From: an uncultured bacterium
Lineage (GTDB): Bacteria; Verrucomicrobiota; Kiritimatiellia; CAIKKV01; CAIJXV01
Reading direction: 5' to 3'
Assembly (NCBI GenBank): GCA_903824675.1
Contig: CAIJXV010000004.1
Span: 1 to 51,938, forward strand
DNA length: 51,938 nt
Within the stretch, counting starts at the first letter, position 1; every line of letters starts with the position of its first letter. This document shows positions 1-51,938 of the stretch, piece after piece. The notes under the pieces are model-generated. The model was given only the letters and a program-made list of their open reading frames with translations, was not told the DNA's origin and searched no databases. The position numbers and the translations under genes were made by a program.

Positions 1-192
1 AGGAGATCAGCCACCCGATACGGGTGTCTGTACTGGGGGACGTTGAGTAAAGCCAGACCTATGGGCTGGCTTCGGGGAGGAGATCAGCCACCCGATACGG
101 GTGTCTGTACTGGGGGACGTTGAAGTAAAGCCAGACCTATGGGCTGGCTTCGGGGAGGAGATCAGCCACCCGATACGGGTGTCTGTACTGGG
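1..192. repeat. Tandem ~77-bp repeat, 2.5 copies, two hairpins per unit
   Basis: Copy 1 is 1-77, copy 2 is 78-155 (one extra A in the GTTGA(A)GTAAAG part), and copy 3 (156-192) stops after 37 bp. Otherwise the copies are identical. Each full unit carries two dyads: CACCCG-ATA-CGGGTG (12-26, 89-103, 167-181) and AGCCAG-(9 nt)-CTGGCT (51-71, 129-149). The partial copy ends exactly where the TAA of the minus-strand dehydrogenase gene begins. Read on the minus strand, the second hairpin is followed by TTTACT, so it could act as a weak 3' end. The array runs off the left window edge, so the true copy number is unknown. It is not a CRISPR, because there are no variable spacers. Confidence 0.9.
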
Positions 193-1038
193 TTAAGATT
201 TGTAAAACCCGTGCCCGGTTTTGCGGCCGAGTTCGCCTCGGGCCACTTTTTCTTTCAAAAGACGACAAGGGCCCAGGTGCGGATTCCCACTTACACGAGC
301 GCGCGTCTCCAGAATCTCCACCACCACATCCAGCCCGATGAGATCGGCTAGGGCCAGGGGGCCCATGGGATGTCCTGCCCCGAGCCGCATCGCGGTATCG
401 ATGTCCTCTGCCGAGGCGATGCCTTCCTGCAAAGCCAGCGCCGCCTCATTGAGGTAGGGGATCAATAGACGGTTGACGATGAAACCCGGCGTATCCGCCA
501 CCAGCACCGCAGTCTTGCCCAGGCGTTCGACCCATTCCCGGCCATCCGCCAGGGTGGCGTCAGAAGTGGCCGGTCCACGAACCAGTTCCACCAATGGCAT
601 GGCTGGTACCGGATTGAAGAAATGAATGCCCAGGACCCGGCCTGGTCCCTGCACGTCGCTGAAAATGTCGGCAATTCGGAGGGAGGAGGTGTTGCTGGCC
701 AGTAGGGTTTGGGGCGACAAGCGTTGAGCCAGATCCTTGAATAAAGCCTGCTTGGCCGGAAGGTTTTCGATGATGGCTTCGATCGCCAGATCCGATTCGG
801 TTCCCTCGGCAAGGCGATCGGTGACCCGGATTCGCGCAAGGACCGCGGGGATGCGGGCGGCATCGAACTTGCCTTTTTCGGCTGCCCGTTGGAGTGACGT
901 GGCAATGGTGCTCACGGCTTTTCCCGCCAGCGCCGAGTTAATCTCGCACAGCAGCACCTCACACTCCGCGGCAGCGGCGGTTTGTGCGATGCCCCGGCCC
1001 ATGGTTCCTCCGCCAATCACCAACACTTTGCGAATCAT
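193..1038 (-). CDS. 3-hydroxyacyl-CoA (3-hydroxybutyryl-CoA) dehydrogenase
   Basis: A 281-residue NAD(P)-dependent dehydrogenase that interconverts 3-hydroxyacyl-CoA and acetoacetyl-CoA type substrates in the cytoplasm. The N-terminal Rossmann motif is GGGTMGRGIAQ (residues 9-19). The catalytic stretch LGIHFFNP carries His139, and the partner Glu is at 151 in MPLVE; SNTSSL (115-120) is the usual substrate-side loop. Length matches the Hbd/PaaH family. The ATG at 1038 is chosen because it overlaps the TGA of the thiolase gene as ATGA; in-frame Met codons further upstream would lie inside the thiolase gene and add an Arg-rich extension. It is the last gene of a CoA-transferase/thiolase/dehydrogenase unit, which fits C4 (acetoacetyl/hydroxybutyryl-CoA) chemistry. 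Exact chain length specificity cannot be read from the sequence. Confidence 0.93.
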   Translation of the reverse strand: MIRKVLVIGGGTMGRGIAQTAAAAECEVLLCEINSALAGKAVSTIATSLQRAAEKGKFDAARIPAVLARIRVTDRLAEGTESDLAIEAIIENLPAKQALFKDLAQRLSPQTLLASNTSSLRIADIFSDVQGPGRVLGIHFFNPVPAMPLVELVRGPATSDATLADGREWVERLGKTAVLVADTPGFIVNRLLIPYLNEAALALQEGIASAEDIDTAMRLGAGHPMGPLALADLIGLDVVVEILETRARVSGNPHLGPCRLLKEKVARGELGRKTGHGFYKS

Positions 1039-2237
1039 ACGGCGTCTCCTGTCCATCGTTCCACCACCATCGCAATGCCTTCGCCTCCGCCGATGCATAG
1101 CCCGGCCAGACCATAACGTTCCTCCCGGCGGATGAGTTCATGTACGAGTGTGACCAGGATCCGCGCGCCGCTGGCACCGAGCGGATGGCCGAGGGCGATG
1201 GCACCCCCGTTGACGTTGACGCGAGCGGGATCCCAGGGCATTTGAGCCCGGACTGCCAGGATCTGGGCGGCGAAGGCCTCATTGATCTCAATGAGATTTA
1301 TTTCATCCAGTTTTAATCCGGTGCGATCCAGCGCCAGGGCGGCGGCGGATACCGGGCCGAGTCCCATCCGGGCCGGTTTCAATCCGCCGGTGGCCCAGGA
1401 GCGGATTCGGGCCAGGGGGGTCAGTTTTAATTCGCGTGCCCGTGCGGCGGAAAGAATCAGAACGCCGGCGGCCCCGTCGCTCAAGGCGGAGGCGTTCCCG
1501 GCGGTGACTGAACCTCCGGGCTTGAAGGCCGGTTTTAACGTCGCCAGTCGTTCGGGAGTGGTATCCTGACGGGGGCATTCATCGGTGTCGAAAAGGAGGG
1601 GTTCTTTTTTGGGTTGGGGGATGGGGACTGGAGTGATTTCAGTCTTGAACCGGCCGGCTTTTTGGGCGGCTGCGTAGCGCTGTTGGCTGGCGGTGGCAAA
1701 GGCATCCTGATCGGCCCGCGCAATCGCGAATTCGGTGGCGAGCTGCTCCGCCAACAGACCCATATGGCACTGATCATACACATCCCAGAGTCCATCCCGG
1801 ACCATGCTGTCGGTCAACTCACCATGACCGAGACGGTAACCGGTTCTGGCTTGAGGGAGTAAATACGGAGCGCGGCTCATGTTTTCCATACCGCCGGCCA
1901 TGACGATTTGACGGTTTCCGGCGACGATGGCCTGGGCGGCCAGGCCCACGGCCAGCAGTCCCGAGCCGCAGACCTTATTGACGGCAAAAGCTGAAACGGA
2001 TTCCGACAACCCGGCGGCCAAGGCCGCCTGGCGGGCAGGGTGCTGGCCGACTCCGGCTTGAAAGACCTGGCCCAGGATGACTTCCTCAACGAGGTCGGGT
2101 GTCAATCCGGCCCTCCGGGCGAGATCCGCCAGGACGACAGCGGCCAACTGAGGGGCGGCGACATGGCTGAGCGCCCCGTTAAAGGCGCCGAGGGGGGTTC
2201 GGCATGCGCTGACGATGACTGGTTCAGAAAGGTTCAT
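1035..2237 (-). CDS. Acetyl-CoA C-acetyltransferase (thiolase)
   Basis: A 400-residue biosynthetic/degradative type II thiolase catalysing 2 acetyl-CoA <-> acetoacetyl-CoA + CoA (or a longer 3-ketoacyl-CoA). The nucleophile Cys90 sits in [11 protein letters not shown]. The active-site His351 is in [16 protein letters not shown] and the acid/base Cys381 in GLCIGGGEG, so all catalytic residues are present. Start ATG at 2237 gives [17 protein letters not shown], the normal family N terminus, and overlaps the TGA of the CoA-transferase gene by 4 bp. The stop overlaps the dehydrogenase start the same way, so translational coupling of all three genes is likely. Family assignment is firm; the preferred substrate is inferred from context. 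Confidence 0.95.
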
Positions 2238-3805
2238 AGAACATCCGTTGGGGTTAAAGACCGGAGACCCATGGGCTCCGGCTGGAAAATACGCGCATCC
2301 ATGGTGCGCAGGTTCGGCGCGATCTCCGGCTCGAAATCCATCTGGGCGAGCACATCTTTTTCCAAGTCGATACCTGGCGCGATTTCGATCAGTCGGGGGC
2401 CCTTTTCGCCCAATTCGAAGACCGCGCGTTCGGTCACGTAGAGGACCGATTGTCCTTTTTCGCGGGCGTAGTCGGCGCTGAAGCTGACCTGTCCGACCGC
2501 CGGGATGAATTTTCGGTGACGTCCTTCCCGGACGATGCGCAGTTTGCCGGAAACAATCTCGATGGCGAGATCGCCGGCGGTGAAGGTCCCGCAATAAACC
2601 AATTCTTTGGCATTTTGGCTGATATTGACGAACCCGCCGACCCCGGCGACGCGCTCGCCGAATTTGCTGACATTCACATCGCCGCGGACATCGGCCTGGG
2701 CCAGTCCGAGAACGGCGAGATCGAGTCCACCCCCGTCGTAAAAATCAAATTGATACGGCTGGTCGATGATGGCTTCGGGGTTGACACTGGCGCCAAAGCT
2801 GAGGCCGGCGGCGGGGATGCCGCCGATCGGTCCGGCTTCGACGGTGAGGGTTAATTGATCGAAGAGTCCTTCCTCGAAAGCGATGCCGGCAACGCCTTCC
2901 GGCATGCCGATCCCGAGATTGAGAATGGCGCCGGGCCGCAATTCCAAGGCCGCGCGCCGGGCGATGATTTTTCGTTCATCTAAGGGCAGGGGCGGGAGGC
3001 TGGGGGGGGCCGAACGGAGTTCGCCGGTGTAAGCGGGGTTGAAATCCTCGGCGAAGGTTTGTTGGTGTTGTTCGGGAGAGGCGATGATCAGGCCATTGAC
3101 CAGGATGCCAGGAATCCGGACGGAGCGGGGATCGAGGGACCCTGCCGGGACGATTTTCAGGACCTGCACAAAAACCTGGCCGCCGGAATTATGCACGGCC
3201 TGGGCCAGCGAGAGGACCTCGAAGGACCCCGCTTCCCGTTCCATGGTTACGTTCCCGCGTTCGTCGGCCGTGGTGCCGCGCAAAAAGGCCACCTGAATGG
3301 GGAAGGCCTTGTAGAAGAGCCATTCGCGACCCGCGAGGTGGATCAATTCGACCAGATCTTCAGAGGTTCGCGTATTGAGTTTGCCGCCGCCGAGGCGGGG
3401 ATCGATAAAGGTATGCAATCCCACATGCGTGATCACACCCGGTCGCCCCCCGGCGATTTCACGGAAAAGATGGCTGATGACCCCTTGAGGGAAATTATAC
3501 GCTTCGATCTGGTTGGAAACAGCCAGCGCTCCCAATTTGGGCGCCAGGTTCCAATGTCCGCCGACCACCCGCCGGACCAGGCCGGCATGGCCGAGATGAT
3601 TCAACCCGCGGGTTTTGCCGTCGCCTTGCCCGGCGGCATAGACGAGCGTGAGATCGCGGGGATGGCCATTTGAGAGGAATCTCCGCTCCAAGGCTTCGGT
3701 CAGGGCTTCGGGGTGACCATTGCCGACAAAACCGCCGGTGCCCAAGGTTGCGCCGTCGGGAATCAGGGCTACCGCGTCTTCCGCCAGGAGGATGGGGGTC
3801 TTCAT
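2234..3805 (-). CDS. Acyl-CoA:acetate/3-ketoacid (propionate-type) CoA-transferase
   Basis: A 523-residue fused class I CoA-transferase, with the alpha (AtoD-like) and beta (AtoA-like) halves in one chain as in YdiF/Pct. The N-terminal half has [12 protein letters not shown]. The C-terminal half has [12 protein letters not shown] and the catalytic Glu323 in TVEAGPIGG, which forms the glutamyl-CoA thioester in this family. It moves CoA between short-chain acids (acetate, acetoacetate, propionate or butyrate). The gene lies 24 bp downstream of the sensor kinase gene, and its stop overlaps the thiolase start (ATGA). The three genes together resemble ketone-body or butyrate modules; no crotonase or acyl-CoA dehydrogenase lies in this window. 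The upstream 24 bp have no strong Shine-Dalgarno. Confidence 0.9.
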
Positions 3806-3829
3806 AAGGCCGTTTGTTTATACTATTTT

Positions 3830-6349
3830 CTAATCCGATGCACGCTTTTCCAGCGCTTCCCTGACTTTGTCTGCGAGGTCTTTTATTGAAAACGGTTTTT
3901 GGATGAAATGCATGCTGGGGTCCAACACCCCGTGGTGGGCGATGACGTCGGCTGTGTAGCCGGACATGAAGAGGATTTTGAGTTTCGGGTTATGGGTAAA
4001 CAGTCGGTTGGCCAGATCCCGGCCATTCATTTCCGGCATGACCACGTCGCTCATGAGGAGTTGGATTTCGCCGCCGTATTTCTCGGCCAAGTCAACGGCC
4101 TTGCCCGGGGTGTTGGCGGCGACCACCCGGTAACCCAGACTTTCCAACATCTTTTTGCCCATGTTAAGGATGGCCATTTCATCCTCCACCAGCAGAATCA
4201 TTTCGTGGCCGCGTGCGGCCGGAGTCACCGGCCCTTCCGGCTGGCTTCGCTCGACCTCGCCCTCCTGTCGGGGCAGGTAAATTTTCAGGGTGGTGCCTTT
4301 GTCGGGCTCACTATAGATATTGATGAACCCATTGTTTTGCTTGATGATGCCGTAAACCGTGGCCATGCCCAAGCCGGTGCCTTTGCCGATCCCCTTGGTG
4401 GTGAAAAACGGCTCAAAAAGTTTGTCCAGGGTCTCCTTGTCCATTCCACACCCGTCATCACTCACGGAGAGCAGCACATACTCGCCGGGAACGACTCCCC
4501 GGTATTTCGCACCCTCGTCCGCATCGAAAACGACATTGTCCGTTTCGATGGAGATATGGCCCACGCCGGTGATGGCATCGCGGGCATTGACACACAGGTT
4601 GGCCAGCACCTGGTCGAGTTGGGGGGGGTCGATTTTAACGGGCCACAAGGCTATTCCGGGCAACCAGGTCAGGGCGATATCCTCACCCATGATCCGTCGT
4701 AGCATTTTAAGCATTCCCTCCACCGTTTCGTTCAAGTCGATGATTTTTGGGGTGACGGTCTGCTTGCGGGCAAAAATCAGCAATTGCCGGGTCAGGTCGG
4801 CGGATCGTTCGGCCGCGCTACGGATTTCCTGCAGGTCCAAGGCGATGGGGAGGGTTTTCTCCACCTGTTCCAGAGCCATCTCCGTATGGCCGAGAATTAC
4901 GCCCAGCATATTGTTGAAATCGTGGGCGACACCGCCTGCCAGCCGGCCGACAAACTCCATCTTCTGCGCTTGGTTTAACTGGGATTGTAATTGTTCCCGC
5001 GCTTCCTCCGCCCGCTTGCGATCGGTAATGTTAATGACAATTCCGCAGTACGCGAACACTCGTCCGGTCGAATCCCGTTCGGGTTGTCCCCGTGCCATGA
5101 GCCAGCGAGTCGCCTGGGAGGGCGCGTCCGGCAGGTTGACGCGCCATTCGATGTTGATCTCTCTTCCGTCTTGAGTGGCGGCCCTGATCGCCGCTTCGGT
5201 CGTGGAACGGTCGTCGGGATGGATGGATTGGATCAAGGCTTCGAGCGAAGGTTTCCAGGCATATCGGTCAAGGTTGAAGAGATGCCAGAGTTCTTCCGAC
5301 CAGATTTCCCGGTGGGTATCCCTATTCCATTCCCAGATCCCGGCCTCGGCCGCGCTCAGGGCCAATTTCAAGCGGGTTTCGCTTTCCCGCAGGAATTCTT
5401 TTTCAGCGGCCAGCGCCGTGGTGCGAAGGGTCACCTCGCGCCGGAGGATCCGGTTCCACGCGAGAATGCCGGCAATCACCGCCAAGCTGATGAACAAGAG
5501 GCTTCCCGTGGCAACCCAGAAACCCGGAGCCGAGAGGAGCCCCTGGCCGGATTTGTTGATCCACCGTTCGTGGATCGCCTGCCGTTCGTCATCCGTAATA
5601 GAGCCCACACCCTTTTGGAGAATGTGGTGCAATAAGGGTTCCGAGGTGGGCGTGCCGATCGAGAGCCGGATGACGAAGGCCACTTCACCGGCGACCCGCA
5701 AATTGGTGATCCCTTTTTGCGAAATCAAGTAGGACGCGGTAGCCAGGTCGATGACGGCGGCATCCGAGCGTCCGAAGGAGACGTTGAGCAACCCCATGAG
5801 ATCGTCCGCCACCAGATCGGGCACCAACCCGACGCACGCATTGGTGAGATATTCGGTGACCGCATAACTCTTGACCAGCGAGACCTTCAGTCCCGATAGA
5901 TCGGCCTCCCGCATCGGGTTGAGGTTTTCCTTCCGCACGATCATGACGTTCGGGACTGAAACAAAAGGATCGGTGAAGTTTAAAAAGGTGGACCGTGAGG
6001 GGGTCTTGGTGATCGCGTTGACAATATGAACTTTTCCCCGATGCGCCTGGGTGAGAATGGCCTCCAGGGATGAAAACCGTTTTTGATTAAATTGAATCCC
6101 CAGCTTGGATTCGAGTAGCCGTAAATAATCATGCGCCAAGCCGGTGGGCTGGTGGTTTGAATCAAGGAAGACAAAAGGGGGATAGCCGATTTCGATCGCC
6201 AGGCAAAGGCGGGACTGATTATTGGTGAGCCAGAGGTGTTCCGCGGGGGTCAACAGGTCCGGGGTATTGCTATGGCCCGCGGCCATCGTAGCGAATAGGG
6301 CGCTCAGGAGCACATAAAAGAAGGCGCAACCTCTATTCTTTCCAGTCAT
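3830..6349 (-). CDS. Hybrid sensor histidine kinase with periplasmic solute-binding domain
   Basis: An 839-residue membrane sensor. Order of domains: signal peptide or signal anchor (about 1-25), extracytoplasmic SBP_bac_3-like domain (about 30-270, with GYPPF and FTDPFVSVPN), transmembrane helix (about 277-298), PAS domain with the WEWN and HPDDR motifs (about 330-445), HisKA with GGVAHDFNNMLG (phospho-acceptor His476), HATPase_c with VNARDA (Asn588), DDGCGM and GTGLGMA, and a C-terminal receiver with SDVVMPEMNG (Asp768) and Lys818 in QKPF. All catalytic residues are intact. The ATG at 6349 is preferred over 6361 because GAGG sits 6 nt before it. Ligand unknown; SBP_bac_3 sensors usually bind amino acids or similar small molecules. 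It is followed at 24 bp by the CoA-transferase gene, so the two may share a transcript. Confidence 0.9.
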   Translation of the reverse strand: MTGKNRGCAFFYVLLSALFATMAAGHSNTPDLLTPAEHLWLTNNQSRLCLAIEIGYPPFVFLDSNHQPTGLAHDYLRLLESKLGIQFNQKRFSSLEAILTQAHRGKVHIVNAITKTPSRSTFLNFTDPFVSVPNVMIVRKENLNPMREADLSGLKVSLVKSYAVTEYLTNACVGLVPDLVADDLMGLLNVSFGRSDAAVIDLATASYLISQKGITNLRVAGEVAFVIRLSIGTPTSEPLLHHILQKGVGSITDDERQAIHERWINKSGQGLLSAPGFWVATGSLLFISLAVIAGILAWNRILRREVTLRTTALAAEKEFLRESETRLKLALSAAEAGIWEWNRDTHREIWSEELWHLFNLDRYAWKPSLEALIQSIHPDDRSTTEAAIRAATQDGREINIEWRVNLPDAPSQATRWLMARGQPERDSTGRVFAYCGIVINITDRKRAEEAREQLQSQLNQAQKMEFVGRLAGGVAHDFNNMLGVILGHTEMALEQVEKTLPIALDLQEIRSAAERSADLTRQLLIFARKQTVTPKIIDLNETVEGMLKMLRRIMGEDIALTWLPGIALWPVKIDPPQLDQVLANLCVNARDAITGVGHISIETDNVVFDADEGAKYRGVVPGEYVLLSVSDDGCGMDKETLDKLFEPFFTTKGIGKGTGLGMATVYGIIKQNNGFINIYSEPDKGTTLKIYLPRQEGEVERSQPEGPVTPAARGHEMILLVEDEMAILNMGKKMLESLGYRVVAANTPGKAVDLAEKYGGEIQLLMSDVVMPEMNGRDLANRLFTHNPKLKILFMSGYTADVIAHHGVLDPSMHFIQKPFSIKDLADKVREALEKRASD

Positions 6350-6466
6350 TCTAATCCTCATTTTACAGTTAACAGGACTTATAACGGAGTAATTACCATA
6401 AAATTAATGAGAGGGCAAATATCGTTTGAGATCGCGGTTAAGAACACGACCGGAAAGAATTTTGTC

Positions 6467-8272
6467 TTACCCCCGTGGGGTGGTTGTATCCAGGAAGGAC
6501 TGCGCGGCCCGCAAGGCCGCCCAACTAAAGAGCCAGGGATATAAATCTTCGTAATACCAGAGACTGGCGAAATAGAACCCGATGGGTTGAGGGCTGGGGG
6601 ACTGGCCCTCCTTGAAAAAACCGAGCAACCGATCCCGCCCCTGGATGATGGCCGCGCGGGAATCGGCATGGCCGTCGATGGCCAGGGCTTCCACCGCGAG
6701 GGCCGTTTCTTCGCAACCGGACGTTCCACCCGGAGACCAACCCCAGCCGCCATCCCGGTTGGTGGTGCTGATCAACCAGGCCCGTCCCCGTTGGCGCAGA
6801 TCGGCGATGCCCGGTTGGAGGTTGGGCGGCACAGCGGCCAGGGCCAGGAGAACGCGGCTGGTTCCATAGACCGGATTTTGGCCGCGCGGATGATCGGGAT
6901 GGCCGAACCAGAGCGGGACCCAATAGCCTTCGCGGCGTTGGGTCATCCGTAGAAAATGGAACGCCCGCGAAGTAAAATCGAGTCCGCGCCGACGTTCGGA
7001 GGGCGGGAGAACCGGCCAGGCGAGGGCGAGCGCCCGGAGAGCATGCGCGGTCAAATCCGCGGCACTCCGATCGAAGGGTAGGTTTTGCCAGCCGGTACAG
7101 AACGTGGGAATGCCGCCGTCGGCGTTCTGGAGTTGGAATAACCAGCGGATTCCCTGAATGAGGGCCGGTCGGGTTTCGGGAGAATCGGGTGCCAGCCGGC
7201 AGAGCGCTATCACGGCGGCTGCGGTATCGTCAGCGTCTGGAACGCCGCCGGGCCGGTCAGTCCAGGCCCAGCCTCCCGGTGAGGCGAGAGTAAAGGGGTG
7301 AACCTGCTTCCATTGATTTTTAAGGAGCCATTGGGTGAGCGCCGGCTGGTGGTCAGTCAGAATTGCGGCGGGTGGGGTTTTGCCGGTGGTTCCGGCGGCG
7401 ACCGTCAGGCTGGTGAGCCAGGTGGCGAGATTGGTGTCGATGGGCCAACTCCCGTCATCGCGGCGGGTGGTGCGCAGAAACTCGAGACCTTTCCGGACGA
7501 CGGGATGGGCTTCAGCGCCGGCCCCTTTAAGGGCCATGAGGACGAAGGCGGTCAGAGGAATGGCTTCGAGAAATCCGCCTGATGCGGGTTGCAGGCGCGC
7601 GAGCAGTTGGAGCGCCCGGGGTCGCGCAAGGCGCCGGAGAGTGCGCAGGAACGGGTTGCGCGACGGGTATTGTTGGGCATGACATAGACCCAAGGCCAGG
7701 AGAGCTGGCAGGGCGTAACTGACCACGGGCAGATTGATTGCCCGGTAGAAGCGACGCGGGATAAGGCCGGCTTCGAAGGGTAGGGCGGGAAAAAAGGCCC
7801 AGGGGTTGTCAGTGCCCAATCCCCCGGCGAGTGCGGATTGGGTGAGAATGGGAACGGCAAAAGTTCGATCCCGCCCATAGCAATCGAGGACCGCCTGGAT
7901 CCGAGCGGCAGGTGAGTCTTCACCGGTGAACCGTTTCAGGCAGAGCCGGGCTTTGTCCAGACAGACAGCCGGTGGGCGGGGGTTGGTGCGCCGATCGAGG
8001 AAGGAAAAGGCCAGCAGAGTTGCGCTCAGGTTGCTGTTGCTGACGAGGGTATCGCCCCATCCGCCATCGGCATTTTGATGGGCGATCAGCCAGTCGGCGG
8101 CGGAGCGGGCGAGGGGCTGGTCGTCCGGGGTTCCGGCCCAGTCGAGGGCGAAGCCGGCGGTCGCGGTGGCCAGGGCGCTGGAGGAGAGATGACCTTCCCA
8201 ATGGTTGCCATCGCAAAGCGTGGCCGCGAGGTGGCTCTCGATCTGGTTTAACAAGGTGGCGGAATCGAACAT
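6467..8272 (-). CDS. Squalene-hopene-cyclase-family class II terpene cyclase
   Basis: A 601-residue alpha/alpha-barrel protein. The protonating motif of class II cyclases is present as DADDTA (Asp346-Asp349), preceded by GGWAWTDRPGG. QW-type repeats are visible: QNADGGWGDT (66-75), DGSWPIDTN (273-281), QNADGGIPTF, REGYWVPLWFG, RDGGWGWSPGG. Oxidosqualene cyclases carry DCTAE instead, so a non-epoxidised polyprene substrate is likely. It is somewhat shorter than standard hopene cyclases (about 630-720 residues) and several QW repeats are atypical, so squalene-to-hopene activity is not certain. The ATG at 8272 follows AAGGAA at normal spacing; an upstream in-frame Met would add 25 residues that look non-coding. 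No other hopanoid (hpn) gene is nearby. Confidence 0.82.
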   Translation of the reverse strand: MFDSATLLNQIESHLAATLCDGNHWEGHLSSSALATATAGFALDWAGTPDDQPLARSAADWLIAHQNADGGWGDTLVSNSNLSATLLAFSFLDRRTNPRPPAVCLDKARLCLKRFTGEDSPAARIQAVLDCYGRDRTFAVPILTQSALAGGLGTDNPWAFFPALPFEAGLIPRRFYRAINLPVVSYALPALLALGLCHAQQYPSRNPFLRTLRRLARPRALQLLARLQPASGGFLEAIPLTAFVLMALKGAGAEAHPVVRKGLEFLRTTRRDDGSWPIDTNLATWLTSLTVAAGTTGKTPPAAILTDHQPALTQWLLKNQWKQVHPFTLASPGGWAWTDRPGGVPDADDTAAAVIALCRLAPDSPETRPALIQGIRWLFQLQNADGGIPTFCTGWQNLPFDRSAADLTAHALRALALAWPVLPPSERRRGLDFTSRAFHFLRMTQRREGYWVPLWFGHPDHPRGQNPVYGTSRVLLALAAVPPNLQPGIADLRQRGRAWLISTTNRDGGWGWSPGGTSGCEETALAVEALAIDGHADSRAAIIQGRDRLLGFFKEGQSPSPQPIGFYFASLWYYEDLYPWLFSWAALRAAQSFLDTTTPRG

Positions 8273-8572
8273 GGCTGATTCCTTACCGTATTTCGTGCCA
8301 AGACACACGTTTTTTCGTTTTGGGGGCGTTATCGCGATCGGAATCAATAGAAAGGCTGGAAATCCGACCCGATGCCGATGCCCCCCTCCGGGGTCTGGAA
8401 ATCACCCTTGGATTATGTTGATTCGGCATAACGCGCTGTGGTACCGGGGGGGCGGGACGTACAAGATTCGGATGCGGTTTTTATGGACGAATCCCGTATC
8501 CCTGGTATATCCTAACTGCCTTGTTTTCCCGGCTCGGGAACGGATATGGGTCGGTAACGAGGGAGATGAAAC
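8273..8572. other. Divergent intergenic region between cyclase and aconitase genes
   Basis: 300 bp with no convincing gene. It must hold promoters for both directions, but I could not pick out a convincing -35/-10 pair. The one clear structure is a perfect dyad TTCCCG-GCT-CGGGAA at 8526-8540, about 32 bp before the aconitase start. The aconitase Shine-Dalgarno (GAGGGAG) lies just downstream of it. C and G runs near 8381-8396 and 8441-8457 have no assigned role. Confidence 0.5.
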
Positions 8573-10507
8573 ATGAATGTGACCGAAAAAATCATTCGCG
8601 AGCACTTGGTTGAAGGTCAAATGACGACCGGGGCCGACATTGCCCTGCGCATCGATCAAACCCTGACTCAGGATGCCACGGGGACCATGGCCTATCTCCA
8701 ATTCGAAGCGATGGGCCTTGATCGGGTGCGAAACGAGCTGGCTGTCAGTTATGTTGATCACAACACGATTCAAGTCGGATTCGAGAATGCCGACGACCAT
8801 CGCTATTTGCAGACGGTGGCAGCCCGTTATGGGGTCATCTTTTCCCGGCCGGGTAACGGAATTTGCCATCAATTGCATCTGGAACGGTTTGGCATTCCCG
8901 GAAAAACCCTGTTGGGTTCGGATTCCCACACCCCGACGGGCGGGGGGATCGGCATGATGGCGATTGGCGCGGGCGGAATTGATGTGGCGGTGGCCATGGG
9001 CGGGGGCGCATTCCATTTGACGATGCCCAAGGTGGTGCGCGTGATGCTGACCGGTCGTCTAAAGGCTTGGGTATCAGCCAAGGATGTGATTTTAAAGGTT
9101 CTCGAGATTTTTACAACTCAGGGGAATGTGGGTTGCGTTTTGGAATATGCGGGACCTGGCGTGAAGACCTTGAGTGTGCCGGAGCGGGCCACGATCACCA
9201 ATATGGGCGCTGAACTGGGGGTCACCACCTCCTTATTTCCCAGTGATGAGGTGACGCGTCGGTTCATGCGGGCCCAAGGGCGCGAGCAGGATTGGCGGGA
9301 ATTGACGGCCGATGCCGATGCCGAGTATGCGCGGGAGGTGACGATCAACCTCTCGAAAGTTGAACCTTTGGCCGCCGCACCGCATTCCCCGGATAACATT
9401 CGGACCCTGGCCTCTCTGGAAGGGCTGGCGGTCGATCAGGTGTTGATTGGATCCTGTACCAATTCATCCTACCGGGATTTGAAGGCCGTCGCCCGAATTC
9501 TCAAGGGGCGGGTGGTTCATCCCCGGGTCAGCCTGGGAATCGCGCCCGGCTCCCGGCAGGTGATGATGATGCTGGCAAAGGAAGGCTGCCTGACCGATCT
9601 GCTGAAGTCTGGCGCGCGATTGCTGGAAAACGCCTGCGGCTTTTGCATCGGCAACTCCCAATCGCCGGGGACGGATGGGGTTTCCTTAAGGACCTCGAAT
9701 CGGAATTTCGAGGGACGGAGCGGGACCCGGTCGGGCCAGATTTACCTTGTCAGTCCGGAGACGGCGGCGATCGCGGCAATTGAAGGGGTGTTTCGGGATC
9801 CGCGACGGACACCGGCGTATAAGGCGCCTCGGGTTCGGGAGCCGGACGTTTTCCCCATCGACGATGCGCTGTTAATCCGGCCGCCTGCCGCAGGGACGCC
9901 GGTGGATATTTTCCGGGGACCGAATATTGGAGCCCCGCCGGTGAATGTCCCGCTGCCGGATGCCTTGCGGGCGGTGGTGGCGATCAAGGTCGGCGATAAA
10001 ATCACCACCGATCACATCATGCCTGCGGGTGCCCGGCTCAAATATCGGTCGAATATCCCGGCCTACAGTGCGTTTGTTTTTGAAGGGGTGGATGCGGAAT
10101 TTTCCAAGCGGGCCGGTACGGCGAGGGATCGGGGCGTGCATAACTTGATTGTCGCCGGATCATCGTACGGGCAGGGATCGAGCCGGGAACATGCGGCGTT
10201 GTGCCCGATGTACTTGGGCGTGAAGGTGGTCCTGGCCAAATCCATCGAGCGGATCCACCGGGCCAATCTGATCAATTTCGGGATCGTACCGTTGACTTTT
10301 GCCGATCCGGCCGATTACGAACGGATCGGGGCGGGGGAGGACTGGCGGGCGGACGATTTTCGCCGGGTGATCGAGTCTGGTGGAACGGAATTATGTCTGG
10401 TAGGGCCGGCGGGGGCAACGCCGATCCGGGCCCTACTGGAACTGACCGCGCGCCAGCGCGCGATCGTGTTGTCCGGCGGATTGTTGAATTTCACGCGCAA
10501 CGGCTGA
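8573..10507 (+). CDS. Aconitate hydratase (short bacterial/mitochondrial-like type)
   Basis: A 644-residue aconitase interconverting citrate and isocitrate through cis-aconitate. The [4Fe-4S] ligands are Cys295 (GSCTNSS), Cys355 and Cys358 (ACGFCIGN). Substrate residues are seen in GSDSHTPTGGG (115-125) and in SNRNFEGRSG. The C-terminal swivel domain follows, with KITTDHIMPAG and AGSSYGQGSSREHAAL. At ~640 residues it belongs to the short aconitase group rather than the ~890-residue AcnA or the AcnB type. Start ATG is preceded by GAGGGAG. The isocitrate dehydrogenase gene follows after 27 bp, so the pair encodes consecutive TCA-cycle steps. Confidence 0.94.
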   Translation: MNVTEKIIREHLVEGQMTTGADIALRIDQTLTQDATGTMAYLQFEAMGLDRVRNELAVSYVDHNTIQVGFENADDHRYLQTVAARYGVIFSRPGNGICHQLHLERFGIPGKTLLGSDSHTPTGGGIGMMAIGAGGIDVAVAMGGGAFHLTMPKVVRVMLTGRLKAWVSAKDVILKVLEIFTTQGNVGCVLEYAGPGVKTLSVPERATITNMGAELGVTTSLFPSDEVTRRFMRAQGREQDWRELTADADAEYAREVTINLSKVEPLAAAPHSPDNIRTLASLEGLAVDQVLIGSCTNSSYRDLKAVARILKGRVVHPRVSLGIAPGSRQVMMMLAKEGCLTDLLKSGARLLENACGFCIGNSQSPGTDGVSLRTSNRNFEGRSGTRSGQIYLVSPETAAIAAIEGVFRDPRRTPAYKAPRVREPDVFPIDDALLIRPPAAGTPVDIFRGPNIGAPPVNVPLPDALRAVVAIKVGDKITTDHIMPAGARLKYRSNIPAYSAFVFEGVDAEFSKRAGTARDRGVHNLIVAGSSYGQGSSREHAALCPMYLGVKVVLAKSIERIHRANLINFGIVPLTFADPADYERIGAGEDWRADDFRRVIESGGTELCLVGPAGATPIRALLELTARQRAIVLSGGLLNFTRNG

Positions 10508-10534
10508 CAGGTGACAAACTAACGAGGTCGAGCA

Positions 10535-11797
10535 ATGAATTACGATAAGATCAAAGTGCCCACCGTGGGTGAAAAAATCCAGATGGGTCCTGCGGGAAAG
10601 CTGAAGACTCCCGATCATCCGATTATTCCTTTTATTGAGGGGGATGGGATCGGGCCGGACATCACGCGCGCGGCGATGACCGTGTGGAATGCCGCGGTGG
10701 AGCAGGCGTATGGCGGACGTCGCCGGATTGCCTGGATGGAAATTTATGCCGGTGAAAAGGCCAACGCCGTGTATGGCCGGGAAATCTGGCTTCCGGCAGA
10801 GACCTGCGAAGCGGTGCGCGAGTACCGGGTGGCGATCAAGGGGCCTCTGACGACGCCGATTGGGGGCGGAATCCGGTCGATCAACGTCGCACTCCGGCAG
10901 GAGTTGGATTTGTATGTCTGTTTACGGCCGGTCCGCTGGTTTCAGGGCGTACCCTCGCCGGTAAAACGGCCCGAATTGACGGATATGGTTATTTTCCGGG
11001 AGAATACTGAGGATATTTATGCCGGGATCGAATGGGCGGCCGAGAGCGACGCCGCGCGACGGATGATCAATTTTTTGCGCACCGAGATGAAAGTGACCCA
11101 GATTCGATTCCCGGAAACGTCGGGGATTGGGATCAAGCCGGTATCGCGTGAGGGATCGGAACGGTTGATCCGCGCGGCGGTCCGGTATGCGGTTGAGCAG
11201 AAGCGGCCGAGTGTCACCCTGGTCCACAAGGGCAATATCATGAAATATACGGAAGGGGCCTTCAAAACCTGGGGGTTTGACCTGGTGCGGCGTGAATTTG
11301 GGGATGTTGCCGTGGTGGCTGAAGACTTGCGGGGGGCGGTTCCAGCCGGAAAAGTTGTGGTGAAAGATTGCCTGGCGGACGCCTTTTTACAGCAGATCCT
11401 GACCCGGCCAGCCGAATACTCCGTCATTGCCACGATGAACTTGAATGGCGATTACATTTCCGACGCCCTGGCGGCTTGCGTGGGGGGGATCGGGATCGCG
11501 CCAGGGGCGAACATCAATTACGATTCCGGGCATGCGCTTTTTGAGGCGACGCACGGAACGGCGCCTAAATATGCGGGTCTGGATAAAGTCAATCCGGGTT
11601 CCTTGATTTTGTCGGGCGAGATGATGTTGCGGCACATGGGGTGGGGCGAAGCGGCTGACCTGATCCTGTCGGGGATGGAGGCGGCGATTTTAGAACGAAC
11701 CGTAACCTACGATTTTGCAAGGCTGATGGAGGGCGCCCGGGAGGTGTCCTGTAGCGGGTTTGGCGAGGCGGTTGCCAGGCACTTAAAAAAAACTTAA
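10535..11797 (+). CDS. icd: Isocitrate dehydrogenase, NADP-type
   Basis: A 420-residue homodimeric enzyme of the E. coli Icd type, converting isocitrate to 2-oxoglutarate and CO2. Visible motifs are [11 protein letters not shown] near the N terminus, [10 protein letters not shown] with Ser115 at the position that is phosphorylated in E. coli Icd, [26 protein letters not shown], and HGTAPKYAG, whose Lys-Tyr pair is the NADP-specificity signature. Whether a kinase/phosphatase acts on Ser115 here is unknown; no aceK lies in the window. Shine-Dalgarno GAGG sits about 10 nt upstream. Probably co-transcribed with aconitase. Confidence 0.96.
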
Positions 11798-11804
11798 GAA
11801 AAAG

Positions 11805-11832
11805 TTGACAACCTCGCTTGATTTGATACTTT
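11805..11832 (+). promoter_or_regulatory. Candidate promoter of the tRNA-Thr/tuf transcript
   Basis: A consensus -35 TTGACA (11805-11810) is followed after 16 bp by TACTTT (11827-11832) as a modest -10. It lies 8 bp after the icd stop and 160 bp before tRNA-Thr, in a 194-bp non-coding stretch (11798-11991) where I see nothing else firm. GTTGACAAC itself is a small dyad. The perfect -35 hexamer makes this the best candidate for driving the translation super-cluster. Confidence 0.5.
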
Positions 11833-11991
11833 GGCGGTTCGAATCATGGGCGAAGAAAGGGCTTCCGCTCTCTCGGCTCCGGGATTCGGACAATCAAAAG
11901 CACTGGCTTTTCGCGTTTCGGCTTATGGCGGAACGTTGAAAGAGGGTGTTTTTTGTTGTTCGCCGGAAACGGGATTGGATTGTGGATCGTG

Positions 11992-12067
11992 GCCCATGTA
12001 GCTCAGTTGGTAGAGCACATCCTTGGTAAGGATGAGGTCAGCGGTTCGATCCCGCTCATGGGCTCCA
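11992..12067 (+). tRNA. tRNA-Thr (anticodon GGT)
   Basis: A full cloverleaf: acceptor arms GCCCATG and CATGGGC, D arm GCTCAGTTGGTAGAGC, anticodon stem-loop CATCC-TTGGTAA-GGATG giving GGT, T arm with GGTTCGATCCC, and an encoded CCA end. It lies 97 bp before tuf, an arrangement shared with several bacterial tuf operons. Confidence 0.98.
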
Positions 12068-12164
12068 GCGCGGGGTTGTCGGGACACCGACGATACGCGC
12101 GGAGCAAGTTTTGGACAGCACATATCGGGTTGTGGATCAAAGAAAAGCAAGGAGTGAGGACAAA

Positions 12165-13373
<1,209 letters not shown>

Positions 13374-13375
13374 GG

Positions 13376-13443
13376 ACGCCCCATGTAGCGGGCGTGGCTG
13401 ACGGGGATCCGCGTGAGCGGTTCCGCCGGTCAGTCGGCGGATC
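13376..13443 (+). other. Structured tuf-rpmG spacer with overlapping hairpins
   Basis: The 84-bp gap can form ACGCCC-(8 nt)-GGGCGT (13376-13395). Downstream are competing pairings: GATCCGC (13406-13412) with GCGGATC (13437-13443), CTGAC (13398-13402) with GTCAG (13429-13433), and CCGCCG (13423-13428) with CGGCGG (13435-13440). The last two share no arm but overlap, so they exclude each other. There is no T-run, so this is not a simple intrinsic terminator; it could be a processing site or attenuator between tuf and rpmG. Confidence 0.4.
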
Positions 13444-13457
13444 ACAGGAGAAAAGAG

Positions 13458-13610
13458 ATGCCCAGGGATCAGGTGACATTGGCCTGCACAGAGTGCAAGC
13501 GACGGAATTACACGACGACGAAAAACAAAAAACTGACGCCGGACCGGCTCGAAATGAAAAAGTATTGCCGGTTTGAGCGCAAGCATACCTCCCACAAGGA
13601 AACCCGCTGA
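13458..13610 (+). CDS. rpmG: 50S ribosomal protein L33
   Basis: A 50-residue protein starting [20 protein letters not shown] and ending in [10 protein letters not shown], the normal L33 length and pattern. The zinc-ribbon form has two CxxC pairs. Here the first pair (CTEC) is intact, but the second reads YCRFERKH instead of the usual YCPRCRKH, so one zinc ligand is replaced by Glu. Strong Shine-Dalgarno AGGAG before the ATG. It lies between tuf and tRNA-Trp, its usual neighbourhood upstream of secE. Confidence 0.96.
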
Positions 13611-13624
13611 TCATTTCGGCGTAC

Positions 13625-13700
13625 AGGCCAGTAGCTCAATTGGCAGAGTACCGGTCTCCAAAACCGGGTGTTGGGGGTTCAAGTCCCTCCTGGCCTGCCA
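13625..13700 (+). tRNA. tRNA-Trp (anticodon CCA)
   Basis: Acceptor arms AGGCCAG and CTGGCCT, anticodon stem-loop CCGGT-CTCCAAA-ACCGG giving CCA, T arm with GGTTCAAGTCC, and an encoded CCA tail. It sits 14 bp after rpmG and 58 bp before secE, as in Chlamydia and several other bacteria. Confidence 0.98.
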
Positions 13701-13758
13701 TAATCGGGCGGATGGGGCAAGTGGTTGGGCGGCGGTTGTCCGAAAAGGTGAATAACGG

Positions 13759-13962
13759 ATGAAGCGTTTGCGATCGATTGTCGGGGCCGTGGCGAACTTC
13801 CTTCGGGAGGTGCGGACAGAACTGGTTAAATCCTCCTGGCCGACGCGCAAGGAACTCGTAGACTCGACCGGTGTGGTGATTTTGGCGGTCCTGTTGTTCA
13901 GCGTGTTTGTCGGGATTAGCGATTTTGTTCTGAGTCGGATTATCGGTTATCTCATGCGGTGA
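13759..13962 (+). CDS. secE: Preprotein translocase subunit SecE
   Basis: A 67-residue single-span SecE, a core part of the SecYEG channel in the inner membrane. The cytoplasmic amphipathic motif FLREVRTELVKSSWPTRKEL (residues 14-33) holds the conserved VxWPTR-type signature. One transmembrane helix follows (about 37-61). Length fits the short form found outside Enterobacteria. AAGGTG precedes the ATG. nusG follows at 31 bp, the near-universal arrangement. Confidence 0.95.
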   Translation: MKRLRSIVGAVANFLREVRTELVKSSWPTRKELVDSTGVVILAVLLFSVFVGISDFVLSRIIGYLMR

Positions 13963-13993
13963 GGCGGGGAACACACTATCCGGTGCTAAAAAC

Positions 13994-14542
13994 ATGAAGA
14001 AAGAATGGTATGTTCTGCACACTTTGACGGGCCAAGAAGCCAAGGCCCGGGAGAGCATTGAGCGCCGGTTGGATCCGGAGGAGCTCCGGGATTACATTGA
14101 ACAAGTCCTGATTCCGACCGAAAAAGTGGCTGAGGTTAAAAAAGGGGTCAAGACCACGACCACGCGGAAGTTTTTCCCGGGGTATATCTTGGCGTATCTG
14201 TCCTTATACGATGAACAGCAGAAGATTTTAGACAAGGTTTGGTACTTTATCCGGGACACACCGGGGATCATCGGATTCGTGGGGGGAGAGCGTCCGGTTC
14301 CCTTGAGGCCAGCCGAGGTCGATGCGTTGTTGCATCAGGTGGAGGACAAGAAGGAAAAGGTCAAGCCCAAGGTGGTGTATCAGAAGGGGGAGAACGTCAA
14401 GATCACCGACGGGCCGTTCATGAATTTTACAGGTTTGATCGAAGAAGTGGATTCCGAGCGCGGGAAGCTGAAAGTGGCTGTGGCTATTTTCGGCCGGACG
14501 GCGCCGGTGGAGCTGGAGTATTGGCAGATCGAGCGGGCCTGA
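13994..14542 (+). CDS. nusG: Transcription termination/antitermination factor NusG
   Basis: A 182-residue NusG. The N-terminal NGN domain runs about 1-115, with EWYVLHTLTGQEAKA and RKFFPGYILAYL for RNA polymerase binding, and the C-terminal KOW domain from about 125 has GENVKITDGPFMNFTGLIEE. It couples RNA polymerase to Rho or the ribosome. No good Shine-Dalgarno lies within 12 nt of the ATG; the nearest GAGG is at the secE stop, over 20 nt away. Confidence 0.96.
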   Translation: MKKEWYVLHTLTGQEAKARESIERRLDPEELRDYIEQVLIPTEKVAEVKKGVKTTTTRKFFPGYILAYLSLYDEQQKILDKVWYFIRDTPGIIGFVGGERPVPLRPAEVDALLHQVEDKKEKVKPKVVYQKGENVKITDGPFMNFTGLIEEVDSERGKLKVAVAIFGRTAPVELEYWQIERA

Positions 14543-14558
14543 AGTGGTCCGCCGTTCC

Positions 14559-14588
14559 GGAGGGGCAACGCCGAGGCGTTGAATTGAT
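14559..14588 (+). promoter_or_regulatory. Hairpin-separated Shine-Dalgarno of rplK
   Basis: The only good ribosome-binding site before rplK is GGAGG (14559-14563, within GGAGGGG). It is 25 nt from the ATG at 14589, too far for normal initiation. Between them lies a perfect hairpin CAACGC-CGAG-GCGTTG (14566-14581). If folded, the distance becomes 9 nt, which is ideal. The geometry resembles the structured start site known for phage T4 gene 38. It could make L11/L1 synthesis depend on RNA folding; this is inference from sequence only. Confidence 0.55.
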
Positions 14589-15014
14589 ATGGCGAAAAAG
14601 GTAACAGGCAAAATCAAGTTGCAAGTCGCGGCGGGAGCAGCTAACCCGGCTCCGCCCATTGGCCCGGCGCTCGGTCAGCACGGTGTCAATATCATGGAGT
14701 TCTGCAAGCAATTCAATGCCCAGACTCAGAGTTTGTCCGGATTGGTGGTCCCAGTCATCATCACGGTGTACCAGGACCGGTCGTTCACGTTCATTATGAA
14801 AAGCCCGCCGGCCTCCTCGCTGTTAAAGCGTGCGGCGGGTTTAGCGAAAGGATCGGCGACACCCAATCGGGATAAAGTGGGGAAGGTCAACCAACAGCAA
14901 TTGCGGGAGATCGTCCGGACGAAGGCGAAGGATTTGAACGCCTTTGACGAAGATCGCGCGATACGGATCATCGCCGGTACAGCCCGCAGCATGGGGATTG
15001 AGGTGACGGAATAA
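14589..15014 (+). CDS. rplK: 50S ribosomal protein L11
   Basis: A 141-residue L11, part of the GTPase-associated centre with 23S rRNA. The N-terminal [20 protein letters not shown] motif (thiostrepton-site proline helix) is intact, and the C-terminal RNA-binding domain has [12 protein letters not shown]. The start follows an unusual leader in which the Shine-Dalgarno is separated from the ATG by a hairpin. rplA begins 2 bp after the stop. Confidence 0.98.
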
Positions 15015-15016
15015 CC

Positions 15017-15700
15017 ATGGCTAAACACGGGAAAACACATCGCGGTATCAAGGCCCAGGTAGCCGACAAGGTTTATGATCTTGCCGAAGCCGTGGCCTTT
15101 TTGAAAGCCCACCCAGCCGCCAAGTTCGACGAAACCGTCGAATTGGCTTTTCGGCTCGGCGTGGATCCCACGAAGGCGGACCAGGCGGTTCGCGGGACGG
15201 TTGCCCTGCCTCACGGTACGGGTAAAGCGGTCCGCGTGATCGTCTTTGCGTCGGGCGCTGCAGCGGATGCAGCGCGGGCGGCGGGGGCCGATGTCGTTGG
15301 GAATGAGGACTTGATCGAAAAGGTCAAGGGCGGATGGACGGAGTTCGATGTGGCCGTGGCCACGCCGGACGCCATGAAGGAAGTGCGCAAACTCGGCAAG
15401 GTGCTCGGTCCGCGGGGACTGATGCCCAATCCGAAAACCGGCACGGTGACGGACGATACCGCGAATGCGGTGAAGCTGTCCAAGGCCGGGCGGGTGGAAT
15501 ATCGCATGGATCGGAACGGAAACGTTCAGGTGCCGTGTGGTAAACTGTCCTTCGAGACGCCAAAACTGTTGGACAATCTGAATGCCGTGATCGGAGCCGT
15601 GCGCGGAGCTCGGTCTTCTTCAGTCAAGGGCATTTTTATCAAGCGTTGCACGCTCAGCTCGACGATGAATGTCGGTCTGCACGTGGATGTGCGCGATTAA
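15017..15700 (+). CDS. rplA: 50S ribosomal protein L1
   Basis: A 227-residue L1 of the ribosomal stalk, near the E site. Conserved [19 protein letters not shown] (residues 125-143 region) is present. The C terminus has [18 protein letters not shown]. In E. coli L1 represses its own operon by binding the rplK leader; whether that holds here is unknown. It follows rplK after 2 bp. Confidence 0.98.
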
Positions 15701-15717
15701 CCGGGGAACGCAGGACC

Positions 15718-16233
15718 ATGAGAATCGAAAAAAAATCGATCGTCAGCGAAATGCGGAGTCAGTTGGATGCCTCCCCGTTCATCCTGTTGACCGATTATAA
15801 AGGGATGAAGGTGGAGCAATTCACTGAACTCCGGCGTCAATTGCGCGGAGTAGGGGCTGAATTGCACGTTGTCAAAAACCGGTTTTTCCGACAAGTGACG
15901 ACGGAACGCGGCTGGAAGCGGCTGGAGGAGGATCTGGAAGGGTTCACCGCCGTCGTGTACGGAAAAAAAGACGTGACCGAGACCGCCAAGGTTTTGGTCA
16001 AGTTCAAAACGGACGTCAAGGTGCCGTCGATCAAGGCGGGCATGTTGGGGGCGACCTATTTGACGGCGGAGTCGATCGCCGATCTGGCGGAACTACCCAG
16101 TCAAAAAGTGTTGCAGGGGATTTTGGTGGGGACCTTGGCCGCGCCGATGTCTCGCCTGGTGGGTGTGATGACGCAGAAGCTGTCAAGTTTGGTGTATGTA
16201 TTACGGGCCATTGAGGAAAAAAAGCGCGCATAA
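15718..16233 (+). CDS. rplJ: 50S ribosomal protein L10
   Basis: A 171-residue L10, base of the L7/L12 stalk. It starts MRIEKKSIVSEMRSQLDAS, with the core LTDYKGMKVEQFTELRRQLR and a C-terminal helix that would bind L7/L12 dimers. The ATG at 15718 follows AGGA; an in-frame Met upstream lies inside rplA and adds an unrelated stretch. The 17-bp gap to rplA leaves no room for the structured L10 leader known in E. coli. Confidence 0.97.
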   Translation: MRIEKKSIVSEMRSQLDASPFILLTDYKGMKVEQFTELRRQLRGVGAELHVVKNRFFRQVTTERGWKRLEEDLEGFTAVVYGKKDVTETAKVLVKFKTDVKVPSIKAGMLGATYLTAESIADLAELPSQKVLQGILVGTLAAPMSRLVGVMTQKLSSLVYVLRAIEEKKRA

Positions 16234-16271
16234 TGCGGGCATGAAGTAAGTAGTCAAAGAGGAGAAAGACC

Positions 16272-16676
16272 ATGTCGGAAGCCAAAGAACAAGTTCAACT
16301 CGAAGGTAAGATGGCGGAATTCGTGAGCTGGATTGAGACGATCAGCGTTCTCGAACTCTCCCAATTAGTCAAGGCGCTGGAACAGCGGCTGGGCGTTTCG
16401 GCTGCGGCCCCGATGGCTGTTGCGGCGGGCGCGGCTCCGGCGGCGGCCAAGGCTGTCGAAGAGAAGACCGAATTTACTGTCGTCCTGACCGAAGCCGGTG
16501 CGAACAAGATCAACGTCATCAAGGAGATCCGGACGATCACCGCGTTGGGCTTGAAGGAATCCAAGGATCTCGTGGAAGGTGCGCCCAAGACCGTCAAGGA
16601 CGGCGTGACCAAGGAAGAAGCGGCGAAGATCAAGGAAGCCCTGGAGAAAGCCGGCGCCAAAGTCGAGATTAAGTAA
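16272..16676 (+). CDS. rplL: 50S ribosomal protein L7/L12
   Basis: A 134-residue stalk protein that recruits translational GTPases. It has an N-terminal dimerisation domain ([17 protein letters not shown]), an Ala/Pro-rich hinge (about 45-63) and a C-terminal domain with [12 protein letters not shown] and [12 protein letters not shown]...[13 protein letters not shown]. An N-terminal lead of about 14 residues is slightly longer than usual. Very strong Shine-Dalgarno (AGAGGAGAAAG), as expected for a protein made in several copies per ribosome. Confidence 0.98.
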
Positions 16677-16702
16677 GCACGGTCTGTCGGCGCCGAAGGT
16701 TA

Positions 16703-16730
16703 GCGGAGGAGAGGGTATCCTCTCCTCCGC
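16703..16730 (+). terminator. Perfect 12-bp hairpin between rplL and rpoB (attenuator-like)
   Basis: GCGGAGGAGAGG-GTAT-CCTCTCCTCCGC, a perfect 12-bp stem with a 4-nt loop, followed by CTCTGTGTTGT rather than a U-run. It is probably not a full terminator. The E. coli rplL-rpoB gap has a partial terminator and an RNase III site that set the ribosomal protein to RNA polymerase ratio; this hairpin is in the same place and may do a similar job. Confidence 0.65.
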
Positions 16731-16769
16731 CTCTGTGTTGTATGGGTAATCCTTGGTTACAGGTGCTGA

Positions 16770-19700
16770 ATGGCTGAGCGTACGAATTACGGCAAACTAG
16801 TTGACGTCATGGACCCGCCGAATCTCATCGAGATTCAGACGGTGTCTTATCGGGAATTTCTCCAACGTGACGTTGCGCCCTCGAAGCGAAAGCAGACGGG
16901 TTTGCAGGCAGTTTTCAAGGAAGTCTTTCCGATTGAAAGCTACGACGGGCGATATGTTCTCGATTTCGTTAAATACGAATTCGGCGAACCGAAGATGGAT
17001 GAATTGACCTGTCTGCGCGAAGGGGAAACCTTTGCGGCGCCGCTCCATGTCACTTTTCGCCTGAAAGAGGGCGAGGAAATCCGCGAAGAAGTGGTCTACA
17101 TGGGAGAAATTCCGCTCATGACCCCCCAGGGATCTTTCGTGGTCAATGGGGCCGAGCGGGTGGTGGTCAGTCAGTTGCATCGGTCGCCGGGCATCTGTTT
17201 CGAACAATCCACCCATTCCAGTGGATCCATTCTCTATTCTTTCCGGATCATTCCGGACCGGGGATCCTGGGTTGAGGTTCAATTCGACGCCAATGATTTG
17301 TTGTGGATTTATCTGGATCGTCGGCATCGTCGGCGCAAATTCCTGGTGACCACTTTTCTCCGGGCCATCGGGTACGGAGCCGATACCGAACTGCTGGATC
17401 TCTTCTACACCTATGAAACCCTGTCGCTGGAAGGCGGCAAGAGCGGGCGCGTACTCACCCACCGGGTATTCAAAGAGGATGTGACCGATACCGAGTCGCA
17501 AACCGTTCTGGCGCGACGCTATGAACCGGTAACGGAAAACAGCCTGACCCAGATGAAAGCGGCGGGCGTCAAGTCCGTTGAAACCATCAATGTGTCATGG
17601 GATTCCGGATTGATGCTCAAGAGCATCAAAGACGATCCGACCCGGACGATGGACGATGCCTTGAAGGACATCTATCTGCGGTTGCGACCGGGTGATCCGG
17701 CCACTCCGTCGAATGCCCGACAATTACTGAAACGGCTCTTTTTCGATCCCCGTCGTTATGACTTGGGTCGCGTCGGCCGTTACAAGATCAATCAGAAGCT
17801 CGACCTGGAGAGCAAGGTCGGGAATGATTTGCGGGTGCTGGACAAGGAAGATGTTGTTGCGGCCATTCGTTACGTCATCGGCATTCGCAAGGGCGAGGGC
17901 ATGGTTGACGACATCGATCATCTGGGCAGTCGCCGGTTGCGGACCGTTGGGGAATTGCTTGAAAACCAGTGCCGGGTGGGACTCGCCCGTGCGGAACGTC
18001 TGGTCCGGGAACGGATGACCCTTTATGATCCCGCCAGTGGGAAAATGGCGCCGCAACGGTTGATCAATCCCAAAACCCTGTCGGTTGTGGTGAAGGATTT
18101 CTTTGGCCGGAGCCAGTTGAGCCAGTTTATGGACCAGACCAATCCGCTGTCTGAATTGGCGCACAAGCGCCGGTTAAGCGCATTGGGACCGGGCGGGCTC
18201 AGCCGGGAACGGGCCGGGTTTGAAGTGCGCGACGTGCACGGTAGCCATTACGGCCGGATCTGTCCGATTGAGACGCCAGAAGGCCCGAACATCGGGTTGA
18301 TTTCGTCCCTGGGTATTTATGCCCGGGTGAATCAATTTGGTTTTATCGAGACGCCGTATCGTAAAGTTGAAGCGGGGAGCGTCACGCGTAAAGTGGAATA
18401 TCTCTCGGCTGATCGCGAAGAGAAATTTGTCATTGCTCAGGCGAATACGCCGGTGGATCCGAAGACCGGTAAGTTCCTGACCGAGAAAATTTCGGTGCGG
18501 TGGCGGGGTGAGTTCCAGGAAGTGACGCGAGACAAGGTGGAATATATGGATGTTTCACCCAAGCAGGTGGTCAGTGTGGCCGCCGGCTTGATTCCGTTCT
18601 TGGAACACGATGATGCCAACCGGGCCTTGATGGGTTCGAACATGATGCGCCAAGCTGTCCCGTTGTTGACGACGGAACGCCCCTTGGTGGCGACCGGTCT
18701 TGAAGCCCGGATTGCGGCGGATTCCGGGGTGATCGTATTGGCCCAACGCGAAGGCGTGGTGACGTATGTTTCGGCGAATAAAATCGTCGTTACCGAAGGG
18801 GATGGACGCGGGCGTGGGCGCAAGGAAACGGTTTACGAACTGCGTAAATTCATGCGTTCGAATGCCGGTACCAATACCAACCAAAAGCCGGTCGTCAAAG
18901 AAGGCCAGAAAGTCCGGGCTGGCGATGTGCTGGCCGATGGACCCGGGACTTCAGAGGGCGAATTGGCCCTTGGTAAAAATGCATTGGTTGCCTTTATGCC
19001 GTGGTGCGGCTACAACTTCGAAGATGCCATTCTGATCAGCGAGCGGCTGGTGAGGGATGACGTCTTTACCTCCATTCACATTGAGGAATTCGAGGCGGGT
19101 GCGCGCGATACCAAGCTGGGTCCGGAGGAGATCACTCGTGATATTCCGAACGTCGGCGAGGAAGCGTTGCGTAATTTGGGCCCGGACGGGGTCATCCGTA
19201 TCGGCGCAGAAGTCCGGCCGGGAGACATCCTGGTGGGCAAGATTACACCTAAGAGCGAAACCGAGCTTGCGCCGGAGGAACGCCTGTTGCGGGCGATTTT
19301 CGGCGAGAAAGCAGCGGATGTTCGCGATACCTCCCTGACCGTTCCGAGCGGGACTTATGGGATCGTGATGGACGTCAAGGTCTCCGCCCAGAAGGAAATT
19401 CAGCGCGAAAAGATGTCGGCCGCTGAGCGACGACGGCAGAGCAAATCGGTGTCCGAAGACCTCAAACAGAAGCGACAGGATCTGGTTGATGAGCTGACCG
19501 AAAAGTTGAGCAATATTCTACTGGGTGAGAAGATTCCCCTCGATGTGGTGAATATCGAGACGGGCGAAATCATCATTCCGGCTAATCGCAAGATCACCAA
19601 GACGCTCCTGCGGAAACTGGCGGCGGAAAGCGACCACGTCGAAATCGAGAGCAGCCCGATTCAGATGAAGATCCAGGAGATCATCAGCGAATATCAACAG

Positions 19701-20519
19701 CGGTTCCAGGAGCTTGACCACGATTTCGAGGGAGCCATGGATCGGCTGGAGAGCGGCGACGATCTCGATGCCGGAATTATCAAGCAGGTCCGGGTGTATA
19801 TCGCGAGCAAAAAGAAGCTGTCGGTGGGTGACAAGATGGCCGGCCGACATGGAAATAAGGGCGTTGTGGCGCGGATCCTGCCGGAGGCGGATATGCCATT
19901 CCGGCCGGATGGAACACCGGTTGATATTGTGCTGAATCCGCTCGGGGTGCCGTCGCGAATGAACGTCGGACAGGTTTTGGAAACCCATCTGGGATTGGCT
20001 TGCCGCATCCTGGGGCTCTGGGCGGCAACACCGGTCTTTGATGGAATTTCGGAGGACCGGATCCACCAGTTATTGAAGGACGCGGGCATGCCAGCGGACG
20101 GCAAAACACAGTTGTACGACGGGCGGACGGGTGAGCCGTTCGATCAACGGGTGGTTGTTGGTCAGATTTACATGCTCAAACTGCATCACTTGGTCAGCGA
20201 CAAGATCCATGCCCGGGCGGTGGGTCCCTATTCGTTGGTAACCCAGCAACCGCTGGGTGGAAAGGCGCAATACGGCGGGCAGCGTATGGGAGAAATGGAA
20301 GTCTGGGCCCTCGAAGCCTATGGCGCAGCCTATACCTTGCAGGAATTGCTGACCGTCAAGAGCGATGACGTAGCCGGTCGGACACGCATTTATGAATCGA
20401 TTGTTAAGGGAGAGAATACCCTTGATGCCGGGATGCCGGAATCGTTCAACGTGCTGATCAACGAGATGCGGAGCATCGGGTTGGATGTGCGGATCCAATC
20501 CACGGAAAAAGAAGCCTGA
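16770..20519 (+). CDS. rpoB: DNA-directed RNA polymerase subunit beta
   Basis: A 1249-residue beta subunit. The rifampicin pocket [20 protein letters not shown] (from Ser448) carries Asp455, His465 and Ser470, the wild-type residues equivalent to E. coli 516, 526 and 531, so rifampicin sensitivity is predicted. [17 protein letters not shown], the downstream [15 protein letters not shown] motif, and the C-terminal clamp part with [28 protein letters not shown] are all present. About 90 residues shorter than E. coli RpoB, so some lineage-specific insertions are missing. AGGTG precedes the ATG; rpoC follows after 49 bp. Confidence 0.98.
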
Positions 20520-20568
20520 TCATCCGGCGGGTTAGCCCGTCGGTGTTTGCGATTTAGAGGAGGCGACA

Positions 20569-23500
20569 TTGAATAATACGGTGGCCAGAGAACGCTTCGG
20601 TTTGACAGGCGAGGAAACCTTTGATTCCGTTCGGATCACATTGGCGTCTCCGGAAGTGATCCGGTCTTGGAGCCATGGCGAGGTTAAGAATCCCGAGACC
20701 ATCAATTACCGCACGTACAAGCCCGAAAAAGGGGGCTTGTTCTGCGAACGGATCTTCGGACCGACGCGCGATTGGGAATGCAGTTGCGGAAAATACAAAC
20801 GAATCAAGCACAAGGGTGTGATTTGCGACCGTTGCGGAGTTGAAATCACTCTGTCGCGGGTTCGGCGAGAGCGGATGGGGCATATCGATCTGGCGGTGCC
20901 GGTGTCGCATATTTGGTTTTTCAAGTGTACCCCCAGCCGGTTGGGTTTGGTTCTCGATATGACGGCGCGCAGTTTGGAGCGCATCCTGTACTACGAGGAT
21001 TATATTGTCACGGATCCGGCGGATACACCCTTGCAGGAGCGACAGTTGCTCAGTGAATTGGAGTTTCGCGAGGCGCAGGAGAAATTCGGGGACAACACCT
21101 TTTCGGCCAAGATGGGCGCGGAAGGAATTCGCGACCTGATGCGGAAAATCGATCTGGAAAAGACGATGGCCGAATTGGAAGACCAGATGGAGCAGACCCG
21201 CAGCAAGCAGAATCGAAAGAAAATTGCCCGGCGCATGAAAGTGATCGAAGGATTCCGCCTGAGCAATTCCCGTCCCGAGTGGATGGTTCTCGATGTGCTG
21301 CCGGTGATTCCGCCGGATTTGCGGCCTTTGGTTCCTCTGGAGGGCGGACGTTTTGCGACTTCAGACTTGAACGATCTCTACCGTCGGGTGATCAATCGCA
21401 ACAACCGGTTGAAGAACTTGTTGCAGTTGAAGACGCCGGACGTGATCATCCGCAATGAGAAACGCATGTTGCAGGAAGCCGTGGATGCGGTGATTGACAA
21501 CGGGCGGCACGGGCGGGCGGTTACGGGGGCGGGTAATCGGCCTCTGAAGTCATTGAGCGACATGCTGAAGGGGAAGAGCGGTCGTTTCCGTCAGAATCTG
21601 CTGGGCAAACGCGTCGACTACTCAGGACGTTCGGTCATCGTGATCGGTCCGGAACTCAAGTTGCATCAGTGTGGTCTGCCGAAGAAGATGGCCTTGGTTC
21701 TGTTTGAGCCTTTCATCATCCGCCGGTTGAAGGAACTGGGGGTGGTGCATACGGTTCGGAGTGCCAAAAAGCTGATCGAGCGCCAGGCCGACGATGTTTG
21801 GGATATTCTGGACGAAGTGACGAAAGATAAAACCGTCATGCTGAACCGTGCGCCGACCTTGCATCGATTGAGCATGCAGTCCTTTGAGCCGGTGCTGGTG
21901 GAAGGCGAAGCGATCAAGATTCATCCCTTGGTCTGTACTGCCTATAACGCCGACTTCGACGGTGACCAGATGGCTGTGCATGTTCCGCTCTCGATTGAGG
22001 CCCAGTTGGAATCGCGGCTGTTGATGTTGTCCACCAATAACATCTTTTCGCCTTCGAGCGGGAAGCCGGTCATGACTCCGACTCAGGACATTGCCTTGGG
22101 GGTCTATTACTTGACCTCTCTGGCCCAAAAGGACCGTCTCAAGGAATTGAAGATGCGGAAATCAGAAGCCGCCAAGACCATCGAACATCTGCCGATTCTG
22201 GCGGATGCGACGGAAGTCCGAATGGCCTATGATGATCAGGGTTTGAAGATCCATGATCGGATCCGATTCCCTAATCCTGACCTGCAGCACAAGACGATTT
22301 TTGGTGATGCGCAGAGCAAGATGCTGGTGACGACCGTGGGACGGGTCTTCTTTAATGAGATCTGGCCGGATTCGATGGGGTTTGTGAATCGTTGCGTGGA
22401 CAAGAGCTTCCTGAGCAAGCTGATCTGGCAATGCTATCAAGAGGGCGGCCATGCGGAAACCGTTCGGGCACTGGACAAGCTGAAGTTTTTGGGCTTTGAA
22501 AACGCAACGCTGGCCGGTATTTCGATCGGGATGGAGGACATGATTGTCCCCCGCGAAAAGGCCGACATCATCAACCGCGCCCACAAGCAGGTAAATGAAG
22601 TCGATACCCAGTATCGGCGCGGTGTCATTACCGATGGTGAGCGTTACAACAAGATTGTCGATATCTGGACTCAAGCCACGGATGAGACGTCAACCGCCAT
22701 GTATAAGGCCATTGACGAAAACGGGAACAGCGCAGAGTTGAACCCGATTTTCATTATGGTCGATTCCAAGGCGCGCGGTAGCCGACAGCAGATCCGACAG
22801 TTGGCCGGGATTCGCGGTCTGATGGCGAAACCGTCAGGCGAGATTATCGAGCGACCGATTCTGTCGAACTTCCGTGAAGGTCTGAGCGTACTTGAATATT
22901 TCATCAGTACTCACGGTGCCCGCAAGGGGTTGGCCGATACCGCCTTAAAAACGGCCGACGCCGGGTATTTGACCCGCAAGTTGGTCGATGTGGCGCAGGA
23001 TGTGCGGATCGTTGAACAGGATTGCAATACCCTGAACGGGGTTGAAGTCCGGTCGATCGGTGAGGGTGAAGATCAGTTGGTTGCGTTACGCGACCGGATC
23101 CTGGGTCGGGTGGCGTTGAACGACGTGATCGATCCCGTGTCCCGCGACATGATTGTGGCCGCTGGCGAGATGATCGACGAAGCCGTCATGACACGAGTTG
23201 AGACGGCGGAGATTGAACGCGTCAAGATCCGTAGCGTGCGGACGTGCGAGTCCCGCCACGGGTTGTGCGTCAAGTGTTATGGGCGCGATTTAAGCACCGG
23301 TCAACCGGTGATGGTTGGAACGGCCGTGGGAATCATTGCGGCCCAATCCATCGGTGAACCGGGCACCCAGTTGACGATGCGGACCTTCCATATCGGGGGA
23401 ACGGCCAGCGCCGTGTTCAAGCAACCCCATGTGATTTCTCGTCATGACGGAATTGTGAAATACGAAAATCTGCGCATCGTAAAAAATGCGCGGGGTGGAT

Positions 23501-24750
23501 TTGTCGTATTGAATAAAAACGGTTCAGTGGTCGTCATGGATGCCGAGGGGGATCGTGAATTGGAACGGCATACTGCGGCAATCGGTGCGGTGATTTCCGT
23601 GGCCGATGGCGGCAAGGTGACCAAGGCGCAGAGCTTCATTGAATGGGATCCGTATAGCGTGCCGATTCTCGCCGAGCGGAACGGTTTGGTTCGGTGTCGC
23701 GATTTCGTAGAGAATGTGACCGTCAAGAAAGAGGTCGATGCCTCAACCGGCTTGATGGGAACGGTTGTCTTGGAACACAAAGAGGATCTGCATCCGCGGA
23801 TCGAGTTGCAAGACGAAGACGGGCGCGAAATGCTCGCTTCCTACAGCATTCCTGCCGGAGCGCATTCGATGGTGAAAGATGGTCAGAAGATTTCAGCGGG
23901 CGAGGTGCTGGCGAAGACTCCGCGCAAGGAATCCAAGACGAAAGATATCACCGGTGGTTTGCCCCGGGTGGCGGAATTGTTTGAAGCGCGCCGTCCCAAG
24001 GACGCCGCCGAAATCGCGAAGATTGAAGGCGTGGTCGATTTTGGTCCGAACCAGCGCGGACGTCGTTGTCTGGTGATTCGCGATCCGGTGACGGGGGCTG
24101 AAGAACAGCATTTGATTCCTCTCGGAAAACACGTGGTCGTGTTCAAGGGGGATTATGTGCAAAAGGGACAGCAATTGACCGAGGGGCCGATTGTGCCGCA
24201 GGAAATCCTCGAGATTTGCGGACCGCAAGAGTTGCAAGAATACTTGACCAATCAGGTTCAGGAAGTTTACCGGCTGCAGGGCGTTGAAATCAACGACAAG
24301 CACATCGAAATCATCGTGCGACAGATGTTGCGCAAGGTGCGTATCACCGATCCTGGCGATACGGAATTTCTCTGGGGCGAGCAGATTGAAAAATATCACT
24401 TCCAGGAAGTGAATGATCGGGCCATTGCCGAAGGCAAGCGTCCGGCTGAAGCTTCGCCGGCGCTATTGGGCGTGACGAAGGCCTCGTTGGAAACAGAGAG
24501 CTTCATTTCTGCGGCATCTTTCCAAGATACAACCCGAGTATTGACCGAGTCTGCGACCTTGGGTCGGGTTGATGTCCTGTTTGGATTCAAGGAAAACGTG
24601 ATCTTGGGACACCTGATTCCGGGTGGAAGCGGATTCCCGATGTATCGGAATATCAAGTTGGTTCCGTTGGCCGAACCAATTCCAGAGGAAGATCTTAAAC
24701 AGATGGCGGAGGCTGCGGCCGAAAAACAATTGCAAAATATTTTAGGATAA
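20569..24750 (+). CDS. rpoC: DNA-directed RNA polymerase subunit beta'
   Basis: A 1393-residue beta' subunit. It contains the N-terminal zinc site (Cys71, Cys73, Cys86, Cys89), the catalytic [12 protein letters not shown] loop (Asp462, Asp464, Asp466 chelate Mg), the trigger-loop region, the second zinc site with [16 protein letters not shown], and [18 protein letters not shown]. The start is TTG at 20569, set by AGAGGAGG a few bases upstream and by the expected N terminus ([13 protein letters not shown]). Followed by the rpsL promoter candidate. Confidence 0.98.
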
Positions 24751-24753
24751 GAC

Positions 24754-24782
24754 TTGCAACGCGACGGTAAGGCTGATAAATT
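24754..24782 (+). promoter_or_regulatory. Candidate promoter before rpsL (str operon)
   Basis: TTGCAA (24754-24759), a 17-bp spacer, and TAAATT (24777-24782) with an upstream TG (24774-24775) that makes an extended -10. It lies in the 67-bp rpoC-rpsL gap, 36 bp before the rpsL start. Would allow the str genes to be transcribed independently of rpoBC. Confidence 0.4.
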
Positions 24783-24817
24783 CCGTCATTTGTTTGTCGA
24801 AACAGGGAAAGAGGCAT

Positions 24818-25201
24818 ATGCCGACCATAAACCAACTGATTAGAGTGGGGCGGAAACCGAATCGCTCCAAAAGCAAATCGCCGGCGCTGACGGGGTGTCC
24901 CCAGCGGCGCGGTGTCTGTTTGGCCGTGAAGACGATGACGCCCAAAAAACCGAATTCGGCGTTGCGTAAAATCGCTCGGGTACGTTTGACGAATGGGGTT
25001 GAAGTCACGGCATACATTCCCGGTGAAGGGCACAATCTCCAGGAGCACAGCATCGTGCTGGTGCGCGGGGGACGTGTCAAGGATTTGCCGGGTGTGCGCT
25101 ATCATATCGTGCGAGGGACGCTGGACAGCCTCGGAGTCGAGGGACGGCGGCGTAGCCGGTCGAAGTACGGTCTGAAAACCCCCAAAGAGACCGCGAAGTA
25201 A
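24818..25201 (+). CDS. rpsL: 30S ribosomal protein S12
   Basis: A 127-residue S12 at the decoding centre. It starts [35 protein letters not shown] carries Lys43 and [14 protein letters not shown] carries Lys88, the wild-type residues at the streptomycin-resistance positions. The ATG at 24818 is chosen over an in-frame upstream Met because it gives the universal N terminus and follows AAAGAGG. First gene of the str part. Confidence 0.98.
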
Positions 25202-25215
25202 AGGGTTAGGAATTT

Positions 25216-25689
25216 ATGGGCAGAAGACATCAAGCGGAAAAGCGGACATTAGTTCCCGATCCCAAATACAATAGTGATTTGGTGGCGCACTTGATCAATC
25301 ACGTGATGAAGACGGGTAAGAAGTCCGTTTCAGCCGGGATTGTATATGACGCTCTCGATCACATCAAGGCCAAGCAGCCGGATTCAGACCCCTTGGAGGT
25401 TCTGATTCGGGCGATTGACAACGTCAAGCCGAAAGTGGAAGTCAAATCCCGGCGGGTGGGTGGCGCGACTTACCAGGTTCCGGTTGAAGTCAGTCCCGAA
25501 CGTCAAATGGCTTTGGCATTGCGGTGGATCATCTCCTACAGTGCGACACGTAAAGGCATTCCGATGCGTCGTGCGCTGGCACTGGAGATTCTGGATGCTT
25601 ATGGTGAGCAGGGCAATGCGATCAAGAAACGTGATGACACGCACAAGATGGCGCAAGCCAATAAGGCCTTTGCGCATTATCGGTGGTAG
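25216..25689 (+). CDS. rpsG: 30S ribosomal protein S7
   Basis: A 157-residue S7, the primary binder of the 16S 3' major domain. It starts MGRRHQAEKRTLVPDPKYNS and carries the KVEVKSRRVGGATYQVPVEV core; the C terminus is KMAQANKAFAHYRW. Shine-Dalgarno AGGA is 5 nt before the ATG. fusA follows at 28 bp. Confidence 0.98.
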   Translation: MGRRHQAEKRTLVPDPKYNSDLVAHLINHVMKTGKKSVSAGIVYDALDHIKAKQPDSDPLEVLIRAIDNVKPKVEVKSRRVGGATYQVPVEVSPERQMALALRWIISYSATRKGIPMRRALALEILDAYGEQGNAIKKRDDTHKMAQANKAFAHYRW

Positions 25690-25717
25690 GGACGGGTTCT
25701 CGGAAACGGATTAAACG

Positions 25718-27853
25718 ATGGTACCGACCTTGGAACAGAAAGCCAAAAGTGTGAAGCAGGCCAGCACTCCCGCTCGAGAAGCGGAAGGGCGTCGTCGGCC
25801 TTTGGCAAAAGTTCGCAATATCGGGATCATTGCCCATATTGATGCCGGCAAGACCACGACTTCTGAACGGATGCTGTTTTACTCGGGACGGGTGCACCGG
25901 ATGGGTGAGGTGCATGACGGCAATACGGTCATGGATTGGATGATCCAAGAGAAAGAGCGCGGGATCACCATCACCAGTGCGGCGACCACATTCTATTGGC
26001 GTGATCATCAGGTTAATCTGATCGACACTCCAGGACATGTGGATTTTACGGTTGAGGTCGAGCGATCCCTTCGTGTTCTTGATGGAGCCGTTGGCGTTTT
26101 TTGCGGAGTTGGCGGAGTGCAGCCCCAATCCGAAACCGTTTGGCAGCAGGCGGACCGCTATCATGTGCCCCGTTTGGTGTTTGTCAACAAGCTGGACCGG
26201 GTGGGCGCTGATTTTGATTCTGTGGTGGACCAGATCAACCGGCGACTGGGATCAATCGCGATTCCTGTTCAGATTCCTTGGGGGCGCGAGGATCAATTTC
26301 GTGGTGTGATTGATTTACTGGAAATGCGTGGAATTCTTTTTGATGACACCCGCCCGGCGGATGCTCTCCGTTACGAACCCATTCCCCAGGAGTTCGCTGT
26401 GGCTGCAGAGCGTGCTCGTGCGAGTCTGATCGAGCAGTTGTCAGAAAAGGACGAGCAGGTTTTGGCCGCTTATGTCGAGAATCCGGATGTTCCTGCGGCA
26501 GTGTTGCGGGATGGATTGCGCCGACAGACGCTGGCGAATCAAGTCGTCCCTGTTTTATGCGGATCTTCCCTGAGGAATAAAGGAATTCAGCCCCTGCTGG
26601 ATGCCGTGGTCGATTATCTTCCGGCCCCTCTTGATGCTTGCGCCGTGTCCGGGCACCATCCCAAGACCGACGAAATTATCACTCGTGAGGCTGATGATTT
26701 TGGTCCGATGTCGGCGCTGGCCTTCAAGCTTCAAAATGATCCGTTTATCGGCCGTTTGGTTTTTGTTCGGGTTTATTCTGGGCAGATCAAGAAGGGCCAG
26801 AATATTTATAATCCTCGGTTGCGAAAGCGCGAGCGAATTACCCGTTTGGTCCTGCTGCATGCCGACCATCGGGATGACATTGACACCCTATATGCTGGCG
26901 AAATCGGAGCGGTGGTCGGATTGAAGGAAGTAACCACCGGTGACACGCTATGTGTTGAGAATCAACCGATTGAGTTGGAGCGAATTCGTTTTCCTGAACC
27001 GGTTATTTCAATGGCCATCGAACCTCGGAGTCAGGCAGATCGGGACAAGCTATTGGAAGCGTTGTCGGCCCTGGCAATGGAAGATCCGACGTGTGTCATC
27101 GCTCGTGATGCCGAAACGGGGCAGACTTTGATCAGCGGGATGGGGGAGTTGCATCTTGAGATTTTACGCGACCGGTTGTTGCGGGAATTCAAGGTTCAGG
27201 CCAATACCGGCAAGCCCATGGTGGCGTATCGGGAGACGGTTACTTTGCCGTCCGAGGCCGAGCATGTATTTAACCGTGAAATTGCCGGTTCTGTGCAATT
27301 CGCCCGCATTGCCACCGCCGTAGAACCCCGGACGAGAGGTCAGGGGAATGCAATTGAATTTGAGGTGTCGACCGAAAAGGTTCCGGGTGCTTTCCGGGAT
27401 GCCATCCGGCAAGGATTGGGCGATGGATTGGCGACGGGCGCGTTGGCAAATTGTGCATTAACGGACGTGCGTGTCCGGGTGATCAGCGGCGCCTGCGATG
27501 AGGCGACCTCGACCGATGTGGCTTTTCGCACAGCGGCAGTACTGGCTCTGCGGGAGGCCTTGAGCCGGGCTGGCGTGGTTCTGCTGGAGCCGATCATGAA
27601 ATTGGAAATCATCACGCCATCCGAATATATGGGCGATGTGCTGGGCGATCTCAGCGCGCGTCGCGGCCGGGTGCGAGAGATGACGGCGCGGGGGATGGTG
27701 CAAGTGATCGCCGCCGATGTGCCGCTGGCGGAATTGTTCGGTTATTCGACCGCGATTCGCTCGTTAACCAAAGGGCGGGCGTCGTATACGATGGAACCGA
27801 CATGTTTTGACAGAGTGCCTGAGGGAATTCAGAAACAGTTAGTCAACCGATGA
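25718..27853 (+). CDS. fusA: Elongation factor G with altered domain IV tip
   Basis: A 711-residue translocase GTPase. G1 is AHIDAGKT, switch [13 protein letters not shown]3 DTPGH, G4 NKLD, and domain III has [14 protein letters not shown]. Two oddities: the first ATG gives an N-terminal extension of about 20 residues compared with E. coli, and the domain IV tip loop reads [10 protein letters not shown] where E. coli has GSYHDVDSSE, placing Asp594 at the position of His583. A TTG at codon 29 (25802) would give the more usual N terminus MAKVRNIG, so the start is uncertain. The str-operon position supports the main EF-G role; it may belong to an EF-G subfamily of PVC-like lineages. Its stop overlaps rpsJ by 4 bp. 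Confidence 0.95.
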
Positions 27854-28167
27854 GTGGAGCCATGGAACAACGGATACGGATACGGCTGAAAGCTTACGAT
27901 TACAGGGTCCTGGATCAGTCGGTGGCGGATATTGTGGAGACCGCGAAGCGGACCGGGGCGCGCGTGGTGGGCCCGATTCCGTTGCCTACGCGGATTGAGC
28001 GGTATACAGTGAACCGCAGTCCGCATGCCGACAAAAAATCGATGGAACAGTTTGAGATACGGACCCACAAGCGGTTACTTGACATTGTCGAGCCAACCGC
28101 AAAAACAGTGGATGAGTTGAAGAAACTCAATATGCCGGCGGGAGTGGATATAACCATTAAGATTTGA
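27850..28167 (+). CDS. rpsJ: 30S ribosomal protein S10
   Basis: A 105-residue S10 with [20 protein letters not shown] and [19 protein letters not shown]; also the NusE partner in antitermination. The ATG at 27850 overlaps the fusA stop as ATGA. A second ATG at 27862 gives the more typical 101 residues, so the exact start is open. No tuf gene intervenes between fusA and rpsJ. Confidence 0.97.
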
Positions 28168-28178
28168 GTAGATGGAAC

Positions 28179-28820
28179 ATGCAAGGGTTACTTGGAAAAA
28201 AAATCGGAATGACACGCGTCTTTGACGCAGACGGCCAGCAGGTTCCAGTCACGGTTCTGGAAGTGGGGCCCTGTGTGGTGGTCCAATGTAAAAGTCGTGA
28301 TTGTGATGGCTATACAGCGGTTCAATTGGGGTTTGCCGAACAGAAGGAATCCCGGGTTGTCAAGCCGCAGTTAGGTCACTACAAGAAAGCGGCCTGTGCC
28401 CCCATGCGTCACCTGCACGAATTCGAGATGGAATCCGGCGAGGAAGTCAAGGTGGGGGATCGGCTCACGGCAGCGATGTTTGAGGGGACTGAATTTGTGG
28501 ATATCACCGGCCTGACCAAGGGCAAGGGCTTCCAAGGGGTCGTCCGGCGACATGGCATGAGTGGCGGTCCGATCACCCACGGTGGCCATTCAAAGCGGCG
28601 GGTGGGTTCGATTGGCTGCCGTTCATACCCAGGTCGTGTGCATAAGAATAAGCGCATGCCGGGGCATCAAGGCAACATCCGAATCACTCAGCAAAATTTA
28701 AAAGTGGTGCAGGTCCGGGGTGCCGATAATCTTCTGCTGGTGCAGGGAGCGGTGCCGGGTCCGAAGGGAGCAGTGGTAGTGATCAGGCGTTCGATCAAGA
28801 AAGCGAAACGGGCATCATGA
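28179..28820 (+). CDS. rplC: 50S ribosomal protein L3
   Basis: A 213-residue L3 with the N terminus [19 protein letters not shown] and the conserved [17 protein letters not shown] loop that reaches the peptidyl-transferase centre. The ATG at 28179 is chosen over an overlapping TTG at 28164, because it gives the family N terminus. The stop overlaps rplD by 4 bp. Confidence 0.97.
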
Positions 28821-29461
28821 GCAAGCTGGATGTTGTAGACATGAAGGGGATGCCTGTCGGCCAGGTTGAATTTGCGGATGTTGGCACAGCCATCAAATGC
28901 GGGCAGCAAGCCGTTCATGACGTCATTGTGGCTTACCAGGCGGGATTACGGGCCGGTACGGCGTCGACGCTGACGAAGGGGACTGTGGCCGGAAGCGGCA
29001 AAAAACCTTGGAAACAGAAGGGCACAGGGCGTGCGCGTGCGGGATACCGGCGTTCTCCGGTCTGGCGTGGCGGTGGTGTGGCATTTGGACCCAAGCCTCG
29101 CAGTTACTCCCAGCGGATTCCTCGCAAGGTTTTGCAATTGGCCTTTCGACGGGCTTTTGCAGAAAAAGTTGTGGCCGGCGAAATGCGGATTTTGCAGGAT
29201 TTGCAATTGGACGGTCCCAAAACGAGTGGGATTGCAGAGCTGCTCAAGCAGTTGAAAATCACCGGAACGGTCCTGATCGTAATGGATCATTTGTCAGACC
29301 ATGCCGTCAAGGCGATCCGAAATCTGCCGGGTATCGAACTGGTCATGGCGTCCACTGTCAATACGTATCAATTATTGCGGTATTCGACTGTAATCCTGAC
29401 CCGGGCGGCCTTTGATGTGGTGCAAGGTCGGCTTGAAGGACAGAAGGGGGAGGTTCAATGA
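28817..29461 (+). CDS. rplD: 50S ribosomal protein L4
   Basis: A 214-residue L4. The exit-tunnel loop is recognisable from GSGKKPWKQKGTGRARAG, followed by SPVWRGGGVAFGPKPRSY. In E. coli L4 autoregulates the S10 operon; here the gene is ATGA-coupled on both sides (rplC, rplW) and there is no long S10 leader, so the E. coli mechanism is unlikely. Confidence 0.97.
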   Translation: MSKLDVVDMKGMPVGQVEFADVGTAIKCGQQAVHDVIVAYQAGLRAGTASTLTKGTVAGSGKKPWKQKGTGRARAGYRRSPVWRGGGVAFGPKPRSYSQRIPRKVLQLAFRRAFAEKVVAGEMRILQDLQLDGPKTSGIAELLKQLKITGTVLIVMDHLSDHAVKAIRNLPGIELVMASTVNTYQLLRYSTVILTRAAFDVVQGRLEGQKGEVQ

Positions 29462-29742
29462 AAAGCGTCAATGACATTATCAAGACTCTGGAGGTCACCG
29501 AAAAGGGGACGCGCCTGGCGGGGACGGAAAACAAATATTTTTTCGTGGTTTCACCTTCAGCTAACAAGCTGGAGATCAAGCGGGCAGTAGAGACCTTGTT
29601 CAAGGTCTCCGTGGTTCGCGTGAACACGATGAATTACCACGGAAAACTGAAACGTCAGCGCACCGTGCACTACGGTCGCACGCCCTGCTGGAAGCGGGCG
29701 GTGGTGACCCTGAAAACCGGCGAAAAGATCGATTTGGGATAG
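29458..29742 (+). CDS. rplW: 50S ribosomal protein L23
   Basis: A 94-residue L23 at the tunnel exit, docking site for trigger factor and SRP. Conserved stretches ENKYFFVVSPSANKLEIKRA, VETLFKVSVVRVNTMN and KRAVVTLKTGEKIDLG. It overlaps rplD by 4 bp. Confidence 0.97.
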   Translation: MKSVNDIIKTLEVTEKGTRLAGTENKYFFVVSPSANKLEIKRAVETLFKVSVVRVNTMNYHGKLKRQRTVHYGRTPCWKRAVVTLKTGEKIDLG

Positions 29743-29755
29743 GGAGTAGTAATCC

Positions 29756-30580
29756 ATGGCCTTAAAGAAATTTAAACCAACGACGCCGAGCTTGCGGTCC
29801 ACAGTACTTTCGGCGTTTGATGAAATCACTAAAAGCACGCCAGAAAAATCGCTTCTGGCCCGGCATCGCGCGACAAGCGGTCGAAACTCAGCCGGTCGGA
29901 TTACCATCCGACATCGCGGGGGTGGGGTTCGTCGGCATCTGCGACTCATCGATTTCAAGCGGGACAAAGCAGGAATTCCGGCGCGGGTGACTGCGATTGA
30001 ATATGATCCTAACCGTTCAGCGCGGATTGCCCTGTTGACTTATGAGGATGGGGAACTCCGTTACATTCTGTCCCCTGTGGGGTTAAAGGTTGGTACAGTG
30101 GTCGTTTCTGGCCCTGATGCAGAGCCGAACGTGGGGAATGCCCTACCTCTGGCGAAGATCCCCTTGGGATTACCGATTCATAATTTAGAGCTGGTACCAG
30201 GGCAGGGTGGTAAAATGGTGCGCAGCGCCGGCCAAGTGGCGCAGTTGATGTCTCGACAGGATGATTTTGCCAATGTCCGATTGCCGTCTGGCGAAATTCG
30301 CATGATCAGTCTGCGGTGTCAGGCAACGGTTGGCCAAGTTGGGAATCTGGATCACGAGAATGTGAAGCTGGGTAAGGCGGGACGCAAGCGATGGAAGGGC
30401 ATTCGGCCAACGGTGCGAGGGGTGGCGATGAACCCTGTGGACCATCCCATGGGTGGCGGTGAGGGGCGGACCTCAGGCGGCGGCCATCCGGTCAGTCCGT
30501 GGGGTAAGCTATCGAAGGGTCAAAAGACCCGTAACCGTCGTAAAACGTCGAAACATTTCATTATCAGCCGGAGAAAATAA
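29756..30580 (+). CDS. rplB: 50S ribosomal protein L2
   Basis: A 274-residue L2 needed for peptidyl-transferase function. It starts with [12 protein letters not shown] and has [19 protein letters not shown] and, near the C terminus, [20 protein letters not shown], which contains the conserved functional His. AGGGAG precedes the ATG. Confidence 0.98.
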
Positions 30581-30583
30581 TTT

Positions 30584-30868
30584 ATGCCGCGTTCAGTTAA
30601 AAAGGGGCCGTTTGTCGACGTCAAACTCCTGGCAAAAATCGAGAAGTTGAATCGGGACGGTCAAAAGCGGGTGATCAGGACTTGGTCCCGCCGCTCAATG
30701 ATCGTTCCGGATTTCATTGGACACACTCTGGCTGTTCACAATGGAAAACAGCATGTTCCTGTTTATATTACGGAAAACATGGTGGGCCACCGGTTAGGTG
30801 AGTTTGCGGCGACCCGGACATTCCGTAAACACGGAATGATGACCGATAAGGCGGCGACCCTGACGTGA
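30584..30868 (+). CDS. rpsS: 30S ribosomal protein S19
   Basis: A 94-residue S19: [40 protein letters not shown] and [17 protein letters not shown]. It begins 3 bp after rplB with GGAGAAAATAATTT as the ribosome site. Unusually it is not followed directly by rplV: an exported-protein gene starts 16 bp later. Confidence 0.98.
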
Positions 30869-30884
30869 TGATTGAGGATAAGCG

Positions 30885-31379
30885 ATGAACCTTTTTTGCC
30901 CAGGCCGATGGGGCATGAGGGTGGTGGGGTTGGGGCTCTGGATATGTGCTCAGGGCGTACTGGCGCAAGACGGGGCCGCGACTACGGAAGTTGTGGATTT
31001 GCGCAGACAGGTGAAATACTTGTCGTCGGCTTTGTCGGCGGCTCGAATTGAGGCAGATGCCCGCTCGTCGGTTCAGGGTGCGCGAACGATGATGCCCGTC
31101 AATGGGGATATGGGTGATGGAGGAGGACGGCGGGTACCGGAAAATGTTCGAGTAGCGGATGTGAATGTTGAGTTGCGGATGGTAGTGGTCGGGTCGGGGC
31201 GGCGGCAAGGGGTGGCTCCGGGAATGGTATTTGCGGTGTTACGGGATGGCCGTAGGGTGTCTCGTGTGCGGGTAGTGGATGTGCGACCGGCAGTGGCCGG
31301 TGCGGTTATAGAGGAAACGGTCCCGGGTTTTTTCCCGTTGGCGGGGGACCGGGTTTTGTTGGAAGGACAGCGGGAATAG
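30885..31379 (+). CDS. Predicted exported coiled-coil protein inserted between rpsS and rplV
   Basis: A 164-residue protein that I do not recognise. A signal peptide is likely: a hydrophobic stretch (about 12-26, MRVVGLGLWICAQGVLA) ends with LAQ as a cleavage site. Then comes a short heptad-like segment (about 36-58, VVDLRRQVKYLSSALSAARI), a Gly-rich linker, and a C-terminal beta-rich part (about 85-164) with VRVADVNVELRMVVVGSG, RQGVAPGMVFAVLRDG and VSRVRVVDVRPAVAGAVIEE. That last pattern resembles the small beta domains at the C terminus of FlgT- or MreC-like proteins, but I cannot prove homology. GAGGAT lies 5 nt before the ATG. Codon use looks like its ribosomal neighbours and it is co-directional with tight spacing, so it is probably co-transcribed with them. 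A non-ribosomal exported protein here is exceptional. Confidence 0.82.
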   Translation: MNLFCPGRWGMRVVGLGLWICAQGVLAQDGAATTEVVDLRRQVKYLSSALSAARIEADARSSVQGARTMMPVNGDMGDGGGRRVPENVRVADVNVELRMVVVGSGRRQGVAPGMVFAVLRDGRRVSRVRVVDVRPAVAGAVIEETVPGFFPLAGDRVLLEGQRE

Positions 31380-31391
31380 GTGTGTGATTTT

Positions 31392-31733
31392 ATGGAAGTG
31401 ACAGCGGTAACTAAATTTGTGCGAATCGCGCCGCGTAAGGCGCGCAATCTGGTTCGTGCGATTCAGGGCTTGCCTGTGCCGCAGGCGCTTTTGATTGCCG
31501 AATTCAGTGAACGCAAAGCGGCGCGTTGCATCGGGAAAACGCTCAAGTCGGCGGTGGCCAACGCAGAGAACAACGCCCATTTGTCGGCGGACACTCTACG
31601 GGTGAAAGAAGCCGTCATTGAAGAAGGGCCCGCGTTCAAGCGGTTTTGGCCTCGGGCACGAGGGATGGTGAGCCCGATTCGCAAGCGGACAAGCCATATC
31701 CGCATTACGTTAACCGATCAGCCGGCCGCTTGA
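31392..31733 (+). CDS. rplV: 50S ribosomal protein L22
   Basis: A 113-residue L22 lining the exit tunnel. It starts MEVTAVTKFVRIAPRKARNL; the tunnel loop lies in VKEAVIEEGPAFKRFWPRAR, and SPIRKRTSHIRITLTD ends it. The ATG at 31392 is preferred to a GTG at 31380. It begins 12 bp after the inserted exported-protein gene. Confidence 0.96.
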   Translation: MEVTAVTKFVRIAPRKARNLVRAIQGLPVPQALLIAEFSERKAARCIGKTLKSAVANAENNAHLSADTLRVKEAVIEEGPAFKRFWPRARGMVSPIRKRTSHIRITLTDQPAA

Positions 31734-31761
31734 GCGGTTGGAGGATGAAAGGAGTTGGGTT

Positions 31762-32430
31762 TTGGGACAAAAGGTCAATCCGATAGGACTAAGAGTCGCC
31801 GTCAATAAGGACTGGCGATCGAGATGGTTTGCCGGCAAGCGGACATTCGGCGCCTTGCTGAACGAAGATCTTGAGATCCGGGCACTGATTCTGAAGCGTC
31901 TGAAGGATGCAGCAGTGGCGGACGTGATTCTGGAGCGATATGCCAACCGGGTTCGGGCGACGATCTGTACGGCGCGACCTGGGATTGTCATCGGGCGTAA
32001 AGGCCAGGATATTGAAAAGATCCGTGAGGATTTGGCGAAAAAAACGGGCAAGGAAATCTACCTTGAAATCCGCGAAATTCGGAATGCTGACACCAATGCG
32101 CAGCTCGTGGCCGAAGGAATCGCGCTTCAGTTGGAGCGGCGGGTTTCATTCCGTCGGGTTTTAAAGCGCTCGATCAAGATGGCCATGGACATGGGAGTTC
32201 AGGGCGTCCGGGTAAAAATTTCCGGCCGCTTGGGCGGGGCGGAATTGTCCCGTGTGGAATGGTATAAGGAGGGCAAGGTGCCGTTGCATACCTTACGGGC
32301 GAATATCGAGTACGGGTTCGCTGAGGCGGCGACGACCGCCGGGCGGATCGGGGTCAAAGTTTGGATTTGCAAGGACAAAGAAGAGCCTGAAAAAGCAGTA
32401 AGGGGGCGTGCCCATGCCACTTATGCCTAA
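31762..32430 (+). CDS. rpsC: 30S ribosomal protein S3
   Basis: A 222-residue S3 at the mRNA entry tunnel. It starts at TTG (31762) as [18 protein letters not shown], the universal N terminus, with AAAGGAG upstream; an in-frame TTG further upstream gives eight non-conserved residues. The KH domain holds [16 protein letters not shown]. The C-terminal end overlaps rplP by 17 bp. Confidence 0.96.
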
Positions 32431-32827
32431 ACGTGTGAAGCACCGATGTTTTCATCGGGGCAGTATGAGCGGAAAAGCCCAGACGGGAAACGTCTTGTCC
32501 TTCGGAGAATATGGGTTAAAAGCTCTGGATCGCGTTTGGTTGAAATCCATTCAGATTGAGGCCTGCCGGGTGGTGATGAATCACCATTTAAAGCGGCGCG
32601 GCAAGATCTGGATCCGGGTTTTTCCAGACAAAGCGATCTCGAAGAAACCGTTGGAAACGCGCCAGGGTAAAGGCAAGGGGCCGCTGGATTTTTGGGTGGC
32701 GGTGATCCGGCCGGGCGCGATGTTGTTTGAGCTGGAAGGCGTTCCGGAACAGATGGCCCGAGAGGCCTTCCGGTTGGCGGCGGCCAAACTGCCGATTCGC
32801 ACTAAGTTTGTGACCCGCCACGGCTGA
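32414..32827 (+). CDS. rplP: 50S ribosomal protein L16
   Basis: A 137-residue L16 near the A site. N terminus [18 protein letters not shown], then [20 protein letters not shown] and [20 protein letters not shown]. The start at 32414 is preferred to the GTG at 32408. The gene begins inside the end of rpsC, pointing to translational coupling. Confidence 0.97.
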
Positions 32828-32856
32828 CCAGCCGGGCGACAGAATGCAGGAAGTTT

Positions 32857-33063
32857 ATGAAAGCGGCAAAATTACGCGAGATTACGAAGGAAGAAATCGC
32901 CGACCGCAGTGCGGAGACGCAGCGTGAGCTGTTGAATCTACGCATTCGCAAGGGGAGCGGGACGATTGAAAAGCCGTCCCAATTGCGGACCTTGCGGCGC
33001 GACATTGCCCGCATGAAAACGCTTCAGCGGGAAGCGGCGTTAAAAGAAGCGAGGTCAACATGA
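32857..33063 (+). CDS. rpmC: 50S ribosomal protein L29
   Basis: A 68-residue two-helix L29 at the tunnel exit: [40 protein letters not shown] and [17 protein letters not shown] precedes the ATG. The stop overlaps the rpsQ start as ATGA. Confidence 0.96.
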
Positions 33064-33335
33064 CAGGGGTAGAAGAACCGCGCGGGGTACGCAAGCAGCG
33101 TTCCGGCGTCGTGGTCAGTAACAAGATGCAGAAGACGGTAGTAGTCCGAATTGAGCGCCGGGAACGGCATCCCGTTTATGGCAAGACCATGACGTTGGCG
33201 CGTAAATTTTCCGTTCACGACGAAAAAAATACGGCCCAGGTTGGCGATACCGTGCGCATTGAGGAAACGCGTCCATTGAGTCGGACGAAGCGCTGGCGCC
33301 TGGTTGAAGTGGTGGCCCGGGCGAAACAGCAGTAA
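33060..33335 (+). CDS. rpsQ: 30S ribosomal protein S17
   Basis: A 91-residue S17 (OB fold): [40 protein letters not shown] and [21 protein letters not shown] slightly longer N terminus ([10 protein letters not shown]) than E. coli. ATGA overlap with rpmC. Confidence 0.97.
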
Positions 33336-33349
33336 GGGAGTTCGGAGTC

Positions 33350-33715
33350 ATGATTTCGACGCAAACCAGGCTGGATGTCGCGGATAACACCGGAGCGCGA
33401 AGCGTGATGTGTTTCCGGATTTTGGGCCAGCGGAAAACGTACGCTAATATCGGCGATGTGATTCGGGTTGCCGTAAAGGAAGCACAACCCGGGGGAATGG
33501 TCAAAAAGGGCCAAGTCTGCCGGGCGATTGTTGTTCGGACCCATCAGCCGATCCGTCGGTCCGATGGAAGCTATGTTCGGTTCGACAACAACGCTGTGGT
33601 TCTGGTGGATGAGAAACTGAATCCATTGGGAACTCGTATTTTCGGCCCGGTGGCCCGCGAACTTCGCGAAAAGAATTACATGAAAATCATTTCGCTGGCG
33701 CCGGAAGTGCTATAA
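33350..33715 (+). CDS. rplN: 50S ribosomal protein L14
   Basis: A 121-residue L14 at the subunit interface (bridge B8): [60 protein letters not shown] and [20 protein letters not shown]. Full family length. Confidence 0.98.
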
Positions 33716-33730
33716 GGGAAGGCGGAACGC

Positions 33731-34048
33731 ATGAAGATCAAGCGCAATGATGTCGTGGTGGCGATCAGCGGGAGTCAGAAAGGGGCTGGCCGGACAGGCA
33801 AGGTTCTGAAAGTTGATCTGGAGAAGAACACCGCGTTAGTCGAGGGTTTTAAACTGATTAAACGCCACATGAAGCGGAGTCAGGAGAATCCTCAAGGGAA
33901 AGTTGTGGAGCGGGAGTCTCCGATACAATTATCTAACCTGATGTTGTATTGCTCCCAGTGCAAGCGCGGGGTGAAAAGTGTGCGTCGCCTCGAGGGGGAT
34001 CAAATCCGCCGGAAGTGCAAACGCTGTGGAAATGTTTTGGACGCTTAA
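33731..34048 (+). CDS. rplX: 50S ribosomal protein L24
   Basis: A 105-residue L24, an early assembly initiator. The KOW domain is MKIKRNDVVVAISGSQKGAG and a C-terminal zinc-ribbon-like segment carries two CxxC pairs (CSQC and CKRC), common in L24 of many phyla. Confidence 0.97.
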   Translation: MKIKRNDVVVAISGSQKGAGRTGKVLKVDLEKNTALVEGFKLIKRHMKRSQENPQGKVVERESPIQLSNLMLYCSQCKRGVKSVRRLEGDQIRRKCKRCGNVLDA

Positions 34049-34062
34049 TCAGTGAGAAACTT

Positions 34063-34614
34063 ATGACGATGGGATTGCAAGAGAAATATCGGAAGACGGT
34101 TGTGCCGGCTTTGATGAAATCTCTGGGAGTGACGAACCCGATGAGGGTTCCCCGGTTGATCAAGGTATCCGTGAACATGGGGTTTAATTCCACCGTGGAC
34201 AAGGATAGCATCAAGGCCATTACCGAGGATCTGGCCCGGATTACGGGGCAGTTGCCGGTCATTACCAAGGCCCGGAAAAGCATTTCGAATTTCAAGTTAC
34301 GACAGGGAATGCCGGTCGGTGCCAAGGTGACGTTGCGGGGCGGGAGAATGTTCGACTTTTTAGAGCGACTCATTCACGCGACCCTTCCGCGCATCCGGGA
34401 TTTCAGGGGGTTGCCGGTCACGGGTTTTGATGGACGGGGAAGCTATACCTTTGGGCTCCGCGAGCAGACCATTTTTCCGGAAATCGATCCCGATTCGGTT
34501 AAGCGGGTCCAGGGGATGGACATTACGATTGTCACGACAGCGAAAGAGGACCGTGAGGCGCGGGAACTACTGGCTCAGCTGGGGTTGCCGTTTGCCAAGG
34601 CGGAGCGATCATAA
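34063..34614 (+). CDS. rplE: 50S ribosomal protein L5
   Basis: A 183-residue 5S rRNA-binding L5: MTMGLQEKYRKTVVPALMKS, RVPRLIKVSVNMGFN, TKARKSISNFKLRQGMPVGA and DFRGLPVTGFDGRGSYTFGL. The ATG at 34063 is chosen because upstream in-frame codons lie within rplX. A second Met two codons later is an alternative. Confidence 0.96.
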   Translation: MTMGLQEKYRKTVVPALMKSLGVTNPMRVPRLIKVSVNMGFNSTVDKDSIKAITEDLARITGQLPVITKARKSISNFKLRQGMPVGAKVTLRGGRMFDFLERLIHATLPRIRDFRGLPVTGFDGRGSYTFGLREQTIFPEIDPDSVKRVQGMDITIVTTAKEDREARELLAQLGLPFAKAERS

Positions 34615-34635
34615 TCCAGGATGGGGGAGGCTCAG

Positions 34636-34821
34636 TTGGCGAAGATATCACAAATGGTGAAAGCGAGTCGTGCGCCTAAGTTTAGCGCGCGGCGGTACAA
34701 CCGTTGTAAACGGTGCGGCAGGCGGCATGCCTTCATGAAAAAGTTTTTATTGTGCCGGATTTGTTTCCGGGAATTGGCGTCCGTCGGTCAAATCCCAGGG
34801 GTCGTGAAGGCCAGCTGGTAA
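34636..34821 (+). CDS. rpsN: 30S ribosomal protein S14, type Z (zinc)
   Basis: A 61-residue zinc-binding S14 with the CKRC...CRIC ligand pairs and [19 protein letters not shown]. The start is taken as TTG at 34636 because it gives [20 protein letters not shown], exactly the type Z length, with GGGGGAGG five nt upstream. The ATG at 34621 would add five residues and put the ribosome site inside the gene. Confidence 0.95.
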
Positions 34822-34833
34822 GGTGGAGCGATT

Positions 34834-35232
34834 ATGAGTTTATCCGATCCCATTGCTGATCTGTTGAATCGCGTCCGGAATGCCCATACCGCGGGATTGC
34901 GTGAGGCGGAAATTCCGCATTCCCTCGTGAAGGAGAAAATCGTCCGTATTTTGAAAGCGGAAGGGTTTATTGACGATTGTTCTCTGGCGGCTGACGGTGG
35001 ACGAAAATTGTTGCGTTTGAGCTTGAAATATTACGGCCAGCGTCAACCCGCAATCAAGGGTTTGCGTCGTGTCAGCAAGCCTGGTTTGCGGGTCTATGCG
35101 CGGAAGGACAAGTTGCCGCGCGTGTTGGGTGGTTTAGGGATCGCCGTGTTGAGCACCTCGCAGGGGATCCTGACCGAACGGGAAGCCCGCGCACGCAATC
35201 TCGGTGGTGAAGTTCTGTGTTATGTCTGGTAA
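34834..35232 (+). CDS. rpsH: 30S ribosomal protein S8
   Basis: A 132-residue S8: MSLSDPIADLLNRVRNAHTA, IKGLRRVSKPGLRVYARKDK and GIAVLSTSQGILTEREARAR. The translational repressor of the spc operon in E. coli. GGTGGAG precedes the ATG. A 66-bp gap with two hairpins separates it from rplF. Confidence 0.98.
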   Translation: MSLSDPIADLLNRVRNAHTAGLREAEIPHSLVKEKIVRILKAEGFIDDCSLAADGGRKLLRLSLKYYGQRQPAIKGLRRVSKPGLRVYARKDKLPRVLGGLGIAVLSTSQGILTEREARARNLGGEVLCYVW

Positions 35233-35235
35233 TGA

Positions 35236-35278
35236 GCCGGCCTGAGCCCGGCGAAAAATCAACCGCCCGATGGGGCGG
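35236..35278 (+). other. Two small GC-rich hairpins in the rpsH-rplF gap
   Basis: GCCGG-(7 nt)-CCGGC at 35236-35252 and CCGCCC-GATG-GGGCGG at 35263-35278, with AAAAATC between them. Neither is followed by a U-run. This is the longest gap inside the spc part; the role is unknown, perhaps mRNA processing. Confidence 0.35.
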
Positions 35279-35298
35279 GTGGGCAAGGAATGGTTGAA

Positions 35299-35832
35299 AT
35301 GTCTCGAATAGGCAAGAAACCGGTTGCGATTCCGAGCGGAGTCACCGCGACGGTCAAGGGATCTGAAGTGATCGTCAAGGGGCCCAAGGGCGAATTGCGT
35401 CACCATCTGCCGCCGAGCATCCAGGCGGTCGTTGCGAACGGACAGGTGGTATTGACGTCGTCGGATCCGACGGCGCAGGGAAAAAGCTTCTATGGGTTGA
35501 CTCGTACACTCGTGGCCAATATGGCGACAGGGGTGACGGCAGGTTACGCCAAAGAATTGGAACTGCAGGGCGTAGGTTTCCGTGCGGCTGTGCAAGGGTC
35601 TAAACTGACTTTGACGATCGGCTTTTCCTCGCCGGTGGAATTCACTGCCCCCGTGGGCATCACGGTTCAGGTCAAGGAGACCTTTATTACCATCAGCGGC
35701 GCGGATAAGCAAATGGTGGGTGACACTGCTGCGCGGATCCGGTCCATCTATCCGCCCGAGCCCTACAAGGGCAAAGGGATCCGGTATCGTGGCGAGCATG
35801 TCAGGCGCAAGGCCGGAAAGACGGTGGCATAA
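35299..35832 (+). CDS. rplF: 50S ribosomal protein L6
   Basis: A 177-residue L6 near the factor-binding site: MSRIGKKPVAIPSGVTATVK and the C-terminal signature PPEPYKGKGIRYRGEHVRRK. The ATG at 35299 follows AAGGAA at 9 nt; the ATG at 35290 lies directly on that ribosome site and is less likely. rplR starts 1 bp after the stop. Confidence 0.96.
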   Translation: MSRIGKKPVAIPSGVTATVKGSEVIVKGPKGELRHHLPPSIQAVVANGQVVLTSSDPTAQGKSFYGLTRTLVANMATGVTAGYAKELELQGVGFRAAVQGSKLTLTIGFSSPVEFTAPVGITVQVKETFITISGADKQMVGDTAARIRSIYPPEPYKGKGIRYRGEHVRRKAGKTVA

Positions 35833-35833
35833 T

Positions 35834-36190
35834 ATGAAACAAGTGATTCGGAATGAAGGACGGGTGCGCCGTCACGCGAGAATTCGGAAGACAATTTCGG
35901 GTACTGCGGAACGACCGCGGTTATGCGTGCGGGTATCCAATAAAAGCTTATATGTGCAGTTCGTCGATGACGAAAAGTCGGCGACATTGGTATCAGCGAC
36001 AACTTGCCACAAGGCGGCTGAAGGTGGCGGCAAGAATATGGCGGCTGCGACTCAACTCGGCAAGCAGGTTGCTGAAGCAGCCTTGCAGAAGGGTATTCGC
36101 AAAGCGGTTTTTGACCGGGGCGGTTACAGGTATCATGGGCGGGTGAAGGCGATTGCCGACGCCGTGCGTGAAGCCGGAATTCAAGTGTAA
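35834..36190 (+). CDS. rplR: 50S ribosomal protein L18
   Basis: A 118-residue 5S rRNA-binding L18: RRHARIRKTISGTAERPRLC, RVSNKSLYVQFVDDE and KAVFDRGGYRYHGRVKAIAD. The ATG at 35834, just past the rplF stop, gives the standard length; longer readings run back into rplF. Confidence 0.96.
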   Translation: MKQVIRNEGRVRRHARIRKTISGTAERPRLCVRVSNKSLYVQFVDDEKSATLVSATTCHKAAEGGGKNMAAATQLGKQVAEAALQKGIRKAVFDRGGYRYHGRVKAIADAVREAGIQV

Positions 36191-36205
36191 CGAACAGGAC
36201 TCTCC

Positions 36206-36751
36206 ATGGAAAAGCAATCCAGAATGAATCAAGGGTCAGGGTCGACATCGCCCTCGCCTGAATTTGAAGAGCGGGTGGTGTTTGTCAATCGCTGTGCAAA
36301 AGTGGTCAAGGGTGGCCGCCGGTTCAGCTTTAGTGCCGTGGTGGTGGTCGGAAATCGCAAGGGCCGTGTTGGCTATGGATTCGGAAAAGCTAACGAAGTG
36401 GCAGATGCGATTCGCAAAGGCGGCGAGGTGGCTCGGAAAAACCTATTCGCGGTCACCATGCGGGATCGCACTATTCCCCATGAGGTGCGAGGCCGTTTCG
36501 ATGGAGGTTTCGTTCTGTTGAAACCCGCGTCCCCGGGAACCGGAGTCATTGCGGGGGGTGGAGTTCGGGCGGTTTTAGAGCTTTCCGGGATTCATGATAT
36601 CCTGGCGAAATCTTTAGGCAGCGCCAATAAATTGAATGCAGTAAAGGCGACGGTGGATGCGTTGAAGCAACTCCGGTCTGCTGATGAAATTCGGGCCATT
36701 CGTCGCACTGGGGCGACGGGGCCAGTGGTCAAGACGGGGGGTGAGGGATGA
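36206..36751 (+). CDS. rpsE: 30S ribosomal protein S5
   Basis: A 181-residue S5 with the double-stranded RNA-binding domain ([40 protein letters not shown]) and the C-terminal [20 protein letters not shown]. The first 20 residues are a Ser/Gly-rich tail. The stop overlaps rplO by 4 bp; rpmD (L30), which normally stands between them, is absent. Confidence 0.97.
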
Positions 36752-37209
36752 AGCTGGAAGCATTGAGTAGTGTTCCGGGTGCTCGTAAGCGCGGGATTCG
36801 AGTAGGGCGCGGGCCAGGATCTGGTTTAGGGAAAACGAGCGGGCGCGGGCATAAAGGACAATATGCCCGGTCAGGTCATAAACACAAGCCCGGATTTGAA
36901 GGGGGACAGATGCGGCTGGTCCGACGTCTGCCCAAGGTCGGTTTCAAAGCCCCTCGGTCCAAAGTGTTGGCGCCGGTAAATGTGTCCCGGCTCGATCAGT
37001 TTTCAGATGGGTCCATGGTGGATGAAAAAGTACTCCGGGATGCGGGTGTCGTCAAAGGTCGCTGGGATGGCATCAAAATTCTGGGCGGCGGTGACTTGCA
37101 CCGTAAGCTGACTATTCACGCCCATGCGTTTAGCGGAGAGGCAAAAAGCAAAATCGAAGGTGCCGGCGGGGTCTGTGAACTAATCGTGCGGACTCCGGCG
37201 AAAGCCTGA
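36748..37209 (+). CDS. rplO: 50S ribosomal protein L15
   Basis: A 153-residue L15: [36 protein letters not shown] and [22 protein letters not shown] overlap with rpsE. secY follows at 36 bp, the classic pairing. Confidence 0.97.
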
Positions 37210-37245
37210 GCAGGTTGTTGATTGGCTTGATAAGCGGGGTAACGG

Positions 37246-38586
37246 ATGTTTTCGGCATTTGGCAATAGCTTCAAGATTCCTGAATTACGGGCGCGAATTC
37301 TTTTCACGCTCGGGTTAATCTTTGTCTGTCGTTTGATTGCCAACATTCCGACTCCGGGGGTGGATGCAGGGGCATTACAGGCGATGATCGCCGATCTGGA
37401 GAGACAGACCGGTGGAGGGTTTTTAGGGCTGTTGGATATGTTCAGTGGTGGCGCACTTCAGAATGTCGCCATCGGTGCTCTGGGAATCATGCCCTATATT
37501 AGCGCTTCGATCATTCTTCAGTTGATGACCGCGGTTGTTCCTTCCTTGGAGCGTTTGGCCCGAGAAGGGGATGCCGGGCGGCAGAAGTTGACGCAATACA
37601 CCCGTTACCTCACGGTGTTAATTTGCATTGTTCAGGGAATTTTCCTGGCAATGACCCTGTTGAATCCGGGTAGTTTAGGATTGCAGGGCAGTGTGGTGAC
37701 CATGTCGTCGGTTTCATTTGTGATTCTGGCTACCGTATGCGTTACGACCGGGTCAATGTTGATTATGTGGCTGGGCGAGCAGATCACCCAACGCGGTATC
37801 GGGAATGGCATTTCATTGATTATTACGGTGGGTATTGTCAGCCGGTTGCCGCGAGCGATTGCCGCAGCGTGGCAGATGTTCACCACAGTGGGGACTCCGT
37901 TTACCCTGTTTCATCTGGTCGGGCTCCTGATCATGTTGTTTTTGGTGATAGCCGGCACGATCGCGGTCACTCAAGGGCAGCGGAAAATTATGATCCAGTA
38001 TGCCAAACGGGTGGTGGGAAATAAGGTCTATGGCGGACAGAATACGTATATGCCGTTGCGGATCAATTATTCCGGTGTCATGCCGATTATCTTTGCGCAG
38101 TCGATCCTGATGTTCCCGGCGATTCTATTTAAAAAAATTGACCTTCCGTTCTTTCAACGATTAGGTGATTTGCTCGCGCATGAATCTGCCCTATATATGG
38201 TGCTCTACGGGTTGATGATCCTGTTTTTTTCATATTTCTGGGTGGCGACACAGTTTCATCCCGTGCAAATCGCGGATGACTTGAAGAAACACGGGGGTTA
38301 TGTTCCAGGGATTCGCCCTGGGAGAGCAACGGCTGAATATCTCGACAACACCATGACCCGGATCACTTTGGCAGGAGCTGTTTTTTTAACGATGATCGCG
38401 GTAATCCCGACCCTTCTCGCTACAAAATTGGAGATTCCGTGGATTGTGGCTGCGTTTTTTGGAGGCACCAGCCTCTTGATCATGGTTGGCGTGATGCTGG
38501 ATACTATGCGGCAAATTGAGTCGCATTTATTGATGCGCCACTACGATGGATTTTTGACCAAAGGCCGGTTGCGTGGGCGTCGTTGA
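37246..38586 (+). CDS. secY: Preprotein translocase subunit SecY
   Basis: A 446-residue channel subunit with about ten membrane spans. The N terminus has FKIPELRARILFTLG; the plug and first span follow (NIPTPGVDAGAL, GGALQNVAIGALGIMPYISA), then GEQITQRGIGNGISLII, the cytoplasmic loop YAKRVVGNKVYGGQNTYMPL and a C-terminal MRHYDGFLTKGRLRGRR. Works with SecE encoded upstream in this window. adk begins 40 bp later. Confidence 0.97.
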   Translation: MFSAFGNSFKIPELRARILFTLGLIFVCRLIANIPTPGVDAGALQAMIADLERQTGGGFLGLLDMFSGGALQNVAIGALGIMPYISASIILQLMTAVVPSLERLAREGDAGRQKLTQYTRYLTVLICIVQGIFLAMTLLNPGSLGLQGSVVTMSSVSFVILATVCVTTGSMLIMWLGEQITQRGIGNGISLIITVGIVSRLPRAIAAAWQMFTTVGTPFTLFHLVGLLIMLFLVIAGTIAVTQGQRKIMIQYAKRVVGNKVYGGQNTYMPLRINYSGVMPIIFAQSILMFPAILFKKIDLPFFQRLGDLLAHESALYMVLYGLMILFFSYFWVATQFHPVQIADDLKKHGGYVPGIRPGRATAEYLDNTMTRITLAGAVFLTMIAVIPTLLATKLEIPWIVAAFFGGTSLLIMVGVMLDTMRQIESHLLMRHYDGFLTKGRLRGRR

Positions 38587-38626
38587 AGACGTCCTGCCGC
38601 AATATGGGGCACAGGAGACTATCGGT

Positions 38627-39286
38627 TTGAAAGCGATCATTTTGTTGGGTGCGCCCGGGGCCGGGAAGGGGACTTTGGCTGAGGGGATTAAGGCTCGAAC
38701 AAAGTTTATTCACATTTCGACGGGCGACATGTTGCGCGACGCTGTCAAGAAGGGTTCGGCCATTGGGCGCGAGGCAGAGACTTTCATGAAGAGGGGTGAA
38801 TTGGTTCCAGATGACGTCATTTTGCGATTGGTCGAGGAGCGTTTGGATCAGGGATCTCCGGATGATGAATACCTTTTTGATGGTTTTCCCCGAACCTTGG
38901 AGCAGGCTGAAATGTTGTCGGCATCGCTCCGGCGGCGGGGGAGCCGAGTCATGGCGGTGTTTTCTCTGGAAGCGCCTCGGGAATTGCTGATTTCAAGGCT
39001 TTGCGGGCGGCGATTGTGTCGCCAGTGTGGAGCCAGTTACCATGTCGTCAACATCCCCCCTCGCAAAGCCGGTATTTGCGATGTTTGCGGTGGAGAACTT
39101 TATCAGCGGGCCGATGATCAGGAATCAACGATTTTGAATCGCCTTGAAGTTTTTACGCGCCAGACGGAGAGCCTGATCGCCTATTACGAGGGGATGAAGG
39201 TTTTGATCCGGGTGGATGCGGCTCAACATCGCGATCTGGCGGTTGAGGCGATTGTCGGTCACATCCGTAAATTACCTTCGGTATGA
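38627..39286 (+). CDS. adk: Adenylate kinase
   Basis: A 219-residue enzyme, AMP + ATP <-> 2 ADP. The P-loop is GAPGAGKGT (7-15), the AMP site includes STGDMLRDAV, and the signature is LFDGFPRTLEQA. The LID holds four Cys (CRQC and CDVC), the zinc-type LID common outside Enterobacteria. The start is TTG at 38627 with CAGGAG upstream, giving MKAIILLGAPGAGKGT; an in-frame Met upstream overlaps secY and adds 18 non-family residues. The stop overlaps map by 4 bp. Confidence 0.96.
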   Translation: MKAIILLGAPGAGKGTLAEGIKARTKFIHISTGDMLRDAVKKGSAIGREAETFMKRGELVPDDVILRLVEERLDQGSPDDEYLFDGFPRTLEQAEMLSASLRRRGSRVMAVFSLEAPRELLISRLCGRRLCRQCGASYHVVNIPPRKAGICDVCGGELYQRADDQESTILNRLEVFTRQTESLIAYYEGMKVLIRVDAAQHRDLAVEAIVGHIRKLPSV

Positions 39287-40044
39287 TCACGCTTAAAAGC
39301 CCCGATGAGATCGAGCACATGAGGCGCAGCGGGGCCATTGCCGCCAATGTATTAGATGCGGTTCGAAAGCGGATTGGTCCGGGCTTGACCACTCAGGAAT
39401 TGGATGATTTTGCCGCCAGTGAAATGGCACGGGTTGATGCGCAGAGTGCCTTTTTGGGTTATCGAGGTTACCCGGGACATATTTGCATCTCGATCAACGA
39501 CGAGGTCGTTCATGGTATTCCGGGGCCGCGACGGATCGCATTGGGTGATATTGTCAGCGTTGATGTCGGGGTTAAGTATCAAGGGTTCATTGGAGACACG
39601 GCGGATACGGTGGCAGTGGGTGTAACCGATTGGAATGTTCGACGATTGGTTCAATCGACCCAAGACGCCTTGGCTGCGGGGATTGCGGCGATAAAGGTGG
39701 GTGGGCGTATTTCGGATATTTCGCATGCAGTGCAGAGTTTGGTGGAAGCTCGTGGATATTCGGTGGTTCGTGATTTTGTCGGTCACGGGGTGGGGCGGCA
39801 AATGCATGAAGAGCCACAGATTCCAAATTTCGGCCCACCTGGGGAAGGTTGCAAAATCAGGGTGGGAATGACGCTTGCGATCGAGCCGATGGTGAATCTC
39901 GGAGGGTACGAAGTGTCGGTCATGCCGGACAAGTGGACCGTTCGGACGCGCGACCGAAAACCATCGGCCCATTGTGAGCATACGGTTGCGGTATTGGAGG
40001 ATGGTCCGGTCATTTTGACGCTGGTTGATGGGGTCAATAAATAG
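39283..40044 (+). CDS. map: Methionine aminopeptidase, type I
   Basis: A 253-residue cytosolic metallopeptidase removing the initiator Met. Metal ligands are Asp94, Asp105, His168, Glu201 and Glu232, with the substrate His77, all in place (VSVDVGV, GFIGDTADT, GHGVGRQMHEEP, AIEPMV, CEHTVAV). ATGA-coupled to adk, as in many spc operons. infA, which often follows, is not present before rpmJ. Confidence 0.97.
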   Translation: MITLKSPDEIEHMRRSGAIAANVLDAVRKRIGPGLTTQELDDFAASEMARVDAQSAFLGYRGYPGHICISINDEVVHGIPGPRRIALGDIVSVDVGVKYQGFIGDTADTVAVGVTDWNVRRLVQSTQDALAAGIAAIKVGGRISDISHAVQSLVEARGYSVVRDFVGHGVGRQMHEEPQIPNFGPPGEGCKIRVGMTLAIEPMVNLGGYEVSVMPDKWTVRTRDRKPSAHCEHTVAVLEDGPVILTLVDGVNK

Positions 40045-40074
40045 GTTGACAAACCTGCGTAGCAATTATAAAAA
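40043..40074 (+). promoter_or_regulatory. Candidate promoter with dyad before rpmJ (alpha operon)
   Basis: Consensus -35 TTGACA (40046-40051) with TATAAA (40067-40072, 15-bp spacer) or TAAAAA (40069-40074, 17-bp spacer) as -10. A dyad AGGTT-GACA-AACCT (40043-40056) overlaps the -35 and could be an operator. It lies just after the map stop, so rpmJ-rpsM-rpsK-rpsD-rpoA-rplQ may have its own transcript. Confidence 0.55.
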
Positions 40075-40101
40075 TGCTGTTTTGTTTAATGGAGAATAAG
40101 T

Positions 40102-40215
40102 ATGAAGGTCCGAAGTTCCGTCAAACGAATTTGTGAACGCTGCAAGATTGTACGGCGTGCCGGGGTGGTGCGGGTGATTTGCAATAATCCCCGGCATAAA
40201 CAGCGTCAGGGTTAA
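40102..40215 (+). CDS. rpmJ: 50S ribosomal protein L36
   Basis: A 37-residue L36: [20 protein letters not shown] followed by [17 protein letters not shown]. The zinc ligands are Cys11, Cys14, Cys27 and His32. The ATG follows GGAG in AATGGAGAATAAGT. It is the standard 37-38-residue zinc form. Confidence 0.97.
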
Positions 40216-40238
40216 AGGATTGGATAAGGAGATCAGGC

Positions 40239-40637
40239 ATGCCCAGAATTCTTGGTGTGGACATTCCAGGGAAAAAGCGGTTGGAATATGCGTTGACTTA
40301 TGTTTACGGGGTCGGACAGACCTTGGCGGGAGAAGTCATTCGCAAGGCTCGTCTGGATCCGTCAAAAAAAGCGGATGAATTGACCGATGAAGAACTGGCC
40401 CGGATTATTTCCATTTTACAGACGGGTTATCGAATCGAGGGCGATCTGCGGCGTGAGGTGTCCCAAAATATTCGGCGCCTGATCAGTATCGGTAGTTACC
40501 GAGGGTTGCGGCACAAGCGGGGATTACCGGTTCGTGGACAGCGGACCAAGACGAATGCCCGAACCCGCAAGGGACCGCGCCGCACGGTAGGCGCCGTGCG
40601 CGGCAAGGAAGTGCGCTCGGAGGCGCGCAAAACTTAA
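40239..40637 (+). CDS. rpsM: 30S ribosomal protein S13
   Basis: A 132-residue S13 at the head of the 30S subunit: MPRILGVDIPGKKRLEYALT, GSYRGLRHKRGLPVRGQRTK and TNARTRKGPRRTVG. The C-terminal tail (AVRGKEVRSEARKT) is somewhat longer than in E. coli. Strong Shine-Dalgarno AAGGAG. Confidence 0.97.
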   Translation: MPRILGVDIPGKKRLEYALTYVYGVGQTLAGEVIRKARLDPSKKADELTDEELARIISILQTGYRIEGDLRREVSQNIRRLISIGSYRGLRHKRGLPVRGQRTKTNARTRKGPRRTVGAVRGKEVRSEARKT

Positions 40638-40666
40638 AGGCAACAATCCAGCAAAGGTGTTGAAGC

Positions 40667-41152
40667 ATGGCGGACAAGAAGGATAAGGCGGAAGTGACCG
40701 AGACTCCGGTAGCCGGGGAAGCCGGTGCGGCTCCTGTGCAATCGGGTGTGGCTGAAGGGGATGCGGCCAGTCCGGTTAAGCCAGTTAAAGTCAAGGGTGC
40801 CCGCGCGGTGCCCTTTGGAGTGGCGCACGTTTTAGTGACGTTTAATAATACGATCGTCAGTATCACCGACACCAAAGGGGGCGTGCTGGCCTGGAGCACC
40901 TCCGGTCGTGCGGGATTCAAAGGATCCCGTAAAAGCACAGCATTTGCGGCTACCGTAGTGGCGCAAGAAGCGGCGCGACAGGCGGTTGGCCGTGGGATGC
41001 ATGAAATAGAAGTCCGCGTGCAAGGGCCAGGGGCGGGACGTGAATCCGCGATTCGCGCACTTCAATCCTCGGGTTTGAACATCACGGTTGTCAAGGACGT
41101 GACGCCGATGCCGCACAATGGGTGCCGGCCGCGGAAACGCCGTCGCGTTTAA
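40667..41152 (+). CDS. rpsK: 30S ribosomal protein S11 with long N-terminal extension
   Basis: A 161-residue S11. The family core begins around residue 45 ([20 protein letters not shown]) and ends in [16 protein letters not shown]. The first ~43 residues are a low-complexity tail rich in Ala, Glu, Lys, Pro and Gly (starting [14 protein letters not shown]), about 30 residues longer than usual. There is no internal Met before the core, and AAAGGTG precedes the ATG, so the tail is probably real. Confidence 0.96.
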
Positions 41153-41182
41153 TTCAGAAGGAAAGTCAGCAGGAGAATTTGC

Positions 41183-41809
41183 ATGGGGAGATATACCGGA
41201 CCAGCGTGTCGCTTGTGCCGTCGGGAAGGCATGAAGCTATTTTTGAAGGGCGCCCGTTGCCGGATGGCGAAATGTGCCATCGAGACCGGGCGGGTGGCGC
41301 CTGGAATGCACGGCAAACGGCCGCGCAAAATGACGGACTATGGCGTTCAGCTTCGCGAGAAACAGCGCATGCGCCATTATTACGGCATGCAGGAGGGCCA
41401 ATTCCGTCTGTTTTTCGAGCGCGCCCTGCGTCGCCGTGGGATTACAGGCGAAGCTCTGTTGCAGGCCTTGGAGACGCGGCTGGACAACGTTGTTTTTCGC
41501 ATGGGGTTTGCGGCCTCGCACCGCGCGGCCCGGCAGTTGGTGCTGCATGGGCATGTGACGATCAATGGTCACAAGGCTTCCGTGCCCTCCATGAAGGTGC
41601 CGGTTAACGGGGTAGTGGCCATCAAGGCAATGAAGAAAAGCCAAGACTTGGTTCGTCAGGTGTTGGAAGCCGGGCATGTGCCGGAAGTTGCGTCTTGGAT
41701 TGCCTTGGACCGTGAAAATATGAAGGGGGAGCTGTTGCGCATTCCGACTCGGGATGAAATTGCGCCCTTCGTCAACGAACAGTTGGTGGTGGAGTTGTAC
41801 TCCCGATAA
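41183..41809 (+). CDS. rpsD: 30S ribosomal protein S4
   Basis: A 208-residue S4 that nucleates 30S assembly: MGRYTGPACRLCRREGMKLF (with a Cys-x2-Cys start), GMHGKRPRKMTDYGVQLREK and the S4 RNA-binding domain LETRLDNVVFRMGFAASHRA. In many bacteria S4 represses the alpha operon. CAGGAG precedes the ATG. Confidence 0.97.
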   Translation: MGRYTGPACRLCRREGMKLFLKGARCRMAKCAIETGRVAPGMHGKRPRKMTDYGVQLREKQRMRHYYGMQEGQFRLFFERALRRRGITGEALLQALETRLDNVVFRMGFAASHRAARQLVLHGHVTINGHKASVPSMKVPVNGVVAIKAMKKSQDLVRQVLEAGHVPEVASWIALDRENMKGELLRIPTRDEIAPFVNEQLVVELYSR

Positions 41810-41874
41810 TCCGCAGTGTACGCCAGTCATAAACATAACCCAACCGAAATGGGAAGAAGCTGAGGGATACGACG

Positions 41875-42945
41875 ATGCCTATACGACTCAGTCGATTTGA
41901 AATGCCGAAGCGGTTGATTAAAGAAGAATCGACCGCGACCGGAATCTATGCCAAGTTTGTTGCCGAACCCCTGGAATCCGGCTACGGGCGGACGGTGGGG
42001 AATTCCCTGCGGCGAGTGCTGCTTTCGTCGATCGAAGGCGCCGCTTTTACATCAGTCAAGATCACCGGAGCGCCTCATGAGTTTTGCGCTCTGCCGGGTG
42101 TGCGTGAGGATGTCACGGATATCATCCTTAACCTCAAAAAGGTTTTGTTAAAGACGACGTCTCGAGATCCACGAGTTTTGCACCTCAAGGTCAAGGGACC
42201 CGGGGATGTGACAGCAGGAATGATTAAGGCCGATGCGTCGGTGGAAGTATTGAATCCTGACTTGAAAATCGCTACGCTGGCTGAAGATGGAAAAATCGAG
42301 ATGGAAATGGAAGTTCGGTTGGGTCGTGGATTTTGTCCCGCCGAATGGAATAAGGAAGGAATCGAAAACGAAATCGGACGGATTCCGATTGATTCCATTT
42401 TCTCCCCTGTGCGTCGGGTTAATTTCTTTACAGAAAATACCCGGGTGGGGCAACACACTGACTACGACAAGTTGATTTTGGAGATTTGGACTGACGGGCG
42501 GGTGACGCCGGACGAAGCCCTGACCATGTCAGCAGCCATTCTCCGCCACCACTTGGATGTCTTCGTTAATTTCGACAAGGATGTGGTCGAATTTGAGGAA
42601 GCTGAAAAACAGGTGGATTCCGAGCGTGAGCGCTTGCAAAAGGTTTTGGCGATGAGCGTCAACGAAATCGAACTCAGTGTTCGTGCGGCCAATTGCCTGA
42701 ATAACGCCAACTTGACGACGGTTGGTGAACTGGCGCAGAAGACCGAATCCGAGATGTTAAAGTACCGGAATTTCGGGCGAAAATCTCTAAACGAAATTAA
42801 AGCCAAACTTCAGGAACTGGGGATTACCTTAGGAATGAAGATTGACCCGGAGCTATTGAAGGCCTCGGCGCGAACGGCAGCGCTCGCGAATAAGCCGGAG
42901 TCCGCCGGCAAAGACAAGAAGAGTGCGGATAAGGACGAAGAGTAA
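41875..42945 (+). CDS. rpoA: DNA-directed RNA polymerase subunit alpha
   Basis: A 356-residue alpha subunit. The N-terminal assembly domain has EPLESGYGRTVGNSLRRVLL and SSIEGAAFTSVKI. The alpha-CTD (about 268-330) has SVRAANCLNNANLTTVGELA and RNFGRKSLNEIKAKL, with the Arg that contacts UP elements. A charged C-terminal tail (KDKKSADKDEE) extends past the family core. GAGGGA is 8 nt before the chosen ATG; a second ATG at 41902 is possible. Confidence 0.97.
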   Translation: MPIRLSRFEMPKRLIKEESTATGIYAKFVAEPLESGYGRTVGNSLRRVLLSSIEGAAFTSVKITGAPHEFCALPGVREDVTDIILNLKKVLLKTTSRDPRVLHLKVKGPGDVTAGMIKADASVEVLNPDLKIATLAEDGKIEMEMEVRLGRGFCPAEWNKEGIENEIGRIPIDSIFSPVRRVNFFTENTRVGQHTDYDKLILEIWTDGRVTPDEALTMSAAILRHHLDVFVNFDKDVVEFEEAEKQVDSERERLQKVLAMSVNEIELSVRAANCLNNANLTTVGELAQKTESEMLKYRNFGRKSLNEIKAKLQELGITLGMKIDPELLKASARTAALANKPESAGKDKKSADKDEE

Positions 42946-42974
42946 CCGGCCGGGGTGAGGGAGCGAGATCGATC

Positions 42975-43430
42975 ATGCGACATCAAAAAAATTCCGTTAA
43001 ACTGGGGCGCTCACCATCGCATCGCAAGGCGTTGGTGGAGTCCCTAGTCAGCAACTTTATCGCCGAACGGCGTATTCGAACCACGCTGCCAAAGGCGCGA
43101 CAAGCTCGCCAGTTAGCCGAAAAAATGGTGACCTTGGCAAAGCTGAACACGTTGGCGGCCCGACGGCAAGCGATTGCCGTTCTTCAGGATAAAAGCCGCG
43201 TCTCGCAACTTTTTGCCGAGATCGCGCCTCAGTTCAAGGACCGCAAGGGTGGCTATACCCGGATCACCAAGATTGGGCGGCGGATCGGGGATGGGGCTGA
43301 GATGGTCTACTTGGAATGGGTCGGGTTGGCCTATGTTGACCGTCGGAAGAAGGAAAAAACTGAGACCAAAGATCAGCCGGACAAGGCAAAAGATAAATCG
43401 GCCAAGGCAGAGGATAAGCCCGCGACCTGA
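42975..43430 (+). CDS. rplQ: 50S ribosomal protein L17
   Basis: A 151-residue L17: MRHQKNSVKLGRSPSHRKAL, SLVSNFIAERRIRTTLPKAR and GGYTRITKIGRRIGDGAEMV. A Lys/Glu/Ala-rich C-terminal tail of about 30 residues follows the core. Last gene of the cluster, followed at 20 bp by a strong terminator. Confidence 0.97.
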   Translation: MRHQKNSVKLGRSPSHRKALVESLVSNFIAERRIRTTLPKARQARQLAEKMVTLAKLNTLAARRQAIAVLQDKSRVSQLFAEIAPQFKDRKGGYTRITKIGRRIGDGAEMVYLEWVGLAYVDRRKKEKTETKDQPDKAKDKSAKAEDKPAT

Positions 43431-43450
43431 GCCGGTGATAACTGATTAAT

Positions 43451-43492
43451 GAATGCCTTCCGCGAATGGTGCGCGGAAGGCATTCTTTTTTT
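43451..43492 (+). terminator. Intrinsic terminator of the ribosomal super-cluster
   Basis: A perfect 14-bp stem GAATGCCTTCCGCG / CGCGGAAGGCATTC with a 7-nt loop (43451-43485), followed directly by seven T (43486-43492). Textbook rho-independent terminator. The T-run overlaps the stop codon of the convergent minus-strand gene. Confidence 0.97.
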
Positions 43493-44894
43493 ACAGACTG
43501 ACTGGGAGACCCCATCCTTTACTGCGAGGTTTGATTAAGGTTTCATCCAGGTCTTCGGTCGGCAGGTCTGCCGGAATTTCAGCCAGGAATATGATCAGGT
43601 AAACGCTGCCGTCATCCTGACGGACCGGGCGGAAATCGCTTGGTAGCGTGCTGAGGTTCACCGTTACTTCGAAGCCGGATCGACCGGACAGGGCGTTAAA
43701 GCCAGGTAATTCAAGGCAACGGCGAAACGCCTGAGGTCCGCTTTCTGGATGAATCAGAAGCACCAGGACATACCGTCGATTCATGGGCGGCTTGCGTTTG
43801 AAAATAGCACGGGCCTTCAAAGTGCCGGCACTAATCCGGTTCATGCGGGTTGGGATTTGCAAAGGAACCAGGAAGCAATCTTCCTGGGAATTTGGAATCT
43901 GCATGTTAAAGAGCGGCATGTGCCTCTGGGCTTGCTCTGTGAGGCGGCGATCCTCACCTTCAAAGGGATACCCGTCAAATTCAAAGGTCAATCCCGGATT
44001 GGTTTTTTGCAGAAGGGTTTGCCAGTTGAATATTTCGCGGGTCACTTTGTCTTTCAGGGTGGGGCTCGAAGTGACTTCGTCGTGCAAATCATAGAGGAGG
44101 GCAGCATTTGACAGATATCCGGCGAGGGTCGGATTGGCCTTGAACCCGGATTGAGCGGATCGAGCGACCTGTTGAAAAACATTGGATCGGCAAAGTTCAA
44201 AGGTGCCCATGATTTCTGCCTTTTGAGCTTCAGCCGGTTGTGCTGAGATTAAATCATCCTTGAGTTGCCGGGCCTGGAGAAAGGTTTCTATTCGAACCAC
44301 ACACTGGGTTGAAAGATGGAGCAGACGGATGCGGTTCGTTTCGAAATATTCCCCATGAAACGCGAGCAGGAGTTCGTCGATACGGGACTTGTACTCACTT
44401 CGGACATCATGGTACTTGATCATCTCCAAAGTGGATTGTACGGTCTTCCAATCCGAATTGGCATGGGGGCTGGCACGGAACACGGCGGCGGCTTTTTCAA
44501 CGGCCTCTGCAAGCGTCGCATCGGATTTAAGGAAAGGTTCCCATTCCTGTTTGAGCTGATTCAATTGTTTTTTTAATTTAGGGAAACGGGGTTGGATTTG
44601 GGCAATCCGGGCGAGCACATTGCTGACTTCGCTTAAGGGATAGGCCGTTCCGTGTTGGGCGACTGGAATGGCAGCAGCCACGACACTTTTGTCGAGATCC
44701 ATGGTTTCACCACTGGATTCATCGGTGGCGGTCACCCGATCATTTGCCGACTTGAGATTGCGGACCCATTGGCTGGACCCATCGGTCCGGATCAAGAGAT
44801 GTCCGGCGGAGAGAGAGGGAATAGTTCCTAATAAAAGGAGCACAAAAAGCAGGGCGAATTTTACAAAGCGGGATCTCATCCCCATATAATGCAT
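43491..44894 (-). CDS. Secreted protein of unknown function
   Basis: A 467-residue protein that I do not recognise. A signal peptide is clear: RSRFVKFALLFVLLLLG followed by SLSAG. The first mature part (about 30-75) has a short beta-like region, GHLLIRTDGSSQWVRNL; a long helical, Lys/Gln/Glu-rich middle (about 90-290) looks coiled-coil or repeat-like; the C-terminal part (about 310-467) has beta strands and Phe/Pro-rich turns. No catalytic motif is visible. The ATG at 44894 has AGGA 6 nt upstream; a TTG at 44900 would leave no spacing. It starts 12 bp after the stop of the DUF4091-like gene, so the two are probably one operon. Confidence 0.75.
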   Translation of the reverse strand: MHYMGMRSRFVKFALLFVLLLLGTIPSLSAGHLLIRTDGSSQWVRNLKSANDRVTATDESSGETMDLDKSVVAAAIPVAQHGTAYPLSEVSNVLARIAQIQPRFPKLKKQLNQLKQEWEPFLKSDATLAEAVEKAAAVFRASPHANSDWKTVQSTLEMIKYHDVRSEYKSRIDELLLAFHGEYFETNRIRLLHLSTQCVVRIETFLQARQLKDDLISAQPAEAQKAEIMGTFELCRSNVFQQVARSAQSGFKANPTLAGYLSNAALLYDLHDEVTSSPTLKDKVTREIFNWQTLLQKTNPGLTFEFDGYPFEGEDRRLTEQAQRHMPLFNMQIPNSQEDCFLVPLQIPTRMNRISAGTLKARAIFKRKPPMNRRYVLVLLIHPESGPQAFRRCLELPGFNALSGRSGFEVTVNLSTLPSDFRPVRQDDGSVYLIIFLAEIPADLPTEDLDETLIKPRSKGWGLPVSL

Positions 44895-44906
44895 TTTCAA
44901 TCCTAT

Positions 44907-47852
44907 TTATGGATGAGATTCAAGCCACTCGATCAGGGCTTTGACGGATCCATTGGCAATCAAACCCAGTGACTCCTTGTCGCCGATCGGGGCTCGTTCT
45001 TTCGCAAGTTGGGCCAGGTCGGCATGTTGAATGGCCTCCCTCATCATTTCCCAGCTGATGGTTGATACTGGCCCCAAACGGGAGGGGATCACAAAAACAG
45101 AGACATCATTCAAATATTCATTGCCGGTGTCCCAGGGGTCACGGAATGGATAATAGAGTGCGAAAAACCAGGTTCCGAGGCAGGTTCCTGGGTTGGCTGG
45201 TACTTTGCGAATTTGACTATACAGTTGGCTGGGCATGCTCGGGTCCTTGTCCCCATAACAGGGAGTAGTGTATTCCATCCAAGGTTTTGCGGTGATAATC
45301 CTGGTTTTTGCCGCTGCCTCGTTGGGGTGATAGAAAAAATGGCGATAATACGGCATCCAGATTTCGCAATAAGGGTCCAACAGTTGGAACGTTTTCAAGG
45401 TTGCCGGCTCGCCGGGATTGAAAACGCGCCGAATTCCCGGATTCCATTCGTGTAGGCGTTTGGCGGTAGCGATAAATTTACCCAGTTCCACTTCGTTTGC
45501 GCCGGAGGGCTCGTCCCAAACGATCATATAATAGTCGGAGGGCACGAGTCCCATCGCTTTGATGGAATCAAGCAGGGGTTGGTAGTCACCATTTGAGGCT
45601 CGCGCCCGGACTTGTTGGAGGAGCATGCAGCGCCGGTCCATTTCCGTCTTGGATATCAAATCTCCGCACCAGACTTTGAATCCATGCGCCTGGTAATCCT
45701 GCAAATAAGCCTCCCCCTCGGGGGGCATGGTATAACCATGCACGAGTGTAGGAGATTTGGGAGTTAGTTTCACCGGAGAGATGCGCACATTCAGAGCCAC
45801 GGTTCGGGTGGCGTATTTTTTGCCTGAATTACGTCCCACGGATGATAGTTTAAGCCAAGCCTTGTAGACTCCGGGTTTGATGCCTTTGGAATTCAGGGTT
45901 AACCATAGGGCGGCAGTATTGAAGGGTGGAAGGGTGATAAACGGACGGCGGAGCAGGCTCCAGCCGGACCACATGGCGCGGGTAGGGCCATAGGGGGTGT
46001 AGGCCACCGTGCGCCAGGTGAGGGCTTCGGCATAGGATCCTCCATCGCCTTCCAGCCGACCGCCTTCAACGGTGACTGAGACCGGTTCATCCACGACGGA
46101 ACGGAAACCGAGTTGGGCCGATTGATAGGCATCTGAAACCATGATCAGGGAATTGGAAGGGGATTCACACTGGGGGGCATTGGGCCACCAGGTTTGCCCC
46201 ATGGGGAACGGTTCGACAAATTGACATAAGAAGGCATCTTTTGAGGTGGCGCCCAAACTTTTGGCGCGGCCAAGATATTGTTGGGCCGATTCTGGCGGCA
46301 TAACCTGGCCCCGGGGAACGTAGTTGGGATCCGTGGTGATGTGGAAATTATGAATCCACCGATAACTGACCCCTTGCAAATTCGGCCAGGGCAAATTGGC
46401 GATGTGCCAACGGAGGGTTGGATGGGTGGCATTCGCGGGAACTTCAATATATCCGATTTTTACCCAGGAGCGCTGGGAATCGATATCCGGAGGATAGTTT
46501 CGCTGATCGCGTTTCCAGTGGAGTTCGTTAGTGGGATTTCCCTGTAACCCTACCCAAAGTTGCCAGGGCTCAAAGTAGCCCATGTTCCGGAACTGAACCC
46601 AGAAATAGTAAGTGTGGCCTGGCTCGACGTCTTCCGTGTAAACCGCTTCCCCTTGAAAATTATAATAGGTTCCGCTGACGAGTTTATCGCCACCACTCCA
46701 CCAATCGCATTCCTTGCCCCCGGACCGCTCTCCGATGCGGGCGCCGTTAATGACGTAGTGAAGTTGCGGTTTGATTCCGGACCGGACATCAGATCCCAAT
46801 TCACGGGCTTGTTGCCGGACCCGCCATGGATTGCCCAGCAGGTTCCAGACATCATCGAAGATGACCTGTCGATGAAGATCCCGGTAATCGTAGGAATTGG
46901 ATTGATCATCGGCGGCCAACCGGTCCAGTTCCTCTCGCCAAAAGCAATACGTGGCTTGGAAGAGTTTAGGATTGGATCGGGCCTGGTCCCAATCTGCCGG
47001 TCGGAGCGCTCGTTGAGCCCATTCCGATCGGGCTGTCGTGTCCAAAGGCATTTCGCGGGTCCATTGGATGCCCTTCGGCGCAGAGGATTTTCGGAGGGCA
47101 TCGAGAGTTTCGGCGTTCGGCAAATCGTCCATCCAGGCATCGGTGAGGTAGAGGCATTCGATTTTCCGGGGAGCATACCCGATCGTTTTCGGCGCCTGCC
47201 ATTGACGGACGACATAGCTGAAGGTCATGACATACTCGCCCGCGTTCAGGTCCGCCATCAGGCAATGCCAATTCAAACCATTGGAGACGGCAGGTTGATG
47301 GTAATATTCCTCGTTGATGACAGGGCCATCGGCCTCCCGCCCCTTGAGATAGACCCGCAGACGGGTGCCCCCTGTGAGGTTGGTCCATCCCTCATACCGA
47401 ATCCCGAGCCGGTAAAGCCCGGTGCGGGAAATTTGTAGGGGGAGGGAGAAGGAGGGACCATCGTCCGCATTGGCTCCGGATAACCCCTCCCCCTCTTTTT
47501 TCCAGCCCCATGATGGAAGCTCGTTCATGGGGATCAATTCGGGATCAATGAGGATTTGATAGGTGGATTTCGGTGGTGTGAGGGATGGAGAGCCTACGTC
47601 AAGCTTGTGGGATTTAACATACGCTTGGAATCGTTGGATGGTTTCAGGATTGTGGTTTAAGTGCCAGAGGGTGAAGCCAATGGAGTAGGTGGGTCCCAAG
47701 GGTTCGTCAACCGTCATGCAGGGCGTCCATGATTCGATGGGGGGGAGTGGGGTTGCCGCAAAATTAGTGGCCGGAGAAGCCGCATTCAGGCGAACGGAGA
47801 GGATCCCACATCCGATGGCAAGAGCGAGGTAAAATCTCATTTTCAAAGACAT
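44907..47852 (-). CDS. Secreted DUF4091-like putative glycoside hydrolase
   Basis: A 981-residue exported protein. Signal peptide MSLKMRFYLALAIGCGILSV, cut near LNAAS. The middle (about 100-540) has beta-sandwich-like stretches with many Trp and Tyr (for example GLYRLGIRYEGWTNLTGGTR), suggestive of carbohydrate-binding modules. The C-terminal ~285 residues (from about 697) look like the DUF4091 domain: YMIVWDEPSG with WDEP at about 779-782, EIWMPYYRHF, GTWFFALYYPFRDPWDTGNE and ISWEMMREAIQHADL. The Glu in WDEP is a plausible catalytic acid; this is inference by analogy with TIM-barrel glycosidases. AAAGGAA precedes the ATG. Substrate unknown. Confidence 0.82.
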   Translation of the reverse strand: MSLKMRFYLALAIGCGILSVRLNAASPATNFAATPLPPIESWTPCMTVDEPLGPTYSIGFTLWHLNHNPETIQRFQAYVKSHKLDVGSPSLTPPKSTYQILIDPELIPMNELPSWGWKKEGEGLSGANADDGPSFSLPLQISRTGLYRLGIRYEGWTNLTGGTRLRVYLKGREADGPVINEEYYHQPAVSNGLNWHCLMADLNAGEYVMTFSYVVRQWQAPKTIGYAPRKIECLYLTDAWMDDLPNAETLDALRKSSAPKGIQWTREMPLDTTARSEWAQRALRPADWDQARSNPKLFQATYCFWREELDRLAADDQSNSYDYRDLHRQVIFDDVWNLLGNPWRVRQQARELGSDVRSGIKPQLHYVINGARIGERSGGKECDWWSGGDKLVSGTYYNFQGEAVYTEDVEPGHTYYFWVQFRNMGYFEPWQLWVGLQGNPTNELHWKRDQRNYPPDIDSQRSWVKIGYIEVPANATHPTLRWHIANLPWPNLQGVSYRWIHNFHITTDPNYVPRGQVMPPESAQQYLGRAKSLGATSKDAFLCQFVEPFPMGQTWWPNAPQCESPSNSLIMVSDAYQSAQLGFRSVVDEPVSVTVEGGRLEGDGGSYAEALTWRTVAYTPYGPTRAMWSGWSLLRRPFITLPPFNTAALWLTLNSKGIKPGVYKAWLKLSSVGRNSGKKYATRTVALNVRISPVKLTPKSPTLVHGYTMPPEGEAYLQDYQAHGFKVWCGDLISKTEMDRRCMLLQQVRARASNGDYQPLLDSIKAMGLVPSDYYMIVWDEPSGANEVELGKFIATAKRLHEWNPGIRRVFNPGEPATLKTFQLLDPYCEIWMPYYRHFFYHPNEAAAKTRIITAKPWMEYTTPCYGDKDPSMPSQLYSQIRKVPANPGTCLGTWFFALYYPFRDPWDTGNEYLNDVSVFVIPSRLGPVSTISWEMMREAIQHADLAQLAKERAPIGDKESLGLIANGSVKALIEWLESHP

Positions 47853-48015
47853 GGAATTGATTTCCTTTCAAACTAGTGGTCCATTTTACTTCAATTCAGC
47901 AAGAGGTGCATTAGTTTTATGATTCTTTCGGTGCTTTCCCGACTGGTTTTTGCCTTGTTTCGGGTTGAAGGGCATGGCAAGCTAAACCCACATTACGTTC
48001 AAGGATTGGCATTAT

Positions 48016-49143
48016 ATGAAACTGATATTTGAGAGCAATCGTAGTCTTCCTTCCCGGGTTCTTTTATACCTGTTGTTATGCGTCGTAATAGGCTTTGTCG
48101 CTTGGTATTCAATATTTGATGGGCAAGCACAATTGGTACCCCTGTTTCCCAGTCTTCCCCTGACGAAAATTATTTATTCCCTGCTTATTCTGGTGGGCGT
48201 GACAGTGTCCTACGTATTGGGGGTGATATATGCGCGAGGGCATGTGATCAAATCCAAGGGAATTCCCGGCGAAGTCAAGATGTTGAAAAACGCCCTGAAA
48301 TTCTTTTTGGTCTTGTTGGGGTTTATCTTGTTCATATGGGCATGGTTTTCAGTAGGGGCTATTGGGACACTTTTTTTTACATTTGGGGGCATGTTTTTGG
48401 GGTGGTCGCTTCAAGCCCCGATCTCAGGGGTTGCAGCTTGGATGTTGATTTCGATCATGCGTCCGTTCCGTGTCGGTGATCGGATCCAACTGCCGTCCTT
48501 CGGCTTGGTCGGCGATGTGGTGGATGTTTCGGCACTCTACACCACGTTGAACCAGGTGGGTGGGAGTGTCGGAAGCGAGGAACCGGCGGATCGGACCATT
48601 CTGATCCCCAACGCCATGCTTTTTGGCGCCTTAGTTATCAACTATACCCCTAAGCATCAGGATGAATTGATCCGCCAATCTCATTCCCATAATGAGAAAA
48701 AGGACGGAGACATATCATCCTACATGCTGGACGAATTTGTTTTGCGGTTAACTTTCGATTCAGATTGGGATGAGGCTGAACGGATTTTGTTGGAAACCGC
48801 ACGCGAGGTGACTGCGAATATCATTCAGGAGACCGGCGAACAGCCCTATATTCGAGCCGACATGGCCGATTGGTATGGCGTTTTCATGCGGCTTCGTTTT
48901 TTGACCAATGCCACCATGCGCCCCAAAATCATCCATGAAATCAGCAAGCGGGTGTTTAAGGCCATTCAGGGCAATGACAAGGTGGATTTTGCCATCCCCT
49001 ATATTTATTCCGATAAAAAGGGGCAGGATATGGCGCCCCCCATGTCGATTCGCAACATGGTTTCGCCCTCTGGTGCTGCGGAGAATGCGACTCCCCGTTC
49101 CAGTTTTGAAAACATGAGTTCGCTGTCCAAGGGTCAGGAATAA
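48016..49143 (+). CDS. MscS-family mechanosensitive ion channel
   Basis: A 375-residue membrane protein. Predicted spans: about 14-34, 52-73, 94-112, and a pore-lining segment (about 116-148) with GGMFLGWSLQAPISGVAAW, the counterpart of the MscS TM3 glycine/alanine-rich helix. The beta domain follows at RPFRVGDRIQLPSFGLVGDV, with IPNAMLFGALVINYTP after it, then a cytoplasmic alpha/beta vestibule and a polar C-terminal tail (about 335-375). It would release solutes on osmotic downshock. AAGGA is near the start. It is divergent from the DUF4091-like gene across 163 bp, in which I find no clear promoter. Confidence 0.88.
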   Translation: MKLIFESNRSLPSRVLLYLLLCVVIGFVAWYSIFDGQAQLVPLFPSLPLTKIIYSLLILVGVTVSYVLGVIYARGHVIKSKGIPGEVKMLKNALKFFLVLLGFILFIWAWFSVGAIGTLFFTFGGMFLGWSLQAPISGVAAWMLISIMRPFRVGDRIQLPSFGLVGDVVDVSALYTTLNQVGGSVGSEEPADRTILIPNAMLFGALVINYTPKHQDELIRQSHSHNEKKDGDISSYMLDEFVLRLTFDSDWDEAERILLETAREVTANIIQETGEQPYIRADMADWYGVFMRLRFLTNATMRPKIIHEISKRVFKAIQGNDKVDFAIPYIYSDKKGQDMAPPMSIRNMVSPSGAAENATPRSSFENMSSLSKGQE

Positions 49144-49208
49144 GTGCCTGGAGACTCTTCGATTTCGAACGATGATCCGGCAATAATTGCAGTGGCGTAA
49201 AATAAGGG

Positions 49209-49238
49209 TTGAAAAGCATCCACCTCATAGCCTATGAT
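49209..49238 (+). promoter_or_regulatory. Candidate promoter of serC
   Basis: TTGAAA (49209-49214), an 18-bp spacer and TATGAT (49233-49238), five of six matches to the -10 consensus. A near-palindrome TGATAATTGATCA (from 49236) overlaps the likely start site. It lies in the mscS-serC gap, about 42 bp before the serC ATG. Confidence 0.6.
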
Positions 49239-49279
49239 AATTGATCATTTTTCAAATGGTTCAACCCAGCGAGACTAAC

Positions 49280-50356
49280 ATGGCACGAGTATACAATTTT
49301 GGTGCGGGTCCGGCGGTTCTGCCTCTGGAAGTTTTGGAACAGGCACAGGCCGAGTTGGTTGATTTTCGGGGATCGGGGATGTCCATCTTGGAGCACAGCC
49401 ATCGGGGCAAGGAATATTCTGCTGTTCACGAAGAGGTGGTGGCGAATTACCGGAAGTTGTTTAACTTGCCTGAATCCCATGCCGTTTTGTTTCTGCAAGG
49501 CGGAGCCAGCGGTCAGTTCGCAATGCTTCCCTTGAATCTTTTGGGAGAGGGACAAATTGCAGATTATACCCACTCTGGCGCTTGGGCATCCAAGGCCATC
49601 AAGGAAGCCAAGATCATCGGCCAAGTAAACATTGTGGCCGATACGTCGAAGGCTGTTCCCGCGCGGGTTCCGCGGCCGGACGAGTTGAAATTGACGCCCG
49701 GCGCTGCCTATGTACATATCACCACCAATGAGACGATCGGTGGTACTCAATGGAAGAGTTTCCCGAAGACCGAAGCCCCGCTGGTGGCGGATATGTCCTC
49801 GGATATTCTTTCCCGTCCCTTTGATGTTTCCCAGTTCGGGCTGATTTATGCCGGGGCACAGAAAAATCTTGGGCCGTCGGGCATTGCACTCGTGTTGATC
49901 CGCAAGGATCTGGCGACGCGGGTTTCGCCCAAAGTCCCTGTATTTTTCAGGTATTCAACCCATTTGGAGGAGAACTCCCTCTACAATACTCCGCCCTGTT
50001 TCGGGATTTACCTGATGATGCTGTATAGCCGGTGGACTTTGAAAGTCGGGCTGGAGAATTTGTACCGGCAGAATCGTGAGAAAGCCGGTAAGTTATATGC
50101 CGAAATAGACCGGACCGGTTATTATCGCGGGACTGCGGATGTCTCCTGCCGATCGGATATGAATGTGACATTCCGTTTGCCGAGTGAGGAACTAGAAGAG
50201 AAGTTTATTAAAGAGTCCTCCGCACAGGGGATGAAAGGTCTTAAGGGGCATCGGGTCGTTGGAGGAATTCGCGCGTCGATTTATAACGCATTTCCCCCGG
50301 CGGGAGTTGACGCCTTGGTGGCATTTATGAAAGAATTTGAACGGAAGAATGGATGA
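49280..50356 (+). CDS. serC: Phosphoserine aminotransferase
   Basis: A 358-residue PLP enzyme converting 3-phosphohydroxypyruvate and glutamate to phosphoserine, second step of serine synthesis. N terminus MARVYNFGAGPAVLPLEVLE, then GGASGQFAMLPLNL and the PLP lysine Lys195 in YAGAQKNLGPSG; the C terminus has GGIRASIYNAFP. Full family length. The ATG at 49280 gives the family N terminus; earlier in-frame ATGs at 49241 and 49259 would add non-conserved residues. The serA partner is not in the window. Confidence 0.96.
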   Translation: MARVYNFGAGPAVLPLEVLEQAQAELVDFRGSGMSILEHSHRGKEYSAVHEEVVANYRKLFNLPESHAVLFLQGGASGQFAMLPLNLLGEGQIADYTHSGAWASKAIKEAKIIGQVNIVADTSKAVPARVPRPDELKLTPGAAYVHITTNETIGGTQWKSFPKTEAPLVADMSSDILSRPFDVSQFGLIYAGAQKNLGPSGIALVLIRKDLATRVSPKVPVFFRYSTHLEENSLYNTPPCFGIYLMMLYSRWTLKVGLENLYRQNREKAGKLYAEIDRTGYYRGTADVSCRSDMNVTFRLPSEELEEKFIKESSAQGMKGLKGHRVVGGIRASIYNAFPPAGVDALVAFMKEFERKNG

Positions 50357-50379
50357 CCGTCTTCCATCGTGATTTTAAC

Positions 50380-50456
50380 GCGCCTATAGCTCAATTGGAT
50401 AGAGTGTCAGCCTCCGAAGCTGAAGGTTGCTGGTTCGATCCCAGCTAGGCGCACCA
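50380..50456 (+). tRNA. tRNA-Arg (anticodon CCG)
   Basis: Acceptor arms GCGCCTA and TAGGCGC, D arm GCTCAATTGGATAGAGT, anticodon stem-loop TCAGC-CTCCGAA-GCTGA giving CCG, T arm GGTTCGATCCC, discriminator A and an encoded CCA. It is followed by TTTTT. Phage-like genes lie just beyond it, so its 3' end is a candidate integration site. Confidence 0.98.
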
Positions 50457-50695
50457 TTTTTAGACCATTAAATACTTATTTCACCCCTGTAAACATTGGA
50501 TAAAACGCACATTGTGCCGTCGGGGTGGATTATTGTGCTTCTCCGCGTTTATATGTGATTCCATGCAAACTTTTCAAACAAGTATCAAACAAATTTTTAA
50601 GTTTTTTAAGTATTCCTGCATTCAGCCGGGAAAGCTACGTGTCGAGTAAACTGAGGGGGCGGGGGAAATGTTTGATAGGGGGTCTCAAACAATCG
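50457..50695. other. AT-rich spacer beside tRNA-Arg with repeated TCAAACAA
   Basis: 239 bp without a gene. The octamer TCAAACAA occurs three times (50574-50581, 50585-50592, 50685-50692); the first two start 11 bp apart, one helical turn. A dyad GCAC-ATT-GTGC is at 50507-50517. T-rich and A-rich runs differ from the GC-rich surroundings. This could be the arm region of an attachment site; no integrase gene is visible. Confidence 0.35.
50669..50691 (-). terminator. Hairpin after the phage-like genes
   Basis: TGTTTGA-(9 nt)-TCAAACA, a perfect 7-bp stem lying 4 bp beyond the stop of the last phage-like gene. On the minus strand it is followed by TTTCCCCC, so it is a weak terminator candidate. 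Confidence 0.45.
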
Positions 50696-51091
50696 CTAGA
50701 ATCGCCACTTCATCCACCCATACCAGGCCAGCGTGACGCCAACCGCACGGATGCCAGCGCGGATCGCATCCACGCCGTAGGCGCGCTGAACCCGGTAGAA
50801 GCGTAGGCTCGTCTGCCACCCGTTGTGCCCGGTCTGGCAGTCGAAGTCATGTCGCAGGCAGGGCGGGAAGTAGATCGTGGGCCAGTAGATTTCCGAGACG
50901 CCGGTGCAACCGTCGCAGTCCCGGAACCAATCCCACTTGTCAGAGTCCAGCGCCGCACGCACCAGTGCCTGCACGCCCGTAGGCACGTTCAAAACGTCAA
51001 AGGACTCAATGATCCGGTGGTATTCCCTATCGCGGTCCAGGCCCGCGCTACGGCCCTTCCCGAGGCCCAGGATGCCACATCGCCCACTCAT
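50696..51091 (-). CDS. Small phage-like protein with a CxxHD motif
   Basis: A 131-residue protein that I do not recognise with certainty. It contains a Cys-rich patch DCDGCTG (about 59-65) and PPCLRHDFDCQTGHNG (about 76-91). The CxxHDxxC pattern recalls the catalytic His-Asp of prokaryotic phospholipase A2 (CxxHDxxY) and some small phage structural proteins; the match is short and may be coincidental. No signal peptide; a hydrophobic, Trp-rich C terminus (VGVTLAWYGWMKWRF). ATG at 51091 overlaps the previous gene's stop as TGATG, so the genes are coupled. A longer upstream reading would overlap the previous gene. Confidence 0.6.
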   Translation of the reverse strand: MSGRCGILGLGKGRSAGLDRDREYHRIIESFDVLNVPTGVQALVRAALDSDKWDWFRDCDGCTGVSEIYWPTIYFPPCLRHDFDCQTGHNGWQTSLRFYRVQRAYGVDAIRAGIRAVGVTLAWYGWMKWRF

Positions 51092-51360
51092 CAGTCGTTC
51101 TCCTTGTGCCGGATGCACGGCCGTTCGCTCAGGTATTTGGTCAGGTCTTTCATGGCGTCCGATAGCTTGTCCAGCCGCTCGCCGAATTTGCAGCCCTGCT
51201 TGTAGATGATCCAGACGCAGAAGCAGCAGACCGCTCCCAGCACAACAGTCAAAGGCCACCGCCCAACCGCCTCGACGGTATTGCTGTCCGGTACCGCCAC
51301 GGCCAGGCTCGCGCCAAGGCCCGCACCACCAGCTAAAATCGCTTCAAGTCTACCGTCCAT
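51091..51360 (-). CDS. Small membrane protein, holin-like
   Basis: An 89-residue protein with an Ala/Gly-rich first hydrophobic stretch (about 7-23, EAILAGGAGLGASLAVAV), a second clear membrane helix (about 34-53, WPLTVVLGAVCCFCVWIIY) and a charged C-terminal segment predicted helical (KLSDAMKDLTKYL). Size and layout resemble phage holins or small prophage membrane proteins; I cannot name a family. GAGGTG is 5 nt before the ATG. It is coupled to the downstream CxxHD gene. Confidence 0.65.
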   Translation of the reverse strand: MDGRLEAILAGGAGLGASLAVAVPDSNTVEAVGRWPLTVVLGAVCCFCVWIIYKQGCKFGERLDKLSDAMKDLTKYLSERPCIRHKEND

Positions 51361-51369
51361 GATTGCACC

Positions 51370-51938
51370 TCAATGTCCGTTTCGTCGTGATCCACGCAGG
51401 CCGCTTCCATCATTGTCGGGCTTCCCCACCAGAATCCGGCGCCGTTCCGTTGCGATTGAAACGCCCGCCCAATAAAGTTCGGTCAGCTTCCGGGAGCCGA
51501 CATCGTCACCCTCCGTGGCAGCCTTGAGCGCGGCGGCGCGCAGTTCGCCCAGGGCACCCTCATTCCAAATGTCGAACCAGGTCAGGAAGGGATCCACTTC
51601 CATGCCGGCAATCGTGTCGACCCACCGGAAACTCGGTAGATCTCCACCCACAGACAGTCGATTCCCGGGCAAGGCCAAGGCGAAAGGTAAATCCCCTGTC
51701 AACAGGCCAGAGCCAACGCATCGCCCAAAAACAGGCGAAGCCGTTGATCCCCAATCCTTCGACAGTCGAGACAACGTACCCGCTGCACCAATGTCCGGTT
51801 TAATCCCATTCACCCCAGGGGCCGCGATAACTTGCGGCACGCCATTGTCAACCGCCTCAACCCGAGCCAACCGGACAAAAGACCGGGCATCACCAATGAC
51901 GGGCTGAACATGCGCTAAACCGGCCCATGCCGGCACCG
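51370..51938 (-). CDS. Phage-like protein, N terminus beyond window
   Basis: At least 188 residues, open to the right window edge, so the start is not seen (only a GTG at 51936 lies in frame near the edge). No family recognised. Visible features: Gly-rich stretches (APGVNGIKPDIGAAG), a Trp-rich segment DPFLTWFDIWNEGALGEL and an Ala-rich helix LRAAALKAATEG near the C terminus, and a basic end (GLRGSRRNGH). It is followed at 9 bp by the holin-like gene. Probably a structural or morphogenesis protein of an integrated element. Confidence 0.5.
   Translation of the reverse strand, partial: VPAWAGLAHVQPVIGDARSFVRLARVEAVDNGVPQVIAAPGVNGIKPDIGAAGTLSRLSKDWGSTASPVFGRCVGSGLLTGDLPFALALPGNRLSVGGDLPSFRWVDTIAGMEVDPFLTWFDIWNEGALGELRAAALKAATEGDDVGSRKLTELYWAGVSIATERRRILVGKPDNDGSGLRGSRRNGH

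Follow-up and report, generated by a model that had tools for sequence, protein, structure and literature searches.

Few gene strings are as conserved in bacteria as the S10 operon. A precedent for an envelope-directed gene embedded among ribosomal protein genes is secY of the spc operon, which is nearly universal and encodes the translocon channel; the gene described here, termed X, sits between the genes rpsS and rplV, is restricted to one phylum within the sample tested, and has a product that is probably periplasmic. Among described proteins, FlgT (C-terminal domain, PF16538; PDB 3w1e and 8z5n) is periplasmic, as predicted for X, and has a C-terminal beta domain that X probably resembles in fold, with recurrent sub-threshold sequence matches; FlgT is built of three domains (N-M-C), whereas X has neither the N nor the middle domain but a helical region instead (helix plus one beta domain in the model), and the X locus, unlike that of FlgT, is not flagellar. 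MreC (PF04085; 9dvb, 6zlv, 2j5u) shares with X an N-terminal hydrophobic segment, a helical coiled coil and a C-terminal beta domain, but X is smaller, has a single beta domain and is encoded outside mreBCD. TsaP (3jc8) has an FlgT_C-like stretch and is periplasmic, as is predicted for X, whereas X has no LysM domain (Pfam scan) and does not lie at a pilus locus. The PVC signature protein family CT421.2 (about 53-80 aa, known from each of the four PVC phyla; PMC3444138) is lineage-restricted in the PVC group like X, and by its length is unrelated to X.

The window, i.e. the whole stretch of DNA analysed (51,938 nt), contains the gene order rpsJ-rplC-rplD-rplW-rplB-rpsS-X-rplV-rpsC-rplP-rpmC-rpsQ-rplN, which apart from X is standard. 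X is an open reading frame of 164 codons with an ATG start (30885..31379, plus strand); homologous genes occupy this position in relatives and elsewhere in the phylum. Its neighbours on the same strand, assigned from the ORF list and the loci of relatives, are rpsS (S19; 30584..30868) upstream and rplV (L22; 31392..31733) downstream. The gaps are 16 nt from the end of rpsS and 12 nt from the X stop to the conserved rplV ATG at 31392, ahead of which there is an in-frame GTG at 31380; a likely Shine-Dalgarno sequence (GAGG, 30874..30877, plus strand) is located 7 nt 5' of the X start. The original prediction had thus described the embedding, the small gaps and the ribosome site correctly, and its statement of similar codon use is true only weakly: the GC3 of X (0.61) is similar to that of the neighbouring genes, but its codon score falls near the bottom of the range of the local ribosomal proteins, and in 47 of 84 loci no ribosomal protein of the same locus scores as low as X. 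Across the homologues, the distance from the X stop to the rplV ATG has a median of 11 nt (85 of 86 loci, where measurable). A recognisable Shine-Dalgarno sequence precedes the chosen X start in 11 of 86 loci, which is not above background, and rplV in 50 of 86; the low count for X may be explained in part by the choice of start codon.

The N-terminus of X reads as a Sec signal peptide, MNLFCPGRWGMRVVGLGLWICAQGVLA followed by QD (residues 1-27, predicted cleavage between VLA and QD; 30885..30965, plus strand). A hydrophobic stretch with a positive N-region is found near the N-terminus in 79% of 86 homologues, compared to 6% of shuffled sequences; some of these N-termini look cleaved, others anchor-like. 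A short coiled coil is predicted for residues 36-59 (30990..31061, plus strand; heptad V36-L39-V43-L46-L50-A53-A57) within a continuous helix in the AlphaFold2 model (residues 7-68), and L46 is invariant in 25 relatives. The C-terminal part is a small beta domain with a probably FlgT C-terminal-domain-like fold (residues 84-160; 31134..31364, plus strand), supported by the model, by PDB fold matches and by conserved residues (G105, G109, G113 and R134); residues 88-159 are modelled at a pLDDT of about 97, and the domain alone, with a 70-sequence input, gave the same fold, also at about 97. Export, a short coiled coil and a C-terminal beta domain had all been proposed from the sequence, and each agrees with these predictions. 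Overall, X homologues range from 111 to about 400 aa, with the beta domain of about 80 residues constant and the helical part variable, from none (several lineages) to long.

X of the window has no Pfam match above the curated cut-off and no match in NCBIfam. Within the domain set, FlgT_C is matched more often than any other Pfam family, by 15 of 70 members at E<=0.1 and with a best value of 0.0022, short of the cut-off. The top PDB folds for the beta domain are likewise FlgT (8z5n, 3w1e; Foldseek E=0.008-0.015, TMq 0.58-0.59), followed by rotary-ATPase N-domains, which also contain the same small barrel, and MreC, all of them with Foldseek E-values above 0.001 (range 0.008-0.05). The earlier guess of FlgT/MreC-like domains agrees with these matches at the level of fold, with FlgT as best match and MreC as a weaker one. 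By sequence, the best PDB match of the domain is TsaP (3jc8, E=0.006), and MreC (9dvb) matches at E=0.00036 over mostly helical residues of X. We read the beta domain as a distant FlgT_C-like domain, a resemblance that may not reflect homology. X is not FlgT (no Pfam match above the cut-off, N-M-C architecture absent), TsaP (LysM domain absent) or MreC and, given the export-type N-terminus, is probably not a ribosomal protein. Identity with MreC, or replacement of MreC by X, was rejected: the only PF04085 match in the genome of the window, a separate true MreC, lies on another contig (C73) than X (C4), and one genus (f54/g117) has X and no MreC.

Distribution was examined first in 58 related genomes (E<=0.01), of which 32 contained a relative of X, including 16 of 16 others of the same order; in all 16 the homologue occupies the same position, and the order rpsS-X-rplV was found wherever the operon was intact in the loci inspected. 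A single-protein scan of genome contigs yielded no relatives of X, and the class-level X alignment was too divergent for search patterns, for which reason rplV was used as query instead. For the survey of the phylum, the positions of rpsS and rplV were determined in 145 Verrucomicrobiota genomes (rplV found in 141); many families have rpsS-rplV gaps of 370-1100 nt, and others a split operon. A profile built solely from class-level relatives picked up X 5' of rplV in these families at the first iteration. By a hand count from coordinates, X immediately precedes rplV in 78 of the 141 genomes with rplV, in about 30 families, including Lentisphaera-type genomes; it is also present in Puniceicoccaceae MAGs. 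In families without X, rpsS and rplV are mostly adjacent or nearly so, with gaps of up to about 210 nt that hold no X-like open reading frame. The searches covered Verrucomicrobiota, with Planctomycetota and Chlamydiota outside them. A literature search confined to open-access papers, with neither subscription papers nor UniProt included, gave no account of the gene, and for candidate locus tags the sole hit was an unrelated histidine kinase; this agrees with the earlier statement that no described counterpart was known. The parts of X are of known kinds and, to our knowledge, its phylum-wide position is undescribed.

Pairwise identity distances for the X domain correlate with those for rpsC, rplV and rplP combined (Mantel r=0.80, n=82, 0 of 2000 permutations), hence X probably descends mainly by vertical inheritance from an early ancestor, with repeated losses. 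Values of dN/dS range from 0.09 to 0.64 in pairs with measurable dS (dS was saturated in two pairs) and are usually higher than for rplV. X evolves faster than rplV and, judged from these substitution ratios, is under purifying selection that is weaker than on rplV; absence from all relatives together with a lack of purifying selection, which would have spoken against the original prediction, is not what we find.

Taken together, we give a probability of about one half to the reading that X is a periplasmic protein with a structural or adaptor role whose gene was inserted before rplV early in the history of the phylum, has descended mainly vertically and is represented in S10-linked mRNA. The product would reach the periplasm through a cleaved signal peptide or be held by an N-terminal anchor, the variable helical segment, where it is present, would probably oligomerise it, and the FlgT_C-like domain may bind an envelope partner; export, an oligomerising helix and a partner-binding domain would together point to a structural or adaptor protein, which on the sequence and the model is the most likely role. 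Since X lies inside the S10 operon, or in split operons at the head of the rplV half, its mRNA is expected to follow that of the ribosomal proteins if they are co-transcribed, and the gap of about 11 nt suggests that translation of rplV may partly follow that of X. That about 30 sampled families, with the gut genus Akkermansia probably among their members, have kept X before rplV argues for an envelope component not yet described; X is also a candidate lineage marker.

The most serious rival is that the gene of an ordinary periplasmic protein once landed in the operon, at a position without regulatory meaning that persists as ribosomal operons rarely rearrange; we consider this a possible but less favoured explanation. 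X can be lost or moved, which keeps this explanation in contention: X was lost in many families, in several of them without visible change in the neighbouring genes, and in one genus of family f52 (g123) ten genomes have their best X match somewhere other than at rplV, a count that includes two in which rplV was not detected. The moved copies examined group in the tree near an in-operon f52 relative (L154), and four of them (L195, L197, L199, L200) lie just 3' of an RND efflux pump, with a MarR-type regulator near; location in the operon is therefore not obligatory, and, considering also the losses, neither function nor location is indispensable. The codon use of X, often not ribosomal-like, points in the same direction. 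Against a chance landing stand the deep divergence over which X was kept directly before rplV and its behaviour in split operons: in one genome (G027) X remains with rplV while rpsS is half a megabase off, and in the Lentisphaera-type split operons X is usually the gene just before the rplV-rpsC-rplP half. The break between rpsS and rplV is seen in the Lentisphaera-type families (loci L154-L168; e.g. G292, G307, G367), and arose separately in G027 and in family f24. In the G027 copy (L021, 1300-1520) the 5' part is out of frame following a run of nine T, which points either to a sequencing error or to a frameshift of the G027 gene.

A stronger version of the operon-linked reading, i.e. that the location is functional and X is a dosage link by which a periplasmic scaffold is matched to ribosome output in Verrucomicrobiota, we regard as doubtful; the relocation in g123, the many family losses and a codon adaptation usually below that of ribosomal proteins speak against a strict link between ribosome and envelope. 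The original prediction had proposed that X expression would be tied to ribosome production and may link envelope growth to translation; co-orientation and spacing are the features that speak for such a tie. If the stronger version is true, envelope assembly would follow growth rate without a signalling pathway. X also provides a case for testing whether bacteria scale their envelope through growth-linked transcription of envelope genes.

An accessory role at a secretin or type IV pilus like that of TsaP, or a morphogenesis role like that of MreC, is improbable. The TsaP match in sequence and the MreC matches in sequence and fold favour it, as would the absence of secretins only in family f55, which also has no X before rplV; however, co-occurrence with secretins is uninformative because 141 of 145 genomes have one, many genomes without X carry several secretins, and the LysM domain is missing. 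An MreC-like role is further opposed by the separate MreC in the genome of the window and by the genus f54/g117, in which X (about 236 aa) is found and MreC is not. This genus is probably Akkermansia. In A. muciniphila, S10 is AMUC_RS01735/gene344 and L16 is AMUC_RS01690/gene335 (PMC7671984), i.e. nine locus-number steps compared to eight in the standard order, which implies one extra gene and agrees with this assignment. MreC (PF04085) is missing from all sampled f54/g117 genomes, although 127 of the 145 genomes surveyed in the phylum have it.

By analogy to SecM and MifM, X might also be a secretion-monitoring upstream reading frame, where the export state of nascent X would control rplV translation; the rplV product, L22, lines the ribosome exit tunnel. 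An exported protein encoded about 11 nt 5' of rplV, and kept with it in split operons, would suit such a role, but the conservation sits in the folded domain, relocated copies exist, and the C-terminal residues are the most variable part of X, with no conserved arrest-like motif; because of this variable tail in particular, we consider the role very unlikely. Also very unlikely is that X acts in the cytoplasm, as a factor of ribosome assembly or otherwise associated with ribosomes, and that its hydrophobic N-terminus has been misread. Only the location among ribosomal protein genes speaks for this, whereas even highly diverged members generally have N-termini of the export type and the domain resembles those of periplasmic proteins.

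The same beta domain occurs in two further sets of proteins. The f24 proteins (L125, L129, L177, L174, L179, L181; about 165-220 aa, with signal peptide and coiled coil) adjoin murJ, a lytic transglycosylase gene and ruvB in three genomes; they were first assumed to be relocated X but form a separate clade (support 0.93), so that they may not be orthologous to X and their neighbours were set aside as functional evidence. The other set (family B; L117, L119, L128, L130-L133, L187-L190) is not X and forms its own clade (support 0.88); these uncharacterised proteins (about 240-320 aa) carry a membrane segment at the N-terminus and a long coiled coil, are widespread in the phylum and are encoded elsewhere in many genomes, sometimes as tandem pairs.
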